Virus record (IMG/VR): IMGVR_UViG_3300021962_000030
Span: 62,001-126,000 of that record
Origin: a virus
DNA length: 64,000 nucleotides
Direction: 5' to 3' (one strand)
Shown here: piece by piece, positions 1 through 64,000 of the stretch
Layout: every line of letters starts with the position of its first letter
Position numbering within the stretch: position 1 is the stretch's first letter
Made by a program: the position numbers and the translations under genes
Notes under the pieces: generated by a model
Told to the model about the DNA's origin: nothing
The model's input: the letters and a program-made list of their open reading frames with translations, nothing else
Database searches by the model: none

Positions 1-1
1 A

Positions 2-163
2 GTTCAACATTGGAGAAGTCCATTAAGAACTCATGATAAAGATAAATTTATGCAACTATTTCTTCATTTCGTAAGAAAGAATGGACCATATGCTGATTAT
101 GCTTTTGATGGCCAAAAGTTCAATCATGAGAGATTGAAATATGCCTATGTCTCCTCATCATAA
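2..163 (+). CDS. C-terminal fragment of an unidentified plus-strand protein (partial)
   Basis: An open frame enters from the left edge and runs 53 codons to TAA at 161-163. The peptide is charged and aromatic (segments DKDKFMQLFLHFVRKNGPYA and FDGQKFNHERLKYAYVSSS), with protein-like composition. It converges on the minus-strand gene ending at 145, overlapping it by 19 bp. Only the end is visible, so no family can be assigned. It could be a chance frame, since nearly everything else here is on the minus strand. Confidence 0.45.
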   Translation, partial: VQHWRSPLRTHDKDKFMQLFLHFVRKNGPYADYAFDGQKFNHERLKYAYVSSS

Positions 164-942
164 GCATCAGGTGCTTCACTAAGAATATCTGATGGAGAAT
201 CTAGATCTTCAATTACCTTTTTATATTCATATAGAAGAAACCATCTTCGATATTGTCTTCTGATTACCAAATCCTTTCTAATCTGATATTGTGGATAATC
301 TTGAGCAGGGAACGTTGGATTGCCATGAGTTTCTGGTGGTGGTGGAGGTAGTCTTTTTGGAAATCCAATATTCCCAAGATTTACTATTATATTTCTCCAG
401 TCCTTAAATTCCTGAGTTAATTCCTGAGGTACAGTAATCACACCCTCATCAATCAGATGTGAAACAAAATTATTAATTCGTGTATTTAATGTGGATTTAA
501 TATCATTTAATAGTGTAACTCTTCTTACATGCTGCATATCATCATGAGCAGATGTTATGCCGTTAAAAGTTTCCTGATCAATAACTTCTAAAGATGAGTA
601 TTGACTTAAATCATGTTCTTTGGTGTAAGTGACATTATATCTCAACACCTCATACACATTCCCTCTTATTGGACCCCATGGAGTTGTGGTGGTAAATCCT
701 GCATAAGTTACTATTCCAACTGAAATATCATTTTGAAGATTTTGTAGATTGCCCTCATCAACTATTTCTGTAAATTCAAAATTCTCCGGACATTGTGAAA
801 GCATGTATGGATATCCATTCTCATCTTCCAGTACGTGTATCACATTCAAACCTTCAATTCTTTCATATCGAAGATCTCTTTTTGATCTGGAGGATGCTAT
901 TCCAACCTTGTTATCAATATAATAGTGTTTGATTAGTGTCAT
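145..942 (-). CDS. Conserved hypothetical protein of the fibre cassette, 265 aa
   Basis: A 265-residue soluble-looking protein with no signal peptide or membrane segment. Residues about 205-209 are a run of five prolines, followed by a basic/aromatic stretch and an acidic tail ending DEET. The start ATG (940-942) overlaps the stop of the upstream dioxygenase gene by 4 bp (ATGA), so the two are probably translationally coupled. It is the last minus-strand gene of the fibre/modification cassette. I do not recognise the family; context would fit a virion-associated or modification accessory role, which is inference only. Confidence 0.75.
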   Translation of the reverse strand: MTLIKHYYIDNKVGIASSRSKRDLRYERIEGLNVIHVLEDENGYPYMLSQCPENFEFTEIVDEGNLQNLQNDISVGIVTYAGFTTTTPWGPIRGNVYEVLRYNVTYTKEHDLSQYSSLEVIDQETFNGITSAHDDMQHVRRVTLLNDIKSTLNTRINNFVSHLIDEGVITVPQELTQEFKDWRNIIVNLGNIGFPKRLPPPPPETHGNPTFPAQDYPQYQIRKDLVIRRQYRRWFLLYEYKKVIEDLDSPSDILSEAPDAYDEET

Positions 943-1595
943 CGAATTTTGATTCCATACTTAGTTTCTATTTCTTGATCGACCTCATCTAATGTTTTAA
1001 CACCTTGAACTGTAAACCATGTGACCATAGAATAGCGAACACCTTTCGTTACTGGTTCTACTTGATGTAGATAATGTTGTGTGGAGGGGAAACAAATCAT
1101 AAGTCCTGGTTCGGGTCTAATTCTGATCTTTAATTCTGGGAAAACCAATTCACCACCTTCAAAATCGTCATTCAAAAATATTACGCACGAAAGATCCCTA
1201 TCAACTGATTTTTTCCATTGCATAGATCCATCTGGATTTCGCCACTTAGCAACACCGTCATAATGTGGTTTATAGTGCCCACCAACTTCATACTTCAACA
1301 GTTGTGGTGGCTCAGAATCTTTAATCTTAAATCCATAAAAGGGATTGATAATCCTATGAACTACATTGTGCAACAAATCGGTGAGTTCTGGAATAATACC
1401 CCCAATATCAATGGTTTTAGTATCCCGAATACGTTTGTCTACTTTTTCACATAGGTCTCCTGTTCCCATCTTTTCGGGGGCAAAAACACCGGCCGGTAGA
1501 GATGCCGTATCTCCTACATAGTCCATCATAAATTTCAACCCATCTCCATTAAGAACATGCGTCTGTATTAATATATTACCAAGGAGATTATTCAT
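939..1595 (-). CDS. 2-oxoglutarate/Fe(II)-dependent dioxygenase (prolyl-4-hydroxylase-like)
   Basis: A 218-residue protein of the P4H-type 2OG-Fe(II) oxygenase superfamily, which uses Fe(II), O2 and 2-oxoglutarate to hydroxylate a substrate, classically protein prolines. The double-stranded beta-helix core is visible: GGHYKPHYDG gives the iron ligands H111 and D113, the LHQVEPVTKGVRYS segment gives the third ligand H177 and the 2OG-binding R187, and FEGGELVFP is the typical core strand. It is a complete catalytic set. Such genes are common in T4-like cyanophages but their substrates are generally unknown. Here it follows a sulfotransferase and fibre genes, so fibre or glycan modification is plausible. 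An SD-like AAGG lies upstream of the ATG at 1593-1595. Confidence 0.88.
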   Translation of the reverse strand: MNNLLGNILIQTHVLNGDGLKFMMDYVGDTASLPAGVFAPEKMGTGDLCEKVDKRIRDTKTIDIGGIIPELTDLLHNVVHRIINPFYGFKIKDSEPPQLLKYEVGGHYKPHYDGVAKWRNPDGSMQWKKSVDRDLSCVIFLNDDFEGGELVFPELKIRIRPEPGLMICFPSTQHYLHQVEPVTKGVRYSMVTWFTVQGVKTLDEVDQEIETKYGIKIR

Positions 1596-1624
1596 ACTAT
1601 ATTATAGCGATAGTTTATTTAGAC

Positions 1625-2449
1625 CTATAATCCAAAAATATTAATAGACCTTTTCTTTCTCCAAAATTCCAAATTTGAATATTTTTTTATTGTATTTTGG
1701 TCTAGATAATCGGAAATATTTCGACTTACACCTTTTATTTGAGGACGAACTATGTGCATATTTTGAATTCCATATGCAGCATCATCTTCCACCTCATTTT
1801 GCTGAATGCCCTCAAAATTGTGTTCGTAGTGATTTAATTCTAAAAAATCATAAATCAGATTCATGGTTTTTTGTGGGTTACTCAGAATATCATCATACTC
1901 AACAAATAATAGGTTTTTTTCGTGCCCCCTAGAAATTGCTGCCTGCAGAATACGATAATATTCCCCAACAGATCCTCCTTTGGACATGAGATACTCACAG
2001 CGATTTTCGGTTGTGATGTCCAACCCATTATGAATTAGTGCTTCATCAACATATGATACTCCATCATTTTTATCCAATAGTGATATAAATGACGATAATA
2101 TATCCAATATACTTCTAACCGGACAAATAATCTTTGGATTTGTTGCAATTCCAAAATATTCAATTTTATCGATATGAAATGGCCATGATCTCGATTTGTC
2201 TATGATTATATTCTCCTCACGATCCCAATAAAAGTTATTTGGCATTTCTGAGATGACTTTAAATAGTGAAGTTGGTTTTGGAAATGCCTTATACTGCTCA
2301 CTATTCAATAACTCAAACGATGTTGTTGTTATGAGATGTAGTAGTGGTGAGTTTGTACTGGAATATATTTCTGGATTTTGATTTAAGATTGAAGTTAAAA
2401 GAGTGGAACCGGATCTTGGAAGACCGGACATAAAATAAAACGCTTTCAT
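1625..2449 (-). CDS. Sulfotransferase family protein, 274 aa
   Basis: The N-terminus FMSGLPRSGSTLLTSIL (residues about 6-22) is the 5'-phosphosulfate-binding loop of PAPS-dependent sulfotransferases. CPVRSILDILSSFISLLDK near residue 110 matches the 3'-phosphate-binding region (R...S). These enzymes move sulfate from PAPS to hydroxyl or amino groups of carbohydrates, proteins or small molecules. The length is normal for a minimal cytosolic sulfotransferase and no membrane anchor is seen. It lies between the kelch-like protein and the dioxygenase, so the target may be a fibre-linked or host-surface glycan (inference). The start ATG is at 2447-2449. Confidence 0.85.
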   Translation of the reverse strand: MKAFYFMSGLPRSGSTLLTSILNQNPEIYSSTNSPLLHLITTTSFELLNSEQYKAFPKPTSLFKVISEMPNNFYWDREENIIIDKSRSWPFHIDKIEYFGIATNPKIICPVRSILDILSSFISLLDKNDGVSYVDEALIHNGLDITTENRCEYLMSKGGSVGEYYRILQAAISRGHEKNLLFVEYDDILSNPQKTMNLIYDFLELNHYEHNFEGIQQNEVEDDAAYGIQNMHIVRPQIKGVSRNISDYLDQNTIKKYSNLEFWRKKRSINIFGL

Positions 2450-2467
2450 AATATAGTCGTAAAACTA

Positions 2468-4348
2468 TTAAATATTTTGTATGGCTGCTTGAGCTCCAAC
2501 TCCAGTTGAAAGTGCAGTTGCTGCGCCGGGAGTTTCTGTAGAAAAATCAAACTCTTGGATCGAAGTTTGTGCAAAAAGACCTCCAGCAAGATATCCCTTA
2601 TAGTTGGATGAAAAGGAAGCCGGTCTTCTTTTGGTTGCCCCGATGGGGGATAGTGTTGTAACTGATTCAGTATTATAATCCCATCTCCACACTCTAGATT
2701 CGTTCGCTCCAAAATATGGACCACCAGTAACCCAATTATATAAATTATTTTCAAAAGTATTTAATTCATATTTTGAAACTGGCATAGTTGTTGGACTTAG
2801 ATTAAACGATTCAGTTGACCAATCAAATGATCTTATGGCATTAGTTGCCGATCCAGTATCTCCACCAAATGTATATGACTTATTGAGTGCTCTAGAACTT
2901 GCTGCAGTGGATTGTGACATGTTGGTGGGGTATGTTGTTGGATTTGATGTGGTTTCTGAAGTCATATCAATTCGACGGACAAAACTCCTATATGCTCCGG
3001 GATATGCCGTTGCCCCACCAACAAAATAACCATAATATGAAGATGCATTCATATATGAATGAACATCAACCAGAGCGCCATCAAGAGTTAGTGGCGATGC
3101 TATAATTATTTCTGTATTCAAGTCCATTCTACTTATAGAGCTGGTTGATCCAGGAGCATATCCCCCTGCAGTATATGCAAAACCCTTTCCAAATAGAGCA
3201 GTCACAGAATCTCTAGATAGAGTATCTGGGTTTCCGGTTGGAGTGCAAGTATCTGATACAAAATCATATCTTTGCACAAGACTTGTTCTATTGCTTGACA
3301 CGTATCCACCAATAGAATATCCATTAACATCATATTCAGGAACTCTTGGAACTCCACCCCCCGCTGAGGCAAATCCACTTCCACCTCCGGGAGTGAGATT
3401 TACAGAATTGCTAAATGTTTCTGTAGTAAAATTGAGTTTACTTACTGTGCTATAGAAAGCTGAGTATGTTGTCTCCGTAACTCCTGGGCCATTTCCACCT
3501 TGAAGATAACCAAAAGATCTATCACCAACAGACATTCTTCCACGTGCAGCTTGTGGCAAGTTCGTTGATGAACTATATGTTTCATTGGTATAATCAAATC
3601 TGTTCGTATCGGATCTTGGTGATGTGCCCCCGCCACCAAGCATAAATGCAAAATGTTCTGTAGTTGCAGTTGCCCCCTCAAAAAATAAATTTGTGGGATA
3701 GTCTGAAGATGCTGAATATGTGTCTGTTGAAAAATCTAATTTATTGGTATTTGAATATTTTGTCTGGAATGTACTCCAAATAGATGCTCCTCCAGTAAAA
3801 AATCCATAATCTTTATTTGTGCTAGTCTGCAATAAAACTCTAGATCCCGGATAATTTGATGTTGGTGATATAGTTTCTGTGGAATAATCAAATTTATTTG
3901 TGTTTGAATATCCCAAAGCAGTAATTCCGCCGCCAGCACCATATGCATACGCCTCACCCGACACACCACCAATATGAGATCGGGCAGCTGGCCAATTTTG
4001 TGGAATTGAGACGACATCACTTGTCAAATCCAATCTCTGTATTTGTGAAGTTGCAGTTGTTCCTGATGGCCAGCCGCCCATAAACCATCCAAATCTTTGC
4101 TTGCAGGCTGCTGCAGATCCCTGTCGGGCAGTTGCTATTGGATTGTTTCCCAAATCTATTGCAGTATCTGATGAAAAATCGATTCTATGAATATCACTTC
4201 CAGCGGTGGCAGGGCCATCTATATTTCCCACCCAAATTCCATATTCTGCCTCCGCTGGCCAATAGTTGTCTGCAGATCTAGCGGTATTCAGTATCTGCTG
4301 ATTATAAACATCGCTCAGACCAAATACTGTTCCAATTACTCTAGGCAT
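2468..4348 (-). CDS. Kelch-like beta-propeller tail/adhesin protein, 626 aa
   Basis: The protein consists almost wholly of about a dozen degenerate repeats of 45-60 residues. Each has a GG doublet preceded by aromatic residues (YGFFTGG, FAFMLGGGG, FGYLQGG, YSIGGYV, FAYTAGGYA, YGYFVGG, YKGYLAGG), then N/S-x-(R/K)-x-D-(F/Y)-(S/T)-T-(E/D), then SxxxxP. This is the kelch-type blade signature of a beta-propeller. No enzyme motif or transmembrane segment is seen. Such proteins in cyanophages are usually predicted tail-fibre tips or decoration proteins. The start overlaps the upstream gene's stop by 8 bp. The role in receptor binding is inferred from repeats and neighbours. Confidence 0.8.
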   Translation of the reverse strand: MPRVIGTVFGLSDVYNQQILNTARSADNYWPAEAEYGIWVGNIDGPATAGSDIHRIDFSSDTAIDLGNNPIATARQGSAAACKQRFGWFMGGWPSGTTATSQIQRLDLTSDVVSIPQNWPAARSHIGGVSGEAYAYGAGGGITALGYSNTNKFDYSTETISPTSNYPGSRVLLQTSTNKDYGFFTGGASIWSTFQTKYSNTNKLDFSTDTYSASSDYPTNLFFEGATATTEHFAFMLGGGGTSPRSDTNRFDYTNETYSSSTNLPQAARGRMSVGDRSFGYLQGGNGPGVTETTYSAFYSTVSKLNFTTETFSNSVNLTPGGGSGFASAGGGVPRVPEYDVNGYSIGGYVSSNRTSLVQRYDFVSDTCTPTGNPDTLSRDSVTALFGKGFAYTAGGYAPGSTSSISRMDLNTEIIIASPLTLDGALVDVHSYMNASSYYGYFVGGATAYPGAYRSFVRRIDMTSETTSNPTTYPTNMSQSTAASSRALNKSYTFGGDTGSATNAIRSFDWSTESFNLSPTTMPVSKYELNTFENNLYNWVTGGPYFGANESRVWRWDYNTESVTTLSPIGATKRRPASFSSNYKGYLAGGLFAQTSIQEFDFSTETPGAATALSTGVGAQAAIQNI

Positions 4349-5183
4349 TTTCTTGAATTAGATCTTGATTGAATAGACTTTTAATTTTGGGGGCAGTCCC
4401 TGCAATTTGCTCATTTTTTGGAGACTGTAGCATCATCTGCTCCAATCCACATATCTCATGAATGCCTTCAGCAACATTTTTTTGTAGAGCATTTAAGAAT
4501 TCCATTGGATTTTTTGGATCACCAAAATCACCCTTCACTCTATTTACATCATCATCAAGGACAGTTGGTGAACTTGCTCTGCGCATAGAACGAATATTTC
4601 CAGCATTCACTCCAGTCTTGACAGCAAGAAGTTCGTCAAGAGCCTGACTGGACAAACGACGCTCCCAATATTTTGGTTGATCTTCAATGAATTGTTCTCT
4701 GGTCACTGGTCCACCATTGAGTTCAATCAGACGTTCGATAATTCTATCGAAGAATTGTAATTCCTCTAAAGCAGATTTAAAACCAAAGATCTGAACATCC
4801 ATGAATCTATTATATTCAAATTCATCAATATCATACCAACACAAAACTTCGCCACCATGACCTTTCCACCACAGTGGTTGAGTTTTATCTTTACCTTCCC
4901 ACTTGTAGAAAAACTCTCTTGATTTCTTCTTGGCTTCAATAATCTCAACCATCATGTTCTCAGCAACACTCTTTCTGTTTACAATTGCTGCTTTGAATGC
5001 TGACGGTAGAGTATAACTATCATGAATGATGAATTTCTCTATCTGGAAATTTGTTCTGTTCTGAGTTAATTCCTTTTCAATTTCATCCCACTTATTGCAC
5101 TCAGATAGAATTTTAAAGAGATATTCGTTGTCGTCATCAACTACATCTCTTGCCGAAGAAATTTGCAAATCGTTTTCACTCAT
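4341..5183 (-). CDS. Conserved hypothetical protein, 280 aa, between fibre and glycosyltransferase genes
   Basis: A predicted cytosolic, mostly helical 280-residue protein rich in charged residues (EIEKELTQNRTNF, EIIEAKKKSREFFYKW). A segment with WWKGHGGEVLCWYDIDEF lies near residue 105-125, and the C-terminal third carries GDPKNPMEFLNALQKNVAEG. I do not recognise a named domain. The ATG at 5181-5183 is preferred to the GTG at 5190-5192. An ATAAATA late-promoter-like box lies about 25 bp upstream, so it is probably expressed late and may be a virion or fibre-assembly factor (inference). Confidence 0.75.
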   Translation of the reverse strand: MSENDLQISSARDVVDDDNEYLFKILSECNKWDEIEKELTQNRTNFQIEKFIIHDSYTLPSAFKAAIVNRKSVAENMMVEIIEAKKKSREFFYKWEGKDKTQPLWWKGHGGEVLCWYDIDEFEYNRFMDVQIFGFKSALEELQFFDRIIERLIELNGGPVTREQFIEDQPKYWERRLSSQALDELLAVKTGVNAGNIRSMRRASSPTVLDDDVNRVKGDFGDPKNPMEFLNALQKNVAEGIHEICGLEQMMLQSPKNEQIAGTAPKIKSLFNQDLIQENA

Positions 5184-5206
5184 AACAATCACTATTACTA
5201 CTCTTT

Positions 5207-6136
5207 TTATTTATTAGTCAAAATAACGTTCTTCCAATATGATGCTATTTTTTTCCAATCATACCAATATCGCGTAATATCGGACAAATCTTTGGTTGCG
5301 GCATAAAATGTCTGTGGTTCTAAGTCAAAATAATGAAAACAATCACACAACATTCTTGAGAAATCTTCAACAAAAATATCATTAACCACCCAACCACGAT
5401 TGCTATTTTTGCCATTCATTTTAATATACTTTCCCCGATCAAATGAAATTTCTCTAAGTGCTCCAATATCACTAACGATTGGAAAGCATCCAGATGCCAT
5501 TGCCTCTGCCATTGAGACACAAAATGTTTCTTCCCACACATTTGGGTGAACGAAGAATGCAGCATCCTTTACATGTTCCACAAGATCATTTCTATCAATA
5601 CATGGAGAGTATAGAACATTTGGAAGGGATTTCAATTCCTCAATTGCTCTCATCATAAATCCATCCTCATGATCATGGTTTTTGCAATTACCATACAAAT
5701 CCATGGATGAGAATACTTTTAAATTTGCATCTGGGTGTTTACTAATAACTCTTTTCCAAATTTCTGGTAGTGGAACTATTCCTTTATGTGGCGCAGAAAA
5801 GAATATTGCCGTTTTTGATTTTCTATTGAGTGGTGGAGCAAACATGGGATCTACTCCATTTGGAATAACAACTATTTTATTTTCTGGTGCCCGATTGAAT
5901 CTAACAAATTGGTTCTTTGCCCACGTGGATGGACATACAATCAAATCTATTTCATTAATTACTTCTGGCAAATTGTGATGAACAAATTGATCACAATTAT
6001 CATGTGCCCATATGATTTTATATCTTTTGGTTGATCTGTAAGCCTCTTCCGTAGTTCTTACAATATCAACATCATTTGGTTTATTGAGATGTTGGAAGAG
6101 ATAGTAAAACGATGTTTCAGTTGCCCCAGATTTCAT
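5207..6136 (-). CDS. GT-B glycosyltransferase (group 1 / GT4-like), 309 aa
   Basis: The C-terminal half carries FVHPNVWEETFCVSMAEAMA, followed by SGCFPIVSD: the EX7E-type nucleotide-sugar-binding signature of GT4 retaining glycosyltransferases. Upstream are the linker VVIPNGVDP and an acceptor-side segment with CPSTWAKNQFVRF. The ATG at 6134-6136 (MKSGATETSF) lies 2 bp after the stop of the upstream GT gene and is preferred over longer in-frame starts inside it. The two GTs probably act in one sugar-transfer pathway. In T4-like cyanophages the targets are unknown; fibre glycosylation or host-envelope remodelling are both possible. Confidence 0.85.
   Translation of the reverse strand: MKSGATETSFYYLFQHLNKPNDVDIVRTTEEAYRSTKRYKIIWAHDNCDQFVHHNLPEVINEIDLIVCPSTWAKNQFVRFNRAPENKIVVIPNGVDPMFAPPLNRKSKTAIFFSAPHKGIVPLPEIWKRVISKHPDANLKVFSSMDLYGNCKNHDHEDGFMMRAIEELKSLPNVLYSPCIDRNDLVEHVKDAAFFVHPNVWEETFCVSMAEAMASGCFPIVSDIGALREISFDRGKYIKMNGKNSNRGWVVNDIFVEDFSRMLCDCFHYFDLEPQTFYAATKDLSDITRYWYDWKKIASYWKNVILTNK
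5208..5215 (-). promoter_or_regulatory. T4-type late promoter-like box (AATAAATA)
   Basis: The minus strand reads AATAAATA, matching the T4/cyanophage late core NATAAATA. It sits about 25 bp upstream of the ATG at 5183 and overlaps the stop of the preceding glycosyltransferase gene. Confidence 0.55.
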
Positions 6137-6138
6137 AA

Positions 6139-6798
6139 TTAACTTCCAAAAACATGTGAACCAACATGCAATAGTGAAATTGATGTGTCCAACCAAACAT
6201 CATATCCCACACTTCTTGCTCTTTCAAAGAATGAAAAATCTTCAGGTAAGTATGCATTATTCTTTTTCATCTCATGGAAAAAGTGGTATGAATTGTGATA
6301 TTCACGCTCAGTAATTTCTGGACCTATTGTGGCATTCAAAGGTGGGAAAAATTTCAACTCTTCACCATACCTATGAATAATTTTTAGAAAAACATTCCGA
6401 TGTATTAATGCAAATCCAAATCCTATTCTATTAATTTGCACTAAATTTCCCTCACGAACAATCGGTTGCTTAAAATCGTAGTTATATTCTAAAGGAATTT
6501 TTTTCATTGGATATGCACCACAAACAATATCCTTACCACTTCTTAGCAATTTAAATACATCTTCGGACAAAAAACCAACATCTGCATCAATAAACAATAT
6601 CCATTCAAAATCGGTATTGTTTATGAAATGATTTGCAATTTTAGATCTTCCTTTTGTGATTAGAGATTCGTTTGATAGTAATAAAAGTCCATGATCTATT
6701 TGGTGGGTTCGCAACTCCTTACCCAACAAAAATAATCCTTTGGTTGTTTTATCGCTCACAAGACCACCGTAACATGGCATCGCTATCATTAAAGACAT
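6139..6798 (-). CDS. GT-A glycosyltransferase-like protein, 219 aa
   Basis: The N-terminus MIAMPCYGG and the segment WILFIDADVGF (D71-A-D73, the DxD metal/nucleotide-sugar site) are typical of GT-A fold enzymes. ESLITKGRSKIANHFI before the DxD is seen in phage members of this group. The 219-residue length suits a single catalytic domain without membrane anchor. The DxD spacing and the preceding N/R-rich helix resemble the 258-aa protein at 41.8-42.6 kb, suggesting the two are distant paralogues. It is the first of a tightly coupled GT pair. Confidence 0.8.
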   Translation of the reverse strand: MSLMIAMPCYGGLVSDKTTKGLFLLGKELRTHQIDHGLLLLSNESLITKGRSKIANHFINNTDFEWILFIDADVGFLSEDVFKLLRSGKDIVCGAYPMKKIPLEYNYDFKQPIVREGNLVQINRIGFGFALIHRNVFLKIIHRYGEELKFFPPLNATIGPEITEREYHNSYHFFHEMKKNNAYLPEDFSFFERARSVGYDVWLDTSISLLHVGSHVFGS

Positions 6799-6814
6799 TA
6801 TGTTTTTTTATCTA

Positions 6815-9307
6815 TTAGTATGTTTTGCCAGCAATTCTTACTGCCATTCCGTCAGCACTACCAGAGACTCTAAGTGAATCATCAATTGCCAGATATTTAG
6901 GTTTTGATATAACATCAACTACAGAATTTTTTGGAACCGTGAGTGATTTGCACAAGTATCCCAATCTAGTCCCACCCCTAAAGATTGATACAGTAACATC
7001 AACATCACTTGAGAGATTATAATTTGTTGCAGAAATTGTCTCTACAACAGTTTGACTAGATGCAGTATATATGGATTGATCTGTGGAAGTGATGGTTGCT
7101 CCAGTGCCAATATATGCCGTGTCTGTTTTTTCTGTCCACACTATAAACGCATCCATACCACTATTGACACCATTCGCAGTAGATGCAACACCATCCATTG
7201 CTTGAAGTCTTAATGTATCTGATGGATTAAATACAACTGGATTTTCTAGAAGTTCTAATGCTCCCTGATATGGAATAACTACTCTTTGTGCGATAGGGAC
7301 ATTTGTAAATCCACTAAAATCGTGCCTAGAGACAACATATAGGTCTTTTGTGTCAATATTTGCCAACTGTATTGACTCTACGATATATCGTTTTCCTGCC
7401 GTTGCTGGGAATGTATATGCTACTCCTGGTCCAATAAAAATGTTATTATCTTCTGTCTGATTTGCACCAATTCCAGATGTTACACTATGATAAAGTGATG
7501 TAGTAATTCCGGTATTAAATGTTCCCCCATCACCTCCACCACCAGATGCAGATCCAGTGACAGTAACAATACCGGCAACGGGTGTGGAAACTGTGAGATT
7601 GTCGCCAAAGTCAATTGTGGTTACAGAAGTTCCTACTATGGATTGATTGTCCCATACCACTATAGATCCACCAGCCCCTGTGGCATCGGCGTCATTGACC
7701 CACACAGATCCATTATACTTTAGAACTTGTCCGGTTGTTGGTGATGAGAGTGTTACGTCGGTCAGGTCATTTAATGCTGAGGCACCACCACCACCTCCGC
7801 CAGATCCACCGGTATATTCGATTGATTCGATTGTGAATGTTGAATAATCTAAAAGAACAACAGTTGTATCTGTTCCAGCATATCTTACGGATCTGAGTTC
7901 GAGAGTGTCATTTGCTGCCAAATTCATGACAAGCTGCTTCGATGCAGTATCTCCGCCGTTGGCGGCGCTTCTGTTATACATGTATGATCTGGACGCAGTA
8001 ACCTCGCCAGATCCATTCAATCTCAGATAAACATAAGTTCCACTTCTTGCACTTCCACTTGTAACATCAGTCGAAACGCTATAATGGATTAAATATCTAC
8101 CCGCATTTATAACAGTAACCACTCCAGTTGCACTTACTGTAAAATCTCCAGTTCCGGAACTTTGTCCAGTAGTATCCAAATCTACAGTAACTTCCGTTGT
8201 ATTTGTTTGTGATCCGGCACCGTATGTTGTGATATGTTTATGTGTAGAAACTCCAGCAGATCCTCCTTGTGCTGCCCAAGAAACGCCAGCACCAGTAGAT
8301 GTTAGAACATAAGTATCTGATCCAAGTGAATTGTTGATGTCATAAAGACCAGCATCTATATAAATGTTTCCACCAAAAGTAGAAACTCCAGTAACATTCA
8401 GAGTTGATGTGGTTGTCTGACCAGATACGAGAACTCCAGCAATTGATGTTTCAAATTTCTTGACATTATCATAATAAAGATCAACCGGACCATCTGAGGT
8501 CATTACTGCCTTTGTTTCTGTTGTAGCAGAATTTGTGAATACAATATTTGCATCCCCAGCAAGATAAAGATCCCCACCTCCTTGATCTACGATAATGGAA
8601 TTGAATCCATTATGGTAGAAAACCATGTCCGCACTATCACCAAATCTAAATTGTGCATTATCTGGAAATTCTAGTGAATTTTCCGAAGCATCCCATAGAA
8701 GTGTATATGTTGCGCCAGTAAATGATACGTCACCATAGAAGGTTGTTGCGCCAGAAACATTAACCTGTTTGGCAAAAAGGTCGGATCCAGTTACGGTAGT
8801 TAATCCGGCAAAAGTAGAAACTCCAGATATATTCAGATTTGTGTCATTAATCCAAGCAGATCCGGTATACCTCAAGATATTATCTTGAGTTGCGGATGTA
8901 ATAGTAACATCGGTGAGGTCATTTAATGCTGATGCACCACCAGATGCTGAGGTCCAACTTACACCAGATCCAGTAGATGTTAGAACTTGTGTGTCAGTTC
9001 CAGCAGAATTGTTGAAATCGTAAAGTGCTCCACGAAATCGCGAGGTGCCATTTACGTCCAACAATCGGGTCGCGGCAGTCGTTCCTACACCAACATTTCC
9101 AACAGTAAAGGTAATGTCATATGCACTAGTACCAAATCCAATATCCCATGGATTAACGGCAATGACCGATGTGATTCCTGCAGTTTTCTCTATGAAAACT
9201 TTTCCATCTGCACTATTGATAGCAAATTCTCCTGGTAAGACATCTGCTATAGTTGGTATTTTCCCAGATACTGAGGATCTTTTTACCCGAATAATTGGAT
9301 CTGCCAT
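6815..9307 (-). CDS. Tail fibre-like structural protein with C1q-like and repeat modules, 830 aa
   Basis: The N-terminus IIRVKRSSVSGKIPTIADVL then PGEFAINSADGKVFIE matches the start of many phage fibre/hyaluronidase-type proteins (IxxRRG...LxxGExxxxxxxxxLyiG). Repeats of the type GVSTFGG and two copies of an ALNDLTDVT module followed by a Y-x-GS-x-W-x-ND segment (about residues 130 and 512) form the shaft. Residues about 360-495 resemble a C1q/TNF-like jelly roll (FTVSATGVVTVINAGRYLI, then YVYLRLNGSG). The C-terminal 230 residues form another beta-rich domain, plausibly the receptor-binding end. Late-promoter-like boxes lie upstream. Confidence 0.8.
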   Translation of the reverse strand: MADPIIRVKRSSVSGKIPTIADVLPGEFAINSADGKVFIEKTAGITSVIAVNPWDIGFGTSAYDITFTVGNVGVGTTAATRLLDVNGTSRFRGALYDFNNSAGTDTQVLTSTGSGVSWTSASGGASALNDLTDVTITSATQDNILRYTGSAWINDTNLNISGVSTFAGLTTVTGSDLFAKQVNVSGATTFYGDVSFTGATYTLLWDASENSLEFPDNAQFRFGDSADMVFYHNGFNSIIVDQGGGDLYLAGDANIVFTNSATTETKAVMTSDGPVDLYYDNVKKFETSIAGVLVSGQTTTSTLNVTGVSTFGGNIYIDAGLYDINNSLGSDTYVLTSTGAGVSWAAQGGSAGVSTHKHITTYGAGSQTNTTEVTVDLDTTGQSSGTGDFTVSATGVVTVINAGRYLIHYSVSTDVTSGSARSGTYVYLRLNGSGEVTASRSYMYNRSAANGGDTASKQLVMNLAANDTLELRSVRYAGTDTTVVLLDYSTFTIESIEYTGGSGGGGGGASALNDLTDVTLSSPTTGQVLKYNGSVWVNDADATGAGGSIVVWDNQSIVGTSVTTIDFGDNLTVSTPVAGIVTVTGSASGGGGDGGTFNTGITTSLYHSVTSGIGANQTEDNNIFIGPGVAYTFPATAGKRYIVESIQLANIDTKDLYVVSRHDFSGFTNVPIAQRVVIPYQGALELLENPVVFNPSDTLRLQAMDGVASTANGVNSGMDAFIVWTEKTDTAYIGTGATITSTDQSIYTASSQTVVETISATNYNLSSDVDVTVSIFRGGTRLGYLCKSLTVPKNSVVDVISKPKYLAIDDSLRVSGSADGMAVRIAGKTY

Positions 9308-9343
9308 TATTTAAAAAAAGCGGTATATACCTGCAAAACTCAA

Positions 9344-9374
9344 TATTTATTGAGTATTATCTGAGGTATTTATT
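9344..9374 (-). promoter_or_regulatory. Two late promoter-like boxes upstream of the 830-aa fibre gene
   Basis: AATAAATA occurs on the minus strand at 9344-9351 and 9367-9374. The proximal copy is embedded in a 16-bp inverted repeat (CTCAATA/TATTGAG, 9340-9355). The distance to the ATG at 9307 is about 37 bp, suitable for late transcription of the fibre gene. Confidence 0.5.
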
Positions 9375-9619
9375 CAAAAATCATCCTGGGTTTTTGAACC
9401 GCGTTTTTTTGTTGTTGAACTGGATTCTTCCCTAACCACAACTAATTGTGCCTGGGCCTGTGCAAGTGCTTCTCTTAGTTGCGCAGATTCCGTTGCAAGT
9501 GCTTCAAATTTTTTCTGAAGACTATTAATCTGGGTCTCATAAACAATATTGGCGTTAAAAAGTTCAAATGCCTTTTGCTGATATGTGGCAATCACGGCTT
9601 TCAAGTCTTCTTCGTTCAT
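9374..9619 (-). CDS. Small coiled-coil protein, 81 aa
   Basis: Residues 5-65 form a long helix with heptad spacing (YQQKAFELFNANIVYETQIN, then LQKKFEALATESAQLREALA and an AQ-repeat stretch). The basic/hydroxyl tail is STTKKRGSKTQDDF. No signal or membrane segment is present. It sits between two fibre genes, after a terminator and with its own late-promoter-like box, which suggests a fibre chaperone or trimerisation partner. That role is inference. Confidence 0.8.
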   Translation of the reverse strand: MNEEDLKAVIATYQQKAFELFNANIVYETQINSLQKKFEALATESAQLREALAQAQAQLVVVREESSSTTKKRGSKTQDDF

Positions 9620-9644
9620 AAAAAAGGGGAGCGAATTACTCCCC
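9620..9644 (-). terminator. Rho-independent terminator after the 597-aa fibre gene
   Basis: The minus strand reads GGGGAG-taattcg-CTCCCC followed by TTTTTT (T-run at 9620-9625). The 6-bp GC stem and U-run fit an intrinsic terminator for the upstream fibre gene. It lies between that gene and the ATG at 9617-9619. Confidence 0.75.
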
Positions 9645-9652
9645 TATTTATC
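9645..9652 (-). promoter_or_regulatory. Late promoter-like box (GATAAATA) just upstream of a terminator
   Basis: GATAAATA on the minus strand immediately precedes the 9620-9644 hairpin. Transcripts starting 6-8 nt downstream would begin inside the stem and escape termination, while read-through from the fibre gene would be stopped. Confidence 0.5.
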
Positions 9653-9671
9653 AAGTTTTTGGTGATGAATT

Positions 9672-11465
9672 TTAGAACGTTCCACCATCTACAACTATAT
9701 TTTGAAGCTCTCTCTGCGATGTGCCACCATTATAAGTAATAACAGCAGTCTGGCCAGCAGTATCATTAATCCAGAGTTCTCCAATTTCAACTGATGCCCA
9801 TGCCGCAACAGTTAGAACGTTTGACGATTCTGTAACGGATTGCGCAATAGCAACTCTGGTTGCACTATCATCCCAGAAAATAGCAGCTCTTCTGAGTTGA
9901 GTGTCATACCAATTCATTATAATACCAAGATCCTTATTAAGATCGGATCCTGGTGCAGAACCATCAACAACTCCAAGTTCAACTAGAGCGTCTTCAACAG
10001 TGAGTGAAGTTGTATTTACTTGAGTTGTGCTTCCATTAACAAACAGATCACCAGTAACGGTCAGGTTTTGTGATGCTGTGATATTACCAGAAGTGTCAAT
10101 AGTCGCCGCTTGAGTGTTGTTTGTGTGGCGAATTGTTGCAGTATATAATGTTGGAGCAGTTAAACCAGTTCCAACAGTTACTTCTGCTGGAAGACCATAA
10201 GTAACTGATTGTCCAGAAACAGTTACATCAATTTCATTTGCAGTTCCGTTGAATGTAAGTGTTTGTGAAGTTGATACTGAACCGGTGCCGCTGCCATTAG
10301 TACCACCAGCAGTGTCAATGGTGAGGTCAATTCCAGAAATGCTGTTATCAACATATGCTTTGATGGATTGTTGAGTTGCAAGTGCAGTAGCACTATTCTC
10401 AGTCATCGCATCATTATCATAAACTGTTGTAATACCAACAGCAGATGCATCACTACCAAACTTGGTGGTTGCGCCAGGAGTAACACCCAGTACGGTGTTG
10501 GCAGTTACGGTTAAGTCGCCACCAATAGTGACATTATTTGGAAGACCAACTGTTACTGTGGAACCTGATGCAGAGGTCTCAATTTCGTTTGTAGTACCAG
10601 CAATAGTGAGAATGTGGTTGGATGGAATTGCATCACCACTATCTGTTGTTGCACGATTTAGGAATGTTGATCCAAGAGAAACTGCACCAGATGTTACTGA
10701 GAAATCTCCCAGAGCAAACGATGCAATACCTTTATTTGAATCGGTTGCATCTTCACCAGCAACTGTGATTGTTTGTGAGGCATGGGTTACATCCATACCT
10801 TCTCCACCAAGAATGGAGAATGCGTGGCCAGATGGTGTCAGAGCACCGGAGTCTGTTGTTACAGACTTAACAACAGTGTCCTCAAGAGTTACTGCACCAG
10901 AAGTAACATCAAAATCCGCAGAGTCGAATGATGCAACACCCTTTGTGGTTGTCGTTGCATCGAGACCTTGATATGTTACTGTATTTGGAGAACCAGATGC
11001 AGTAGCAACGGTAAGTCCAGTTCCCGCAACAGTCTTGAATTCGATGGTTTCGCCATCATCAATTTGGGCATTATTGGCGGGATTTCCATCACCAATATTG
11101 AAGTTTGCAAATCCACCAGCAGGGGATTCCCATGTTAGGTTTCCTGAACCATCAACCTTAAGGAAGTTGCCAGCGGAAATTGTACCAGGCCAGGTGTATG
11201 TTATATCACCTGCAAGAGTATCTGGGGATTTGTGTGCAATGTAATTGTCACCATTGCCACTTCCCTCAACAATACGGACAGAAGATCCTGTAGAGGGTGT
11301 TTCACGATTCCAGTATCGAGCAGCACCAATTAGTGCATGAGTAGAACCTGTGCCAACGTAAAGTTCTAGTTCATCCGTTGTAAATATCGGTTCACCTGCT
11401 AGTTTAGAGGCTGCACCAATAGCGGTTTGTGCGCCTCTTTTAAACTGAATAGTTGGTGCGGCCAT
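9672..11465 (-). CDS. Tail fibre-like structural protein, 597 aa
   Basis: The N-terminus [20 protein letters not shown] then [16 protein letters not shown] is the fibre start motif (IQ-RRG...L...GE.....LyvG). Two near-copies follow of a block containing [19 protein letters not shown] / [19 protein letters not shown] (around residues 180-270). After these come repeats ending VTVGLP/VTYGLP and a helix [20 protein letters not shown], common in phage fibre shafts. The C-terminus [11 protein letters not shown] echoes the IDAGTF end of the neighbouring 156-aa protein. It is probably a fibre or whisker-type appendage; the attachment site is not determinable. Confidence 0.8.
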
Positions 11466-11509
11466 TTGTTACTTCCTTACAAGTTTACTATCCTATTGAT
11501 ATTTAGTTT

Positions 11510-11980
11510 TTAGAAAGTTCCTGCATCTATATCAATGCGATCATCGAGATCAACATCCAAAGTATTAACAAAGTCTGCTGGAAGTCCTGGTTGAATTGTT
11601 TCTGTATTTGATGATGCACTAAGAACAACGTCAGGATTTACATCCCTCCACTTTCCAGTTGCCTGGTCATACATCAAAACATACTTATCATTGGTTCCAC
11701 TGATTTCTACGTCTTGAAGATCGTTGATGGTTGCCACGTCCGTTCCTATCGATACGTTTACATCAATTGAACATGACAAATTAACCTTATACTTGGTTGG
11801 TGATATTGGTTTTACAGAAAAAACCGATCCATCAATTACTGTTGTCGCCTTTCTACTACCACTAATGTGTTTTCCAGTTAGATTATGTGTCCCAACACCA
11901 ACTTGAATTAATGGGGTTGTGGGTAAAGCAGATTTGATTGAGTATGCATATGGGGATGATTGTCCCACTTTTATGGTCAT
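11510..11980 (-). CDS. Small virion structural protein with NDLxDV module, 156 aa
   Basis: Beta-rich protein. The middle holds INDLQDVEISGTNDKYVLMY followed by an aromatic W: the same module (NDLxDV...vLxYxxxxxW) seen twice in the 830-aa fibre. The end is DVDLDDRIDIDAGTF. The ATG overlaps the stop of the 111-aa gene by 4 bp, so the pair is coupled. It is probably a fibre-base or baseplate-attachment component; I cannot name a family. Confidence 0.7.
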   Translation of the reverse strand: MTIKVGQSSPYAYSIKSALPTTPLIQVGVGTHNLTGKHISGSRKATTVIDGSVFSVKPISPTKYKVNLSCSIDVNVSIGTDVATINDLQDVEISGTNDKYVLMYDQATGKWRDVNPDVVLSASSNTETIQPGLPADFVNTLDVDLDDRIDIDAGTF

Positions 11981-12312
11981 ACTGATACACTCTCTTCTAC
12001 AATTGCCGTTCCTTTAATCACCTTAATTTTATTTCCACCCAAGGTCAAAACAACGTCAAAATAATTTCTTCCAGCACTTAAGTTTGCTGTTTGCTCAGCA
12101 GTAAGAGATAGTGTAATCGTTCCTGTGCCGGATGTAATGGATTTCGCAAACTCTTCAGATGTGGTAGATGTTGGGTGTTTGCGAACACTTGCATATGTTG
12201 TTGTTAATCCGGTAAGAACTGTGCTGGATTGGTCGGGATCAAAAAGATTAAACGTAGCTTCAAAGTACGTTCCTTTTTCAATTACTAAGGTTGTTACTTC
12301 TGCAGCTGCCAT
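11977..12312 (-). CDS. Small structural protein resembling a BppU-type N-terminal domain, 111 aa
   Basis: A single beta-sandwich-like domain: TTLVIEKGTYFEATFNLFD, a VRKHP turn, GTGTITLSLTAEQTANLSAG, and RNYFDVVLTLGG then KIKVIKGTAIV. The layout (range of an input, then a measured output with an I-x-G-x-a-x-V end) resembles the N-terminal domain of phage baseplate upper (BppU-like) proteins. A late-promoter-like box lies upstream. It is likely a virion part connecting fibres to the baseplate; that is inference. Confidence 0.65.
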   Translation of the reverse strand: MAAAEVTTLVIEKGTYFEATFNLFDPDQSSTVLTGLTTTYASVRKHPTSTTSEEFAKSITSGTGTITLSLTAEQTANLSAGRNYFDVVLTLGGNKIKVIKGTAIVEESVSV

Positions 12313-12328
12313 TTTTCTTGGTTTTTAA

Positions 12329-12769
12329 CTATTTATCTGCTTGCGAGTTGTTCTTAATCAGTTTTGCCAACTCCGCAGTTGATCCAACAAAAAGTGCATT
12401 AGTAACATTTGTTGGACCTTTTGCAATAGATTCACTCTCAACATCCTTCAACTTCTTCTGAAGTTCCATCAATTTATCCGTAACATCACCAACATTTTTG
12501 ATCAATTGTCCAGCAACTTCGTATGCTCTTGGCATTTCACTTTCTTGTGCCAATTCAAGAATGCCATTAATTGCTTCTTGCCCCTTTTCTATCAAAGAAT
12601 AAAGATTGGATCTTGTATATTCATAATCAGATTTGATGTCATTTTTGTTGAGACTAGTTTGCTCAGGTTCTTTTGAAGATTCAACAATTTCAGAATTGGA
12701 AACTACATCAATTGCAGGTTCTATATTAAATGTTTGATTAATTGACTCAAATTTATCGCTGTCACTCAT
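12329..12769 (-). CDS. gp16: Small terminase subunit (gp16-like), 146 aa
   Basis: An acidic, helical protein with a central coiled segment (EYTRSNLYSLIEKGQEAING, ELAQESEMPRAYEVAGQLIK, VTDKLMELQKKLKDVE), the layout of T4 gp16, the DNA-recognition and motor-regulating terminase small subunit (T4: 164 aa). The phrase SEMPRAYEVAGQLIK is typical of cyanophage gp16. Position after gp13-gp14-gp15 supports the call. The ATG at 12767-12769 follows a GGGGGT SD-like run; longer in-frame starts overlap gp15. The large terminase is not in this window. Confidence 0.8.
   Translation of the reverse strand: MSDSDKFESINQTFNIEPAIDVVSNSEIVESSKEPEQTSLNKNDIKSDYEYTRSNLYSLIEKGQEAINGILELAQESEMPRAYEVAGQLIKNVGDVTDKLMELQKKLKDVESESIAKGPTNVTNALFVGSTAELAKLIKNNSQADK
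12330..12337 (-). promoter_or_regulatory. Late promoter-like box (GATAAATA)
   Basis: GATAAATA on the minus strand overlaps the 3' end of the small terminase gene, about 18 bp upstream of the ATG at 12310-12312. It would drive the BppU-like and fibre genes late. Confidence 0.5.
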
Positions 12770-12783
12770 ACCATTTACCCCCA

Positions 12784-13782
12784 TCACTCATGAAATCCAA
12801 AATCATCACCAAATTCAATAAGTGCATCATCTGCTGTGGTGATTAGTTTGATTTGGGATCCTGAAACGTGTGGTGTGCTTACAGTCTCATCTGCTCCACG
12901 CACTACAAATAGATTGTTGCCAATTATCTGGGTGATATACAGTTCTTCATTATCAATCATAATGTAACTATCTTCTGGAATACCGGAAGAATCATCTACA
13001 AGAATATTGCTAAGTACAGCATCAATATCATTTGTCAGCAGTGTCGCAACATTATCTGCATAACTCTGAATTGCTCTTGGTTCTGCAGAATATACCAAAT
13101 CTCTTGGTGTGATACTTGAACGAGCACCGGAGACAAATCCAATAGAAGCCTTTTTGATGAGATCTCTGTCGATATCCTTGGTGGAAGTTGGTCCAAAGAG
13201 GTATAGTTTTGCAATAAATCTCAGTTTATAAACTAGTGCTCTTCGTGTTTGAAAATCTCCTTCATAACTATCGTCCATGGTCATACCTTCAAGGACAATA
13301 GGAATATCTCTTTTTTCTCCAATAGACTCAATCATGTCTATTGATAATGTGTATGCTGGCTGAAAATATGGAAGGATTTGCTCAATAATTTGAAGCATAT
13401 CTTCATTTAGTTTTGTCATGATGCTCAGTTCAAATTCCAAATTATATGGAACTGGCATATATGTTTTCGCCACTTGTGTACCATCAGCAACCAACCCAGA
13501 CAAAAATGACTGAGTGTGTGTAACTTTCCTTTGGGGATCGTATGTTAAATTGACATATTCAAACGACATTCTTGGCAAAGTCATTTGTATGGGCTTACTT
13601 GGATCTGGTGATTGCTCTAATCGTGCCAGAAACTTTTGAGTTGGCCCATATGCTAAAGGAACTTCTTTAAAGGATACTGTTTGGTCGCTAGAATTTACGT
13701 GTTTAATCTTAATATTGTTAAAGAGAGATCCAAAAGCAACAACAGTCTTCCTTAGAATTTCGTGATAGAAATGTTCAAACAT
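12784..13782 (-). CDS. gp15: Tail sheath stabilisation/completion protein (gp15-like), 332 aa
   Basis: The N-terminus YHEILRKTVVAFGSLFNNIK, the block RMSFEYVNLTYDPQRK and YMPVPYNLEFELSIMTKLNE, then QIIEQILPYFQPAYTL, are characteristic of gp15, the hexameric tail terminator that caps sheath and tube and joins the tail to the neck. At 332 residues it exceeds T4 gp15 (272); the extra length lies in the C-terminal part (about residues 230-332), which has a DDSSGIPEDSYIMIDNEELY segment like the module found in the giant baseplate proteins. It lies between gp14 and gp16. Confidence 0.82.
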   Translation of the reverse strand: MFEHFYHEILRKTVVAFGSLFNNIKIKHVNSSDQTVSFKEVPLAYGPTQKFLARLEQSPDPSKPIQMTLPRMSFEYVNLTYDPQRKVTHTQSFLSGLVADGTQVAKTYMPVPYNLEFELSIMTKLNEDMLQIIEQILPYFQPAYTLSIDMIESIGEKRDIPIVLEGMTMDDSYEGDFQTRRALVYKLRFIAKLYLFGPTSTKDIDRDLIKKASIGFVSGARSSITPRDLVYSAEPRAIQSYADNVATLLTNDIDAVLSNILVDDSSGIPEDSYIMIDNEELYITQIIGNNLFVVRGADETVSTPHVSGSQIKLITTADDALIEFGDDFGFHE

Positions 13783-13815
13783 GATGGTATTATGTATTAA
13801 GTATATTTAACAAAG

Positions 13816-15210
13816 TTAGAAAGGCATTCCAAATGGATTGTCTTCTGAGAAGTCGATAATATTTGCTGCTTCTGCGCCAATCTCATCATTTTGTGCGTAT
13901 GGATCTGTTAGATCATTCTTTTCATTATCAAAGAATAGTGTGAAGGATGCATTTGAAGTTTGTCCTGTAATCTGCTCGCCTTCAATAAATTCGCCAGAAA
14001 TAATAGAAACTTCAAGAGTTCCTGTGTTCACATTATAACTTCTAACTCTTGCGGTAGTGCTACTGCTGCTTCCAACAACAACTTCATTAAATGTATATGT
14101 TCCTACACCACTTACGCTTGGGCCGGTAAGTGTAATTGTTGGGATGCTGGTATATCCAGATCCACCATTATATACTCTGATGCCAGAGACTGATCCATTT
14201 GCATCCAGGTATGCAACACCAGTTGCGGCAGGACCACCACCCCCAGGTGCGCTGAATGTTACAGTTGGTGGATAAATGTATCCAGAACCACCATCTGTCA
14301 CGGTTATGACACCAACAGTTCCGTTTGCAACAGTTGCAGTTGCACCTGCACCCGCTCCTCCACCACCAAGAATGACAACTGCCGGTGGTTTTGTTGTGGA
14401 ATATCCAGTACCTGCATTTACAACTTCAATTCCCTGAACCTTGTCTGTAACAACACCATCACAATTAACCAATCCATCAATCAGAGTTGCAATGCCAACT
14501 GCCTGAATTCCACCAGAAGTTGGTGATGAAGATATTGCAACTGTTGGTGGATTTTTGTAGTTATATCCACGGTTATTGACAGTGAAGAATTGAATGCCAC
14601 CATCCACATAACTTGCGGTTGCAGTTGCAGTTGTTCCAATACCAATAAGTTTGAGTGTTTGAATAAATCCTGCTTCAACAACATTATCGTCAATCTGCTC
14701 AATAGAAGTGTCGATGACTTCATCTTCATATCTGAACAGTTCACATCTCAACTCATAAACATAATTCTTCTTGAGTTGATAGAATGGTTTTTCGTGCTCT
14801 ACAAATTTAATTTCAAATAATCTATCTCCAAATGGGAAATAGATCAAATCCCCCTCTTTGGGTCTTGATGCCAACTCAATATTCGGCGCATCTTTGATTA
14901 GGGGTGCGATATAAGATTCATACCTTTCTTTGGAGATTACGAGAATAATCTCATTTAGTGCTTGAATACCAAACTTTGATAGGAGTTGAGTATTATCCCC
15001 ATATCCATCATAGTTACTTACATATGCCTCAATTGGATATGCGTTATTGAATTTGGATTCAATAACCTCCTCAATAACAGTATTTTTCGTCACATATTGT
15101 CTTGGGAGGTAGTGAACATCCACACCATAAATTCTCAGATGCTCATTGATGAGATCTTGAATTAGACCTTGCTCCCCAGAAGAGCCTTGAAGAAAAAATG
15201 GATTAAGCAT
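13816..15210 (-). CDS. gp14: Neck protein gp14-like with inserted GSGY repeats, 464 aa
   Basis: The first 165 residues (LNEHLRIYGVDVHYLPRQYV-like segment, PKEGDLIYFPFGDRLFEIKF, KKNYVYELRCELFRYEDEVI) match gp14, a neck component that closes the filled head with gp13. T4 gp14 is about 256 residues. Here residues about 205-370 hold four tandem units with NNRGYNYKNPPTV, NAGTGYSTTKPPAV, DGGSGYIYPPTV and NGGSGYTSIPTI. The canonical acidic C-terminus resumes with DNEKNDLTDPYAQNDEIG. The insert explains the extra length and is shared in kind with gp8 and the giant proteins. Confidence 0.85.
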   Translation of the reverse strand: MLNPFFLQGSSGEQGLIQDLINEHLRIYGVDVHYLPRQYVTKNTVIEEVIESKFNNAYPIEAYVSNYDGYGDNTQLLSKFGIQALNEIILVISKERYESYIAPLIKDAPNIELASRPKEGDLIYFPFGDRLFEIKFVEHEKPFYQLKKNYVYELRCELFRYEDEVIDTSIEQIDDNVVEAGFIQTLKLIGIGTTATATASYVDGGIQFFTVNNRGYNYKNPPTVAISSSPTSGGIQAVGIATLIDGLVNCDGVVTDKVQGIEVVNAGTGYSTTKPPAVVILGGGGAGAGATATVANGTVGVITVTDGGSGYIYPPTVTFSAPGGGGPAATGVAYLDANGSVSGIRVYNGGSGYTSIPTITLTGPSVSGVGTYTFNEVVVGSSSSTTARVRSYNVNTGTLEVSIISGEFIEGEQITGQTSNASFTLFFDNEKNDLTDPYAQNDEIGAEAANIIDFSEDNPFGMPF

Positions 15211-15214
15211 AATA

Positions 15215-16042
15215 TCAACCGATCATGTCTAAGGGTGGGAGTTCGTATGTGCTGGACATCTTATCCATAATCATATCCAGTTCTCTTTGCCCATCATCAT
15301 ACAATTGGCGACCATTTAGTTCGACTCCACCAGGAAGTTTTACTCCTTGGAACTTGATTAGATTTTGACCCCACTGACGCTTAATCAGAGCAGTCAAGTA
15401 TGGTTTGATGAAGGAATCATTCCAAACTCTTGCATAATCGTTGGGATCTAGAACCTTATAAGTATCCAGAACAAGATATTGACCTGCTCTTACAGAAGAC
15501 CAATCAATATCTAGATACAACCTATCCATCCTCTTGTTGAACCTAATCTGCTTCTGTGTTGTAAGTAGGAAATCAATATCTTCAAGATATGTTTTGGTCA
15601 TAGCGTAGGAAAGTAACTCAGTTGCCCCCCAATAATACACATCATTTAAGAATAACTGATACTTAACACTAAACATATTATTAGTAATAGTGTTCGCCCC
15701 CTCAAAGTGGAAGATCTTTGTGATGCCTATTACATCTGGTGGAATTTGAAGATAGTTTCCAGTCTCTTCAAAGTTAAATGATGTAGTTAAACCGACACTA
15801 TGATTTACTGTGGTTGTGGTAATTCCAACCTTTCTTTCTCCACGGTCAATATCATCCTGAGTGATTTGATACTTCAAAAATACCTGAGAAACACCATCAA
15901 AATGTCTCTCTTGAAAAAACTGAATAGCATCGTCTACCAAATCATCAATTTGCTCATCGGCAACATTAATCTCAAGGACCGGGGCCCCCAATTTTCTTTT
16001 ACAGTAATCGACTAGTTCTTGTCTGGTAGATGGTTGTGCCAT
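15215..16042 (-). CDS. gp13: Neck protein gp13-like, 275 aa
   Basis: The N-terminal TRQELVDYCKRKLGAPVLEI, then VADEQIDDLVDDAIQFFQER, and the middle YYWGATELLSYAMTKTYLED, are hallmarks of T4-like gp13, the head-completion/neck protein that docks on the portal after packaging. It continues with FNKRMDRLYLDIDW and DPNDYARVWNDSFIKPYLTA. Length is close to T4 gp13 (309). It directly precedes gp14 with 4 bp between them, as in other T4-like phages. Confidence 0.88.
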   Translation of the reverse strand: MAQPSTRQELVDYCKRKLGAPVLEINVADEQIDDLVDDAIQFFQERHFDGVSQVFLKYQITQDDIDRGERKVGITTTTVNHSVGLTTSFNFEETGNYLQIPPDVIGITKIFHFEGANTITNNMFSVKYQLFLNDVYYWGATELLSYAMTKTYLEDIDFLLTTQKQIRFNKRMDRLYLDIDWSSVRAGQYLVLDTYKVLDPNDYARVWNDSFIKPYLTALIKRQWGQNLIKFQGVKLPGGVELNGRQLYDDGQRELDMIMDKMSSTYELPPLDMIG

Positions 16043-16242
16043 TATTCTTCTTCAGGATCTAGTGCGTGGAGTAGAGGACTATTGGACAAAAGTTCTTGCT
16101 GTGCCATATACAATTTAATCGCGTTTTTGGCAACAACTCTCAGAGTTGCAAGATCCTCTATACTATCTATGCTTCTTGACATTCTTTCATATTCAAAAAG
16201 ATTATTAAGACTTGTCAATTTAATATCAAGCGGCTTCATCAT
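16042..16242 (-). CDS. Small conserved protein upstream of gp13, 66 aa
   Basis: A helical acidic protein: LNNLFEYERMSRSIDSIEDL, then TLRVVAKNAIKLYMAQQELL, ending LDPEEE. The ATG at 16240-16242 has AGGAG 8 nt upstream; the in-frame TTG further up is less likely. It overlaps the upstream gene's end by 17 bp and touches gp13's start, so all three are co-translated. I do not know its function; small genes at this position recur in T4-like cyanophages. Confidence 0.78.
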   Translation of the reverse strand: MMKPLDIKLTSLNNLFEYERMSRSIDSIEDLATLRVVAKNAIKLYMAQQELLSNSPLLHALDPEEE

Positions 16243-16456
16243 CCACAATTCTCCTCAACAACATTTTAATGTCAGATAGATCATCTTTGATGGAGGAAAT
16301 TTCATCCTCCATCTTTTTGATCTTTTGCGCTTCCTTATATTTTGTCTTATAAGTAGCGATATATTTATTGTATCCCTCAACATCCGTATTTAATATTCCG
16401 TTGGAATATTCATCTCTGACTAGATGATCCCTATCCTTTACCTTAATATAGTCCAT
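16226..16456 (-). CDS. Small coiled-coil protein, 76 aa
   Basis: The start ATG at 16454-16456 (MDYIKVKDRDHLVRDEYSNG) lies 5 bp past the stop of the 2602-aa gene. The C-terminal half is a heptad coiled coil (KKMEDEISSIKDDLSDIKML). Ahead of it is NTDVEGYNKYIATYKTKYKE. No signal peptide. Its place between baseplate and neck genes suggests a virion assembly or accessory role; the family is not recognised. Confidence 0.8.
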   Translation of the reverse strand: MDYIKVKDRDHLVRDEYSNGILNTDVEGYNKYIATYKTKYKEAQKIKKMEDEISSIKDDLSDIKMLLRRIVDDEAA

Positions 16457-16460
16457 TTTA

Positions 16461-19400
16461 CTATGCTGATGGCTTGAGTGTTGCAATCGCCCTCAAATCT
16501 TTGAGAATTGGTGGCGTTGCTTGGTTTTCTGATGCCATAACGATCTTGATTGCAAAACCGTTGAAGTCGGGCAGATCATCAACAGAATACTCATAATCTC
16601 TGAAGGATCTGTCGGAAGTTTGAGTAATCTTACTATCTGCAGTTCCATCATTTCTTGACGCATCAACAACTCTCTTGATTCCCTGACCATCAACTTGATA
16701 GTTGGAATAACCGGGGAAGAATTCGTAGTTCTGTGAAGCCTCTGGGGCATCATCTCTAAAGAGTTGATACAGAACGCGAATGTCATTCATATTATTTCTG
16801 CTGGCAGTCAACAGAACTTTGAGGGAGTTTGCAGGCAACTTAAGTCTGACTGGTTTTGAAATATAAATTGCTGAGTGCTTATCCTTATCTAGAGATCTTA
16901 CAGTATCATCGTCTGCGTAGGTTGCATCTACCCCAATACCAAGTGGATTGTTTACTAGGTTTGTGGATAGAATTGCTCCCATTTGTGCAGTATCTAATAC
17001 TGGCGACACTCTCTCATCTGTTGTTTGAAGCAGGAACTCGAACGATAGTGAACGATTTCCAGGAGAATTATCAATAAATCTCTCCTCATTTACTCTGGAG
17101 CAGAGTAGTCTTGGAGTTGAGAAGTATGTTGAGTCATCTAGGGAGATTTCTGCAAATCCACCATCTTCAAAGGATTTCTCATTTCCACCAACACTTGTTG
17201 CGCTAAATGTGCGAAGTCTTGTGATTAGATTTGTCTTCGCTGGAATGATGTGAGCGATGTTTGGTGTGACCGATTCATACTGAATATTATTGGTAAGAAT
17301 TGTTCCGGATCTACCACCCTGAATTGTGGAGGTCCAGTAAAGATCTGAGCGATCTGATCCAATACCAACACCATCATAATCAACATCACTTGTATCAATC
17401 TTAATGTGGTAACTGTTTAGATCAATTGGGTGTTGATTACTGACTTCTGCAAAATTGTGAATCTTATTCAATCTACGGATCGAGATTCCGTTGAATTCAT
17501 ACTTATAAACCGGCACACCCAACACATAGGATTGTGCTTGAGAACCATCTACTGATGGACCTCTAGTAATTCCAGTTAGTTTTCCGCCACCCAGTCCAGT
17601 ATAACCAATGACCTCATTACCAATCTGAACATATCCGGGGTTGGATGCGGAAACATCAACACCCTCAAATTTATCAAAACCGGTAGTTGCCGCGATTGAA
17701 ATTGATGTAGACTCTGCTGCTGCAATTGCTGCAGTTGTTGTGGTATTTACTTCGGTTAGAGATGGTCTAAATTCTGCCATCTGCATATAGTTTTCTGGGG
17801 AGTGCATCATGTGATTTGAATGATACACCTTCATATGACGACCATCATAATATTGGTCTTCTGTGATGGAATTGACTGTTACACCCGCACCGACAATAGT
17901 TGTAATACCAGCAGAAGTGCGATATCTAAGAGTTGAGAGTCCAACTGTAAATGATCCTTGCACCTCATCCAGGAGGAATGAATTGTTTGATGCAATTGTT
18001 TCAACGACAACTCTTCCACCAAATCCAACGTTCTGTCCAAGTTCTGGGACAAGGAGTGAATCGCCAACCTGATATCCAAATCCGGCGCTGGTAATGGTTA
18101 CACTATTGATTGTGTTTCCAGTTACTACAACATCTGCGACTGCACCTTGTCCATATCCAGTTTCTGTCTCAAGTGAAATATTTGTGAACGTTCCATTAGT
18201 ATATCCAGTTCCAGCATTTACAACCGTCACTCCAGTTCCAGTTGTGATGGATCCCGCAACACCGATTAGAACACCAGTTGCAACTTGAGTGTCAGTTCCA
18301 TCAAGTTGAATGATATTAACTCCAGGAACAACATCTGCAACATAACCAGAGGTTTCTGCAATACTTACCAGAGTTCTCTTAGCAAGTGGGCGGAATTGGT
18401 TTGGACCAACTACTGTTGTAACAGGATTTCTCAAATCGAGTTTTGGATTATAGAATCTAGTCAAACCTTCTTCAACAAAGGATGCTCTGTTGATTCTATA
18501 CTTCAGATCCTCAATCTGTGCAGGAGACCATGTTGAACCATTTTGGGACTTGAATAGACTTCCGAGTGATGGTTGCTCAGAAAGTTTAATTCCGGTTTGA
18601 ATGTCGTTTTGTCCCAATTCAGCAACGAATACCCTGTAGTTGGGGCTATTTGCCTGAAGAACAATCGCAAATTGGGATGTTTGTTGACTTCCAATCGGTG
18701 CCTGTCTTACACTCTGCACTCTTGGCCCTGGCAGATATACTGGAGATGGTAGAGTGAATCTGGTTGCAACTGAACCATCACCACTAACCGAAACTTGATC
18801 AGGGGTTAAAGTCACCTCAGATAGTGGAAGTACAATTTGACTGGGAACTCCAGCGATCATTGGACGAAGTTGGAAAGTGACTGGAATAGTCTCATCCTTG
18901 GTTTCAAAGTAAATATCTACGGAAGTAATAAAGACGCCAGTATCATCGGGAACATAGAATGATTGTGCCAGAGGATCTCCCTTAGGCCAATTTCTTACTG
19001 GACGTGGTTCCTGTGGAACGGGTTCATGTGTTGTTGTATTTGTAATTGTAGTTACATTTCTGTTTCTGGCAGGAATGATCGTAATATTTCTTGTGGTAAT
19101 GATGTTAATTTCAGTAATCTCTCTAGTACCACCTGACATATATTCTGCTTCAGCAGAACTTTCACTTACTTTGGTGTTTGAGATAAATTCTTGATTTCTA
19201 TCACCAAGGAGATCTAGTGATGGAACATCAACCACCATGAAAGTATTTTCACCATTAATCCACTGTGGATTACCTTGAACTGCTGGGTCTGGAATGAATA
19301 GCGATCCAATCAATCTTCCGCCATTGTCTGAAACCAAACGAATGTTGCTCTTTACAACCGCAACAGCACCGGAAGATGCACCAATCAATCTCATATTTGG

Positions 19401-22400
19401 TTTTACCAAACCAGAATACTCTGTTTCTGATGGAAGTTGAAGTGCTCTTGTATCTACATTCAGGAATGTTGAAGATTCGCTATAATCTGATGGTGGAGCA
19501 GATTGTGTATATGGAATCAGTTCATATGTTTCTGCTGGGTTGTTGTGTGGTCCAGTCTTATGATTTGGTGTACAAAGTCTAAATCTAATATCACCACCGG
19601 TAAAGTGTGGATCAACTGTAACAGTCTCACCAACTTGGAATCTGCCAGATTCCATCTCAATTTCAAGAAGTTTTGGTGTATAATATTCGTTTACATCAAT
19701 ACCCTCGAAGAATGACCAGAATCTTGATACTGGTCTCAGACCCTTAACATCAAATTCAACGTTTCTGCTTCTAGCAAATCTAATAGTCTCTGTCCAAGAA
19801 TTGGTCTGAGTTTCTGTAGATTCTTCAACGATAATTTCCTCAGGAATTATTGTTGTGACAGTATTGCTTGTGGTAGTTGTCGTTGGTCTGGTTTCAATCT
19901 CCTCACCGGGAATAGTTTCTACAGTTCTGGTTGCACCAATCCAAACTCTCTGCTGACTTCCGTTCTGAACATCGATGGCAGTTGTAAATTCTGTCGTCTC
20001 GTTTTGTCCATTTGTGAAGGTTCCAGTTTCTCTACCAGCAAATACTCTCTGATCGCCATTTCTAACGTTGACACCACGACGGCTTGTAATATTTGCGTTT
20101 GTTGGGGGAACATCGGTATTTGCAAATCCAGGATCGCTGACGTTTCCGGAACCAACAGTGACCCTTTGTGGCGGATTTTGTACATCAATTCCTGCCCATC
20201 TTTGTCCAGAACTATTTGTTCTTGCTCCAATAACAACTCTCTGTGGTCCATTTTGTACAACAAGACCAGTAAATCTTGTAGTAGTTCTTGTTCTTGGCGG
20301 AGTTGTTCTAACTGGAGCATCGACAACAACGTTTTCTGTAATTGTAATATTTTCGTCTGGAAGAACCGTAGTTGTTGTATTTTGAACTAGGTGATGAGTT
20401 ACAAACTCACGCTCTTCAACCCAAATGTCAATTGGTGGGTGAAGCTCAATCCAACCCTCCCAATACCTCACTAGGAATGGAGTTACGCTCTCAGTCTTTG
20501 TTGCATATGGTTGCTCATTATACAATACTTCATTATATGAAAGAGTGACCAAATCGCCAGTCTTTCTGATCGCAACGTTGCCAAGATCTGTAACAAAACT
20601 GTGGTCCAGAGTTGGGTCATAAACAGTAGATACGCCATCAATAACTTGAGATCCAATCTGTAAATCAACCATAGTGGTATGGTGATTTGGTCTCAGAGTT
20701 GCTGTTGTTTTATCTACAGTAGATCTAAAATTAATATTTCTAGTATCTTGGAAATCGTAATTGTGGAATCCATCTACAAAGAAACCACACTTAAATCTAT
20801 CAAGTCCAGTTTCAGCATCACGAATTTGGAAGTTCTCAGTCTTTTGCTCAAGCATGTTGAGCGTACTGTACTTCTCAAGACGGTGAACACGTCTTTCAAG
20901 AAGAGTAATATCGGACATTCGATATCTCTTATGTGTTGACATATCGATGCCAACACTTGGGATATTGTACACGAATGGTGGAATATAGACCGTAGCAATA
21001 TCTAAAGCATTTGCTTTGAGTGGCGGTGGAACAGGAGTATCTGATGGATTTCCTTGAGACACTTCAAATTGTCCGTTTGGATTGAGGAATACCCTATCAA
21101 TTCTACCAAGATAATATGTAATCGTTGTGACGAGTGTTTCGTCTGGTGCCAAAATATACTTAGAATATTGTCCATCAGATGCAAAGTTTCTTGCACCAAA
21201 TTCAAATGGAGATTTGGTGCTTGAAAGTAAATATTCAGCAACACGGGGACGAATATCAATAAAATCGGTCAGTCTTGATCCATTCCACAGATATACATCA
21301 TGTTTATAGTTTTCTTCAGAATAACTATTCGCAGTAATAAATTCTCCAGTATCATCTGCATCAATTTTATAATTTTGGAAAACAATCTTCAGTTTTCCTT
21401 TTGGTGCAATAACATTCTTCTTCCTGGTTATTCTTCCATAATCATAAATTGTATCTCTCTGACCAGTATCTGCGGAGAAGTTTTTAGTTATATTCTTGGA
21501 TCCGGATGAAATTGCTATAATAACTGCTTGTGTTGTACTGTCCTTACCAGTAATAACTTCATTTTCTCTGAATCTAAATCCATTTAGATAAACATATTCT
21601 AGTTTGTCAGTATCTCTTCTAGCAACAACTAGTGCAGTGGCTCCAGATGAAGATCCAACTACCCACTCACCAAGTTCAAAGTCTGCATTATTATTGCTTA
21701 CACCTGTAAATGATGTTAATTGTAGTGTTGGTAGAGATGGATCTGTGGCATCATCAGACTCATATACTGCAAGAACTCTTACAACATCGGGAACGTTCAG
21801 ACAAATCTCTGCATCCTGAACTCTGGTTCCATAGATGTTGCTATATGTGAGTCCATCATTCAGAGTTGTTGTTCCAATTCCAGAGGATGCGTTAGATGAC
21901 CTAGCAACAATAAGGGTGCTAGTTTTTTGGAGTTTCTTGGTCTTTGAATTTGGTTTTAGGTTTTTAACTGTTGTGATTACATCTGCAACAGCAGTTGTCT
22001 TGGTCAAACCATAGAAAGTCAATACCTTAGCATTTGCTGATAGATTAAACTTATCTCTTCTGAGTGGTTCGATTGTGCCATCAGAATATGTAATTACAAA
22101 GCGATCTTCATCAAATGACTCAAAGTAAATATCTTTATCGTTGGCATCAATTGTTATAGAGAGGGAATTGTCAGCAACTGAAATGTTTGGATATAGCCTT
22201 CTCTGAACAACTTCACCCTCTTCAATACTTAAGGATGTTACGTTATTTGCAGTAAGTCTGGTTAAGAGCGAAGAACTTAGTGGTACAGATGGGGAACGCT
22301 TAATGATATTTTGTACAGTTCTTGTTGATGTTGGTAGAGCACCGTTACAAATTCCAGACACGGTTGTTACACCAGTAACTGTAAACTCGGTGCCATCAGG

Positions 22401-24269
22401 AGATACTGATAGAACCTTATTATAAATTTGATCTCCGGTAAATGTTGAAGATGGGTATGAAATAATATCTCCAGGTTTTACAATACCAGTATAGGTGTTT
22501 TCCAATCCTGACGTGATGGTTGAGATATTGCCAACACCAAGAGTGATTTGGAAAGTTGTGCCTGGCTTAGCAATATAGGATCTCTTATTCAGAAGGAGGT
22601 CAGCATTAAATGTTGAAATTCCACTATTTGTATATACAGACTTGATATCATTAATACTATAATCTGTGGAATTGGCAATTAGTCTACCATCATCAACACC
22701 ATTAATGATGATCTGCTCATTATCTAAGAAAGATCCATTGATTTCATAAAGTGTCAACTCGGTAGAAGCTGTTACATCACTTACCAAATAACCACCAGCT
22801 TGACTCTTTTTACCAACAATACGTGCTGGAGCACTTAATGTAATTGGTGTGGTTAGAGTAATTTTGGTATAAGTTTGAATATCAATTAATCTCAGATCCA
22901 GTCTACTCTCATCATTCACATAATCTGTTTCTGGAATGAAATCAAATACTCTTGCAATACCAATTGTTGTTCCTGTAGCAACATGTGCAGATCCACCAAT
23001 TCGGGAATCCATTAAACTAATAGTTGCTGTTGTTCCCAAACCTACCGCAGGAGAACCATACGCATTGTGAACGATGAATAAATTACCACCATTAAAACTG
23101 ATCGCTTGATCGCTGATAGTTCTTGTCGTTCTTGCCTTTGGAACATCCAATAGACGTGCGGAGATAGTCTCTACGTCATATCCACTTACATATGCTTTTC
23201 CGGGACCAATCTGATACACCATTTGATCTTCACTTGGTGTATTTCCATTGACAGTCGTTTGACCTTCAAAGTATACTCCATTTACTCTAGCTCTATCGTT
23301 GATACTTTCTCTTACGATAAAACTGAATGGCTTTACGAAATAATTTCCAGACTCATCATATGTTCTTCTTGCCAACTCATCTCTAATGAGATTGTATTGC
23401 GCATTCTTCTCAAAGAACTGTGGTTGACCATCATCAACGCGCATGACCTCAACAAAACTATCTGTGTCGAGATCAGTTAGTTCCCTCTTTGATAATTCGA
23501 GCTCTAATTTAAAACGATCAGCACCGGGAGCGGCATAGTTAGAGTATCCCTGTGCATTATCGAACAGAGAATTATCTTCTCCTGCGGTCACAACGGATTC
23601 AATTACATTAAAACCAACCTTATATGATGGTCTAGTTCCATATTGGTCGAGCAAAATTCTTTGCTCTGCAACACGCGCAAAGAAACCTCTCACAAAGTAT
23701 GTTCCGCTTGCAACAATTACAGATGAACCCTCTGAGGTTGCATCTGTGGAAATTGTGTCACAAACTCCTTGCCCAACAGGAATTGTGGAATTTCCGAATG
23801 TCAGTGCTGTCTCCAATAAAAGAGTTTCGCCACTGGCAAATGTTTTTATTGTAAAATCTGACCCACCACTTTCAAGATATCTCACATAGATGGTATTTGT
23901 TCCTCTTTCAGACTCTGATGCCTTGAGAACGTAATATACCTCAGCCGTAACACCTGTGGTTGCTCCTCTAAGTTTTTTACCTAAAAGATTCTCAAAATAT
24001 AATGAAATTGGAGTGCCATTATACGAATCATTCAGTTCAACCGCGTTTATTGGGTTGTCATAACGCAATTGACCGGGAATTACTACAGACCCTTCCTTAA
24101 AGATGTGCTTTCCAAACTGTTCAGTCTGATTCTGAAGCATCGACTGAAGGGTTGTTAGTTCCCTCGCCTGAATGGGAACCCCAGGATTGAATAGAACCTT
24201 GTAATAATTATTACTAGGATCAAAATCATCAAAATATGGCGAAACGTTGAGATTAGATTCTTGGGGCAT
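16461..24269 (-). CDS. Giant virion structural protein, DUF4815-like, baseplate gp9-gp12 position, 2602 aa
   Basis: The N-terminus NVSPYFDDFDPSNNYYKVLF and PIQARELTTLQSMLQNQTEQ matches the DUF4815-like start of large cyanophage baseplate proteins. Its place between gp8 and gp13 is where T4 keeps 9, 10, 11, 12 and wac, so it probably supplies peripheral baseplate/short-fibre functions in one chain. Residues about 1330-1450 (DNA about 19920-20290) carry four tandem units with a (V/I)xVxNxxQRVxxG core. GSGY-type units occur near residue 2000 (NAGTGYTNGTF, SAGFGYQVGDS). The C-terminus AIKIVMASENQATPPILKDL recurs in related proteins. No enzymatic motif is evident. The stop lies 5 bp before the next gene. 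Confidence 0.8.
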   Translation of the reverse strand: MPQESNLNVSPYFDDFDPSNNYYKVLFNPGVPIQARELTTLQSMLQNQTEQFGKHIFKEGSVVIPGQLRYDNPINAVELNDSYNGTPISLYFENLLGKKLRGATTGVTAEVYYVLKASESERGTNTIYVRYLESGGSDFTIKTFASGETLLLETALTFGNSTIPVGQGVCDTISTDATSEGSSVIVASGTYFVRGFFARVAEQRILLDQYGTRPSYKVGFNVIESVVTAGEDNSLFDNAQGYSNYAAPGADRFKLELELSKRELTDLDTDSFVEVMRVDDGQPQFFEKNAQYNLIRDELARRTYDESGNYFVKPFSFIVRESINDRARVNGVYFEGQTTVNGNTPSEDQMVYQIGPGKAYVSGYDVETISARLLDVPKARTTRTISDQAISFNGGNLFIVHNAYGSPAVGLGTTATISLMDSRIGGSAHVATGTTIGIARVFDFIPETDYVNDESRLDLRLIDIQTYTKITLTTPITLSAPARIVGKKSQAGGYLVSDVTASTELTLYEINGSFLDNEQIIINGVDDGRLIANSTDYSINDIKSVYTNSGISTFNADLLLNKRSYIAKPGTTFQITLGVGNISTITSGLENTYTGIVKPGDIISYPSSTFTGDQIYNKVLSVSPDGTEFTVTGVTTVSGICNGALPTSTRTVQNIIKRSPSVPLSSSLLTRLTANNVTSLSIEEGEVVQRRLYPNISVADNSLSITIDANDKDIYFESFDEDRFVITYSDGTIEPLRRDKFNLSANAKVLTFYGLTKTTAVADVITTVKNLKPNSKTKKLQKTSTLIVARSSNASSGIGTTTLNDGLTYSNIYGTRVQDAEICLNVPDVVRVLAVYESDDATDPSLPTLQLTSFTGVSNNNADFELGEWVVGSSSGATALVVARRDTDKLEYVYLNGFRFRENEVITGKDSTTQAVIIAISSGSKNITKNFSADTGQRDTIYDYGRITRKKNVIAPKGKLKIVFQNYKIDADDTGEFITANSYSEENYKHDVYLWNGSRLTDFIDIRPRVAEYLLSSTKSPFEFGARNFASDGQYSKYILAPDETLVTTITYYLGRIDRVFLNPNGQFEVSQGNPSDTPVPPPLKANALDIATVYIPPFVYNIPSVGIDMSTHKRYRMSDITLLERRVHRLEKYSTLNMLEQKTENFQIRDAETGLDRFKCGFFVDGFHNYDFQDTRNINFRSTVDKTTATLRPNHHTTMVDLQIGSQVIDGVSTVYDPTLDHSFVTDLGNVAIRKTGDLVTLSYNEVLYNEQPYATKTESVTPFLVRYWEGWIELHPPIDIWVEEREFVTHHLVQNTTTTVLPDENITITENVVVDAPVRTTPPRTRTTTRFTGLVVQNGPQRVVIGARTNSSGQRWAGIDVQNPPQRVTVGSGNVSDPGFANTDVPPTNANITSRRGVNVRNGDQRVFAGRETGTFTNGQNETTEFTTAIDVQNGSQQRVWIGATRTVETIPGEEIETRPTTTTTSNTVTTIIPEEIIVEESTETQTNSWTETIRFARSRNVEFDVKGLRPVSRFWSFFEGIDVNEYYTPKLLEIEMESGRFQVGETVTVDPHFTGGDIRFRLCTPNHKTGPHNNPAETYELIPYTQSAPPSDYSESSTFLNVDTRALQLPSETEYSGLVKPNMRLIGASSGAVAVVKSNIRLVSDNGGRLIGSLFIPDPAVQGNPQWINGENTFMVVDVPSLDLLGDRNQEFISNTKVSESSAEAEYMSGGTREITEINIITTRNITIIPARNRNVTTITNTTTHEPVPQEPRPVRNWPKGDPLAQSFYVPDDTGVFITSVDIYFETKDETIPVTFQLRPMIAGVPSQIVLPLSEVTLTPDQVSVSGDGSVATRFTLPSPVYLPGPRVQSVRQAPIGSQQTSQFAIVLQANSPNYRVFVAELGQNDIQTGIKLSEQPSLGSLFKSQNGSTWSPAQIEDLKYRINRASFVEEGLTRFYNPKLDLRNPVTTVVGPNQFRPLAKRTLVSIAETSGYVADVVPGVNIIQLDGTDTQVATGVLIGVAGSITTGTGVTVVNAGTGYTNGTFTNISLETETGYGQGAVADVVVTGNTINSVTITSAGFGYQVGDSLLVPELGQNVGFGGRVVVETIASNNSFLLDEVQGSFTVGLSTLRYRTSAGITTIVGAGVTVNSITEDQYYDGRHMKVYHSNHMMHSPENYMQMAEFRPSLTEVNTTTTAAIAAAESTSISIAATTGFDKFEGVDVSASNPGYVQIGNEVIGYTGLGGGKLTGITRGPSVDGSQAQSYVLGVPVYKYEFNGISIRRLNKIHNFAEVSNQHPIDLNSYHIKIDTSDVDYDGVGIGSDRSDLYWTSTIQGGRSGTILTNNIQYESVTPNIAHIIPAKTNLITRLRTFSATSVGGNEKSFEDGGFAEISLDDSTYFSTPRLLCSRVNEERFIDNSPGNRSLSFEFLLQTTDERVSPVLDTAQMGAILSTNLVNNPLGIGVDATYADDDTVRSLDKDKHSAIYISKPVRLKLPANSLKVLLTASRNNMNDIRVLYQLFRDDAPEASQNYEFFPGYSNYQVDGQGIKRVVDASRNDGTADSKITQTSDRSFRDYEYSVDDLPDFNGFAIKIVMASENQATPPILKDLRAIATLKPSA

Positions 24270-24275
24270 GATACT

Positions 24276-25835
24276 TTAGAATTGCAAAATTACTTTGATA
24301 TCTTCTTTTTGATTAGCCGATCTTGTAATCGAAGGTCTATTGTCAACGTAAATGATATTACCAGAGTGGGGTTTTACCTCGGGATCAGATAAACCACTTA
24401 CGAAAGTTTGACCAAGATAATATGTCTTATTATTTATCACCGCACTGGCACCGTTAAATGTGGTGTCAATGTCAAAATATGTGATTCCATCTTCCTGGTA
24501 AATCTTGGTATCACCGCCAGTTGCAATTGCAGTTGTAAATCCAGCTAGATTAAATCCATATGCTGGCGATGAATTTTGTGACCCATCTGTATTAAAACCA
24601 ACTAAGGTTCTATCTTGCCAATACTTCAAAATGCCCGTTGCTTGTTCATATGCAACAACTCTTCCCACTGCAGTCTGTCCAGTGCCCACAGTCTGAGTGA
24701 TGAAACTATCTCCAGCAAATACTGCTGAACTATAACCAGCACCTGTCAATTTGATTGCTCCTAATGCAGATGCTTTCTCAGATGTTAAAACTGTTGATGA
24801 ATTGTATGCCTGTGGAGACTCTACAATACCAATTCTTGCAATTTGGTTTCCTGTAATAAAGTCTGGATTTTGAATATCGTTAGAAATTCTGGAATAAATC
24901 AGAACATTATATGCACCCAATTCTCTATAAATGTCCGCACCGTGTCCACCAGATGGAGGAATAACCACTTCAAATTCCGGATTTGTTGTTCCGGTGGGAA
25001 CTCCACCAGCAACTAGATCAACCGTCCCATAAGTATATCCTGAACCACCATCTGAAATAACAATTCTTTCTACTGTGGAATCATTATTAATAACAATAGT
25101 TGCTTTAGCACCCGCACCATCACCATTAATGGGAACATCCGAATATGTTACATTTGGACTTCCAAGTGCAACGCCACGGTTCTTAATTAGAATGGTTTTT
25201 AGTTGACCACTAGTTTCTGCATTCTCTCTAACTGCTGCATTATCTGCACTTGTTGTCCAATCCTTTGGAACTGGAATGAAGTTTAGGGAGTCAAATTTTA
25301 CAATATCTGTTGGATTGATTGTATAAAGATACTTCCAAATATATCCGTCACCGCTATTACCAGCAGATCTTGGTTCCAAATCTGTGAATTTTGGTTCATC
25401 AAGAGATGGTCTACCTTGACTATTTTCTGGATCCTGTCCGTTGTTCAAACAGATATAAACTCGAAAATCGCTATTAATTACATAAAAGTTTGACGTATAT
25501 AAGCTAGTCGCCCCTGAAGGTTCTGATGGATTGGTTCTGCTGATATTATGACGATATATGTCATAAGTAACACCAGAAGTCCATTCATTTTTCCTGATGA
25601 CTTGCTTAATGTCTTCAGGTTTAATTTTAATCATGGACACCATAGTATCCCAGTAATTATTTTCTTCGTCAAAACTATCTTTCGGAGCGGGAGGTGCAGT
25701 ATCCCAATTCGATTGAACGTCAGTTGCGTTGGGTAATCCAACAAAAACATAATAAGCATTATCCGAAGACGAAACTTCACTAATGAAAGTCTTCGCATTC
25801 AAAATTCTTAGTTGGTCAGTGATGATCGCAGACAT
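24276..25835 (-). CDS. gp8: Baseplate wedge subunit gp8-like, 519 aa
   Basis: The N-terminus ITDQLRILNAKTFISEVSSS then YYVFVGLPN, the segment WDTMVSMIKIKPEDIKQVIR, VTYDIYRHNISRTNPS and SGDGYIWKYLYTINPTDIVK are strong gp8 signatures. gp8 is a dimeric wedge component that binds gp7 and gp10 in T4 (334 aa). The extra length includes GSGY-type units (DGGSGYTYGTVDLV) in the middle. Gene order 6 - giant - 8 is as in T4 (6-7-8). An ATAAATA late-promoter-like box lies upstream. Confidence 0.87.
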   Translation of the reverse strand: MSAIITDQLRILNAKTFISEVSSSDNAYYVFVGLPNATDVQSNWDTAPPAPKDSFDEENNYWDTMVSMIKIKPEDIKQVIRKNEWTSGVTYDIYRHNISRTNPSEPSGATSLYTSNFYVINSDFRVYICLNNGQDPENSQGRPSLDEPKFTDLEPRSAGNSGDGYIWKYLYTINPTDIVKFDSLNFIPVPKDWTTSADNAAVRENAETSGQLKTILIKNRGVALGSPNVTYSDVPINGDGAGAKATIVINNDSTVERIVISDGGSGYTYGTVDLVAGGVPTGTTNPEFEVVIPPSGGHGADIYRELGAYNVLIYSRISNDIQNPDFITGNQIARIGIVESPQAYNSSTVLTSEKASALGAIKLTGAGYSSAVFAGDSFITQTVGTGQTAVGRVVAYEQATGILKYWQDRTLVGFNTDGSQNSSPAYGFNLAGFTTAIATGGDTKIYQEDGITYFDIDTTFNGASAVINNKTYYLGQTFVSGLSDPEVKPHSGNIIYVDNRPSITRSANQKEDIKVILQF

Positions 25836-25854
25836 TATTCAACAGTTTTTTATC

Positions 25855-25862
25855 TATTTATC
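25855..25862 (-). promoter_or_regulatory. Late promoter-like box (GATAAATA) upstream of gp8
   Basis: GATAAATA on the minus strand in the short gap between the giant gene's stop (25867) and the gp8 ATG (25835), about 20 bp from the start codon. Confidence 0.55.
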
Positions 25863-25866
25863 AACT

Positions 25867-28800
25867 TCATTCATACCCCTTAAATCTAAGATTATTGTAT
25901 CTTCTCAATACTGGATAGGTATTTTCATCGGTAGTTGTTGTATTTCTAACTACTGCTGTGTGAGTGACCTTGGAATATGGAGTCAAATCAACTCCACTCT
26001 CTACCTGCACACCCCAGACCGCAAAGATGCAATTGTTGGAGTTTTCGTTGTAGACGACAAAGTTGTGTGCAGTAGACGCTCCAGCGTTGAATGTAAACGA
26101 TGCTCTATACCAACCATCACTTTGTGGGACTAGAGTTTCATTAAATGTTGTTCCGGTCTTATTTGTGATTGTTGGAATTACGGCGTCGAAGTTGACTGAT
26201 ACTGATGCGGTAGTTCCGGTTGTGGATCCAAAGTATATTGCCAAAGTGCCTAGGTCTGGTTTGATGTAAACACTATATGTGTAATCTGTTCCGGAAGCAA
26301 GAACTGCGGTTGAATTTAGCAGTCCAGTATCTGCGGCTGTTGTTGTAATTTCTGCACCGTATGTTTGTGAGAATGGTGCCAACTGTGATGTATAATCAAG
26401 TGTTACTCCACCTGTATTTGTCCATCCAGATTCAAATTCACTATACGTGAGGAGATTTTCTCCTCTATATGCACCAATATTTTTCTTAAGAACCCTATCT
26501 AAGTTAAACAGTCTTCCCCATGAATATTGTCCATAGTAAGTGCTATGAGCGATTCCAGATAGGAAATCGTCATAGTTGGAGACCTTAGTTGTAACTTTAG
26601 CAACCCAAGTCAATCCAAGTCCAACTGCTTCTGTTTGTGCGATAGAAACTGCCTCTGCCTTAAAGATATTGTTGATAAATGTTGTTCCAATTCCGAGTGG
26701 GGAATCGTCACTTTCCAAGGAAATAATTGTATCACCAATATTTGACTCGTGAAGCACGAAGTAATATCCTGTTTGAATTCCACTAATTCCTGTTGTTGCA
26801 ACACCAACAACGCCATTCACATATGTATCGCGAAGGAAAGAATTTTCTGGAATTACGAAGTCAAAGACTAATCCAGTTGTAACACCAGTATATGATGTTG
26901 TTCCAATTCCAGAAATAATTCCAAAATCTCCTTCATACGACACAGACATCAATTCTTTGTTGATAGATGGTTCTTCAAAGATAATTGGTGGTGCAAGAAC
27001 TCCAGAAACCTCAAGAGTTAATGCGCTACTGAGAATTAAATCTGCACCTTCATAATTGACAACTTTAACAACGAGTTGATCATCTTCATGGTAGTTGTAT
27101 CCACCACGAACAATTTCAACGTCAAGCAAACTGCCATTTAGAATAGTGACATTGGCCAAAGCGTTTGAACCATCGCTAAATTTATTTCTCAATCTTACAT
27201 TTGAGAATGTATATGCGAGACCAGTATTTGGCCAACCAGTTCCAGAATCTAGAACCACCAGACTTTCTATTGGTGAGTTTGAATACCCAATACCAGCGTT
27301 GGTGATGAATGTGCTTGCGATTGTTCCGGAGGTTGTGACACCAACTGTTGCAGTTGCCCTATCCTCAGTTCCAATACCAGCACTAATACCAACTGAAATT
27401 TCTGGACTTTGATCATTATCATATCCAACACCGCCATTTGTTATGGTAATGTTGGTCACAGATCCAATACCTGAAGATATTGTGCAGGTTCCTGCAGCAG
27501 CAACAACATACTTGTGCTCATGAATCAATACATCATGTTGATTCTCCTGAAGAACTGCAGGATATTCCTTATCGTGGTCAAAGAAAGTCTTGACATTATC
27601 AACAAAAATCTCAGTAGATGCTATAGAAACGTCCTTGATGATTCTTGTAGTTGGGAAAATATTTGCCTCATAAAGCTCCCTATCCTTACCAACTTCTTCT
27701 CCATTCAGAATCAAGTCAACAGTCTGCCTTGTCCAGTTGAGGGGTCTTTCATATGTTTCGTCGGGGTTGATTCCAGCACCAAAATAGATATTTGTTGTAA
27801 CAGCATCTGTTGAAACAATATCCGTGACAAGTCTGGTTTCTTCCTGATAAATGATGTTTCCATCATTCAGGATTACCTTATCTCCAACCTTAATGCTGTC
27901 GAGGACTTCAACATCAATAGTATCAATCTCAGATGTTCCCCTATAGAATATGATTGAACAGTTATCACCAAATCTTGGGGCAGTTGAGAACCTAATAGTT
28001 GAACCACCATCAAATGTATATGCGTCTCCTGGGACCTGTAAGACGTTGTTGAGGAACACTAGGAGTAGTGCGTCCTCGCGAACGTCAGAACCGGTTCTAG
28101 AGCGAATACTGGTTCTTTCACCATTGATTGAAAGTGGGAAATTAACATCAACGTTGTTGAAAAGTGAATCAATAGAATCCAATACTTGAAGATCGCCAAT
28201 TGACCACCCAGCAAACTCATCAGATGCGATTGCTTCAACCGTAATTTGGAATTCTGAGAACGAATAAGACGTATCAGTTGGAATTCCGGTAAGTCCTCCA
28301 ATAGGTACAGTTAGAACCTCTTCATTGCCATATGCATATCCAAAGTTCTTAATTTCAAAGCTGATTACGCTGGAACCCTGCCCAACAACAATATCAATTG
28401 TTGCCTCCGTCCCAATACCAGTTGTCGGTGATGATGCTGAATACTGAAGAGGAATGTTGCTATAGTGAAGAGGTGCGTCAAAAATTACAAGTGGTTCATT
28501 TGTATTTGTATATCCAGATCCTGGATTTGTGATGACATAATCTGTAGAAATTCTACCAGCAACGATTGTTGTGAATCCAATAAATTCATAATTGCCAATA
28601 TTTGTTTGGGCAACACCAATATTAACAATACCAGCGGTTGGATTGTTTAGATTGATATGCGCAGTAGAACCAGATTCAATTGCAATTGCTGGAACATCAC
28701 CAGACCCAACTGTAACGAATGTATCGCCAACGCTGACAATTGATACGTCAGTTAATGCAGAACCAACGCTAATTGTGTTTGATGATGAGTATGCGAGTTT

Positions 28801-31800
28801 GTTGAGAACAGCGCCGGTATTTGCAACATAAATTACTGTTGTCCCAAGACCAACGGGATGATTGATCGTTGTTACCAACTCATATTCAGAACTTGCTCTA
28901 TATCCCCCACCAGTATTTCCGATGGATAGACTTGAAATTGTTCCAAGTCCGGAAACAGTCGCAGTTGCGCCAGCAGAAATGCGAGGTTGATATCCAAGAC
29001 CCTCTACTGTAGCAACAGAAACTATTACACCACCTCTTGGTAATTGTGTTGAATTTACATCATAACTTGTTGCTGTAGTATCACCAGTAAAGGTAATTGT
29101 TGTAATTCCAGAAACTTCAGATAGAGAATAGTCAATATTCTGCGGACTCTGGAAAACGCTATTGATCAATACAATTGCATTACTGGTAGAAATTCCAGTA
29201 ACATCAACTCTATTGCTTTGGAGATTGAATTGGCTAGAGATTCCATTAAATTGCTGGTTAAGTGAATCAAATACAACGTTGGTCGCATAAGGTTCTTCAG
29301 TTCCACCAGGAATACCAGATCTCAAGAAAGATCTACCACTAAAGGAAGAGCGAACATCATATCCAAAATAATCTTGCTCATCAGATCTTAATCCAGTAAG
29401 ATCTACGTTTCCATATGGCGGTGTTGCAAAGTAAATGCTATTATTACTAATATTGTAATTACCATAAACCTTTCTAATAATCGATGTTGCTGTGTGTAGA
29501 CCAGCAGTTGAACCCAATTGTGACCTTCTAACAAGAAGATCGCTTGTGATTCCAAGATAACCAACTGCCCTAATCAGAATGATTTCATTACCAATTTGAG
29601 CATAATCACCAGCGAAGAACGATGAAATTCCAGTAAGAGTAATAACTTCTGCTCCAAGGTTTGCTGGAACTTCAAGAGATGATGTAATCGCTGTTGAAAC
29701 TACTGGAGATTGAATCACATTATCAATTGTAATCAGACATCTACTATTCTGCTTTTTGGAAGTTAGATAGTGTTCAGTTCCAATTCCCGACGTGTTGGAA
29801 ATTGTTAGATTTGTGAATGCGAGTGCATCTTGTGCGGATGCAGCAAACTGGAACGTGGAATTATCATTCTTAATAATATAGACGGTTTCTGGAAGTTGAT
29901 CAGTGGATCCAATGCCAGGAATTGTTGCTGTAACAATTCCAATTGGCAATCCACCTTCGGCATATGTGTATACAACCTCTTCACCACTTGTAAAGAAGTG
30001 ATTTGGTAGGAATACTGACGAATTTGCAAGTATAGTGTCTATGGATGGATTGAATTCCTTTTGGAATAGTGGATAACCTTCATGATAAAGATCGAATGAA
30101 GTTTTTCGCGCAAGTTCAGTTCCTTGGAAAGTTCCATTTGCATCTGAAATTGATCCAACAGATCCAAGAACAATATCATTCTCATCCACAACACTTCTTG
30201 ATTCACCAAGAGCAAATTCAATTACTCTCACATCAACATTAATTCCAGATGCTGGAACAAATGTCAGTTCAGATACTGTACTAATTCCAGCACTAATTGT
30301 TCCCAACGAACCACTTGTCTGTAATGTAGCAAACTCCAATATTTGCACATCAGTATCATCATCAGTCATCATGACTTCTGATATTTGATATTCATCATTT
30401 GTTGTGTCATGAACACAAACTAGGCAATACGCACCTTGATAGAAGTTATTGTATTGTGCAATCTTTTCTGGAACTGTTGTGGATGCAATTGATGTATAAG
30501 AAGTTTCGATGGTTGCTCCTGGGAAGAATGTCACTCCAACGCCAGTGTCCGCTGCAGAAATTGCAATAGTTTCAACATTAAAGATGAAATCTGTCGGTGT
30601 GGTTGCATCGGGAATGAACCACAGATCCAATCCACCAGCATTCAGATTCGACTGATAGGTTCCCAATCCACTATACGTTCCACCTGATGATGAGAGCGTG
30701 TTAAATTCTATTTGAGAAACATCAACATCATCATGAATAACGGACACCTCAGTATATTCAAATTCGGTAGACGCAGAGTTTCTAATCGAAATCATAAATT
30801 TCGCTGCTCTATAAGTTGATGCAATTCCAACAACTGTATTTGTTGTTCCTGCACCGGCACCAGCACTAAGTGTCGTTGTAGATGTGAATGCATTTACACA
30901 ACCAAATCCAGAGAATCCTGTGGATGATACGGAATCATTCAGAGAGAATGTTAGTCCACTCATTTCATAATCATTAACTTCAGATTTGAATGGGTAGAAT
31001 AGGAGTTCATTCTTTCCATCTAAGTATCTGTAATCAAAATCACCAAGATCTTCGAAACTCCAAACTTTTGCATATTGATTGAGGAAACCTTGAGTGTTAT
31101 ATTGTAGAAGTGTGAGCAGCTGAACCTGTCGTTGAATCTCATAGTTTACTGATCTATCACCGACCCACATAATATACTTTTTAACCCTAACACCATCGAA
31201 GGAATCTGCAACTCCATAATTTTCAATACCAGTAGCAACTGTGAACTGGTCACTAATATCATCAATAACTAGAACTCTATTTCCAATTGCTTCAATATAA
31301 TCCTGAATAATCTTAGTCTTAAACAGAATTTGATCGGATTTTAAGGTATTGTCAATATAAAGAACGTTTTCCGTTGCGAGATCAAAATCGTAGACGGTAT
31401 TTACATCAACGTAAGATGCAAGATCTGCTAGAATTGATACAGTTCCATTATCCTGTGAGGTTTGAATACCACTTACGACACCGGAATCCGTGGTTGATTC
31501 TACAATCAGATCACTAAATTTCTTAAATCCTGCAGTGTGGTTCAGATTGCTGACAGCATCATCCCACTTATCAATCTCAACCTCAGATTTCAGAGAATAT
31601 GAGAAATATTGGTAATAGTCACTATCATGAATTCTTTGGAGAGAATTGTTTAGGAATCCAGTATTACTGTTCCATCCCTTAGTTACAATAGAGGATGCTG
31701 CAATATTCAGATTTGAATCATATACAAATGCTTCGAGAACGTCAACTTCTAATCCAGTAACGTTAGATCTGATGGAATCTCCAACTTCAAAGTTCTTAGT

Positions 31801-34800
31801 TGACGCAATTTTTACTGTTTCATTAACAGTATCCCAATAAATTACTGTACCATCATTCTGATTTGCTGTGACGGATTCTCCCGGAGAGAATGTTCCCCTC
31901 TCAAGTTCCCAATTAAATACGGGGAATTCTTCCTCGCGAATTACCTTTCCATAAGACTCTAGAGCATTGTAGACACCGGGTGTTTCTGTTCCTGACAGAT
32001 ATTCTGTCAGGTTGTATGTAATCGTTGGAGAAAGACCACCAAGATCTGGATCTGTGGCGGTAATTGTAAACAGAGCATAGTTATAATTTGCTGAATTGTA
32101 ACCAGTTCCTGACTGAGTGTTTACGACGTTGCCAAATCTGTCTACGGTAGTAATACCAACACTAGTATTCTCAATAAGAATTTTATTACCAATTACAAAT
32201 GGGAACTGTGAAGCAAAACTATATGTGGATGCGAGAGACACCACTACATCCTTACTCAGATCATTAAATTCGATTGTTCTGATTGAAGTGCCATTGATAT
32301 TGTCAACTGGAATGATATGTGGCTCACCACGAAGTCTTGTTGTATTATTAATAATTGTTACTGTGGTTTGTCCAATTTCATATTCCAATTCAACTTCATT
32401 CAGATATGTTCCGGTTACTGTATCCAGAACAATCAGATTTGGTGCAATTGTATAATTTCTACCAGCAGAGGAAATGCCTATTGATTTGAAGGAATAAGCG
32501 GGATTAACTCTAAGAATATTTGGCAGAACTGTTGTTGGTCTTAATGTTGGATCTGAGGAATAATCATATCCAATATTTGAGAAGTTTACTTTCTTAAGTG
32601 TTCCAATATTTTTACCATCAACAATTAGAACAGCATTTTCACCATATGTGGTATTGACAGAGGAAACTTGTGGCAATCTCTTGTAATTTTTGCCAGAGGA
32701 ATTTACCTTAACCTTGGCAATAGAACCAATTCCAGTTGTAGAATTTGTTGTATAGTAAAGAGCAGAACTTGTGGAAGTGTATGTATCAATCTCTGGAGTG
32801 TTTCTGATTTGGAAATCGAAGGACGATCCCAAAGTATCTTTAACAATATGCTTTCCACTATAAACACTTGACACCAGAGAAATTGCATTGTGACCAGCAA
32901 CTTCATTGTCGATAGTTACGGGAACCGTTGTGAGTGTATTCTCTGTAAGGTTGACTGGGGAGAGATTGTAATATAGTGTGTTGGGAACATTATCATTTAG
33001 TGTGAGAGTTGCTTTTGCACCAGCATCTACACCAATAGCACCACTCTTTGAAACTTCAAATACTGGAGATTCTTGTGTTGAAACAAATGCATTAAATAAT
33101 TGATTATCAATGTATAGGTCAAAATCGAAAGCACTCAAGTTGGATAGACCAAGCACATAAGATAGGGATGCATCAGACAGATCAAATTCAACAACACTAT
33201 TTCTAGTGAGAGTGAGTGGTGGGTTGATTGGAGAAAGTGTTCCAATATCGGCAGAACTAATAACTACTGCATTATTGTTCAGCGCATCATAACGACTTGT
33301 TGCCAGTTTAATTTTGTTATTGTTGACTACAATTAGGTAATAAATTGTATCATCAACCAATCCACCTGGGGATGATGTTGAGTTGAAGATTACTTTCTGC
33401 GCAGTTACAAATCCATGATTCTGAATTTGAATTTCATTTGTGACTATGTTAACATCCAAAGCGACAAAATCAACAGGATTTGCTACTAATCTATTGTGAG
33501 TTGCGTTATACTTGATTGTAACTGTGGTGGTAATTCCCGATACAACAGATAGATTGATTGCATCTCCATATTTCAGTCCATGAGTTTCGCCTGTAGATAC
33601 AGTAACTGTACGTTTTGTTGCACTTCCAATGAGTGGGTTTGCATAGTTCTTTGTGAAACTATGGTATACATCTGTGCCGAAACCGGTGAAATACATTAGA
33701 CCGGCACTTGGAGTTAAACCAAGACCGACGAAAGTTCCTGTTGATCCTAAACCAACTCTTACTGTTGCAATACCAATGATGTCATTTGTGATTTTTGCAG
33801 CATAAACTTTCGTATCACTTGCTAGAGTATATGTGCTGATGCCAGCATCTACGGACACAGTAATACCTTCACCAGCATTTGAGGTGTAAATCAATTCATC
33901 TCCTGTGCGGATATCGTGCCCAGGAATATAAATTGATCTGATGGGAATTGTTAATTGTGTGACACCAACACCTGGACTTGAGAAATATAGTGTTGAGTTG
34001 ATCCCAACAGTCCCCAATCCAACGGATTCTGATGGATCAAAATAGTATTCTCTATCTAATTTTGTTGCATAAGATGTTGTGATGCCAAAAGTTACACCAA
34101 ACTTTTGTGATTTTTCTGTGAGGGCAAATCCAACTGGGAGACTTGTTATTCCAGAAGTTCCATTCTGATCACGAAGAACTCTAATTCTTTGCGCTACTGG
34201 ATCCACATTCAGTATTTTGACTTGCTCGGGACCAAATTGATAGATATCGTTTTCTCTAACGGTTGGATATGTTAATTTACCAACAACGTTTAGATAGGTC
34301 ACTGGACCAGAGGTTGTTGATGCTGTGGAAACGGAAGATAGGAATAGGCGATTCTCTTCAAATCTAATATTATCAAATGTTGTTCTTTCGCCATCAATAT
34401 CAATCTGAACCTCATCAAGATTTGTCAGATTGTGAATTTCACTAGCGAAACCAACGTAACGATACGGAACATTACCTGTTGATCTAATGAATTGGATGTT
34501 AGATATGGTTGTTGCTGCCAAACTTACTTGAGATACGGTCTTACCATATACAAGTTCAACCTCAGCATCTACTCCATTACCACCACTTCCACTTTCATCA
34601 AATACAAGTTCATCCTTAACGGAATAATTTGATCCGCCATTTAGAACCTTAATTGCTTCAACACTTCCAGATCCAATATATTCCACCTTGCCGAAGGAAG
34701 ACCTGAAGATTTCTGGCGGTGGTAAGAATTCGTAGATACTATTCTCACTTAGAAGATTGAATGGGGTTGAATTTCTCAGCAGACGATTTGATGAGAAATC

Positions 34801-37800
34801 ATATAAATCTTGATTGTTTGTTGTGAGGAAATTAAATGCAATTGGTTTGGAATGATAAGTATCTCCAATTACATATGGGAATTGTGGTTCTCTATAAAAC
34901 TTAAATGGACCAGAGTTTGCAAGAGATCCAACGGTGCAGAAATATGCATACGTTCCGTTTGGATATTCTGGGGTAATGCAGAATCTTCCATTATGCTCAT
35001 CAAGATCTCCACTTGCATCATAGACATAATCCTGAACAAAGAAACCAGATGGATATTGTGGGGGTCTATTTGAGTTTGCTTGAATTGTATAACTGGACAA
35101 CATTCTCTTAATATCCCCAGGAGTTTGGGGATCTGAGTAACCATATGGACCATAAATTGGATTTCCATCGTATGCCCATCCCAAAATTGGAGAGTGGGAA
35201 GTTGGAGTTCTTTCAAATCCATTATCTTCAAATGTCAGATCTGGAACATATGATAATTGGCCAGATATGCGCAATTCACTCAATACAGTTCTTCTTAATA
35301 GTCTTGGCGCATATGCGTGGCAATACTGCAGACCAATTTCAGCATTCAATCCCTGGTCAATAATTCCATCATCATCAGTAATATTATTCTTTTCGATCAA
35401 TCTTCTAACAATATTGATAGTCCATGGAGTGATCTGTGCCTGGAATTTCGCACCTTCTCCAGAAGTTGTGACTACAATAAAAGTATCATTAATACTATAT
35501 CCGCCACCATTTTCGTTAATGATGACATCAACTATTTGTCCATTCTGAATAATAGGTGTAAGTAAAGCACCAGAACCAGAACCGGAAACAACGGTTAGTA
35601 GTGGATTTGTATTATAATTTTTACCTTTGTTTGCAATAATAACATCAACAACTCTTCCATTAGAAATGATTGGAGTAATTTGTGCATTTTCTCCAGATAC
35701 AATATTGAATTCTGGTTGGCGATTGTGATTTATAATATCAGCTGATCCATATCCAGATCCATTATTTGTTAGATGGACGCCATAAACTTGCCCTGAGAAG
35801 ATTGGAATCAATTTGGCGTTAAAATCTTGTCCAGATTCTGTAGATACACCAATTCTACCTCTCACCGTTAGGGTAATTGGTTCATAATTAAAGTCATGAT
35901 TTCCTGACCCAATTGAAGTTAGGTCAACATATTGCTTTGAAATATAGTAGAAATCTTTCGCAGTATTTCCAACACCAATTTCAGATAGTCTGATATTATC
36001 CTCATCAACCACAGTTACATAGTAACTGGAACCAGATACCAATCCCCCGATTGGAGTTGTGGATGGATAGTATGAAATTTTTTCACCACTATTATAATTG
36101 TGTGCCTTGATGTTGATAATATTTCCATTAATATCAATATTGCTGGGAGCACATCTGGTTAATCTATTTCTATAACCAGATCCCGGTTCTTCAATTGTTA
36201 CTGAACCAATTTTAGTCTTCTTTATAGTGGATTTGAATGTCTGTACTCCATATCCGTAAGAACCCAGGGAAATTGTATTAATTCCTGTGGATGCATCTGA
36301 TAATGACTTGTGGAGGCGAATTTTCTTTCCAACATGACCAGATGGGAATGAAACAAAATATGATGCATTCGTAGTCAATCCACTAATGATTTGTTGATTT
36401 TGTGGATTGTAAATTACCTGTTCATAATTTCTAAATCCATGATATGTTGAAAAACCAATAGTATTTTCAGTAAGATCAACTCCAGATGTTGAACCTGCAT
36501 CGAAATTAACAACATGATTAAAATCAACTAAGTTTGCAACAGCTCTAGCATTTCCATTAATCTCTGATCCACCACCACTAATTTCAATAATTGGTTGCTC
36601 AACGAAGTCAAATCCAGGATTTTCAACATCGATTCTTACCAATTTTCCAGAAATTGATAGATTTCCTGTTGCAGCAATACCTGTTGAATCACTAATGATG
36701 AGTGATGGCGGATTGATAACATCATATCCATCGCCACCAGCAGTTACAACAACATCCTCAATTGGACCATAATATACAAAATTTCTAGATTTATAGTTCA
36801 ACAACTCAACGCCGTTGATGAACATACCAATTTGACCTGGCAGAGTCTTATTCTCTACACTATCAGATTCGGGTGCTGTGAGTTTTCTAACTAGTCTTTG
36901 AGATTCAATTGGTTGCCTTGATAGATTTCTGAAAGAAAATGCTGTCAATTCTACTGTACTTTCATATCCTGGATTGATTGTTCCAGAGAATGAAACATAA
37001 AATGAATCATCACCAGTTAAGTCAGCATTAAAAATATTGTCCCTCGACTTAGCAAGACGAATAGATGTGGATGAAATTACCTTTACGAAGTAAATTCCTT
37101 CGGGAGCGACCGCATTATCTTCATCAAATGGTCTGTAAATTACGGAATCGCCAGTATAAAATGAGTGGGGTGTTGGGAAAACAAGATCTTTTCCGTTAAA
37201 TGTGCCCGAAAATGAAACAGAACGATCCTCAAGATCTAATTGTTGGTCAAGATATGATGGAATTGAACTGGATGTTACATATAATTCATTCTTATTGATT
37301 TCATCACAGTAAATATTTTGAACATTTGTTACATACTTGAGAATATCTGGATATTTTTCTGGCTGCCTTACATAAGTTTTGAGTAGATTATTTTGAATTG
37401 ATTTGATTAAATTCTTATTTGGGATCAGACTATTCTGTGTTACTTGAATGGTCTTTGGTCCAACAACGGAGGAGACGTATCCCCCAGTAAATGTATCACC
37501 ATTTGTGGCAATAAATGTTACTCTATTACCAATCACGAAAGAATGTTCATCAATAGTAGTAACTGTATAGATGAATGATGTTCCGGATGGATCTGAAATG
37601 CTGGAGATATTATAAACTAATGGAATATTGAAGATCCAATCGTTCGCTTTTTTGGAAGTTAGATCTTCACCAAGACTCTTAATATAAATTCTATCATTAG
37701 GAGTTAATTCTTCTGGTTGATCCCCAGTAACAACAAGATCCGAGATTACCCCATTTACTCTAACTTCAATCCTTTCTCTCTCTACACCACCAAAACCATA

Positions 37801-38970
37801 TACATAAATTTCCTTTCCACCGACAGCATGAAGCTTCACTTCAGTTGCAGTTGGAATTATGTCATCAATTCCAGTACAACCAAAGAATTGTGTGGTGGAT
37901 TTTGATGTATAAGTGATGTATTGAGTTGCCCCATTTTCAAGATCAACTCTCAATTGTCCAGATTCTGGGAACCCAATTGTACTGTCAACCTCAATTGTTT
38001 CTGCTGCGGCAGCAATATCAATAATATTCTTGGTCTTGGGATGAATTGAAAATGTACCAGCAACCGTACCGCTGGATACGTTAATATCTCTGTTATAATC
38101 TGAGTCTAAACTGATAATGTAGAGTTCTTTATTTTCACGTAAAATTCTTTCTACATGAGTTACTGCACCACTTGCTTGGAAGATGAAGTCATTTTCATCT
38201 TGAAAAATTGTTGAATTCAGCAGTTTTTCAGGATCTCCAGTAATAGCTTCTACTACAAGATCCTTAGTAATGCGATATTCTGCATCGGATGGTTCAATTA
38301 GAAAGTCCCTAGGGCGGATCAGTTCAACTTTCTTCCCATACAACGCATTAAAAAGAATCTTGAAAGATACTTCAGTACCTTTTGATGAATAAAAATCCTT
38401 AATATGTGATAGGAAAATTTCCTCATTCAGATTATCTGTCAGTTCCCTCTTTCTAAATCCGGGAGCAATTAGGGATTTGATCTTGAATAAAAACTGTTGA
38501 AGGAATAAGATGCTAAGATTTTTAACTTCAGATCCGGAGATGTGTGTAGACGCAACGGTTTCTGAGAATACCAATTCGTCGGGAACGTTTGACTCTAGGG
38601 ATGAAACTCCACTAAATCCGCGAGTGCATCCATAAAAATAGTTACTTTCCTTTCCATCATATAGGATGATCTCGTCATCAATCTGAATTAGACCATGGCG
38701 AAGAGGGAATCCATATGTGGAGTCAACATAGATCGTATCATCAGATGCACTCACACTTGAAGTGGTTGTTGTGCCCTCAGTTAGATTTGTTACAGCATCA
38801 AGCGATACATGTCTATCAATATTATGGAGGATGTCTAGTGGTCCCCCAGCATATTCATTAGAGATGTAGTATTGAGATAGAAATTCCTCAGCAACTGGGA
38901 ATTCTTGTTTGATGAAGTCAGGAAGTTGACTTTCAAGGATAGAACTTATCTTAACTCTTGTATCGTTCAT
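25867..38970 (-). CDS. Giant gp7-position baseplate protein with YHYH segment, 4367 aa
   Basis: At 4367 residues this is the largest gene here, lying between gp6 and gp8 where T4 encodes gp7 (1032 aa). The N-terminus (SSILESQLPDFIKQEFPVAE, then IKDFYSSKGTEVSFKILFNA) is typical of the cyanophage protein at this locus. Residues about 1255-1345 contain ILGWAYDGNPIYGPYGYSD and DLDEHNGRFCITPEYPNGTY, a YHYH-type segment. At least ten GSGY-like units are spread along the chain (GGDGYDVINPPS, NNGSGYGS, NPGSGYTNTNEP). Residues about 4170-4345 (ENLLTYSEFESGWTNTGG start) resemble a jelly-roll carbohydrate-binding domain. It is probably a wedge scaffold with surface-exposed binding modules; gp7 homology is inferred mainly from position. 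Confidence 0.8.
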   Translation of the reverse strand: MNDTRVKISSILESQLPDFIKQEFPVAEEFLSQYYISNEYAGGPLDILHNIDRHVSLDAVTNLTEGTTTTSSVSASDDTIYVDSTYGFPLRHGLIQIDDEIILYDGKESNYFYGCTRGFSGVSSLESNVPDELVFSETVASTHISGSEVKNLSILFLQQFLFKIKSLIAPGFRKRELTDNLNEEIFLSHIKDFYSSKGTEVSFKILFNALYGKKVELIRPRDFLIEPSDAEYRITKDLVVEAITGDPEKLLNSTIFQDENDFIFQASGAVTHVERILRENKELYIISLDSDYNRDINVSSGTVAGTFSIHPKTKNIIDIAAAAETIEVDSTIGFPESGQLRVDLENGATQYITYTSKSTTQFFGCTGIDDIIPTATEVKLHAVGGKEIYVYGFGGVERERIEVRVNGVISDLVVTGDQPEELTPNDRIYIKSLGEDLTSKKANDWIFNIPLVYNISSISDPSGTSFIYTVTTIDEHSFVIGNRVTFIATNGDTFTGGYVSSVVGPKTIQVTQNSLIPNKNLIKSIQNNLLKTYVRQPEKYPDILKYVTNVQNIYCDEINKNELYVTSSSIPSYLDQQLDLEDRSVSFSGTFNGKDLVFPTPHSFYTGDSVIYRPFDEDNAVAPEGIYFVKVISSTSIRLAKSRDNIFNADLTGDDSFYVSFSGTINPGYESTVELTAFSFRNLSRQPIESQRLVRKLTAPESDSVENKTLPGQIGMFINGVELLNYKSRNFVYYGPIEDVVVTAGGDGYDVINPPSLIISDSTGIAATGNLSISGKLVRIDVENPGFDFVEQPIIEISGGGSEINGNARAVANLVDFNHVVNFDAGSTSGVDLTENTIGFSTYHGFRNYEQVIYNPQNQQIISGLTTNASYFVSFPSGHVGKKIRLHKSLSDASTGINTISLGSYGYGVQTFKSTIKKTKIGSVTIEEPGSGYRNRLTRCAPSNIDINGNIINIKAHNYNSGEKISYYPSTTPIGGLVSGSSYYVTVVDEDNIRLSEIGVGNTAKDFYYISKQYVDLTSIGSGNHDFNYEPITLTVRGRIGVSTESGQDFNAKLIPIFSGQVYGVHLTNNGSGYGSADIINHNRQPEFNIVSGENAQITPIISNGRVVDVIIANKGKNYNTNPLLTVVSGSGSGALLTPIIQNGQIVDVIINENGGGYSINDTFIVVTTSGEGAKFQAQITPWTINIVRRLIEKNNITDDDGIIDQGLNAEIGLQYCHAYAPRLLRRTVLSELRISGQLSYVPDLTFEDNGFERTPTSHSPILGWAYDGNPIYGPYGYSDPQTPGDIKRMLSSYTIQANSNRPPQYPSGFFVQDYVYDASGDLDEHNGRFCITPEYPNGTYAYFCTVGSLANSGPFKFYREPQFPYVIGDTYHSKPIAFNFLTTNNQDLYDFSSNRLLRNSTPFNLLSENSIYEFLPPPEIFRSSFGKVEYIGSGSVEAIKVLNGGSNYSVKDELVFDESGSGGNGVDAEVELVYGKTVSQVSLAATTISNIQFIRSTGNVPYRYVGFASEIHNLTNLDEVQIDIDGERTTFDNIRFEENRLFLSSVSTASTTSGPVTYLNVVGKLTYPTVRENDIYQFGPEQVKILNVDPVAQRIRVLRDQNGTSGITSLPVGFALTEKSQKFGVTFGITTSYATKLDREYYFDPSESVGLGTVGINSTLYFSSPGVGVTQLTIPIRSIYIPGHDIRTGDELIYTSNAGEGITVSVDAGISTYTLASDTKVYAAKITNDIIGIATVRVGLGSTGTFVGLGLTPSAGLMYFTGFGTDVYHSFTKNYANPLIGSATKRTVTVSTGETHGLKYGDAINLSVVSGITTTVTIKYNATHNRLVANPVDFVALDVNIVTNEIQIQNHGFVTAQKVIFNSTSSPGGLVDDTIYYLIVVNNNKIKLATSRYDALNNNAVVISSADIGTLSPINPPLTLTRNSVVEFDLSDASLSYVLGLSNLSAFDFDLYIDNQLFNAFVSTQESPVFEVSKSGAIGVDAGAKATLTLNDNVPNTLYYNLSPVNLTENTLTTVPVTIDNEVAGHNAISLVSSVYSGKHIVKDTLGSSFDFQIRNTPEIDTYTSTSSALYYTTNSTTGIGSIAKVKVNSSGKNYKRLPQVSSVNTTYGENAVLIVDGKNIGTLKKVNFSNIGYDYSSDPTLRPTTVLPNILRVNPAYSFKSIGISSAGRNYTIAPNLIVLDTVTGTYLNEVELEYEIGQTTVTIINNTTRLRGEPHIIPVDNINGTSIRTIEFNDLSKDVVVSLASTYSFASQFPFVIGNKILIENTSVGITTVDRFGNVVNTQSGTGYNSANYNYALFTITATDPDLGGLSPTITYNLTEYLSGTETPGVYNALESYGKVIREEEFPVFNWELERGTFSPGESVTANQNDGTVIYWDTVNETVKIASTKNFEVGDSIRSNVTGLEVDVLEAFVYDSNLNIAASSIVTKGWNSNTGFLNNSLQRIHDSDYYQYFSYSLKSEVEIDKWDDAVSNLNHTAGFKKFSDLIVESTTDSGVVSGIQTSQDNGTVSILADLASYVDVNTVYDFDLATENVLYIDNTLKSDQILFKTKIIQDYIEAIGNRVLVIDDISDQFTVATGIENYGVADSFDGVRVKKYIMWVGDRSVNYEIQRQVQLLTLLQYNTQGFLNQYAKVWSFEDLGDFDYRYLDGKNELLFYPFKSEVNDYEMSGLTFSLNDSVSSTGFSGFGCVNAFTSTTTLSAGAGAGTTNTVVGIASTYRAAKFMISIRNSASTEFEYTEVSVIHDDVDVSQIEFNTLSSSGGTYSGLGTYQSNLNAGGLDLWFIPDATTPTDFIFNVETIAISAADTGVGVTFFPGATIETSYTSIASTTVPEKIAQYNNFYQGAYCLVCVHDTTNDEYQISEVMMTDDDTDVQILEFATLQTSGSLGTISAGISTVSELTFVPASGINVDVRVIEFALGESRSVVDENDIVLGSVGSISDANGTFQGTELARKTSFDLYHEGYPLFQKEFNPSIDTILANSSVFLPNHFFTSGEEVVYTYAEGGLPIGIVTATIPGIGSTDQLPETVYIIKNDNSTFQFAASAQDALAFTNLTISNTSGIGTEHYLTSKKQNSRCLITIDNVIQSPVVSTAITSSLEVPANLGAEVITLTGISSFFAGDYAQIGNEIILIRAVGYLGITSDLLVRRSQLGSTAGLHTATSIIRKVYGNYNISNNSIYFATPPYGNVDLTGLRSDEQDYFGYDVRSSFSGRSFLRSGIPGGTEEPYATNVVFDSLNQQFNGISSQFNLQSNRVDVTGISTSNAIVLINSVFQSPQNIDYSLSEVSGITTITFTGDTTATSYDVNSTQLPRGGVIVSVATVEGLGYQPRISAGATATVSGLGTISSLSIGNTGGGYRASSEYELVTTINHPVGLGTTVIYVANTGAVLNKLAYSSSNTISVGSALTDVSIVSVGDTFVTVGSGDVPAIAIESGSTAHINLNNPTAGIVNIGVAQTNIGNYEFIGFTTIVAGRISTDYVITNPGSGYTNTNEPLVIFDAPLHYSNIPLQYSASSPTTGIGTEATIDIVVGQGSSVISFEIKNFGYAYGNEEVLTVPIGGLTGIPTDTSYSFSEFQITVEAIASDEFAGWSIGDLQVLDSIDSLFNNVDVNFPLSINGERTSIRSRTGSDVREDALLLVFLNNVLQVPGDAYTFDGGSTIRFSTAPRFGDNCSIIFYRGTSEIDTIDVEVLDSIKVGDKVILNDGNIIYQEETRLVTDIVSTDAVTTNIYFGAGINPDETYERPLNWTRQTVDLILNGEEVGKDRELYEANIFPTTRIIKDVSIASTEIFVDNVKTFFDHDKEYPAVLQENQHDVLIHEHKYVVAAAGTCTISSGIGSVTNITITNGGVGYDNDQSPEISVGISAGIGTEDRATATVGVTTSGTIASTFITNAGIGYSNSPIESLVVLDSGTGWPNTGLAYTFSNVRLRNKFSDGSNALANVTILNGSLLDVEIVRGGYNYHEDDQLVVKVVNYEGADLILSSALTLEVSGVLAPPIIFEEPSINKELMSVSYEGDFGIISGIGTTSYTGVTTGLVFDFVIPENSFLRDTYVNGVVGVATTGISGIQTGYYFVLHESNIGDTIISLESDDSPLGIGTTFINNIFKAEAVSIAQTEAVGLGLTWVAKVTTKVSNYDDFLSGIAHSTYYGQYSWGRLFNLDRVLKKNIGAYRGENLLTYSEFESGWTNTGGVTLDYTSQLAPFSQTYGAEITTTAADTGLLNSTAVLASGTDYTYSVYIKPDLGTLAIYFGSTTGTTASVSVNFDAVIPTITNKTGTTFNETLVPQSDGWYRASFTFNAGASTAHNFVVYNENSNNCIFAVWGVQVESGVDLTPYSKVTHTAVVRNTTTTDENTYPVLRRYNNLRFKGYE

Positions 38971-38973
38971 TTT

Positions 38974-40884
38974 TTATAGTCTAACGAGAGCGCCGTTTGC
39001 GTAACTTGAAGTAACTGTATATGTTGAACCAGAAATATCTGATCCTGATGAAATAGGATCTGCCAGCATATTGACAGAAGTGTTATTAATATCTAGCTGC
39101 AAATAAAGATCCTGTAATCCGATCACATCGTTCGATTTTGGTGTGACCGAAATCTGAACAATTGAATCTGCGGAATCGAATTTCGCAGTCTCAATAATAT
39201 TTAATGGATATAAAAGAATCTCTCCTTTTACATAATCAACCTTGCCAGCATTCTTTCTAACAATTGTTGGAGTGGTGCCGGTTGCATCAAGTTTAAAGAA
39301 TACAATTTTTCCGGTCTCAAGATCCGAATTTGGAATATCAGTTAGGTAAACAAACTCAGATACTCCACTAATTTTGAATCCCGATGACTTAATGTTGTAT
39401 CCAGTATTATTTTTGATGTGGAACGCATTACCATAACAAATTTCATAATCAGCATATTTTCCAAGGGCAATACGAAGATCTCTCCTCATGGATACTGTTG
39501 TGATGTTGGATGTTACAGAGGAGTCACTTTCATCAACGAGTTTGAGGAATTTACTATATTTAAATCTTGCGCCATAACGGTTCAGTTCAGTTGAATCTGC
39601 ATATCTTTCAACGTTCTTAATTACCTTGCTGCGAACAGATGCTGCACTCAAACTTGTATTGGTATTGTAGTATGCTGTGCAATCAATCTCAACATAAAGA
39701 TACTTGAGATCTAGAATTTCTGGCACAATTCCCGCAACAGAATATCTGCGAAGAGTTCTCTTTAAATTATCTTTAATTGAGGATGGTATATATGTACCAT
39801 TTAGTGGTTTAATCGTAATGAACACCTTTCCAAACTGTGGGGGATTCAGATCTTCACCACCAAATACAGAGATGGATTCTGTTTCTGGGAAGATTGTGGG
39901 AATGATTGATTCATAGTCAGTTGCTGTAACTGCTCTATTATGTGCCTCATAAATTTTTGGCGCATATTTGCGAATTGACTCAACAGATTCAATTGGTGTG
40001 CCGAATCTGGAGACAGCATCTGCAGTCAACGCAGAAATTCCACCGGAGATTACTGTATCGTTATTATCAAGAAGTCTTCCATTAAATGTAAATCCTGCAA
40101 CACCATTTCCATCTTCGCCATTAGACAGGTGATATGAGATTTCAATTCTACTTCCATCAATTAATTTATTACCAAAGATGCCATCACCAAAGATGATTTC
40201 ATATCGTTCATCTGCAATTTCTTGTAGGAAGAAGACTCTAGATGTTGAAGTTACATCAAGTAGATTGTTTGAAAGTTGATATCTTACTCCAGTATTGGAA
40301 CCGGGATCAAATACACGAACTCTGATTAGGGAAGTATCAACTCCAGCATTATCAAGAAGGAATCTTTGGTTGGGATCATTATAGTTTACTGTATATTCTG
40401 CTGTTACATATGAACCCTCATACACATAAACATTATTGAAGGATGCCACTCCAGAAACGACTGGAACGGTCACTTCATCCTGAATGGCAAAGGTATAACT
40501 CTGACTACCGAAACGGGCGTTAGAGGTGCATACAAGACCCTTCTGGAGGGTGATTGTGGTTGGGTTGTTTGAGTATCCGGTCGTATCAACAGTAAAGGAT
40601 ATTGCTGCCCTCGCTGCCCTTCTGGATCGAGGAAGATATCCAATTTGCTTTGCCAGAGAAACGACATTTTCCCTTAGCGTAGCACTATCGATGAATACCT
40701 CATTACTCAACATGTTGGCATTATATGCCGAGATATAGGTATTAAACGCTAAAACGTCTATAAGAGTTGCTAGATTGGATCCTTCAAAATCGAAATCGGT
40801 AAAATCTGAGTTTGACCTCAGATAATCGACAATTGATTTTTTTATTTGATCAAAATCCAGGTTTGTGAAGTTAACTAGTGCCAT
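38974..40884 (-). CDS. gp6: Baseplate wedge subunit gp6-like, 636 aa
   Basis: NFTNLDFDQIKKSIVDYLRS, then DFEGSNLATLIDVLAFNTYI and ANMLSNEVFIDSATLRENVV, are the conserved start of T4-type gp6 / J-family baseplate proteins, the wedge dimer that forms the inner iris ring. Later blocks EIIFGDGIFGNKLIDGS and AHNRAVTATDYESIIPTIFP are also diagnostic. Length matches T4 gp6 (660). It starts directly after the gp25 stop (1-nt gap), as expected for the 25-6 wedge pair. Confidence 0.9.
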   Translation of the reverse strand: MALVNFTNLDFDQIKKSIVDYLRSNSDFTDFDFEGSNLATLIDVLAFNTYISAYNANMLSNEVFIDSATLRENVVSLAKQIGYLPRSRRAARAAISFTVDTTGYSNNPTTITLQKGLVCTSNARFGSQSYTFAIQDEVTVPVVSGVASFNNVYVYEGSYVTAEYTVNYNDPNQRFLLDNAGVDTSLIRVRVFDPGSNTGVRYQLSNNLLDVTSTSRVFFLQEIADERYEIIFGDGIFGNKLIDGSRIEISYHLSNGEDGNGVAGFTFNGRLLDNNDTVISGGISALTADAVSRFGTPIESVESIRKYAPKIYEAHNRAVTATDYESIIPTIFPETESISVFGGEDLNPPQFGKVFITIKPLNGTYIPSSIKDNLKRTLRRYSVAGIVPEILDLKYLYVEIDCTAYYNTNTSLSAASVRSKVIKNVERYADSTELNRYGARFKYSKFLKLVDESDSSVTSNITTVSMRRDLRIALGKYADYEICYGNAFHIKNNTGYNIKSSGFKISGVSEFVYLTDIPNSDLETGKIVFFKLDATGTTPTIVRKNAGKVDYVKGEILLYPLNIIETAKFDSADSIVQISVTPKSNDVIGLQDLYLQLDINNTSVNMLADPISSGSDISGSTYTVTSSYANGALVRL

Positions 40885-41286
40885 TTATCGCGTTGGCTGA
40901 AGGGCAAATGATATTTGTTGCGCTGGAATATCGATTCCAACAATTTCGTAAGAAATTGTCACGTTAAATTCATTATTATCGTAGTCCGGACTGACAACTA
41001 CTTCAATTAATTTGACTCTGGGTTCATATTGGTTGATAGTATCTTCAATTTCTTGCTGAATAAATCCCGCAGTAACAGGATCCATGTTCTCAAAAAGTGC
41101 AGCACTTACTCTAGAACCCAAATTTTCATTAAAAAACCGCTCTCCGGGTTGAGTAAGGACAAGATTTCGCACGGAACGTGCAATAGCACTCGCATTTTTA
41201 AGTGCGATGAGGTCATAATTGATGGGATTCACCAAAAATGACATGCTCAAATCTTTAAATCCTTTACTTACCCTTTGAATCGGCAT
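40885..41286 (-). CDS. gp25: Baseplate wedge subunit gp25-like (lysozyme-related fold), 133 aa
   Basis: LIALKNASAIARSVRNLVLT, PGERFFNENLGSRVSAALFE and IQQEIEDTINQYEPRVKLIE are signature blocks of gp25/W, the wedge component that nucleates sheath assembly. Length equals T4 gp25 (132). It is the first gene of the baseplate run, with a CATAAATA late-promoter-like box upstream and a small hairpin in its leader. Confidence 0.92.
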   Translation of the reverse strand: MPIQRVSKGFKDLSMSFLVNPINYDLIALKNASAIARSVRNLVLTQPGERFFNENLGSRVSAALFENMDPVTAGFIQQEIEDTINQYEPRVKLIEVVVSPDYDNNEFNVTISYEIVGIDIPAQQISFALQPTR

Positions 41287-41287
41287 G

Positions 41288-41315
41288 TAGGTAGAACAAA
41301 TCTACCTTATTTATG
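41288..41315 (-). promoter_or_regulatory. gp25 late promoter-like box and leader hairpin
   Basis: The minus strand has CATAAATA at 41308-41315, matching the late core NATAAATA. It is followed by a leader hairpin AGGTAGA/TCTACCT (41288-41306) ending just before the gp25 ATG at 41284-41286. The hairpin could hide the SD; that is inference. Confidence 0.55.
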
Positions 41316-41320
41316 ATGAT

Positions 41321-41599
41321 TTATTGCAACCAATCTTTACCATAAATCGCTTCTGTGCCGTAATCCCAATCATCATAGTCCTGATCGTTGCGAATACGTT
41401 CATGAAGCTCATTTTGAGCCTGAAAATCATGTCTTTTGGGTGTTTGATCGTCTTCGTTGATCTCACGAAGCATTCTTGCCTTGTGAAAACCCACTCCATG
41501 AGCAAAATGATTACCCTCAAGTGTGGTTTCATTTGCCTCCAGACTCTGAATTTCCCGTTCAGACCACATTCGTTGGATATTTTCGGAATTTTTGGTCAT
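41321..41599 (-). CDS. Small charged hypothetical protein, 92 aa
   Basis: A highly acidic/charged protein: SENIQRMWSEREIQSLEANE and an aromatic C-terminus DQDYDDWDYGTEAIYGKDWL. No membrane span or signal. It sits between the MAKRP-type gene's terminator and the gp25 promoter. The family is not recognised. Confidence 0.7.
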   Translation of the reverse strand: MTKNSENIQRMWSEREIQSLEANETTLEGNHFAHGVGFHKARMLREINEDDQTPKRHDFQAQNELHERIRNDQDYDDWDYGTEAIYGKDWLQ

Positions 41600-41628
41600 A
41601 TTTTTTCACCATTTATAGGTATTTAACA

Positions 41629-41649
41629 AAAAACCGGGTTTCCCCGGTT
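41629..41649 (-). terminator. Rho-independent terminator
   Basis: The minus strand reads AACCGGG-gaa-ACCCGGTT-type stem (AACCGGG 41633-41639 with CCCGGTT 41643-41649) followed by a T-run (41629-41634). It ends the transcript of the small basic gene at 41670-41810. Confidence 0.7.
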
Positions 41650-41669
41650 CATTTTTTATCTAATTTTGA

Positions 41670-41810
41670 TCAACCTTGACCACGATAACGCTTATTTCTG
41701 CCATTTCGGGACGTTGCACTGAGTTTTGTGTTAGGACCACGCCCTTGGCGAGTTTTTTTCGGCTTGGACTCAATCTTGTGATCACCAGTAAACGAGGGAC
41801 GCTTAGCCAT
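41670..41810 (-). CDS. Small basic protein, 46 aa
   Basis: A complete 46-residue frame starting MAKRPSFTGDHKIESKPKKT and ending KRYRGQG, with about one third Lys/Arg. The MAKRPS-TG-HKI...KP-KT...YRGQG pattern is familiar from small conserved cyanophage proteins; the function is unknown and nucleic-acid binding is a guess from charge. A terminator follows immediately. It was found by reading, being shorter than typical ORF cut-offs. Confidence 0.8.
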   Translation of the reverse strand: MAKRPSFTGDHKIESKPKKTRQGRGPNTKLSATSRNGRNKRYRGQG

Positions 41811-41845
41811 AATAAAAATCTCCTATAAGAAACGAGAAAAAATAA

Positions 41846-42622
41846 TCAAATGATACGAGTCTTTTCATGACCCACTCTGATACGAGGATCGCACCAGATT
41901 TCAAAGCCTTGATCCTTGGCATCAAGACAGAAGGACACGTCTTCTCCACACATATCCTGAACCGCACCGGACTCAAAGACTTGCATCTTTGGAGCAAACC
42001 AGGGGTATTCAAGATTCTCAAAGACACCCTTCTTGATGAGAACCCAACCAAAACCAGTATAGTCTACTGTGAAGGGCTTCTTACGACGTGCCATGGTCTC
42101 TGTGGTCTCATGATTCATGACACCGCCATTGTTGCGGAAGTCTTCTTCTTCCAACCAGTGTGCTACTGAGGTGGTGTGACCATCCTCTGTTGCATACCAT
42201 CCTGCGGTGATCTCACGTTCCGTGCCATCCTCAGACAGTGCAAGATCGCACAATTGCCAGAATTTTTCTGTGTTGAATACAATGTCGCTGTCAATCCACA
42301 GTTGATAATCGTAGGGAAGTTTGCCATCCCACGGCACCTGCTTTGGACCGCGAAGGACGTTTGCGCCCAGACACTTACAACGTGCGAAGTTTACCATGGA
42401 CGAGTAATCCTGAGAGATCTGAATACTCAGACCACTCTGTACCATATCAAAGCAGAGTTGTACAAATGCTTTTAGAAATGTAAATGAGCATCCTCGCCCC
42501 GGAAGACAGAACACGATAGTCTTTCCGCGCATACGCTCTTTAATGGCTGCGTAGTCCCAGGAAGTCTCTGGCTTCGCAGTTGCAGTGGGCGGTTTCGCCT
42601 TAACTCTAAATCCTTTTGCCAT
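41846..42622 (-). CDS. GT-A glycosyltransferase-like protein, 258 aa
   Basis: After a basic N-terminal tail (MAKGFRVKAKPPTATAKPET), the domain begins KTIVFCLPGRG. It contains SSMVNFARCKCLGANVL and LWIDSDIVFN (D111-S-D113, DxD metal site), followed by AGWYATEDG and a late GEDVSFCLDAKDQGFEIWCD, common in GT-A enzymes of this group. No membrane anchor. It is the first gene before the baseplate operon. The target is unknown; glycosylation of virion or host surface are both possible. Confidence 0.8.
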   Translation of the reverse strand: MAKGFRVKAKPPTATAKPETSWDYAAIKERMRGKTIVFCLPGRGCSFTFLKAFVQLCFDMVQSGLSIQISQDYSSMVNFARCKCLGANVLRGPKQVPWDGKLPYDYQLWIDSDIVFNTEKFWQLCDLALSEDGTEREITAGWYATEDGHTTSVAHWLEEEDFRNNGGVMNHETTETMARRKKPFTVDYTGFGWVLIKKGVFENLEYPWFAPKMQVFESGAVQDMCGEDVSFCLDAKDQGFEIWCDPRIRVGHEKTRII

Positions 42623-42661
42623 AACTGTTAGTACACTTCAAGTTCAATTTTATCGTTCTAT

Positions 42662-43078
42662 TTAGGTTTTGTCAACCCTCAAAAATCTCCCCCCTTTCCC
42701 TCTTGGAATATCTGTATTTCGGAAGTTTTCCGCGTGATCACACCATCTCAGATTTGTGACCTCGTTGCAGAGTTTGTCTCTGTTGATGTGGTCCACCTCT
42801 GAGAGATTGTGGGGGTTCTCTAGGAGGGTCTCCGCAATCAGTCTATGAACATAGTATCTGATCTGCTTGATGAACCTTCCAGACTCATCTCTGAGGGATA
42901 TATTGACTGCCGCATACAGTCGCTTATTCCCTCCTGCGCCCCCTCTAAGGTGCTGTGCCACCTCAACCTTTTCTGTGAGAATTTTTTCCCCGGATTTTTT
43001 TTGCGCATCTCTAAACACCTTTCCGTCTTCTGTGACGTAGTATCTGGGAAATTTTGTGGGGAAAAATATTTTTTGCAT
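42662..43078 (-). CDS. HNH homing endonuclease-like protein, 138 aa
   Basis: Residues 10-80 (FPRYYVTEDGKVFRDAQKKS ... IRYYVHRLIAETLLENPHN) form the NUMOD4/AP2-like DNA-binding part. The HNH core is SEVDHINRDKLCNEVTNLRW, then CDHAENFRNT, giving D96-H97, N109 and H115/N119. This is the arrangement of free-standing phage HNH homing endonucleases, which nick DNA to spread their own gene. The core appears intact. It lies between the GT gene and the small-gene region. Confidence 0.85.
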   Translation of the reverse strand: MQKIFFPTKFPRYYVTEDGKVFRDAQKKSGEKILTEKVEVAQHLRGGAGGNKRLYAAVNISLRDESGRFIKQIRYYVHRLIAETLLENPHNLSEVDHINRDKLCNEVTNLRWCDHAENFRNTDIPRGKGGRFLRVDKT

Positions 43079-43204
43079 GAGCTCGATATCACTCTAAGGG
43101 GTATATACTTTTATAGATTGGGGGGACCCTTCAATTTAGCTTTAGGGGCGCTATGCCCGCATATACGCGGCACATCCGCATCGGTATAACTGCCAATCAC
43201 GAAT

Positions 43205-43250
43205 GGTCATCACGAATACAGTATGGGGGCCATTCGTGACCCCCATAAGT
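43205..43250 (-). promoter_or_regulatory. PeSL-like stem-loop/promoter cassette (TATACT-type variant)
   Basis: An 8-bp stem TATGGGGG/CCCCCATA (43222-43229 with 43240-43247) followed on the minus strand by a CATACTG -10-like sequence. A second 10-bp inverted repeat (TCACGAATGG/CCATTCGTGA, about 43198-43239) overlaps it, so two structures compete. It lies in the 177-bp gap before the HNH gene. Confidence 0.45.
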
Positions 43251-43255
43251 ATCAA

Positions 43256-43414
43256 TCACAGACCCGGAAAAGGATGAGCAGAAAGACTCACCGAATCAGC
43301 AGTCTCAGAATCGGAAGCATTATCGCCCCCATCAACAAGTGCATCCAGAATTTGAAGAATTTGGTTGCCATCTTGACCTTTGGAAAGAAGTGACAGAAGA
43401 ACTTCGCGGGACAT
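43256..43414 (-). CDS. Small acidic protein, 52 aa
   Basis: Starting at the ATG 43412-43414 the protein is MSREVLLSLLSKGQDGNQIL..., a short helix-turn-helix-sized N-terminus followed by an acidic, Ser/Asp-rich tail (GGDNASDSETADSVSLSAHP). Longer GTG-started versions are possible but extend into a poor region. Similar small proteins occur in cyanophage early regions; no function is known. Confidence 0.65.
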   Translation of the reverse strand: MSREVLLSLLSKGQDGNQILQILDALVDGGDNASDSETADSVSLSAHPFPGL

Positions 43415-43480
43415 GTTAATAACAAAAAGAAGAACGATTTGAAAGATGTGTGACTTTGGGGCAAACACATTCCCATGAAT

Positions 43481-43615
43481 TCAGATTACAATTGATGCCT
43501 TAGTTCCACATGCGATGAAGAAGTCAACCATGGAACATGCCTCAGAGTAAGTTACAAACCAGAGGTTCTTCCACATGGCAGAGGTAGGACACCAGAAGCG
43601 AACTTGTGTTTTCAT
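43481..43615 (-). CDS. Microprotein, 44 aa
   Basis: A full frame beginning MKTQVRFWCPTSAMWKNLWF and ending FFIACGTKASIVI. It is rich in aromatic and Cys residues, with no clear membrane span. The next upstream gene ends 9 bp away. The family is unknown; it is supported by tight spacing and the ATG following a GAATCATG context shared by neighbours. Confidence 0.6.
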   Translation of the reverse strand: MKTQVRFWCPTSAMWKNLWFVTYSEACSMVDFFIACGTKASIVI

Positions 43616-43624
43616 GATTCAATC

Positions 43625-43804
43625 TCAGTTGGAACATGCAGGGGGAACATATGAAGAATCGATCTGTACAACACCATCGATGACAAACTCTTGAAGAATG
43701 TAATTGATAGAAATGCCATACTGAATGCTCATTGCCTCTAACTCCCTTCGAATGTCTTCAGTACCTTGAAAGGGGCGAAAGTGAGTGGGTTGATAGTCTT
43801 TCAT
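43625..43804 (-). CDS. Small hypothetical protein, 59 aa
   Basis: The ATG at 43802-43804 begins MKDYQPTHFRPFQGTEDIRR. Then come ELEAMSIQYGISINYILQEF and an acidic C-terminus ending PPACSN. The longer GTG/TTG-started frame overlaps the upstream gene in an unlikely Cys/Ser-rich stretch. The helix-turn-helix-like ISINYILQEFVIDG could be structural. The function is unknown. Confidence 0.7.
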   Translation of the reverse strand: MKDYQPTHFRPFQGTEDIRRELEAMSIQYGISINYILQEFVIDGVVQIDSSYVPPACSN

Positions 43805-43818
43805 GATTCGAAGTGAGA

Positions 43819-43947
43819 TTAACGAACAGGGCGAACAGGAGCAGGTTGAAGAACAGGTTTTGCCTTGATGATTGCGTTCTTGCATTGTGCTTCAATCTCA
43901 GAAAGAGTGAAGCGAGTGGGAGTGTTCAGACGTTGACGCTTGTTCAT
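43819..43947 (-). CDS. Microprotein, 42 aa
   Basis: Complete frame MNKRQRLNTPTRFTLSEIEA ... KPVLQPAPVRPVR. A basic N-terminus, a short helix (LSEIEAQCKNAIIKAK) and a Pro/Arg tail. It follows the stem-loop cassette at 43988-44033, so it is the first gene of a short transcript. The function is unknown. Confidence 0.6.
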   Translation of the reverse strand: MNKRQRLNTPTRFTLSEIEAQCKNAIIKAKPVLQPAPVRPVR

Positions 43948-43987
43948 GATTTGAATGGGAATGGTGTGGGAGAGTTGTTCCCCTCCC

Positions 43988-44033
43988 GTATCTTCATCAT
44001 AGGGTGCTGAAGACCGTTGGAGGGTTTTTCAGC
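43988..44033 (-). promoter_or_regulatory. PeSL-like stem-loop/promoter cassette
   Basis: The minus strand reads GCTGAAAAACCC, a stem-loop (GCTGAA...TTCAGC), then TATGATGAAGATAC with TATGAT at 43996-44001 as a -10-like box. The next start codon (43945-43947) lies about 50 bp downstream. Confidence 0.6.
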
Positions 44034-44042
44034 GTATCTGCT

Positions 44043-44294
44043 TCAGACTTCTTCATCCAGCAGATTGGGGACTTCTTTAATCTCAACCCCGAAATCTTCC
44101 AACACTTCATCACCATAAACATCACGAATCTCATTGATAAGTTCCGACTCGGAGTAGTTGTTAAGATTCTCCACAAGAGTATCAAACACAAACTGTTCCA
44201 TCGATTTCGTGTCCATGCTGTCCATAATCTGTTCAGCATACTTCTCAACCAGTTCGGAGAAGTTGTCAGTCCAGGTGTAAGCGTTGTTGTTCAT
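44043..44294 (-). CDS. Acidic hypothetical protein, 83 aa
   Basis: A strongly acidic helical protein: WTDNFSELVEKYAEQIMDSM, then MEQFVFDTLVENLNNYSESE and ELINEIRDVYGDEVLEDFGV. The acidity suggests a DNA mimic or protein-binding role, but that is speculation. It is followed by the PeSL-like cassette and preceded by another acidic protein 4 bp away. Confidence 0.75.
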   Translation of the reverse strand: MNNNAYTWTDNFSELVEKYAEQIMDSMDTKSMEQFVFDTLVENLNNYSESELINEIRDVYGDEVLEDFGVEIKEVPNLLDEEV

Positions 44295-44298
44295 GGTT

Positions 44299-44514
44299 TC
44301 AGTTCAGAATGATACGATAGTCGATTTCCAGGATGCACCAACCGGTTGCACAACTAATCTCTTCGATTAGATCCTCTTCATCATCTGCCTCCCAGATTTG
44401 ACCAACATACTCTTGATTGAGTTTTTCTTCAGTACAGATCTGGTCACTCAAAGACCAATCATCTTCACAATCAAGAGAGCAATCAAACTCAATTTTGGTG
44501 ATTTGGAATTGCAT
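44299..44514 (-). CDS. Acidic hypothetical protein, 71 aa
   Basis: Sequence MQFQITKIEFDCSLDCEDDW ... EADDEEDLIEEISCATGWCI shows a beta-rich, very acidic small domain with four Cys. It is spaced 3 bp from the upstream gene and 4 bp from the next. It resembles small acidic phage proteins of unknown role. Confidence 0.75.
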   Translation of the reverse strand: MQFQITKIEFDCSLDCEDDWSLSDQICTEEKLNQEYVGQIWEADDEEDLIEEISCATGWCILEIDYRIILN

Positions 44515-44517
44515 GAT

Positions 44518-44697
44518 TCAAACCAGTTCGGATTGCATTTCGACCTCTAAGGTCTTGAACTTGAAGTAATCATAACCGTCAACTTCTACCACCTCTTGCA
44601 TGTACTTTTCAGCAGCAGAGAGACAGTCAAACAAACGAAGGGAAGAGAAATCTTCACCTTCATAATCGAATCCACCGATCACAGAGTAGACTTTCAT
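44518..44697 (-). CDS. Hypothetical protein, 59 aa
   Basis: MKVYSVIGGFDYEGEDFSSL ... CLSAAEKYMQEVVEV and a C-terminal FKFKTLEVEMQSELV: the pattern of small phage proteins with an aligned beta-alpha-beta fold (variable start 'VYxVxGGFDYEGE'). The ATG overlaps the upstream TGA by one base (TGATG), indicating coupling. The function is unknown. Confidence 0.75.
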   Translation of the reverse strand: MKVYSVIGGFDYEGEDFSSLRLFDCLSAAEKYMQEVVEVDGYDYFKFKTLEVEMQSELV

Positions 44698-44867
44698 CAC
44701 AGATCAATCACGACGGAGTAGTATGCAACAGAGGAAGGAACTCCGCTTAAAGCAAGCGAACCGTTCCGGGAATCGCAATAGTCTTGCGCTTCATCATAGG
44801 ACTCAAAAGGTCCAACGTACTCTGGGGATTCCAGAGACAGAGAATCAAATCGAACGGTGTGGGTCAT
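44697..44867 (-). CDS. Hypothetical protein, 56 aa
   Basis: The frame begins MTHTVRFDSLSLESPEYVGP and continues FESYDEAQDYCDSRNGSLAL to the TGA at 44697-44699. It starts just downstream of the cassette at 44882-44928, so it heads a four-gene transcript. The FESYDEAQDYC segment is typical of a short helix after a beta strand. No known family. Confidence 0.7.
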   Translation of the reverse strand: MTHTVRFDSLSLESPEYVGPFESYDEAQDYCDSRNGSLALSGVPSSVAYYSVVIDL

Positions 44868-44881
44868 GGGTGGTTTCCTTT

Positions 44882-44928
44882 GGTATCTTCATCATAGGGT
44901 GCTGGAACCCATTGAAGGGTTTTTCAGC
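44882..44928 (-). promoter_or_regulatory. PeSL-like stem-loop/promoter cassette
   Basis: The minus strand has GTGCTGAAAAACCC, nested stems (AACCC/GGGTT and GCTG/CAGC), then TATGATGAAGATACC (TATGAT at 44891-44896). The start codon of the 56-aa gene lies 24 bp downstream of the -10-like box. Confidence 0.65.
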
Positions 44929-44937
44929 ACATGTGCA

Positions 44938-45087
44938 TCAGAGTTCATCCCTCATTTCAGAAAGTTTATCGTAGATCAGAGATACATCTGCACCCACGAT
45001 TTCACTTACCTCAGACCAATCATCATGAAACTCAATGAGGGCAAGCAGAGCATCAAGTTCATCAAACGTGAGAGTTACTTTTTCCAT
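44938..45087 (-). CDS. Small acidic protein, 49 aa
   Basis: MEKVTLTFDELDALLALIEF ... IYDKLSEMRDEL: two short helices, acidic, no membrane span. The start is ATG 45085-45087, 2 bp after the upstream stop. The DELDALLALIEFHDD motif resembles small phage helical proteins of unknown role. Confidence 0.72.
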   Translation of the reverse strand: MEKVTLTFDELDALLALIEFHDDWSEVSEIVGADVSLIYDKLSEMRDEL

Positions 45088-45089
45088 GA

Positions 45090-45260
45090 TCAGAAACCGT
45101 TGAGAAAGTTAGCAAGTGCTTCATCATACTCCTCTTTGGAGTTAAACACCTTTCCACCAACTGTGCGGGGATAGGTAGACTCTTTAGCAGGAGTTTGCGT
45201 CTCAGCGACACTGTAACCCTTCTCCAGAAGGGTCTGAACGTAGGGGTTGGAATGGGTCAT
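45090..45260 (-). CDS. Hypothetical protein, 56 aa
   Basis: MTHSNPYVQTLLEKGYSVAE then TPAKESTYPRTVGGKVFNSK and EEYDEALANFLNGF. The VxtvgGkvFnSkeEYdeAlaaf pattern resembles other short phage proteins from early regions. It starts after the cassette at 45273-45319 and is the first gene of its transcript. Confidence 0.72.
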   Translation of the reverse strand: MTHSNPYVQTLLEKGYSVAETQTPAKESTYPRTVGGKVFNSKEEYDEALANFLNGF

Positions 45261-45272
45261 GGGTCTTTCTTT

Positions 45273-45319
45273 GGTATCTTCATCATAACCCCTCCAGGGC
45301 GGTTGGAGGGGTTTTCAGC
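45273..45319 (-). promoter_or_regulatory. PeSL-like stem-loop/promoter cassette
   Basis: This copy has the cleanest stem: CCCCTCC-aaccgccct-GGAGGGG, preceded on the minus strand by GTGCTGAAAA and followed by TTATGATGAAGATACC (TATGAT 45282-45287). On the plus strand the stem is followed by TTTT. Confidence 0.7.
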
Positions 45320-45328
45320 ACTTGTGCC

Positions 45329-45652
45329 TCAGTTGAGACGCATTCCGCTGAAGAAGGGAATTGCGGATCCGTCATACTGAACGAACCACTCACCTTTCTT
45401 TTGGAACACATACTCACCAGGCATTCCGTGTGCCTGAAGAATAGCGTTCAGACGGGATTTGGTGGTGTTGGTCCTCCAACCACCATCAAACAATTCGACG
45501 AACGTTTCACCAATCCGAGCGATCAGATTGTCGTACAGATACACATCAGAAACATGAGAATATGCGATCACTTCAGTGTTATCTTTCTTCCAATCCTTGT
45601 GCTGCAGGATTGCATCGTTCATTTGGGATTCGATCTTACGCATGGTGCGCAT
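45329..45652 (-). CDS. Hypothetical protein, 107 aa
   Basis: Starting at ATG 45650-45652: MRTMRKIESQMNDAILQHKD then EVIAYSHVSDVYLYDNLIAR and a C-terminal half with TTKSRLNAILQAHGMPGEYV and QKKGEWFVQYDGS. The block after the -YxxNLIA- and the W-F-V end resembles a small conserved phage family also found in other T4-like phages. Upstream in-frame starts would lie inside the regulatory cassette and are rejected. Enzyme motifs are absent. Confidence 0.75.
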   Translation of the reverse strand: MRTMRKIESQMNDAILQHKDWKKDNTEVIAYSHVSDVYLYDNLIARIGETFVELFDGGWRTNTTKSRLNAILQAHGMPGEYVFQKKGEWFVQYDGSAIPFFSGMRLN

Positions 45653-45692
45653 GGTGGGAAAAGCGATGGGATGATGGGAGGTCTTCCCCCCT

Positions 45693-45739
45693 GGTAACTT
45701 CATCATACCCCCTCAGGGGTCGTTGGCGGGTTTTTCAGC
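45693..45739 (-). promoter_or_regulatory. PeSL-like stem-loop/promoter cassette
   Basis: The minus strand has GCTGAAAAACCCGCCAACG, a CCCC/GGGG stem, and TATGATGAAGTTACC (TATGAT 45702-45707). The variant T in GAAGTTACC distinguishes it from the other copies. Confidence 0.62.
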
Positions 45740-45765
45740 AGAAGTGATGCAGATCTTCACAATAT

Positions 45766-45793
45766 AAAAAATCCGGGGTTACCAGCCCCGGAT
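45766..45793 (-). terminator. Rho-independent terminator
   Basis: A perfect 8-bp stem ATCCGGGG/CCCCGGAT with 7-nt loop followed on the minus strand by TTTTTT. It terminates the transcript that includes the 86-aa gene upstream and lies directly before the next cassette. Confidence 0.8.
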
Positions 45794-45795
45794 CA

Positions 45796-45910
45796 TTAAC
45801 CCAACACCTATCCACTATTGATATCATTATCTCCGTTCAACTTCGATTCGGTTCCCATCCGAATCGGGGTGACTTTTCTTATAGCAGCGGCAAACCCTTT
45901 CCGCTCTTAC
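45796..45910 (-). other. 115-bp intergenic segment with stem-loop
   Basis: No credible reading frame is seen. It contains a perfect 8-bp inverted repeat CGATTCGG/CCGAATCG (45844-45851 and 45859-45866, 7-nt loop) without a T-run. I considered a tRNA or small RNA, but no cloverleaf could be built. Confidence 0.5.
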
Positions 45911-46171
45911 TTAGAAGTCGAAGACCTCAGAATTCAGTTCAATTGTATTCACCTTCTTGCTGTTATACTTAACGCCGTCCGGAGTTTCTTTTACTCCACA
46001 CTCATAGAGTGCTTCCACGACATCTTCATAGTTGCCGAGTTCACCCGCAAGAGCATAGAGACCTTCATCATTCTGCAACCAGAGTGCAACATTCCAGGTT
46101 TCATAGTTGGTCCAACCATTATAACCTTTGTCGAAAACATTGGTCTTGTGAATGTCAAAGATGGTGTTCAT
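45911..46171 (-). CDS. Conserved phage protein with NGWTNYETWNVALWL motif, 86 aa
   Basis: The start ATG at 46169-46171 gives MNTIFDIHKTNVFDKGYNGW then TNYETWNVALWLQNDEGLYA. The (N/Y)GWxNYETWNVALW signature is shared by a widespread family of small phage and bacterial proteins (DUF7249-type, name from memory). The function is unknown. The C-terminal SKKVNTIELNSEVFDF is more variable. Confidence 0.8.
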   Translation of the reverse strand: MNTIFDIHKTNVFDKGYNGWTNYETWNVALWLQNDEGLYALAGELGNYEDVVEALYECGVKETPDGVKYNSKKVNTIELNSEVFDF

Positions 46172-46272
46172 GATCTTAGAAACAATTGGGTTGGGGTTGG
46201 GGGGTGCCCTTAGTTCCCCCCGTTGTGGCAGTTGTGCCACTTCCTAGAGCAGAGTGGAGGTCTTTCCCTCCC

Positions 46273-46318
46273 GTATCTTCATCATACCCCCCGGAAGGGG
46301 TTCGGAAGGTTTTTCAGC
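46273..46318 (-). promoter_or_regulatory. PeSL-like stem-loop/promoter cassette
   Basis: The minus strand has GCTGAAAAACCTTCC, a CCTTCC/GGAAGG-type stem, then TATGATGAAGATACGG (TATGAT 46281-46286). The shared leader is followed by a further GGGGGG/CCCCCC hairpin at about 46199-46221 before the 86-aa gene. Confidence 0.62.
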
Positions 46319-46327
46319 AGATGTGCA

Positions 46328-46555
46328 TCAGAAGTGAGATTCGGACCAATCAAGCATTTCGCTATACTTAGCGATGCCATCATAGCAACGCTTGCTCATC
46401 TCATGATCACCGTCTGCAACATAACCTTTCAGGAATTCGAAGCAATACTTGATACGCAGTTCAGGTGCGATTGCTTCCAGTTGTTGACGCTTACGCTCTT
46501 GATAGGAGTTGTAAGCAAACATTTCACGATCTTCGAATGACATTTGGTGAAACAT
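46328..46555 (-). CDS. Hypothetical protein, 75 aa
   Basis: The ATG at 46553-46555 begins MFHQMSFEDREMFAYNSYQE, then RKRQQLEAIAPELRIKYCFE and FLKGYVADGDHEMSKRCYDG. The ATG follows the shared leader (AAAGGAAAGGACCCACACC), which supplies a good SD. The helical, Lys/Arg- and Glu-rich layout with the GDHEMSKRCYDGI end recurs in phages; the role is unknown. Confidence 0.75.
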   Translation of the reverse strand: MFHQMSFEDREMFAYNSYQERKRQQLEAIAPELRIKYCFEFLKGYVADGDHEMSKRCYDGIAKYSEMLDWSESHF

Positions 46556-46574
46556 GGTGTGGGTCCTTTCCTTT

Positions 46575-46621
46575 GGTATCTTCATCATACCCCCCAGAGA
46601 GGGTCTGGAGGGTTTTTCAGC
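46575..46621 (-). promoter_or_regulatory. PeSL-like stem-loop/promoter cassette with shared leader
   Basis: The minus strand has GCTGAAAAACCCTCCAGACC, a CCCTCC/GGGGGG stem, and TATGATGAAGATACC (TATGAT 46584-46589), continuing as AAAGGAAAGGACCCACACC up to the ATG. The leader carries the SD. Confidence 0.68.
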
Positions 46622-46633
46622 AGAAGTGATGCA

Positions 46634-47032
46634 TTACCACTTCTCCATCCACCCATGGCGGGTGCATTCTAAAGTAACGCCAGCACGGTTGATGTTACGA
46701 TCAAAATCAACATTTGCGGCACGAAGTGCATCATGATCAATCTTGGTTGCATCACAGTAGAATTTGATCGCACCATATGCAGTTTGAATCCTAGCAGCAC
46801 CGTTGAGTTCATTATACTCAAGAACGGTATACTTGGTGAAATCAGTGCCGCCGCGGCCAACGGCTTTACCATCTACAACTGCATCATCTTTGATGTCGAT
46901 ATAATGCTCCTGAAATCCGTATGCATCATAATAGCGACCATTCGGAAGTGCAACACCGGGAGCACATGCAGTGGTGAGAATAGCAAGACCAGCAACCAGA
47001 ATGCCGGTGAGTTTGGTGAGAGTGGCAGTCAT
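46634..47032 (-). CDS. Predicted lipoprotein, 132 aa
   Basis: The N-terminus MTATLTKLTGILVAGLAILT then TACAPG is a signal peptide with a lipobox-like LTTAC (Cys at residue 23). The mature part is beta-rich with a VGRGGTDFTKYTVLEYNELN segment and a C-terminal TLECTRHGWMEKW. A phage-encoded envelope lipoprotein could act in superinfection exclusion, as known lipoproteins of other phages do; that is inference. Confidence 0.75.
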   Translation of the reverse strand: MTATLTKLTGILVAGLAILTTACAPGVALPNGRYYDAYGFQEHYIDIKDDAVVDGKAVGRGGTDFTKYTVLEYNELNGAARIQTAYGAIKFYCDATKIDHDALRAANVDFDRNINRAGVTLECTRHGWMEKW

Positions 47033-47050
47033 GGTGTGGGTCCTCCCCTT

Positions 47051-47097
47051 TCTGTTATCAGTATAGGGTCCCGCAGGACCCCGACTGAGTTTTCAGC
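47051..47097 (-). promoter_or_regulatory. PeSL-like cassette, TATACT variant
   Basis: The minus strand has GTGCTGAAAACTCAG, a GGGTCC/GGACCC stem, and TATACTGATAAC (TATACT 47060-47065) before the lipoprotein gene. Confidence 0.58.
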
Positions 47098-47377
47098 ACA
47101 TGTGCAGCACAGGTGCTGGTTGAACAGAAAAGGTGCCCAATCGGTCACAAGAGATAGAAACAGCGTGAGAAGGTGCTCCACACTCATCTACAACTTCCCA
47201 CCAATCTTCACCTTCTTGAATCACAACATAACCGAAACATCCAGCGATGGAAAGAGACTTAAGGCCCCACTTTTCTGCATGAGTCTGATAATTCCACCAA
47301 GTCCTTTCGTTATAGAATTTGGAGGAATCATCAGAGCGAGGACCAAACGTGATGCAGGTGAATTTGAATTTGTCCAT
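47093..47377 (-). CDS. Hypothetical protein, 94 aa
   Basis: MDKFKFTCITFGPRSDDSSK then WWNYQTHAEKWGLKSLSIAG and YVVIQEGEDWWEVVDECGAP. A Trp- and Cys-rich beta protein without signal peptide. The last residues overlap the TATACT cassette by a few bases. The function is unknown. Confidence 0.72.
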   Translation of the reverse strand: MDKFKFTCITFGPRSDDSSKFYNERTWWNYQTHAEKWGLKSLSIAGCFGYVVIQEGEDWWEVVDECGAPSHAVSISCDRLGTFSVQPAPVLHMC

Positions 47378-47379
47378 GA

Positions 47380-47535
47380 TCAGGAGATTGCACGAAGGTG
47401 TTTACGGGTGTCGAAACCTTTAGCATGTTCTTCCTTGCGCAACTTAGCAGCAAGTTCTGCAAAGGTATAGGGTTGATTTGCAGCAATCATGATTAATTGC
47501 TGAGATTGCAAATCACACGCCAATTGGTAAGACAT
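47380..47535 (-). CDS. Small protein, 51 aa
   Basis: The start ATG 47533-47535 gives MSYQLACDLQSQQLIMIAAN then YTFAELAAKLRKEEHAKGFD. A longer frame exists but would begin inside the adjoining 39-aa gene. The helical Lys/Glu-rich end is soluble. Unknown function. Confidence 0.65.
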   Translation of the reverse strand: MSYQLACDLQSQQLIMIAANQPYTFAELAAKLRKEEHAKGFDTRKHLRAIS

Positions 47536-47542
47536 GGTGAAT

Positions 47543-47662
47543 TCAGTTGGCAAGAGCGTGACAATGAGCAAGGGCACCATAAGTCCTGAGAGCATACTGA
47601 TATGCTTCAACTTTGGTGTAGAAGCACGCCACGGGACTTCCTTTGTAGTAGAGAGTGAACAT
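47543..47662 (-). CDS. Microprotein, 39 aa
   Basis: Complete frame MFTLYYKGSPVACFYTKVEA then YQYALRTYGALAHCHALAN. It starts just after the leader of the cassette at 47681-47726 and ends 7 bp before the 51-aa gene. The MFTLYYxGxP start is similar to phage proteins with a small beta-alpha fold. Confidence 0.65.
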   Translation of the reverse strand: MFTLYYKGSPVACFYTKVEAYQYALRTYGALAHCHALAN

Positions 47663-47680
47663 GGTGGGTCTCCTCCTTTG

Positions 47681-47726
47681 GTATCTTCATCATACCCCCT
47701 CAGGACCCCCCGGAGGGTTTTTCAGC
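47681..47726 (-). promoter_or_regulatory. PeSL-like stem-loop/promoter cassette
   Basis: The minus strand has GCTGAAAAACCCTCC, a CCCTCC/GGGGG stem, and TATGATGAAGATACC (TATGAT 47689-47694), then an AAAGGAGG SD just before the 39-aa gene's ATG. Confidence 0.65.
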
Positions 47727-47735
47727 ATCGATGCG

Positions 47736-48020
47736 TCACATACGTTCACGCATCATCCGGTGAGCATGAGATTCTACAACTTTTAGTCCATCTTCTGTAG
47801 ATGATACAAACCACGCTGCACATGTGCTTCCGTTGAGTGCAACTTCATCAGCAATCTTCCACGAATTCCCATAATATTGAATCAGCACGTAGTAATCATC
47901 AACTGCGCCAGCAATGAGTTGATTGAATGCATGGTAAACAGTATACTCATCTTCATGACGAACATGATGATTAAAAATATTTCCATCTTCTAGAAGACGT
48001 GCGGTGATGATTTCAAACAT
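47736..48020 (-). CDS. Hypothetical protein, 94 aa
   Basis: MFEIITARLLEDGNIFNHHV then RHEDEYTVYHAFNQLIAGAV and YYVLIQYYGNSWKIADEVAL. The C-terminus is His/Arg/Met-rich (SHAHRMMRERM). No membrane span. Starts downstream of the cassette at 48041-48085. Family unknown. Confidence 0.75.
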   Translation of the reverse strand: MFEIITARLLEDGNIFNHHVRHEDEYTVYHAFNQLIAGAVDDYYVLIQYYGNSWKIADEVALNGSTCAAWFVSSTEDGLKVVESHAHRMMRERM

Positions 48021-48040
48021 GGTGGGTCTTTGATCTCAAC

Positions 48041-48085
48041 AATGTCAGCATATGCCCCTCAGGGCCCCCTGCAGGGTATTTCAGC
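48041..48085 (-). promoter_or_regulatory. PeSL-like cassette, degenerate
   Basis: The minus strand has GCTGAAATACCC, a GCAGGGGGCCCTGAGGGGC stem-loop, and CATATGCTGACAT in place of TATGAT. The -10-like element is degraded, but the context and spacing to the ATG at 48018-48020 are kept. Confidence 0.45.
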
Positions 48086-48091
48086 AGATAT

Positions 48092-48424
48092 TTAGCGGGA
48101 GAGCATCACCCGTGCAGCACGACCGCTGTTATAAGTCCACAGAACGGCAGATGCGAATCGATTCTTTACATCTTCACCGTTCACTTCCCACCATAGTTGT
48201 ACAGCAGCGATCACATCTTTCACGAATGAGTATACTTTATGCAGGAATGCTTTAATCTCAGTCTCATGCTCTTTTACATATTCGATCACCACAGTTACAA
48301 TCACTGCCACGAAGGCAACTAGTGTAACAAATTGATTCCAGAGATTCTTATAATCCACTGCCCGAAGATAATCATAAAGATCATTCACAGGGGGAAAAGA
48401 TTTGGCGAAAGGTTGAGTGTTCAT
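48092..48424 (-). CDS. Single-span membrane protein, 110 aa
   Basis: After a soluble start (FPPVNDLYDYLRAVDYKNLW), residues about 33-50 (VTLVAFVAVIVTVVIEYV) form a transmembrane helix. The rest is a charged amphipathic helix (KEHETEIKAFLHKVYSFVKD, then VIAAVQLWWEV). Similar one-pass proteins with a WNxFVTLVAF core occur in cyanophages. The role is unknown; membrane association during infection is inferred. Confidence 0.78.
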   Translation of the reverse strand: MNTQPFAKSFPPVNDLYDYLRAVDYKNLWNQFVTLVAFVAVIVTVVIEYVKEHETEIKAFLHKVYSFVKDVIAAVQLWWEVNGEDVKNRFASAVLWTYNSGRAARVMLSR

Positions 48425-48558
48425 GATTTCAAAAGAATTAATTGTGTGGTGGCAATCCGTCTGCCTCCACGTTCACACCATAGCACTCCCAGGACCACGT
48501 GACGTGCTGCAGATACGAATCTTAACCGCAGCATCATGCATCATGTTACACGTGTATA

Positions 48559-48705
48559 CTACCAGAGATCATCTGTGTTGAGTTCTTTTACATCTACCTC
48601 TAGATGTTCACCACCTTCAAGATTTAAAATAGTATCCCAATCTAAATCTTGAGGATCAAAATCATCCATAACTTCTAGATCTAGAGTAATTCTGTACCTA
48701 TGCAT
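48559..48705 (-). CDS. Small acidic protein, 48 aa
   Basis: From ATG 48703-48705: MHRYRITLDLEVMDDFDPQD then LDWDTILNLEGGEHLEVDV. The RITLDLEV..DFDPxxLDW..ILxLEGGExx pattern recurs in marine cyanophage small proteins. A 53-aa version starting at 48718-48720 is possible. The stop TAG is at 48559-48561. Function unknown. It is the last minus-strand gene before the repeat region. Confidence 0.75.
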   Translation of the reverse strand: MHRYRITLDLEVMDDFDPQDLDWDTILNLEGGEHLEVDVKELNTDDLW

Positions 48706-48720
48706 CTGTGCGTATACCAT

Positions 48721-49305
48721 AAGAACCATCTGAACTCTATGTGTATTATACCGCGCTTAGATTAATAAGGCAAGCGTTGAATGTATATATGCAGCATGTG
48801 TAAATCTAGTGTACTTATGTGAAGTATGTACATGAATCTAGATGTGTATATGCAGCATACATGAATCTAGATGTATATGTGTATGATGTGAATCTAGTTG
48901 CATATGTGCAGCAGATCTAGTGCAATCTAGTTGTGTATATGATGTGCTGTAATCTAGTTGCAGAAATCTAGTTGCATATGTGCAGCAGATCTAGTTGTGT
49001 TTCAGCGGACCCGTGGCATTTCTGCAGCGTCCCTGGGGCAAATTTTCCGCGTCCCGTGGTTGACAAACTGCGCGTCCGGTGCTAAGCTGTCCAAGATCAC
49101 AAGACCTGGGGGCATTTAAATGATCATAAGTGTATTAAAGATCTAGTTACATGATGTATAGATGATTTAATACATGATGATGATTAATCTAGTTGTGTAT
49201 ATGATGATTAATCTAGTACATGAATCTAGTTGTGTATATGATGATGAATCTAGTTACATCTAGTTGTATAATACATGATGATTAATCTAGTTGTGTATAC
49301 ATTGT
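48721..49305. repeat. Gene-free region with 16 ATCTAG iterons flanking a GC-rich island
   Basis: In 585 bp no credible gene is seen on either strand. ATCTAG occurs 16 times, always in the same orientation, between 48804 and 49290 (starts 48804, 48836, 48865, 48892, 48915, 48925, 48952, 48966, 48989, 49141, 49187, 49211, 49224, 49248, 49258, 49285). Fewer than one is expected by chance. Longer forms share AATCTAGTTGTGTATATGAT. A GC-rich island at about 49000-49110 interrupts the array and carries three GCGTCC copies about 22 bp apart and a sigma70-like promoter. An origin, recombination hotspot, protein-binding iteron array or ncRNA locus are the candidates. Confidence 0.7.
49060..49088 (+). 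promoter_or_regulatory. Sigma70-like promoter in the GC-rich island
   Basis: TTGACA (49060-49065), a 17-bp spacer, then TAAGCT (49083-49088) on the plus strand. It has a perfect -35 and ideal spacing in an otherwise promoter-poor stretch. No gene lies within 400 bp downstream; the transcript would run through the second half of the iterons towards the GIY-YIG gene. Confidence 0.5.
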
Positions 49306-49392
49306 TTAAAGAGATAATAAGATCAATATAAGTATCGTACCCATCCATATACCCATTAAAGCAACAGTTAATTGAAACATAATACTATCCAT
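49306..49392 (-). CDS. Transmembrane microprotein, 28 aa
   Basis: Complete frame MDSIMFQLTVALMGIWMGTI then LILILLSL: one hydrophobic helix with almost no soluble part. The start at 49390-49392 follows an AGGAG and a TATAAT box. Such short frames are weak evidence alone, but the promoter and SD upstream make it plausible. Confidence 0.5.
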   Translation of the reverse strand: MDSIMFQLTVALMGIWMGTILILILLSL

Positions 49393-49412
49393 ATCTAATG
49401 GTTTATACTCCT

Positions 49413-49418
49413 ATTATA
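49413..49418 (-). promoter_or_regulatory. -10 box (TATAAT) upstream of the 28-aa gene
   Basis: The minus strand reads GTGCTATAATAGGAG; TATAAT occupies 49413-49418, followed by AGGAG. A late-like AATAAATA lies about 19 bp further upstream. It would drive the microprotein gene away from the plus-strand endonuclease gene. Confidence 0.45.
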
Positions 49419-49494
49419 GCACACTTAAACCTTTTATTTATTCCTCTAAAACATATATATTTTTACGTTTAACACAAACATCATATTATTCATT

Positions 49495-50301
49495 ATGACA
49501 AATACGGGCACAATATACCTCATTCTCAATCGTGTCAATGGACATAAGTATGTGGGTCAAACTAGGCAACAATTGAACACCAGATGGAAGGCACATCTGA
49601 CTGAAGCACGTTCTTATCCTACTCGTCCTCTCTACTATGCAATTAACAAATATGGTGCAGATAAGTTTACCATTAAGGTATTAGAAGAATGTTCGGTAGA
49701 TAAGTTAAATGAAAGAGAAGTGTATTGGATTTCTAAACTCAATACCTTTAAAAGTGGTGTCGATTATAATGCAACTGCAGGTGGTGATTTCTTTGAACAT
49801 ACAGAGGCTACTAAACAAAAGATCTCTGAAGGAATGAGAAAGGTAGAGCGTTCGGATGAATGGATACAGAACATGTCTACCTCATTAAAGGAAAAGGCAA
49901 AGAAAGAACCTTGGGGGTTTTTGAATGCAAAGAATAGAGCAGATGGTAAACATACACGTCGTAGAGTTAAAGGTGTATGTGTCACCACTGGAAAAGAGAG
50001 AATCTTTGAAAGTATGACTGAAGCAGCAAGACAGGTGAATGGAAAGAGTGGTAATATCTGTGCTGCGATCAAGAACAATTGGATGGCATATGGTTACAGA
50101 TGGGAAAAGATTGATACACGTCCCAGTAAGTTACAATGCTATGGTGTGAATAAGCATACTGGTGAACAAACAGTCGTCTTTCCCAGTATTAAAGCTGCAT
50201 GTCGTTATATGGGTGGAGATCATGATTCTGGTATTCGCAAAGCATTAAAAGCACCAGGAGTGTCCACATGGTATGGATACTACTGGTTCTTTGTGGCATA
50301 G
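49495..50301 (+). CDS. GIY-YIG homing endonuclease with NUMOD modules, 268 aa
   Basis: The only clear plus-strand gene. Residues 4-90 form the GIY-YIG nuclease: GTIYLILNRVNGHKYVGQTR, the conserved R28-like helix and E/N residues in DKLNEREVYWISKLNTF. Residues about 100-118 (HTEATKQKISEGMRK) are a NUMOD3 DNA-binding motif. Two NUMOD1-like units follow (ERIFESMTEAARQVNGKSGN and TVVFPSIKAACRYMGGDHDS). This is a free-standing homing endonuclease of the phage seg/mob type that promotes its own spread. It converges with the minus-strand gene at 50280, overlapping by 22 bp. An insertion next to the iteron region is inferred. Confidence 0.88.
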   Translation: MTNTGTIYLILNRVNGHKYVGQTRQQLNTRWKAHLTEARSYPTRPLYYAINKYGADKFTIKVLEECSVDKLNEREVYWISKLNTFKSGVDYNATAGGDFFEHTEATKQKISEGMRKVERSDEWIQNMSTSLKEKAKKEPWGFLNAKNRADGKHTRRRVKGVCVTTGKERIFESMTEAARQVNGKSGNICAAIKNNWMAYGYRWEKIDTRPSKLQCYGVNKHTGEQTVVFPSIKAACRYMGGDHDSGIRKALKAPGVSTWYGYYWFFVA

Positions 50302-50744
50302 AGTAGCACAATACAAACACCAACTGCAATACCAATCAAAGTGAATGGTGCAATGTCATTCACTCCCAAAGGTAATCTTTGATAGGTCTCAGAATCATCA
50401 GATCCATTTCTACACTTAGATGAAGATGCATAATCCCAGATTACTCTTGGTCCTTCGGTGTAGAACATTTTTGGATAATCATAATATCCAATCTCTGCCT
50501 TGCAGATCTTACCTGAAGAGATTACATATCCACCTGAACAGGAGACTTCAAATCCTTCTTCTGTTTCAATCAGATGAAGATCAGATTGCTCAAAATGCTT
50601 GGCTTTGATGCCTCTTGACCTTGCATTAAAGTGAGATTGCATTTCCTTACACTCTGCCTTAAATGGAAGATTCGCAGCAGAAACAGAACCACCTGTCGTA
50701 AGTGCAAGGAATGCAATTAAAGATGCAATAGTAGATTTAAGCAT
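50280..50744 (-). CDS. Predicted secreted/membrane protein with signal peptide, 154 aa
   Basis: MLKSTIASLIAFLALTTGGS then VSAANLPF is a signal peptide with an AxA-type cleavage site near residue 23. The mature part has four Cys and ends in a hydrophobic helix (FTLIGIAVGVCIVLLYATKN), giving a C-terminal anchor. The start at 50742-50744 overlaps the PTOX stop by 8 bp. A periplasmic or inner-membrane role is likely; the family is unrecognised. Confidence 0.75.
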   Translation of the reverse strand: MLKSTIASLIAFLALTTGGSVSAANLPFKAECKEMQSHFNARSRGIKAKHFEQSDLHLIETEEGFEVSCSGGYVISSGKICKAEIGYYDYPKMFYTEGPRVIWDYASSSKCRNGSDDSETYQRLPLGVNDIAPFTLIGIAVGVCIVLLYATKNQ

Positions 50745-51363
50745 GATACTCTTTTTCACAATACTGACATGTAAGAACATGTTGCATTTCATCATTTCTC
50801 ACTTCACGAATCACATCCGCAAGTGTTTCCAGTTTGGGACGACGTTGAAGTTCGCATTGTGGTTGAAACTTGTCAAATAGATACTGATTCTCCTCATTCA
50901 CATAATAGGTGATTGCGGCAGCAGGAACTGGTCCTTTCAGCAGATCTGAGTCAGATTGAAGAAACTTATCATAGGTCCCATAGGCATGTTTCTCAATCTC
51001 TGCCATCATGTAGTATGCTGCTGGGGCATCTACCACATACAAAATCACAACTGCCCAGTAATACAGTAGAGCAGCATGATAGGCTATAAATCGATTGATC
51101 CATTGCTTGTTGCCACCCAGTTCTTCAAAGATGCGAAGATGATGTTCTTCATTATAGGATTCTGCATAATGCACACTCAGCCAATCATAGCGATCCCACA
51201 TACCCAGAGATTGATACAGGTGCAGAACACTCATCCATGAGAAATAAGGTACTCGCGCAACTGTTTCCAATACCCAAAATCGTTCGATTGGTGCATTCTT
51301 GTAAACAATATCCAGTAGAAATACAACTACTGACACCATAAGATTTGCAATTAAACGTGTCAT
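50737..51363 (-). CDS. ptox: Plastoquinol terminal oxidase (PTOX / alternative oxidase family), 208 aa
   Basis: An AOX-family di-iron oxidase that moves electrons from plastoquinol to O2. The ligand motifs are in order: LETVARVPYFSW (E33), NEEHHLRIFEELGG (E72, H75), EIEKHAYGTY (E124) and RNDEMQHV (E192, H195). Two membrane-associated helices flank them. Length fits short cyanobacterial/cyanophage PTOX. Known cyanophage PTOX genes are thought to relieve electron pressure when the phage suppresses CO2 fixation. The ATG at 51361-51363 overlaps the upstream TGA (TGATG). The start of the motif set is complete, so it should be active. Confidence 0.9.
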   Translation of the reverse strand: MTRLIANLMVSVVVFLLDIVYKNAPIERFWVLETVARVPYFSWMSVLHLYQSLGMWDRYDWLSVHYAESYNEEHHLRIFEELGGNKQWINRFIAYHAALLYYWAVVILYVVDAPAAYYMMAEIEKHAYGTYDKFLQSDSDLLKGPVPAAAITYYVNEENQYLFDKFQPQCELQRRPKLETLADVIREVRNDEMQHVLTCQYCEKEYHA

Positions 51364-51761
51364 ATCCACACTCCAATTTCTTTTCTGGTTGCAATTTGAT
51401 AATCTTGAAGTTTTCCTCTTACAAAATGAAGCCTACAGAGTGGAGCATCATCATAAGATTCATTACCTCTGTAATTATACACCGTTACATAATCTGTCAA
51501 CTCAACTGGTTTGACCTTTCCATGCTTTCCAGTTGATTTAACTTTGTATTTGAACAAGGCAGACTTCAGAGTTCCATCATCAACCCAATTTGGATCTTCT
51601 TGAAGTTCACTCGTTCCTGTGTAATCTGTAATCCACAATTGACCAGAAGGATCCATCCAATAGTAATCCATGAAGGAATTTAGATCTTTGGTCTGACACT
51701 CCACATTTGTAAAACGTGGGCCCAGATCATAAGATGACCTGAAAGTGTCGTACATACCCAT
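51360..51761 (-). CDS. Conserved phage protein, MGMYDT family, 133 aa
   Basis: MGMYDTFRSSYDLGPRFTNV then ECQTKDLNSFMDYYWMDPSG follows the MGMYDT...xxQTKDL pattern of a small protein family common in phages. The C-terminal half (DYVTVYNYRGNESYDDAPLC) is beta-rich. The function is unknown. It overlaps PTOX by 4 bp, so the two are co-translated. Confidence 0.8.
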   Translation of the reverse strand: MGMYDTFRSSYDLGPRFTNVECQTKDLNSFMDYYWMDPSGQLWITDYTGTSELQEDPNWVDDGTLKSALFKYKVKSTGKHGKVKPVELTDYVTVYNYRGNESYDDAPLCRLHFVRGKLQDYQIATRKEIGVWI

Positions 51762-51764
51762 AAT

Positions 51765-52082
51765 TTAGATCTCCGTTGACTTATAATGATTTAGCATGTG
51801 TTGAGTATATGTCTTCCAATAAGATAGAAGATCTTCATCGGATGCAGCATTCACAAATTCTTCACTGAATTCATCTCCAAGTGCGAACAACAGATCATCA
51901 TTCAGATCCATTTCAATATGTCCGCGATTTAACTCAAACCAAAAGTCATCTGCAATTTCAACTTCTGTTTGTGCAGTTGAATAGAACATATATCGCATCC
52001 AGTGCCAGAATGGCGTCTTGTACAGAAAGATGGTGCGATAGAACAGACTATCCTTAAACTGCTGTAGAAAGGACTTGAACAT
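51765..52082 (-). CDS. Hypothetical protein, 105 aa
   Basis: From ATG 52080-52082: MFKSFLQQFKDSLFYRTIFL then FWHWMRYMFYSTAQTEVEIA and ELNRGHIEMDLNDDLLFALG. A later ADFWFEL/MDLND pattern is acidic. Longer starts at 52094 are possible and would overlap the upstream gene more. An N-terminal amphipathic/hydrophobic part may be membrane-near. Family unknown. Confidence 0.7.
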   Translation of the reverse strand: MFKSFLQQFKDSLFYRTIFLYKTPFWHWMRYMFYSTAQTEVEIADDFWFELNRGHIEMDLNDDLLFALGDEFSEEFVNAASDEDLLSYWKTYTQHMLNHYKSTEI

Positions 52083-52230
52083 TTTCAAATTCATAATGAG
52101 GTACAACGATACGGACTTCTTCAGATGGATGTGATGCTTCGCGCATCAGAATTGAGATAGAACTTTGTGTTGCATATACAATCGGTCCCGTAATCTCTTT
52201 ATATCTAACAAACGTTCCTATTGAAAACAT
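52054..52230 (-). CDS. Hypothetical protein, 58 aa
   Basis: Complete frame MFSIGTFVRYKEITGPIVYA then TQSSISILMREASHPSEEVR and IVVPHYEFENVQVLS. It overlaps both neighbours (29-41 bp downstream, 13 bp upstream) in different frames, as expected of compressed phage genes. The beta-rich FVRYKEIxGxIVYATxxSISIL segment is typical of small phage regulators, but no family is named. Confidence 0.7.
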   Translation of the reverse strand: MFSIGTFVRYKEITGPIVYATQSSISILMREASHPSEEVRIVVPHYEFENVQVLSTAV

Positions 52231-52505
52231 AATTCTAAGGGAGATAGTTTAAGTGGCATAGAAGTATAATTCCTTGTGTCAGAGATATTGACCTTCTTTC
52301 CTACTTTCGTTGCATTGATTGGGGCATAATATTCATCCTTTTTGAGAGAATAAAATCCCCAAATACATGAAACTGTCTCACCATTGTTATAATCGAATTT
52401 GCGATGATGGCGAATCCAGATTGAAAGTACACCACGCTTAAACTCCTGAACTTCATATGAATATCCTTTTGGAGGTTTGTGATGAAATGATTTGGGAAGT
52501 TTCAT
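52218..52505 (-). CDS. Conserved phage protein, 95 aa
   Basis: MKLPKSFHHKPPKGYSYEVQ then GVLSIWIRHHRKFDYNNGET and CIWGFYSLKKDEYYAPINAT: a small basic beta protein with the 'KPPKGYxYExxxF...IW..H...F.YN....IW.F.....' pattern known from many phages. Function unknown. Overlaps the next gene by 13 bp. Confidence 0.8.
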   Translation of the reverse strand: MKLPKSFHHKPPKGYSYEVQEFKRGVLSIWIRHHRKFDYNNGETVSCIWGFYSLKKDEYYAPINATKVGKKVNISDTRNYTSMPLKLSPLELCFQ

Positions 52506-52511
52506 GTTTAT

Positions 52512-52685
52512 TTACACGTCGTATTCTTTATCGGCAGACAGAAGTTCATTGTAATATCGGAGACTTCGAACCTCACTTTCCAGACGGTGAACCTCATTGA
52601 CAAGATCATCAACAACTGATCGAAGCCATTCTGGATTGTCACTATCAAAAGAATGTGCCAGCAAATCTACAAGTTTTTCATTCAT
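52512..52685 (-). CDS. Small coiled-coil protein, 57 aa
   Basis: MNEKLVDLLAHSFDSDNPEW then LRSVVDDLVNEVHRLESEVR and YYNELLSADKEYDV. Residues 20-45 form a short coiled coil. The ATG overlaps the upstream stop by 4 bp. Function unknown. Confidence 0.72.
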   Translation of the reverse strand: MNEKLVDLLAHSFDSDNPEWLRSVVDDLVNEVHRLESEVRSLRYYNELLSADKEYDV

Positions 52686-52918
52686 GTCGTAAACTCTCCA
52701 AGAACACGGGAAACTTCTTCTTCAACTAGAGCAAACCTTGATGCTCTCACAACTGCTGCCATGATCAAATTGTCATAAGCATTGTCATAATAGAATTCTG
52801 ATCGTTCGGCAAGAAGATCGTGACATTCAACATCACTCTCTGCGATGACGTTAATCATCCCACCATACTCGGAAGATGGAAACGGCACCCAATAATCAAC
52901 CTCGTAAAGAAATTTCAT
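52682..52918 (-). CDS. Hypothetical protein, 78 aa
   Basis: MKFLYEVDYWVPFPSSEYGG then MINVIAESDVECHDLLAERS and EFYYDNAYDNLIMAAVVRAS. A beta-strand start followed by helices, and a C-terminal VEEEVSRVLGEFTT. The 'xYWVPFPxSEYGG' pattern resembles small T4-like phage proteins. Function unknown. Confidence 0.75.
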   Translation of the reverse strand: MKFLYEVDYWVPFPSSEYGGMINVIAESDVECHDLLAERSEFYYDNAYDNLIMAAVVRASRFALVEEEVSRVLGEFTT

Positions 52919-52922
52919 TTGC

Positions 52923-53093
52923 TTAAATGTAACCCTCCTGAATAAGAATAGCAGCAGTTCTCTGGTAGGAACCCTGCAATGAATTTATCATACCACTTGA
53001 GACCAACTCTGTAAAGAGTTCAAGGGTCTCATCAAAGTCAAGCTCACCATTCTCATAATCCATGATCAGATCAACAAGACTTGCAGTAATCAT
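52923..53093 (-). CDS. Conserved small phage protein, 56 aa
   Basis: MITASLVDLIMDYENGELDF then DETLELFTELVSSGMINSLQ and GSYQRTAAILIQEGYI. The 'I.D.I..ENGE...EE...LF..LV..G....LQGSYxR.A..LI..G.I' pattern is widespread in phages. The function is unknown. It is the first gene after the GC-rich intergenic stretch, with a possible promoter just upstream. Confidence 0.82.
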   Translation of the reverse strand: MITASLVDLIMDYENGELDFDETLELFTELVSSGMINSLQGSYQRTAAILIQEGYI

Positions 53094-53271
53094 TGGTGCT
53101 CCTCAACTCTCATATTGTTAGTATATGCGCCATATGCCCCCTGAAGCGACCCGATGTGACAGTTGCGTGAGTGGCACGTGTGAGTGGGGAAAGGGGTCCT
53201 GTGGGCGCTGCTGGGTGCTGCAGAGCGTCAGATCCCTGTCGTGGACTGGACGGAAACCACGATTTTCTTGC
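53094..53271. other. GC-rich intergenic stretch with no gene, about 180 bp
   Basis: Between the small conserved gene and the terminator at 53272. It contains AGTATATGCGCCATATGCC, similar to the TATACT-type cassette -10 region, and is distinctly GC-rich (GTGAGTGGGGAAAGGGGTCC). No reading frame looks real; the 66-aa frame there has poor composition. It may be a degraded cassette plus leader. Confidence 0.5.
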
Positions 53272-53307
53272 AAAAAAAGGGAGGAAGGACACTAGGACCC
53301 TCCTCCC
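53272..53307 (-). terminator. Rho-independent terminator after the secreted Tyr/Gly-rich gene
   Basis: A GGGAGGA/TCCTCCC stem (53301-53307 with 53279-53285) followed on the minus strand by seven T residues (53272-53278). It lies 25 bp after the stop at 53332. Confidence 0.78.
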
Positions 53308-53331
53308 CATGAAATTGACGATTTTGGCAGA

Positions 53332-53694
53332 TTAACAGCCACCCAGACCAAGTGCAAATCCTTTGGTACGAATGCCCAGATGTGAGCATCCATATCCACG
53401 ATATCCACGATAAGGAGTTCCGTAGTATGGACCAGGAACAGGTGCATAATATGGTGCAGGAGCAACAACCGGAGGTGGAGCAACATAACCACAGTTATGA
53501 TAGACAGGTTCTCTAACTATTCCACCGCGAAACCAATTCCCGTATTGGTCATAATATCCGGGTCTGCTATATGTTCTCCAAGTTGTACATGTTTGCACAT
53601 AAGTGCGAGTTCTACCATCATACCTAACCTCCTGCGCATTAGCAGAGAAAGGCATCGACAACAATAACAAAGGAAGTAGCAAAAGTGCTTTCAT
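53332..53694 (-). CDS. Secreted Tyr/Pro/Gly-rich protein, 120 aa
   Basis: Start at ATG 53692-53694: MKALLLLPLLLLSMPFSANA is a strong signal peptide with AxA cleavage. The mature chain has many Tyr, Pro, Gly and Arg (PAPYYAPVPGPYYGTPYRGY) plus six Cys, suggesting a disulfide-stabilised, low-complexity surface protein. No catalytic motif. An envelope or periplasmic role in the infected cell is inferred. Confidence 0.75.
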   Translation of the reverse strand: MKALLLLPLLLLSMPFSANAQEVRYDGRTRTYVQTCTTWRTYSRPGYYDQYGNWFRGGIVREPVYHNCGYVAPPPVVAPAPYYAPVPGPYYGTPYRGYRGYGCSHLGIRTKGFALGLGGC

Positions 53695-53721
53695 AATCGA
53701 TATGCAAAGGTACAATACTAT

Positions 53722-54126
53722 TTAATTGAATGTGAGAGCGAAGAACCTCTGCTCTTCAAGAGCACCAGGAACTTCAAAATATTTCCACCCATCATTGGTA
53801 AAGATGTATGCATATTCACATCCCTGATCATTTGCACACTCAAGATATTCATTCACATTATCATGAAGCTCAGGCTCAATATTTGTCTCGCCCCGGTCGC
53901 GGTAATAAAGTACAATATTTTCGTCCAGCGCCATATTATCCCAAGAAGAGTTGCTGTCGATGCAACTAATGTCGCCCCCATCAATCAACGACTTGATCTT
54001 ATCTACAGTGTCATACTTCTCAACAAGTCGCTTGCCCAACCATTCCGGATACGCATCCCAATGGTGGTACACAGATACTACATGTCCAGAGGGCAGTTCC
54101 AGACCAATCCGGCCGCGAGTTGCCAT
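53722..54126 (-). CDS. Conserved phage hypothetical protein, 134 aa
   Basis: MATRGRIGLELPSGHVVSVY then HHWDAYPEWLGKRLVEKYDT and AYIFTNDGWKYFEV. The 'RGRIGLE..DG.VVSVYHHWD..PEWLG..L...Y' start is shared by a well-distributed family of phage proteins of unknown function. The 24 bp between its ATG and the upstream cassette carry an AGGAGG-like SD. Confidence 0.82.
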   Translation of the reverse strand: MATRGRIGLELPSGHVVSVYHHWDAYPEWLGKRLVEKYDTVDKIKSLIDGGDISCIDSNSSWDNMALDENIVLYYRDRGETNIEPELHDNVNEYLECANDQGCEYAYIFTNDGWKYFEVPGALEEQRFFALTFN

Positions 54127-54142
54127 TTGAGAATCCTCCTTT

Positions 54143-54191
54143 GGTTCAATACCATCATACCCCCCACGGGGTCTCCGGAGGGGTTTTCAGC
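54143..54191 (-). promoter_or_regulatory. PeSL-like stem-loop/promoter cassette
   Basis: The minus strand has GCTGAAAACCCC, a CCCCTCCGG...GGGGGG-type stem-loop, and GTATGATGGTATTG (TATGAT 54154-54159). It lies between the methyltransferase gene's stop (54207) and the 134-aa gene. Confidence 0.65.
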
Positions 54192-54206
54192 ATACCTGCA
54201 GCATTT

Positions 54207-55193
54207 CTACACACCCATAGCGTCCAGAAGGGGTGAATGTTCTACCTCTGCCACATCAATCTGCAGGTTTTCTATTGACTTCTCAAACAACTTCTTGCCT
54301 TCTTTGTTAAGATCGAATAAAACGTAATTTCTGCCGGTCAGAAGGGCACTCCTGCCCACCGTCCCAGACCCAGCGCAAGGATCCAGAACAATAGAATCCT
54401 CATCGCTAAACATCCTCAGAATACGATTCAGTAGAGCAACAGGTTTCTGTGTGGCATAATCCAGTTTCTCAACACCCTGTATCTGCTTAATGTCTGACCA
54501 CACATCTTTGACTGGAATTCCATCCATCTCATCAAGATACTTCTTGACCCTAGGAATACCAGTATTGGATGAGTATTCAAGGCGATTGTCATCATGAAGC
54601 ATCTGCATTCTCTCCTTTGATACATGCCACTGGAGATCATGTCCATTCCATTTATATCTCAGGTTGGGTCTGGATACAACGTTTGGTTGACGATTTACCA
54701 GGGCAGATGTGTGATACTTCTTCTTGCGATATGGACAAATCTTTGCCTTTCGAACTGTCTCATCATCATACTCTTTATGCTCTGGATGATAGATGGACTC
54801 GGCACCCTTTTGATAGACTATGATCGTATCATGATTGCGCTGCAGTTGTTTCTTTGACTTGTGATTGCCGCCAGAGACCCATACAATCTCATTCTTAAAT
54901 CTCTTCTCACCAAACACATCATCAAGAACAATACGAATATGATGTGAGATCTTTGGTTCAACATGCACAACAATATTACCACGATCTGTGAGAATACGAT
55001 GACACTCCTGTAGAAGTGGGCGCATCAACAAATCGCGGTAATCTGCACTTGATTTGAACCTATCATCAAAATGATAGAAGTCCCTACCGGTACAATATGG
55101 TGGATCAATGTAAACAAGATCTACAGTATTCGCTTCAACTTTCTGCAGCAAATCTCTACTGTCACCGATGTTGTACTCGTTTAAGATCTTCAT
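54207..55193 (-). CDS. Beta-class DNA methyltransferase (N6-A or N4-C), 328 aa
   Basis: The motif order is that of beta-class amino-methyltransferases: motif IV VDLVYIDPPYCTGRDFYHFD (DPPY at residues 30-33) near the N-terminus, a central recognition region (HDTIIVYQKGAESIYHPEHK), QKPVALLNRILRMFS (motif X-like), then the AdoMet loop SIVLDPCAGSGTVGRSALLT near residue 275 and a DLN motif. The start ATG at 55191-55193 is preferred. It overlaps the upstream putative restriction gene by 32 bp. Whether it methylates A-N6 or C-N4 cannot be told from DPPY alone. Confidence 0.88.
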   Translation of the reverse strand: MKILNEYNIGDSRDLLQKVEANTVDLVYIDPPYCTGRDFYHFDDRFKSSADYRDLLMRPLLQECHRILTDRGNIVVHVEPKISHHIRIVLDDVFGEKRFKNEIVWVSGGNHKSKKQLQRNHDTIIVYQKGAESIYHPEHKEYDDETVRKAKICPYRKKKYHTSALVNRQPNVVSRPNLRYKWNGHDLQWHVSKERMQMLHDDNRLEYSSNTGIPRVKKYLDEMDGIPVKDVWSDIKQIQGVEKLDYATQKPVALLNRILRMFSDEDSIVLDPCAGSGTVGRSALLTGRNYVLFDLNKEGKKLFEKSIENLQIDVAEVEHSPLLDAMGV

Positions 55194-55707
55194 AGATAAG
55201 AACCTCTTTCGCACGTCCTGTATACTTCTTACGAACTGCTGCTGGCACAGAACCAACACAGTATCCTGGCATATTCTTGTCTTCTAACTCATAACTGGGA
55301 ATAGCAAGATACTCCCAATCAGAGATGTCCTCATAACCATTTGGTATGATGAACAGTATAACATCAAATGAATTGATTGCATACCTCACCTGACCATTCT
55401 TTGCTCCCTGAGTAGCATTCTTACCCGTGGTCCTTCGGGTCTGTTCCATGTGAAGGGAATTGCCTCCACGATACTTCACTTGAATGCGAAGATTGTTGGT
55501 AGATAGACGATCATACTTCTCCTGCTGACCATCAGCATCATTAGGAGATGGTTTTGTTTGAATTCCACACTCCTCACGCAACCACTGGGGTGCGATAATC
55601 CTTTCCGTTGGAAATGCAAGAAACTTACCAATCTCTCTGGTGTCACCTTCGGTGATGAGTTCCTGAAACCCAAGGGCAACAATTTCTGAAAGTGATGATA
55701 CTGACAT
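55162..55707 (-). CDS. Putative restriction endonuclease partner of the methyltransferase, 181 aa
   Basis: A 181-residue protein with an acidic D57/D59-G stretch (KPSPNDADGQQEKYDRLSTN) followed by LRIQVKYRGGNSLHMEQTRR (Q76-V-K78), which fits a PD-(D/E)XK-like core with Q in place of the acidic residue. AINSFDVILFIIPNGYED then WEYLAIPSYEL is the core strand pattern of many type II restriction enzymes. It lies immediately upstream of, and overlaps, the methyltransferase in one transcript, the classic layout of a type II R-M system. Nuclease identity is inferred from motif and context; it could instead be an inactive or unrelated protein. Confidence 0.6.
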   Translation of the reverse strand: MSVSSLSEIVALGFQELITEGDTREIGKFLAFPTERIIAPQWLREECGIQTKPSPNDADGQQEKYDRLSTNNLRIQVKYRGGNSLHMEQTRRTTGKNATQGAKNGQVRYAINSFDVILFIIPNGYEDISDWEYLAIPSYELEDKNMPGYCVGSVPAAVRKKYTGRAKEVLIYEDLKRVQHR

Positions 55708-55708
55708 T

Positions 55709-55831
55709 TCAACCACCGTAGATCATTGCAAAGGTGAAAAGCACAAATAAAACAACTGTGAAAACCATCATACCAACACCTGCCCAGATTACCCAGTTGG
55801 GCATTGGTTCATAATTGTGATTGTGTGCCAT
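55709..55831 (-). CDS. Single-span membrane microprotein, 40 aa
   Basis: MAHNHNYEPMPNWVIWAGVG then MMVFTVVLFVLFTFAMIYGG: a soluble His/Asn N-terminus and one transmembrane helix. It starts after the cassette at 55840-55878 and ends 2 bp before the putative restriction gene's start. Function unknown; perhaps holin-like in size only, which is weak. Confidence 0.65.
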   Translation of the reverse strand: MAHNHNYEPMPNWVIWAGVGMMVFTVVLFVLFTFAMIYGG

Positions 55832-55839
55832 GGTGTCTC

Positions 55840-55878
55840 ATATCATACAATAGTATTGTAGGGTCCAGAAGACCCTAC
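55840..55878 (-). promoter_or_regulatory. PeSL-like cassette with GTAGGGTC stem
   Basis: An 8-bp stem GTAGGGTC/GACCCTAC (55858-55865 with 55871-55878), then a palindromic TACAATAGTATTGTA region and GTATGATA (TATGAT 55842-55847). The next gene starts at 55831. Confidence 0.58.
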
Positions 55879-56654
55879 GGCAGGTCAATCAGCAGATCCG
55901 GATCAAATCCGTTGCTGTCACTCTCACCAGTATAACCTGATGGATTGCAAATTACCCTACATCCTTCAATCATGTAATCAAACCTAGAATGTGTATGACC
56001 ATGGACCCAATACTTAATCTGGGGATGTGCCAAGATCAGATTATCCAAGTCACTCACATATGCACCATTTGACTCATTACGATACTTAGATGCAATTGAT
56101 TGCAAACTTGGTCCATGATGACTGATGACAAATACATTCTCTGTGAGAGATTGTAGTTGCTTCAGAAGATACTTCTTACTCTTCTTATGAAGATCAAGAG
56201 TATCATCAGGGTTCAACTTTCTATACTTTGAAGTAATCCTGATGCTACGATAATCATTCATGACTGTAGCAGCATCCATCATTTCAAGAACATTTTCATT
56301 CCTGAAGTCGGTCCAAAGTGTGAACCCAATGAAGTTCCAGACACCAATCTTTACTGTATCATTATCAAGCACTTGAAAGTTGCTTGGAAGATTGCTTAGG
56401 ATCTTTTTCTTAGCACCCTCAACGTTGTATCCATAGTATTCATGATTGCCAAAAACGTAGAGAATCTTATCATAGTTCTTACTGCATTCATACAAGAAAT
56501 TATCATAAATGGAATGAATATAACCATCCGTCTTGAAGTGCCTTGCACAGAGAATGTCACCAGCAAGAATGAGAACATCACCCTCACCAACAGGGAACAC
56601 CTGACAGGCAGAGTAGTGCTCAAGATGTAGATCAGAGTAAACTTTGACTTTCAT
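55875..56654 (-). CDS. Metallophosphoesterase (calcineurin-like), 259 aa
   Basis: All five metal-binding motifs are present: D8-L-H10 (YSDLHLEH), AGDIL (D33), FGNHEYYG (N70-H71-E72), ISHHG (H179-H180-G181) and VHGHTHSRFDY (H218, H220, H222). These enzymes hydrolyse phosphomonoesters, diesters or cyclic nucleotides using two metals. Length is standard. Substrate unknown; phage members have been linked to nucleotide or RNA metabolism, but that is general family knowledge. It is flanked by two stem-loop cassettes. Confidence 0.9.
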   Translation of the reverse strand: MKVKVYSDLHLEHYSACQVFPVGEGDVLILAGDILCARHFKTDGYIHSIYDNFLYECSKNYDKILYVFGNHEYYGYNVEGAKKKILSNLPSNFQVLDNDTVKIGVWNFIGFTLWTDFRNENVLEMMDAATVMNDYRSIRITSKYRKLNPDDTLDLHKKSKKYLLKQLQSLTENVFVISHHGPSLQSIASKYRNESNGAYVSDLDNLILAHPQIKYWVHGHTHSRFDYMIEGCRVICNPSGYTGESDSNGFDPDLLIDLP

Positions 56655-56663
56655 GATGCTCCA

Positions 56664-56710
56664 ATATCATAATTACGCAGGAGACCCTTCCCAGTGGTCC
56701 AGGAAGGGCA
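56664..56710 (-). promoter_or_regulatory. PeSL-like cassette
   Basis: A 7-bp stem CCCTTCC/GGAAGGG (56685-56691 with 56702-56708) followed on the minus strand by TTATGATATTGG (TATGAT 56666-56671). It lies just upstream of the phosphoesterase ATG (56652-56654). Confidence 0.6.
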
Positions 56711-56729
56711 CTTTACTATGTTTCAGGTG

Positions 56730-57179
56730 TCAGCGGGAATACAAATACCCACCCGACCAATCAGCGTTCTGTAGAACCCACTCACGATCTTTAATCAGAC
56801 GGAGATCGTAACGAACACCTTTGGCAGGTGCTTTCCAAGATGCAGACTTGTAGACTTCACCAGTCTTCTTGTCCACAAAACAATGCACAGAACGGGACGC
56901 CCCAGCATCAACAAAGATGATCTTGTGATACTTGCGACCACTCTCAATCACATAATCAATGGGCAGTTTACCACTCTTGAGTTCATCAATAGAACGCTGA
57001 TGATATCCATGGGCATCTTCTGGAGTGCCAACATAACGCTGATGACCACGAATTGCATACTCGCGATAGTTGTCACGCAGAGCATCAGTAAGCATCCAGC
57101 ACCACTTAACCACATTCAACTGAATGGTGTTGCGGGCATCCTGCTGCGCAGCGTAGTCGGCAAAGGTGGTGGCAGTCAT
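56730..57179 (-). CDS. Conserved phage hypothetical protein, 149 aa
   Basis: MTATTFADYAAQQDARNTIQ then REYAIRGHQRYVGTPEDAHG and RKYHKIIFVDAGASRSVHCF with VDKKTGEVYKSASWKAPAKG. The 'RKYxKI.....SVHCFVDKKTGdVYKpASWKAPAKGVRYDL' segment is strongly conserved in phage proteins of unknown function that may bind DNA or substrate. It starts 20 bp downstream of a cassette. Confidence 0.82.
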   Translation of the reverse strand: MTATTFADYAAQQDARNTIQLNVVKWCWMLTDALRDNYREYAIRGHQRYVGTPEDAHGYHQRSIDELKSGKLPIDYVIESGRKYHKIIFVDAGASRSVHCFVDKKTGEVYKSASWKAPAKGVRYDLRLIKDREWVLQNADWSGGYLYSR

Positions 57180-57198
57180 GGCAAGGTCTCCCTCTCTT

Positions 57199-57256
57199 CA
57201 ATACCATCATATCCCCCCAGAGGTCTCTGGAGGGATTTTAATCACATGTGCTGCAG
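57199..57256 (-). promoter_or_regulatory. PeSL-like cassette
   Basis: The minus strand has CTGCAGCACATGTGATTAAAATCCCTCC, a CCCTCCAGAG/CTCTGGGGG stem and ATATGATGGTATTG (TATGAT 57206-57211). The 5' part differs (ATTAAAATCC instead of GCTGAAAACC). Confidence 0.6.
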
Positions 57257-57257
57257 A

Positions 57258-57383
57258 TCAACCGCGCCAACCATGTGGATATAGGATTGAAAGGACTACC
57301 ATGAAGACGCCAAATGAAATGAACGCACCAAGCATCCAAAAGAATGCGATTCCATCAACTCCGGACATACTCTTGTGCTCCAT
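57258..57383 (-). CDS. Single-span membrane microprotein, 41 aa
   Basis: From ATG 57381-57383: MEHKSMSGVDGIAFFWMLGA then FISFGVFMVVLSILYPHGWRG. One transmembrane helix. It overlaps the upstream gene by 29 bp. Family unknown; such small hydrophobic proteins are abundant in T4-like phages. Confidence 0.65.
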   Translation of the reverse strand: MEHKSMSGVDGIAFFWMLGAFISFGVFMVVLSILYPHGWRG

Positions 57384-57486
57384 TTTTAATTGAATCCACA
57401 CCTCTATCAAGAATAGATGTGACGCCATTAAATCCAACAGTAGCAACAACTATTCCAATAAAGACGCCAAAGAAAAAATTGCTCAT
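57355..57486 (-). CDS. Membrane-associated small protein, 43 aa
   Basis: Complete frame MSNFFFGVFIGIVVATVGFN then GVTSILDRGVDSIKNGAQEY. The N-terminal helix is hydrophobic, the rest amphipathic. The 'MSNFF.G.F....I.TVG..G...I.D.GV..IK' pattern recurs in cyanophages. Overlaps the next gene. Function unknown. Confidence 0.7.
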   Translation of the reverse strand: MSNFFFGVFIGIVVATVGFNGVTSILDRGVDSIKNGAQEYVRS

Positions 57487-57621
57487 TTAAAATACCTCCA
57501 AATCCATTGGGAAATCTTCAGTTTTTGACATTTCTTCTATGTATCCATCAATATCGAAGATTTCCCCAGACATGTCTTGAATTTCATCCCAAAGGGAAGT
57601 ATCAAAATCAAAGTCGTCCAC
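57487..57621 (-). CDS. Small acidic protein with GTG start, 44 aa
   Basis: The frame begins at GTG 57619-57621 with an AGGAG SD (57630-57634) eight nt upstream, giving (M)DDFDFDTSLWDEIQDMSGEI then DIDGYIEEMSKTEDFPMDLE. It is very acidic with no ATG in a usable place. Its TAA sits directly before the next ATG. Confidence 0.65.
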   Translation of the reverse strand: MDDFDFDTSLWDEIQDMSGEIFDIDGYIEEMSKTEDFPMDLEVF

Positions 57622-57636
57622 TTGAATTGCTCCTGA

Positions 57637-57700
57637 ACATCTTCAGTATATGTGCGGTATTGGTTCTGAATGGGAAAAGGGGCCAGTTTGCAAACTGGCC
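57637..57700 (-). promoter_or_regulatory. TATACT-type cassette with perfect 20-bp palindrome
   Basis: GGCCAGTTTGCAAACTGGCC at 57681-57700 is a perfect palindrome (stem without loop). The minus-strand TATACTGAAG (near 57637) lies downstream as a -10-like box for the GTG-started gene. The palindrome could also be a protein-binding site. Confidence 0.5.
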
Positions 57701-57722
57701 ACAGGGAATAACAACTCCACCA

Positions 57723-57911
57723 TCAGACATCATACTCTAAAACAGTAACATACTTCACGTTGCAGTTGAATTTCAAATATCTAATTAAATCGGAAACATT
57801 CAACTCAGAATTTAGTTTGAACGTATCCACAAGTAGACCATCGCGAATTGGCGTCCAATATTCAATTGTTACTTCATAATTGTGCTGTTTTTTAGGGGGT
57901 CGTTGGTACAT
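57723..57911 (-). CDS. Hypothetical protein, 62 aa
   Basis: From ATG 57909-57911: MYQRPPKKQHNYEVTIEYWT then PIRDGLLVDTFKLNSELNVS and a C-terminal YLKFNCNVKYVTVLEYDV. Beta-rich and basic. The upstream TTG is less likely. Unknown function. Confidence 0.7.
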   Translation of the reverse strand: MYQRPPKKQHNYEVTIEYWTPIRDGLLVDTFKLNSELNVSDLIRYLKFNCNVKYVTVLEYDV

Positions 57912-57931
57912 TTGCGTAATGCAAAGGAATT

Positions 57932-58111
57932 TCAATCTTCCAACACAGACACCTCATCACCGGTCATTACAATACCACGCCCACAAAAGGTTCCAATATC
58001 GCTGGTCAAAAGTTCTTGAAGAATGATTGCATCCTTCTCAGACTCCAGACAAACTTTGAGTAAGTAAGAATCCTTAAGAGATGTAGTAAATTTTATATAA
58101 TAATCAATCAT
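57932..58111 (-). CDS. Hypothetical protein, 59 aa
   Basis: Complete frame MIDYYIKFTTSLKDSYLLKV then CLESEKDAIILQELLTSDIG and FCGRGIVMTGDEVSVLED. It overlaps the upstream gene's end by 8 bp. A compact alpha-beta fold is likely. Function unknown. Confidence 0.7.
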   Translation of the reverse strand: MIDYYIKFTTSLKDSYLLKVCLESEKDAIILQELLTSDIGTFCGRGIVMTGDEVSVLED

Positions 58112-58325
58112 GAAGAATGGTCTTCTCTAACGCATTTCGTAGTTTTTCAAAGTACAACCTAGGTGTATCATCCAAAGTATACCAGGGCATACTATATGCA
58201 TTATCTATATGATGAAATAATCCAATAACATCATCTGTGGGTGGAATGCACATCAATTCCCCGCGATCATCCATATAGTACAAGCAATTAGATTGTTCGT
58301 CATAGTAAATTTTGGAGTTAATCAT
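58104..58325 (-). CDS. Hypothetical protein, 73 aa
   Basis: MINSKIYYDEQSNCLYYMDD then RGELMCIPPTDDVIGLFHHI and RLYFEKLRNALEKTILHD. Small beta domain followed by a helix. No signal or membrane region. Function unknown. Confidence 0.75.
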   Translation of the reverse strand: MINSKIYYDEQSNCLYYMDDRGELMCIPPTDDVIGLFHHIDNAYSMPWYTLDDTPRLYFEKLRNALEKTILHD

Positions 58326-58333
58326 AATTACAT

Positions 58334-58654
58334 TTACTTAATGAATTTGTTATAGAACCAACGTGCGGCATAAATTAGACCAATGATGCCAAAGATCCAC
58401 CAGAAGGTTGCAACCAACCAAAGACCAAACATGACAGCAAGTACAATACCCACCGTTCTAAGGTCTACGCCATCACCATCATCGTGGGATGAGGATGATC
58501 CAGATTTAACATCTTTCGCATAGATAACCTTTCCACCTTCCCTGCGCTCAACAATATTATGTGCATCACTGATGGTGTTGGCAGATTGCTCCACCCAATA
58601 TGCACTAGTGCCTTGACCATAGGGGGGTTGAACTTTGAATTTCCAAGTGCCCAT
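58334..58654 (-). CDS. Membrane protein with soluble beta N-terminal domain, 106 aa
   Basis: Residues 1-55 form a small soluble domain (WKFKVQPPYGQGTSAYWVEQ, then AHNIVERREGG). A Ser/Asp-rich linker (SGSSSSHDDGDG) is followed by VGIVLAVMFGLWLVATFWWI and FGIIGLIYAARWF, one or two membrane helices. The layout resembles a small phage-encoded inner-membrane protein; role unknown. Confidence 0.78.
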   Translation of the reverse strand: MGTWKFKVQPPYGQGTSAYWVEQSANTISDAHNIVERREGGKVIYAKDVKSGSSSSHDDGDGVDLRTVGIVLAVMFGLWLVATFWWIFGIIGLIYAARWFYNKFIK

Positions 58655-58671
58655 GAGGTCTCCTTCATCTA

Positions 58672-58715
58672 CTAATAGTATAGGGGATCCCCAATCGACT
58701 GACGGAATCCCCTAT
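58672..58715 (-). promoter_or_regulatory. PeSL-like cassette, TATACT variant
   Basis: A 9-bp stem ATAGGGGAT/ATCCCCTAT (58680-58688 with 58707-58715) with TATACT (58677-58682) overlapping its downstream foot on the minus strand. The gene at 58334-58654 starts about 20 bp downstream. Confidence 0.58.
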
Positions 58716-58731
58716 GACACTTATTCAACTG

Positions 58732-58956
58732 TCACATATCAACATTTGGTCCCCATGACCCGCGTTCACCACCCTTTCGCTGCTCAAGTTTATCAAGAAG
58801 TTCATCAGTTTTGATCAGAACATCAATATCAGCAACCAGAAGTGCAATCGTCTTTGCAACAAATGCAGGTTCCTGACGTGCAGCATATGCTAGTGCATTT
58901 CGTAGGGATGATTCTGCTTCGCGCAGAGAGTCTTCTACAGATTTACTAAGTGCCAT
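58732..58956 (-). CDS. Helical hypothetical protein, 74 aa
   Basis: MALSKSVEDSLREAESSLRN then ALAYAARQEPAFVAKTIALL and VADIDVLIKTDELLDKLEQR. Almost all-helical, with the 'sVe.sL.eAessLrnALayaAr.E' pattern of a small phage family. It starts 2 bp after the upstream stop. Function unknown. Confidence 0.78.
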   Translation of the reverse strand: MALSKSVEDSLREAESSLRNALAYAARQEPAFVAKTIALLVADIDVLIKTDELLDKLEQRKGGERGSWGPNVDM

Positions 58957-58958
58957 AA

Positions 58959-59336
58959 TTACCCAAAAGAAACAACATGATTATCATATTCGCGGACCAT
59001 CTGATTATAGGTCTCTTCATCCAAACTGTATGGTTCATCGGGCAGATAATCTGACACAACATCTAAACCCACTTCACCATCAAGATTGACACTTACAGAT
59101 TCAATTGTTGAACCTGCTTCCATTACAACATCAAAGGCAGACATAAACTTATCCCTAAAGTCACCTTCAATGTCATCAAGAAGATCAATAGCAGTAATCA
59201 AATTGCACACACTATCAAAATCGCCACTATTGCGGCGAACAGCAACATTCAGAAGATCACGTACAGAAGATAAGCGAACCATGCTTTCTTCAATATCGTT
59301 CATAACATTCCAAAGGCGATCACTAACAACAGACAT
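58959..59336 (-). CDS. Hypothetical protein, 125 aa
   Basis: MSVVSDRLWNVMNDIEESMV then RLSSVRDLLNVAVRRNSGDF and VCNLITAIDLLDDIEGDFRD. Helical N-terminal two thirds, then an acidic beta C-terminus (YDNHVVSFG). No enzyme motif. Coupled with the 74-aa gene. Confidence 0.75.
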   Translation of the reverse strand: MSVVSDRLWNVMNDIEESMVRLSSVRDLLNVAVRRNSGDFDSVCNLITAIDLLDDIEGDFRDKFMSAFDVVMEAGSTIESVSVNLDGEVGLDVVSDYLPDEPYSLDEETYNQMVREYDNHVVSFG

Positions 59337-59338
59337 AA

Positions 59339-59551
59339 TTAATACCTCTTTTTTATTCCTTTAAGGTCATGTGAACATGGGTGACAATAATAAGAATACC
59401 CATCACGAAAATGCTTCACAACCTCATAATTCTCAGTGTTTAAGAGTTTGTCCACTCCACACCTTTTACAAACTCTAGTCGTTGGAATTGTCCTTCCTAG
59501 ACTTCTTGAGTTTTTTATAAAGTTTTTTAATTTCCTGATAAGCTTGGTCAC
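59339..59551 (-). CDS. Putative zinc-ribbon protein, about 70 aa, start uncertain
   Basis: The frame contains VCKRCGVDKLLNTENYEVVK and HFRDGYSYYCHPCSHDLKGI, two CxxC pairs with the spacing of a small zinc-binding domain often seen in phage HNH-related or transcription-linked proteins. The only in-frame start-like codon is GTG at 59549-59551, which would lie inside the 57-aa gene (overlap 77 bp). A non-ATG start nearer the CKRC motif is possible. Function unknown. Confidence 0.6.
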   Translation of the reverse strand: MTKLIRKLKNFIKNSRSLGRTIPTTRVCKRCGVDKLLNTENYEVVKHFRDGYSYYCHPCSHDLKGIKKRY

Positions 59552-59648
59552 TTGTAATTTTGTCCCCTAATTCCAAAGCAACAATAATCTCCACACGGTC
59601 GCCAAAATAGGCCAGATTTCTTTCAAACTTTGAAAGATCTTCGTACAT
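59475..59648 (-). CDS. Conserved phage protein, 57 aa
   Basis: Complete frame MYEDLSKFERNLAYFGDRVE then IIVALELGDKITSDQAYQEI and KKLYKKLKKSRKDNSND. The 'Y..D..KFE..L.YFG.RV..I.ALE.G.KI....AY..IK.LYK.LKK' pattern is familiar from T4-like cyanophages. It ends inside the zinc-ribbon gene's frame. Function unknown. Confidence 0.75.
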   Translation of the reverse strand: MYEDLSKFERNLAYFGDRVEIIVALELGDKITSDQAYQEIKKLYKKLKKSRKDNSND

Positions 59649-59671
59649 AATGTCTTAACCTCCTACTTTAA

Positions 59672-59878
59672 TCATAGTAAAGGTTCCTGCTTTTTGTCAA
59701 GACGTGCTTGCAGTCTATTTACATCAGATCTGAGTTGATCATTCTCATTCATAAGAAATGAGACCTTCTTATCAAGTTCCATGATCCAATCTACAATACT
59801 GTAACTAACCTCATCAGAATTGCGATTTCGAATATCATACTTTTCCAGGATGCCCTTCCACTTCTTATCTAAACTCAT
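59672..59878 (-). CDS. Small coiled-coil protein, 68 aa
   Basis: The last 40 residues (VDWIMELDKKVSFLMNENDQ, then LRSDVNRLQARLDKKQEPLL) form a clear heptad coiled coil. The N-terminus is basic (MSLDKKWKGILEKYDIRNRN). It overlaps the upstream gene by 4 bp. Function unknown. Confidence 0.78.
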   Translation of the reverse strand: MSLDKKWKGILEKYDIRNRNSDEVSYSIVDWIMELDKKVSFLMNENDQLRSDVNRLQARLDKKQEPLL

Positions 59879-60111
59879 AGTTTTCCTCCGACTGTTCCAT
59901 CATTCAGAACTCTACTGTTTTCTTCACCCCACCCCTCTTGTCTACCTTTGAGGTAGAAGCGAGCGCCATCAATACATCCTTGCTCATCTAAAGCAGTTAC
60001 TAACTCTTCTCCATCTTTTGTTGCACTGTGCCACAAACCATACTTAGTTTCATAGACGCGAAAGCAATCATCAATCCAATTGACTTCGGCAATCTCCGGA
60101 TGTTCAGACAT
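59875..60111 (-). CDS. Hypothetical protein, 78 aa
   Basis: From ATG 60109-60111: MSEHPEIAEVNWIDDCFRVY then TKYGLWHSATKDGEELVTAL and GARFYLKGRQEGWGEENSRV. The 'TKYGLWHS.TKDG..LVTAL.E..C...TRFYLKGRQEGW' motif is a conserved phage signature. Function unknown. The upstream TTG start is less likely. Confidence 0.8.
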   Translation of the reverse strand: MSEHPEIAEVNWIDDCFRVYETKYGLWHSATKDGEELVTALDEQGCIDGARFYLKGRQEGWGEENSRVLNDGTVGGKL

Positions 60112-60112
60112 A

Positions 60113-60244
60113 TCAAAGATCCTCAAGACGTGCTTTATTCTCCAAGCAAGTCTGCCTGTATCTGTTAAGTGCTTCTAGGAATTCGGGTGTCTCCACCCAC
60201 TCCCAAACATCACCATTCTTTGTTGTATGTGTCTTGGTTTCCAT
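60113..60244 (-). CDS. Microprotein, 43 aa
   Basis: METKTHTTKNGDVWEWVETP then EFLEALNRYRQTCLENKARL. A 45-aa version with upstream MI is possible. The 'T.NG..WEW.ET.E..EALKRY' pattern recurs in phages. It ends 1 bp before the next ATG. Confidence 0.68.
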   Translation of the reverse strand: METKTHTTKNGDVWEWVETPEFLEALNRYRQTCLENKARLEDL

Positions 60245-60246
60245 AA

Positions 60247-60384
60247 TCATTTAATCAAATTAGTTAATAGTGCGGAAAAGTTTGCCTTTCCCTTCATCAG
60301 CATAGCACAGATGATCAGAATGTCAAACAATACAAAGGATAGAAATATGATTGACAGTTGAATGTGATTATTTTTTTGCATCAT
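60247..60384 (-). CDS. Single-span membrane microprotein, 45 aa
   Basis: From ATG 60382-60384: MMQKNNHIQLSIIFLSFVLF then DILIICAMLMKGKANFSALL. One transmembrane helix, short basic end. It overlaps the upstream gene by 17 bp. Function unknown. Confidence 0.6.
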   Translation of the reverse strand: MMQKNNHIQLSIIFLSFVLFDILIICAMLMKGKANFSALLTNLIK

Positions 60385-60595
60385 AATGTATTTCAATGAC
60401 GAGTGGTGGTTTATCGTTCCAATGTCTAATTGCATTGGCAATAATGAATGCATTGGTGGCCAGATACGCGAATAAGATCACGGTTCGTATCACCGCAACA
60501 TTATCAGATTCTTTACTGCAGGAAGATGCTTTTTCTCCAAGTGCCTTGCACCAGAGTCTCCAGATTAACCGAAGCTTCGATTTAAGTCGTACCAT
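60368..60595 (-). CDS. Membrane protein, 75 aa
   Basis: MVRLKSKLRLIWRLWCKALG (basic, amphipathic) then VIRTVILFAYLATNAFIIAN, a transmembrane helix, and a soluble tail (RHWNDKPPLVIEIHYDAKK). This kind of small phage membrane protein is of unknown role. It overlaps the upstream 54-aa gene by 31 bp. Confidence 0.75.
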   Translation of the reverse strand: MVRLKSKLRLIWRLWCKALGEKASSCSKESDNVAVIRTVILFAYLATNAFIIANAIRHWNDKPPLVIEIHYDAKK

Positions 60596-60729
60596 CGATT
60601 TCCAAGTAAAACGCGATTCATAATTCTATGCAAAAGACTGGGCCTAACCTTTTTCATGATGTGAATTCCATCTCCACAATCATCATTCAAAGACCAGTAC
60701 CCAACGTATAACTCAGACTCGGACTTCAT
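60565..60729 (-). CDS. Hypothetical protein, 54 aa
   Basis: Complete frame MKSESELYVGYWSLNDDCGD then GIHIMKKVRPSLLHRIMNRV and LLGNRWYDLNRSFG. The 'V.GYW......DG.....K..P..LHR..N...LG..W.D' layout recurs in cyanophages. It overlaps both neighbours (17 bp with the CpeS-like gene). Confidence 0.7.
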   Translation of the reverse strand: MKSESELYVGYWSLNDDCGDGIHIMKKVRPSLLHRIMNRVLLGNRWYDLNRSFG

Positions 60730-61171
60730 AATACTGTCCAACTAAGAATACCTGACCAGTAGAGTCTTTCTTACCAACAGTTTGGCGAAGACGAATTGTG
60801 TCCCCATCAAGAAGTCTAATCTCTTCCCTAAACTTCATACCACTATATGCTGTGTTGAGCACAACGCAGTCATCATCAATCATATGAATATTACACTCTG
60901 TCTCATCTTTGGTCATATAACCAATATCACGCTTAAGAACCTCACCATCAGTCTCTGTGATCATTTCGCCTTCAGAGATCAACTTTTCTGTATGAACATC
61001 GGAAGTTTTCCAAGCAAGTCTGGAACGCACAACATCTCCAGTATCGCTCAGAATTTCAACTTCAAGTTTTGATCGAGAGTTGTCAATAACCCCACTTTCA
61101 GTATACAAATATCTGCGATGAGAAACCCACTCTCCAGCAGTTCTTCTCAGAAAATTCCTAAAATCACTCAT
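60713..61171 (-). CDS. CpeS/CpcS-like bilin lyase family protein, 152 aa
   Basis: Residues 1-20 (MSDFRNFLRRTAGEWVSHRR) resemble the FFxRsaGxWxSxR start of CpeS/CpcS phycobiliprotein lyases, which attach bilins to antenna proteins. The rest is a ten-stranded lipocalin-like barrel, with DIGYMTKDETECNIHMIDDD and MKFREEIRLLDGDTIRLRQT then LVGQYYEVRV at the family's C-terminal motif position. Cyanophages are known to carry CpeS- and CpeT-like genes. Ligand residues cannot be confirmed, so the substrate is uncertain; a distant barrel protein is the alternative. Confidence 0.6.
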   Translation of the reverse strand: MSDFRNFLRRTAGEWVSHRRYLYTESGVIDNSRSKLEVEILSDTGDVVRSRLAWKTSDVHTEKLISEGEMITETDGEVLKRDIGYMTKDETECNIHMIDDDCVVLNTAYSGMKFREEIRLLDGDTIRLRQTVGKKDSTGQVFLVGQYYEVRV

Positions 61172-61180
61172 ACATTTGCC

Positions 61181-61387
61181 TCAATTAGAATCAAACCACA
61201 CATGACCAAACATAACATGCATCACAACTCTTGTAATCCATGATGGTCTATTTTGCCTCACGACGCAGTATTTTGTTCCCCCGTCATCATGGTGCAGGCT
61301 CCAATATCCAGCTGGTCTTGCAAATCTTATTTTTGCTGGATGCCCCGTTTTATCCCCATGAAGGATCTTTTCAAGTATCGCCTTCAT
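61181..61387 (-). CDS. Hypothetical protein, 68 aa
   Basis: From ATG 61385-61387 (SD GGGGGAG directly upstream): MKAILEKILHGDKTGHPAKI then YWSLHHDDGGTKYCVVRQNR and WITRVVMHVMFGHVWFDSN. A basic, His/Trp-rich small protein. Function unknown. Confidence 0.7.
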   Translation of the reverse strand: MKAILEKILHGDKTGHPAKIRFARPAGYWSLHHDDGGTKYCVVRQNRPSWITRVVMHVMFGHVWFDSN

Positions 61388-61577
61388 CTCCCCCAAATCC
61401 AAGTGCTCTTACCTTTTGAACATCTATAATAAGTTGTTGCTTTTGCTCATCAAACTGAACACCATCTCCCTTATCAAGGAGTGATGCCAATCCAACGGCA
61501 ATACAATATTCACATACCTTCCAACCAAAAGCAGATCCCAAAATAAATGACAAAATTACATAAACTGGTGTGGGCAT
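61371..61577 (-). CDS. Single-span membrane protein, 68 aa
   Basis: MPTPVYVILSFILGSAFGWK then VCEYCIAVGLASLLDKGDGV and KQQLIIDVQKVRALGFGGDE. An N-terminal transmembrane segment with a CEYC motif follows the GW. Overlaps the next gene by 17 bp. Unknown function. Confidence 0.72.
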   Translation of the reverse strand: MPTPVYVILSFILGSAFGWKVCEYCIAVGLASLLDKGDGVQFDEQKQQLIIDVQKVRALGFGGDEGDT

Positions 61578-61579
61578 AA

Positions 61580-61891
61580 TTACCTCATTACACTAAAAGG
61601 ATTTCTATCTGGATATGCATAAAATTGAACATAACGCGATAATCTATCCAATTTTGCGGGATCCATCAACATAGATGCTGGGACCGCGTTTAATTGTTTG
61701 TTGTATTTATGCATCCACGTTTTTAGTCTACTCAAAAGAACCGTCTCACCATCACTTGTGTTTTTGTAGATGTGATGGAGATCATAATACAATTGAATAA
61801 CCTTGCTCTCATTGCATATCATGCTCACGGAGATACTTAACTCTGTGGCAATTGTTCTAATGTCTTTAAAGAATAATTCTGATTGGGTCAT
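61580..61891 (-). CDS. Hypothetical protein, 103 aa
   Basis: From ATG 61889-61891: MTQSELFFKDIRTIATELSI then SVSMICNESKVIQLYYDLHH and TVLLSRLKTWMHKYNKQLNA. Helical; no signal peptide. The ATG overlaps the upstream TGA (tca 61888-61890) by two bases. Function unknown. Confidence 0.72.
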   Translation of the reverse strand: MTQSELFFKDIRTIATELSISVSMICNESKVIQLYYDLHHIYKNTSDGETVLLSRLKTWMHKYNKQLNAVPASMLMDPAKLDRLSRYVQFYAYPDRNPFSVMR

Positions 61892-62034
61892 CTTATACAA
61901 ATTTTAACATTTTTTGCGCCATTTTCCTTGACGTAACTCTCCCACCGAATGGCATCTATAAGTTCAAAGAAGGTCGCTGATTGCTCAGAATACCCCTTTT
62001 TCTTTGGTTTCGTGTACATAACAACGTATCGCAT
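61888..62034 (-). CDS. Small basic protein, 48 aa
   Basis: Complete frame MRYVVMYTKPKKKGYSEQSA then TFFELIDAIRWESYVKENGA and KNVKICIR. The 'YvVMYTkPKKKGYSEQSATFfeLeDAi.WE' pattern is familiar from cyanophages. It is translationally coupled (TGATG) to the 25-residue microprotein upstream. Confidence 0.78.
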   Translation of the reverse strand: MRYVVMYTKPKKKGYSEQSATFFELIDAIRWESYVKENGAKNVKICIR

Positions 62035-62111
62035 CAAAAGAAACTCCAAATCAAAAAGAAACCAAGAATTAAATTAACTGCGATCCAGACCCTCAGGTGT
62101 CTATCACTCAT
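62034..62111 (-). CDS. Transmembrane microprotein, 25 aa
   Basis: Complete frame MSDRHLRVWIAVNLILGFFL then IWSFF: a basic N-terminus plus one hydrophobic helix. It is short, but its stop overlaps the ATG of the next gene (TGATG) and its start overlaps the upstream gene's end, so a coupled microprotein is likely. Confidence 0.5.
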   Translation of the reverse strand: MSDRHLRVWIAVNLILGFFLIWSFF

Positions 62112-62277
62112 TATACTGCTCCATACACTGCAAGTAACCTGCTTCAAATGCAGATTTGAGCCATATCTTCATCGTTTTGTAGTCGCGGGTGTCAACAGAA
62201 TGCTCATAATCATCCCAGAAACGCTCCGATCTAAATGCAAATCCTTCCAATTCCTCAAACCAAGCATCAAAATCCAT
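62104..62277 (-). CDS. Conserved phage protein, 57 aa
   Basis: MDFDAWFEELEGFAFRSERF then WDDYEHSVDTRDYKTMKIWL and KSAFEAGYLQCMEQYNE. A helical protein with the 'DFdaWfdELEg...R.E.F.DD.....T...M..WL.aAF.AGr' pattern of small phage proteins. Function unknown. It overlaps the upstream gene by one base. Confidence 0.75.
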   Translation of the reverse strand: MDFDAWFEELEGFAFRSERFWDDYEHSVDTRDYKTMKIWLKSAFEAGYLQCMEQYNE

Positions 62278-62504
62278 TATCCGAACCCCCCGGATTTCTT
62301 TCGGTGTTTGTTTTTCTTTTCTGGTTTTAGTGGTTCCACATCTACAACTTGCACATAACCTTTCAGATTATCTGGAATCATGCGCCAAAGTCCATACAAG
62401 TGCTCATAATCTTCAACCATCACCTTTTGTCCATCATTAAGAACAACTTTGTACGTGTGTCTGATGTAGGGTTCGGAAGAGGTTGCTGAAAATTGAGTTG
62501 TCAT
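62277..62504 (-). CDS. Conserved cyanophage protein, 75 aa
   Basis: MTTQFSATSSEPYIRHTYKV then LNDGQKVMVEDYEHLYGLWR and MIPDNLKGYVQVVDVEPLKP with a basic tail EKKNKHRKKSGGFG. The 'YK..L.dG....feDYe......W........L..V.V.d' layout recurs in T4-like cyanophages. Unknown role. Confidence 0.8.
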   Translation of the reverse strand: MTTQFSATSSEPYIRHTYKVVLNDGQKVMVEDYEHLYGLWRMIPDNLKGYVQVVDVEPLKPEKKNKHRKKSGGFG

Positions 62505-62752
62505 GACTTGAAGAAATTATCTAAATCTGAGAAGAGTTTACGTTGATCCTTTTTAGTTTTTGATTCAACTGCAGTAAAGTCACCACCATCCTTAATGGAA
62601 ATCTTGTAATTACTTACAGAAGTTCTCTCCAAGTATTTTTGGAGATGCTCTTTACATTGAAAGAAGCACCTCTTTGCAAGTTTCTTTCCATCATACTCTT
62701 CCAGTCTAATTGGCATAGATTCGTATGGAAAGTAATCGTCAGAGTTTTTCAT
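62501..62752 (-). CDS. Hypothetical protein, 83 aa
   Basis: MKNSDDYFPYESMPIRLEEY then KKLAKRCFFQCKEHLQKYLE and GGDFTAVESKTKKDQRKLFS. Basic; helix in the middle. Overlaps both neighbours by 4 bp. Function unknown. Confidence 0.78.
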   Translation of the reverse strand: MKNSDDYFPYESMPIRLEEYDGKKLAKRCFFQCKEHLQKYLERTSVSNYKISIKDGGDFTAVESKTKKDQRKLFSDLDNFFKS

Positions 62753-62937
62753 AGTTCAGTATAATCTGATGCAACTTTTTGAATGCGAATTGTCTGTGTT
62801 TTCTCATCCACACTCCATTCTACCACAGTTCCTTCACCCCAACCCAAACTACGAAGTAATTCTTCATGAAGATCAAGAACTAATTCACCATTCACTTCAC
62901 GAACTAGTGAATAATACAATTTGCTATTCGGATTCAT
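62749..62937 (-). CDS. AbrB-like DNA-binding fold protein, 62 aa
   Basis: From ATG 62935-62937: MNPNSKLYYSLVREVNGELV then LDLHEELLRSLGWGEGTVVE and WSVDEKTQTIRIQKV. The pattern (v.vp.elle.lGw..Gd.v.w.v....i.I.K) is that of the AbrB/SpoVT swapped-hairpin DNA-binding domain, used by transition-state regulators and antitoxins. No toxin partner is seen. Three consecutive ATG codons make the start uncertain (62937, 62940 or 62943). It overlaps the upstream gene by 14 bp. Confidence 0.6.
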   Translation of the reverse strand: MNPNSKLYYSLVREVNGELVLDLHEELLRSLGWGEGTVVEWSVDEKTQTIRIQKVASDYTEL

Positions 62938-63187
62938 CATCATCACCTCTGCCTTTTGGCCATGTGTGGCCGCATAGGTCAAAAGAGAACCCAAGCTTGC
63001 CAAGAACAAACAAGAAACTCAAAAGTCTACCATACCCACAACTCATTTGGAGGTATAGTCCACTACCATAAACAGACCAATCAAATTCTACTTGAAGAAA
63101 GGAGAAATTCCGACCCTTCAATAGGGTCAAGTACCATTCACCACCAAAGTCTTCATTATATCCAAAATCAACAATTTTAAAGTCCAT
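62924..63187 (-). CDS. Hypothetical protein, 87 aa
   Basis: MDFKIVDFGYNEDFGGEWYL then TLLKGRNFSFLQVEFDWSVY and FLFVLGKLGFSFDLCGHTWP with an acidic end DDDESE. A beta-rich protein whose 'G...FL....L....F.LCG..WP' part is known from other phage genomes. Function unknown. Confidence 0.78.
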   Translation of the reverse strand: MDFKIVDFGYNEDFGGEWYLTLLKGRNFSFLQVEFDWSVYGSGLYLQMSCGYGRLLSFLFVLGKLGFSFDLCGHTWPKGRGDDDESE

Positions 63188-63425
63188 GTGCGCGATAATT
63201 TACTGGATTTGTTGTTTCATTAAATGCATTTCTATAATTCACCGGATCAATTGCTTGATTAGGAACTCTTCTATAATTCACATACTCACTTCGTTCAATT
63301 AATTCTGCCTTTATAGCGTTGATGAAATCACTTTCATCCCACGTATTTAGAATTTGCCCCTCCAGACTATTGGAATCCCAATCAATAAGTAAACTACCAT
63401 CGGGATTTTCTGTGACGTTGATCAT
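63177..63425 (-). CDS. Hypothetical protein with tandem VNYR repeats, 82 aa
   Basis: The N-terminal 45 residues are ordinary (MINVTENPDGSLLIDWDSNS then FINAIKAELIERSEY). The C-terminal part has three copies of VNYR about 14 residues apart (VNYRRVPNQAIDP, VNYRNAFNETTNP, VNYRAHGL). A TATAAT box and terminator lie upstream and an AAAGGAAA SD precedes the ATG at 63423-63425. Unknown function. Confidence 0.78.
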   Translation of the reverse strand: MINVTENPDGSLLIDWDSNSLEGQILNTWDESDFINAIKAELIERSEYVNYRRVPNQAIDPVNYRNAFNETTNPVNYRAHGL

Positions 63426-63450
63426 AGAGATTTCCTTTTGCTACATTCTT

Positions 63451-63456
63451 ATTATA
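63451..63456 (-). promoter_or_regulatory. -10 box (TATAAT) following a terminator
   Basis: The minus strand reads TTTTTTCGTATAATAAG; TATAAT occupies 63451-63456, directly after the terminator T-run. It would re-start transcription for the 82-aa gene and the genes that follow. Confidence 0.55.
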
Positions 63457-63458
63457 CG

Positions 63459-63492
63459 AAAAAAGGCACACCACCGAAGGGGGGGATGTGCC
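63459..63492 (-). terminator. Rho-independent terminator
   Basis: Minus strand: GGCACA...TGTGCC stem (63487-63492 with 63465-63470) with a C/G-rich loop, followed by TTTTTT. It ends transcription of the 103-aa gene just upstream. Confidence 0.78.
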
Positions 63493-63508
63493 ACTTTATG
63501 AACTGTCC

Positions 63509-63820
63509 TCACATATTCATGTGCAGTTGGCCTACATTCAATAGGTCCCAAAACAAAACACTAGAATCTGGATCACTACCCAAATACCAATTCCACTCCG
63601 TGTAAGTTACTGCCAACCCATGAACACCACGGACAAATTCTATCCATGCTGGGTGTAAAGACTTATTTCTAACATCAAATACATTATGAACATTCACCAC
63701 AGGAACCCATAGACCATGCTCGTCATATTCTCCTGCAGGTGGCGTAGATGCAACCCAAGCGTCATATCTTGCTCTAATATCTGCAACAACCTTAGCAAAC
63801 ATCATACCTTTTACCTTCAT
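63509..63820 (-). CDS. Hypothetical protein, 103 aa
   Basis: MKVKGMMFAKVVADIRARYD then EYDEHGLWVPVVNVHNVFDV and KSLHPAWIEFVRGVHGLAVT with YTEWNWYLGSDPDSSVLFWD. Its Trp-rich middle suggests a globular fold. It starts 18 bp after the glutaredoxin-like gene. Function unknown. Confidence 0.78.
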   Translation of the reverse strand: MKVKGMMFAKVVADIRARYDAWVASTPPAGEYDEHGLWVPVVNVHNVFDVRNKSLHPAWIEFVRGVHGLAVTYTEWNWYLGSDPDSSVLFWDLLNVGQLHMNM

Positions 63821-63838
63821 ACTAGAGTATATATTGAA

Positions 63839-64000
63839 TCAAAAAATACCTTGTTCTTTAAGATACTGCAGCGACTCTTTCAATCCACCAATATGTTTAA
63901 ACCCAATTGAAACTTGTGGATATTCAGATTCACTTCCAAATTCTGCGCGAAACTGTCTATCACTAAAGTCAATACCCAATTCATACTCATGATATTCACC
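63839..64000 (-). CDS. C-terminal part of a glutaredoxin/thioredoxin-like protein (partial)
   Basis: The frame enters from the right edge and ends at TGA 63839-63841, giving 53 residues: DRQFRAEFGSESEYPQVSIG and FKHIGGLKESLQYLKEQGIF. The YPQVxIGxxHIGG...L end is the conserved C-terminus of phage glutaredoxin/NrdC-type proteins, which reduce ribonucleotide reductase. The active-site CxxC would lie outside the window. Confidence 0.7.
   Translation of the reverse strand, partial: GEYHEYELGIDFSDRQFRAEFGSESEYPQVSIGFKHIGGLKESLQYLKEQGIF

Follow-up and report, generated by a model that had tools for sequence, protein, structure and literature searches.

The locus considered here poses the question of what is served by a single hexamer, ATCTAG, that recurs sixteen times around a GC-rich island in a viral genome; an initial annotation had offered a replication or recombination origin, a protein-binding array or a noncoding RNA locus as candidates. 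The window, i.e., the whole stretch of DNA that was analysed, comprises 64,000 nucleotides (positions 62,001 to 126,000) of a 154-kb IMG/VR virus contig (IMGVR_UViG_3300021962_000030). The nearest records are Synechococcus myoviruses, and the virus encodes a plastoquinol terminal oxidase. T4-like cyanophages rank with the most common viruses that infect photosynthetic organisms in the ocean, and the start of their replication appears to be untested. A single theta origin has been predicted for Syn9 (PMC2984593); beyond this prediction, no report of a cyanomyovirus origin was found in the open literature searched. The element described below is a defined site of ~250-700 bp in the named isolates P-SSM2, S-SM2, S-PM2 and Bellamy, which makes the question testable.

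The ATCTAG array and its gene neighbourhood

The sixteen ATCTAG copies lie on the plus strand between 48804 and 49290 (487 bp). The claim that fewer than one would be expected was confirmed, as 2000 dinucleotide shuffles of 48721-49305 gave an expectation of 0.30 and a maximum of 4, and no other 585-nt stretch of the 154-kb contig was found to hold 16 copies of any 6-mer. A TGTTGT-rich stretch at 153.6-153.8 kb of genome G000 has 13 copies per 585 nt. The single orientation claimed for the repeats holds for all 16 on the plus strand, except that two of them are ATCTAGAT and can hence be read on the minus strand too. The array consists of two blocks flanking the GC-rich stretch: nine copies upstream (48804-48994, plus strand), found on the same strand and in the same place in loci L002-L005, L450, L465, L506 and others, and seven copies downstream (49141-49290, plus strand), at the site where relatives have DnaA boxes. 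Inside the blocks the spacing is uneven (10-46 bp) and the unit length variable; three exact copies of the unit AATCTAGTTGTGTATATGATG were found (48924, 49186 and 49223), and extra ATCTAG copies are present slightly to the left of the array (48600-48684). The array is G-skewed on the transcript strand, ranking in the top 0.3% of genome windows, so that R-loops would be expected to be favoured.

The region had been described as gene-free and as lying at a switch from minus- to plus-strand genes, and both descriptions stood in part. There is no ORF of at least 60 aa from 48425 to 49494, but this cut-off overlooked a conserved 53-aa gene at 48559-48720 on the minus strand (phrog_12516, function unassigned), which is divergent from the element. 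A predicted sigma70-type promoter, TTGCCT-17-TATAAT (48745-48773, minus strand), serves this leftward gene, and its equivalent is readable in the sequences of relatives. As for the switch, it amounts to one plus-strand gene, a GIY-YIG homing endonuclease gene adjoining the element (49495-50301), and minus-strand genes begin again from 50280. The GIY-YIG gene is probably a neighbour that stands outside the mechanism. By sequence, GIY-YIG genes are also found directly downstream of the element in L005 (from 9670), L443, L124 and L125. A DNA methyltransferase gene (N6_N4_Mtase) is located at 54207-55259 of the window, 5 kb from the array.

The promoter element in related phages

The three GCGTCC copies that had been placed about 22 bp apart in the GC-rich island were found at 49027, 49049 and 49072, with spacings of 22 and 23. 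The island was rejected as a separate feature, since relatives show it to belong, as the upstream half, to a conserved promoter of the sigma70 type. In the window, the GC-rich upstream part (49005-49059, plus strand) contains the first two copies, and the third is inside the spacer of the predicted promoter, TTGACA-17-TAAGCT (49060-49088, plus strand). The -10 of this copy is weak, with TAAGCT matching at three of six positions, and the promoter was absent from the list produced by the promoter scan. Next comes AAGATCACAAGACCTGGGGGCATTTAAATGATCATAAGT (49093-49137, plus strand), the conserved 5' part of the predicted transcript. Four viral contigs retrieved with the 21-mer unit have the same array in the same place; in these, the GC-rich stretch leads into a sigma70-type promoter and then into AAGATCAC at the expected transcript start, and the same order was observed around the corresponding small gene on the left in named isolates.

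The pattern TTGAC-N16-20-TANNNT-NNN-CGC-NN-AGATCAC was searched in the viral collection and matched at least 120 viral stretches. Among the 120 matches listed, about 119 represent one cyanomyovirus element (the exception being L120), as judged by eye from the flanking sequence. A set of 103 non-redundant loci, isolates included, was analysed; all of this support comes from related phages, so that the locus counts are not independent. The -35 is TTGACA in 82 of the 103 loci and 89 of them have a spacer of 17. The element is single-copy in G000, S-SM2 and SynMITS9220M01; it was not found in S-RSM4, and S-CAM7 gave only a doubtful candidate. Upstream of it, TATTTATAA(G) is present in 44/103 loci (~970-fold enriched). 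Read on the minus strand, this is the T4-type late promoter TATAAATA, which probably serves the leftward small gene.

Downstream of the promoter, A+T content reaches its maximum after 100-150 nt, the best 40-mer having a median position of +113 and 87.5% A+T. TTTTTTAA was found in 53/103 loci, against 7.5% of control windows, and tandem AT-rich repeats like TATATTTTTTAATACATTTTTAAT matched a strict pattern at 21 of 94 loci and nowhere in 1.38 million control strand-bases. Taken as a whole, the element is a predicted promoter followed by a mostly noncoding leader of ~100 nt and an AT-rich block near +113. In the window, the most AT-rich stretch after the promoter, a candidate unwinding block, is at 49433-49494 (best 40-mer 85% A+T), more than 300 nt from the promoter compared with the family median given above.

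An unbiased test of the interval 0 to +250 returned TTTTCCACA as the top 9-mer, with 80 occurrences observed against 0.09 expected (~900-fold), and it is present in the leader of 52 of the 103 loci. In the oriC regions of cyanobacteria, Synechococcus elongatus among them, this sequence serves as the DnaA box (PMC4674748). On the forward strand, TTWTCCACA reaches 6.4/kb in the first 100 nt and falls to near zero past 400 nt. The boxes are co-oriented with the promoter, lie mostly within the first 200 nt and are spaced by 21 or 42 bp in 25 of 36 tallied cases; in the six relatives with both features under the strict pattern, the AT repeat lies a median of 43 bp beyond the last box. Whole genomes show DnaA-box clusters at the element in S-SM2, S-SKS1 and S-BM3 and near it in P-TIM68 and S-PM2. 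In Syn9 and DSL-LC03, clusters were found at the equivalent place upstream of gp6, and no promoter match was found at these two clusters. The DSL-LC03 cluster (OR003938, 80123-80579) has seven boxes in a gene-free gap of ~600 bp, which also holds two copies of AATCTAGTT and an AT-rich block.

The window's element has no DnaA box, and 46 of 97 loci have none even when one mismatch is allowed. The proposition that the boxes are essential was thus rejected; with half of the loci box-free, DnaA is not a universal requirement. No DnaA gene was found in the five phages examined by a search that worked in control genomes, and any DnaA would hence come from the host. Two further ideas about the boxes were also discarded: a 21-bp phased pair is not diagnostic, as the promoter was present at 1 of 134 such pairs in viral contigs, and the phasing is not specific to cyanobacteria, as genome matches include Firmicutes and others. 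In 16 of the 46 box-free loci (e.g., L002 at 7053-7120, L042, L052, L066 and L132) the leader contains ATTCTCAA, often with TTGAGAAT as its inverted partner; ATTCTCAA is possibly a third kind of initiator box. The leader of L107 has four 21-bp GATCTAG-containing units after the promoter, in the place taken by DnaA boxes in relatives. A natural comparison is available between lineages that have boxes and those that lack them. The boxes would couple phage replication to a protein of the host cell cycle, an unexpected link for a T4-like phage.

Conservation of the repeats in relatives, which had been proposed as a check, was borne out, as many contigs, along with the isolates P-SSM2 and S-BM3, have both array and promoter. 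An upstream array in which a 6-mer is repeated at least six times was found in 12/103 loci, against 1.8% of control windows. Starting from ATCTAG arrays of at least six copies, a same-strand promoter was found downstream in 15 of 24 loci by the pattern, and array and promoter were also recognised by inspection in L005 and S-BM3. P-SSM2 has a mixed ATCTAG/ATCTCG array and S-SKS1 an ATCTCGT array. ATCTAG or ATCTCG arrays beside the element are confined to a minority of lineages, including P-SSM2 and S-BM3; on this distribution, the array is read as a lineage-specific addition to the conserved element and not as the conserved element itself. Pairs of ATCTAGTTG were rejected as a marker, being mostly scattered, and only arrays of at least six copies follow the promoter. 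L522 was rejected as a relative of the array; near 7037 on its minus strand is a long, unrelated 12-bp minisatellite, ATCTAGTTGAGA, in a virus that is apparently unrelated too.

Position, proposed mechanism and rival readings

Fourteen genomes could be placed for both the element and gp6 (G000, S-SM2, Bellamy, SynMITS9220M01, S-SCSM1, S-SCSM2R, Sf-FS3, S-CAM9, S-SKS1, S-SRM01, P-SSM2, P-TIM68, S-PM2 and S-BM3, the distance in the last being counted across the record ends). In all of these, the element lies upstream of gp6, at a distance of 2.7-10.8 kb, with its promoter directed away from gp6; in P-SSM2 it is at 65958 on the minus strand, in S-SM2 at about 58.1 kb and in S-PM2 at about 19.3 kb, and in the window the distance is 8.2 kb. 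GC skew, another check that had been suggested, was inconsistent, with a signal that was near the element in G000, lay 11 kb from it in S-SM2 and was absent in SynMITS9220M01, and was not counted as support.

The element's conservation, the order of its parts, its single copy in three genomes, its position and direction with respect to gp6 and the enrichment of DnaA boxes were observed directly. They point, with moderate confidence, to a replication origin in which a T4-like transcript-primed core would be combined with exchangeable initiator sites, either DnaA boxes or iterons. An origin is thus the best supported of the candidates in the initial annotation, though mainly by way of the GC-rich island being a conserved promoter, the AT-rich block and the DnaA boxes of relatives. 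ATCTAG itself is likely to be a protein-binding array within this putative origin, and its stated role is held with less confidence than the origin reading. The window's copy is atypical in its weak -10, its lack of a DnaA box and its distant AT-rich stretch.

The mechanism proposed here, from transcription, R-loop formation and priming to the binding of DnaA or of an iteron protein and to activity as an origin, is modelled on the order and place of the conserved parts. Host RNA polymerase would start at the 49060-49088 promoter, and a short, mostly noncoding transcript would run away from gp6 to the AT-rich block, where the duplex would open and the 3' end of the RNA would prime the first leading strand. 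Boxes around the promoter would recruit an initiator protein, likely host DnaA in the roughly half of relatives that have boxes; in the window's lineage, the ATCTAG iterons are the putative initiator sites. The bound DnaA or iteron-binding protein would help in duplex opening or helicase loading. A wider picture, plausible and tentative rather than probable, is that many T4-like cyanophages have a single oriC-like origin at the position of T4 oriE, borrowing host DnaA and fused to a transcript-primed core of the T4 type, and that in related lineages DnaA boxes gave way to different initiator sites, the window's ATCTAG iterons being an example.

Other readings of the locus have to be weighed against the replication origin. 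The array might belong to a transcription control region in which it would bind a phage or host regulator and tune early transcription from divergent early promoters, the DnaA boxes being operators and no replication starting there. Divergent promoters are indeed present on both sides of the array, the window's array lying between the two, and the rightward promoter precedes a sense gene in the window, L002, S-CAM9, S-BM3 and S-PRM1. In eight isolates, however, the rightward promoter has no annotated sense gene and its predicted transcript faces only opposite-strand genes; the annotation of the isolates was preferred here, as a greedy ORF caller reported spurious first genes on the plus strand downstream (e.g., in S-SM2). 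Since DnaA boxes downstream of the promoter and beside the AT-rich block follow an origin-like order, and the position agrees with that of T4 oriE, a pure control region is considered unlikely.

The lack of a sense gene in many isolates would also fit a small regulatory RNA whose transcription would begin at the conserved promoter and which would contain the repeats or be flanked by them; the promoter is strong and conserved, as is the 5' end, AAGATCACAAGACCT. Against this, Rfam and tRNA scans gave no match, and no consensus structure was obtained on the 103 aligned leaders, a weak test on a very diverse set; the structured-RNA form of the noncoding RNA candidate was left unsupported. Beyond ~+25 the leader varies freely except for the DnaA boxes and the AT-rich block, and the alternation of A and T at box position 3 fits DnaA degeneracy, all of which leaves this explanation distinctly improbable. 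Least credible, and in our estimate very improbable, is a partition, packaging or recombination-site array bound by a phage protein, its adjacency to the promoter being a coincidence of the gene-free gap. The ATCTAG repeats are dense, directional and lineage-specific, as such an array might be, and repeats build up in many gene-free gaps; nevertheless, in most loci an array of at least six copies accompanies the promoter, invariably on its strand, and the scan of neighbouring proteins revealed no partition gene.

Comparison with known origins

The window shares with iteron plasmid origins a promoter and an AT-rich stretch with directional repeats next to them, but the repeat spacing is uneven here and the array is missing in most relatives; no Rep gene was recognised among the neighbouring proteins scanned. 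The likeness to cyanobacterial oriC is found in about half of the relatives, where TTTTCCACA boxes stand beside AT-rich repeats. Unlike cyanobacterial oriC, the element usually has one to three boxes, and the several boxes of a DnaA-dependent oriC are replaced by none in the window; a strong promoter, moreover, belongs to the core of the element.

In T4, oriF consists of a promoter and an unwinding element (PMC3016281). Both oriF and oriG are R-loop origins, whereas the cyanophage promoter is of the host sigma70 type and an R-loop is only proposed. Their arrangement of a promoter with a close AT-rich element is seen across the family (median +113), with the AT-rich stretch of the window itself more than 300 nt away. 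The T4 sources consulted mention neither DnaA boxes nor a conserved AT-rich block, unlike what is observed at the cyanophage element. As for the MotA-dependent middle promoter of oriF and oriG, a MotA domain search gave no match, and its control likewise gave none.

T4 oriE needs an early promoter and has iterons (PMC3016281). The family's promoter is sigma70-like, with the weak -10 in the window, and a search of G000, run without a positive control, gave no match for a RepEB homologue. Direct repeats are present at both oriE and the window's element, those next to oriE falling within gene 5 and recurring regularly every 24 nt and the cyanophage arrays being noncoding and irregular; evenly spaced 12-nt iterons of the oriE type were not seen, the window's spacing being 10-46 bp. 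The GIY-YIG gene segC is located between oriE and gp6, whereas the window's GIY-YIG gene is on the far side of the element. The oriE primer RNA is complementary to gene 5, and the element's predicted transcript is likewise antisense to its neighbours in eight isolates. Finally, oriE lies 1.7 kb upstream of gp6 and acts in the minus direction, and the cyanophage element shares both the location upstream of gp6 and the polarity.
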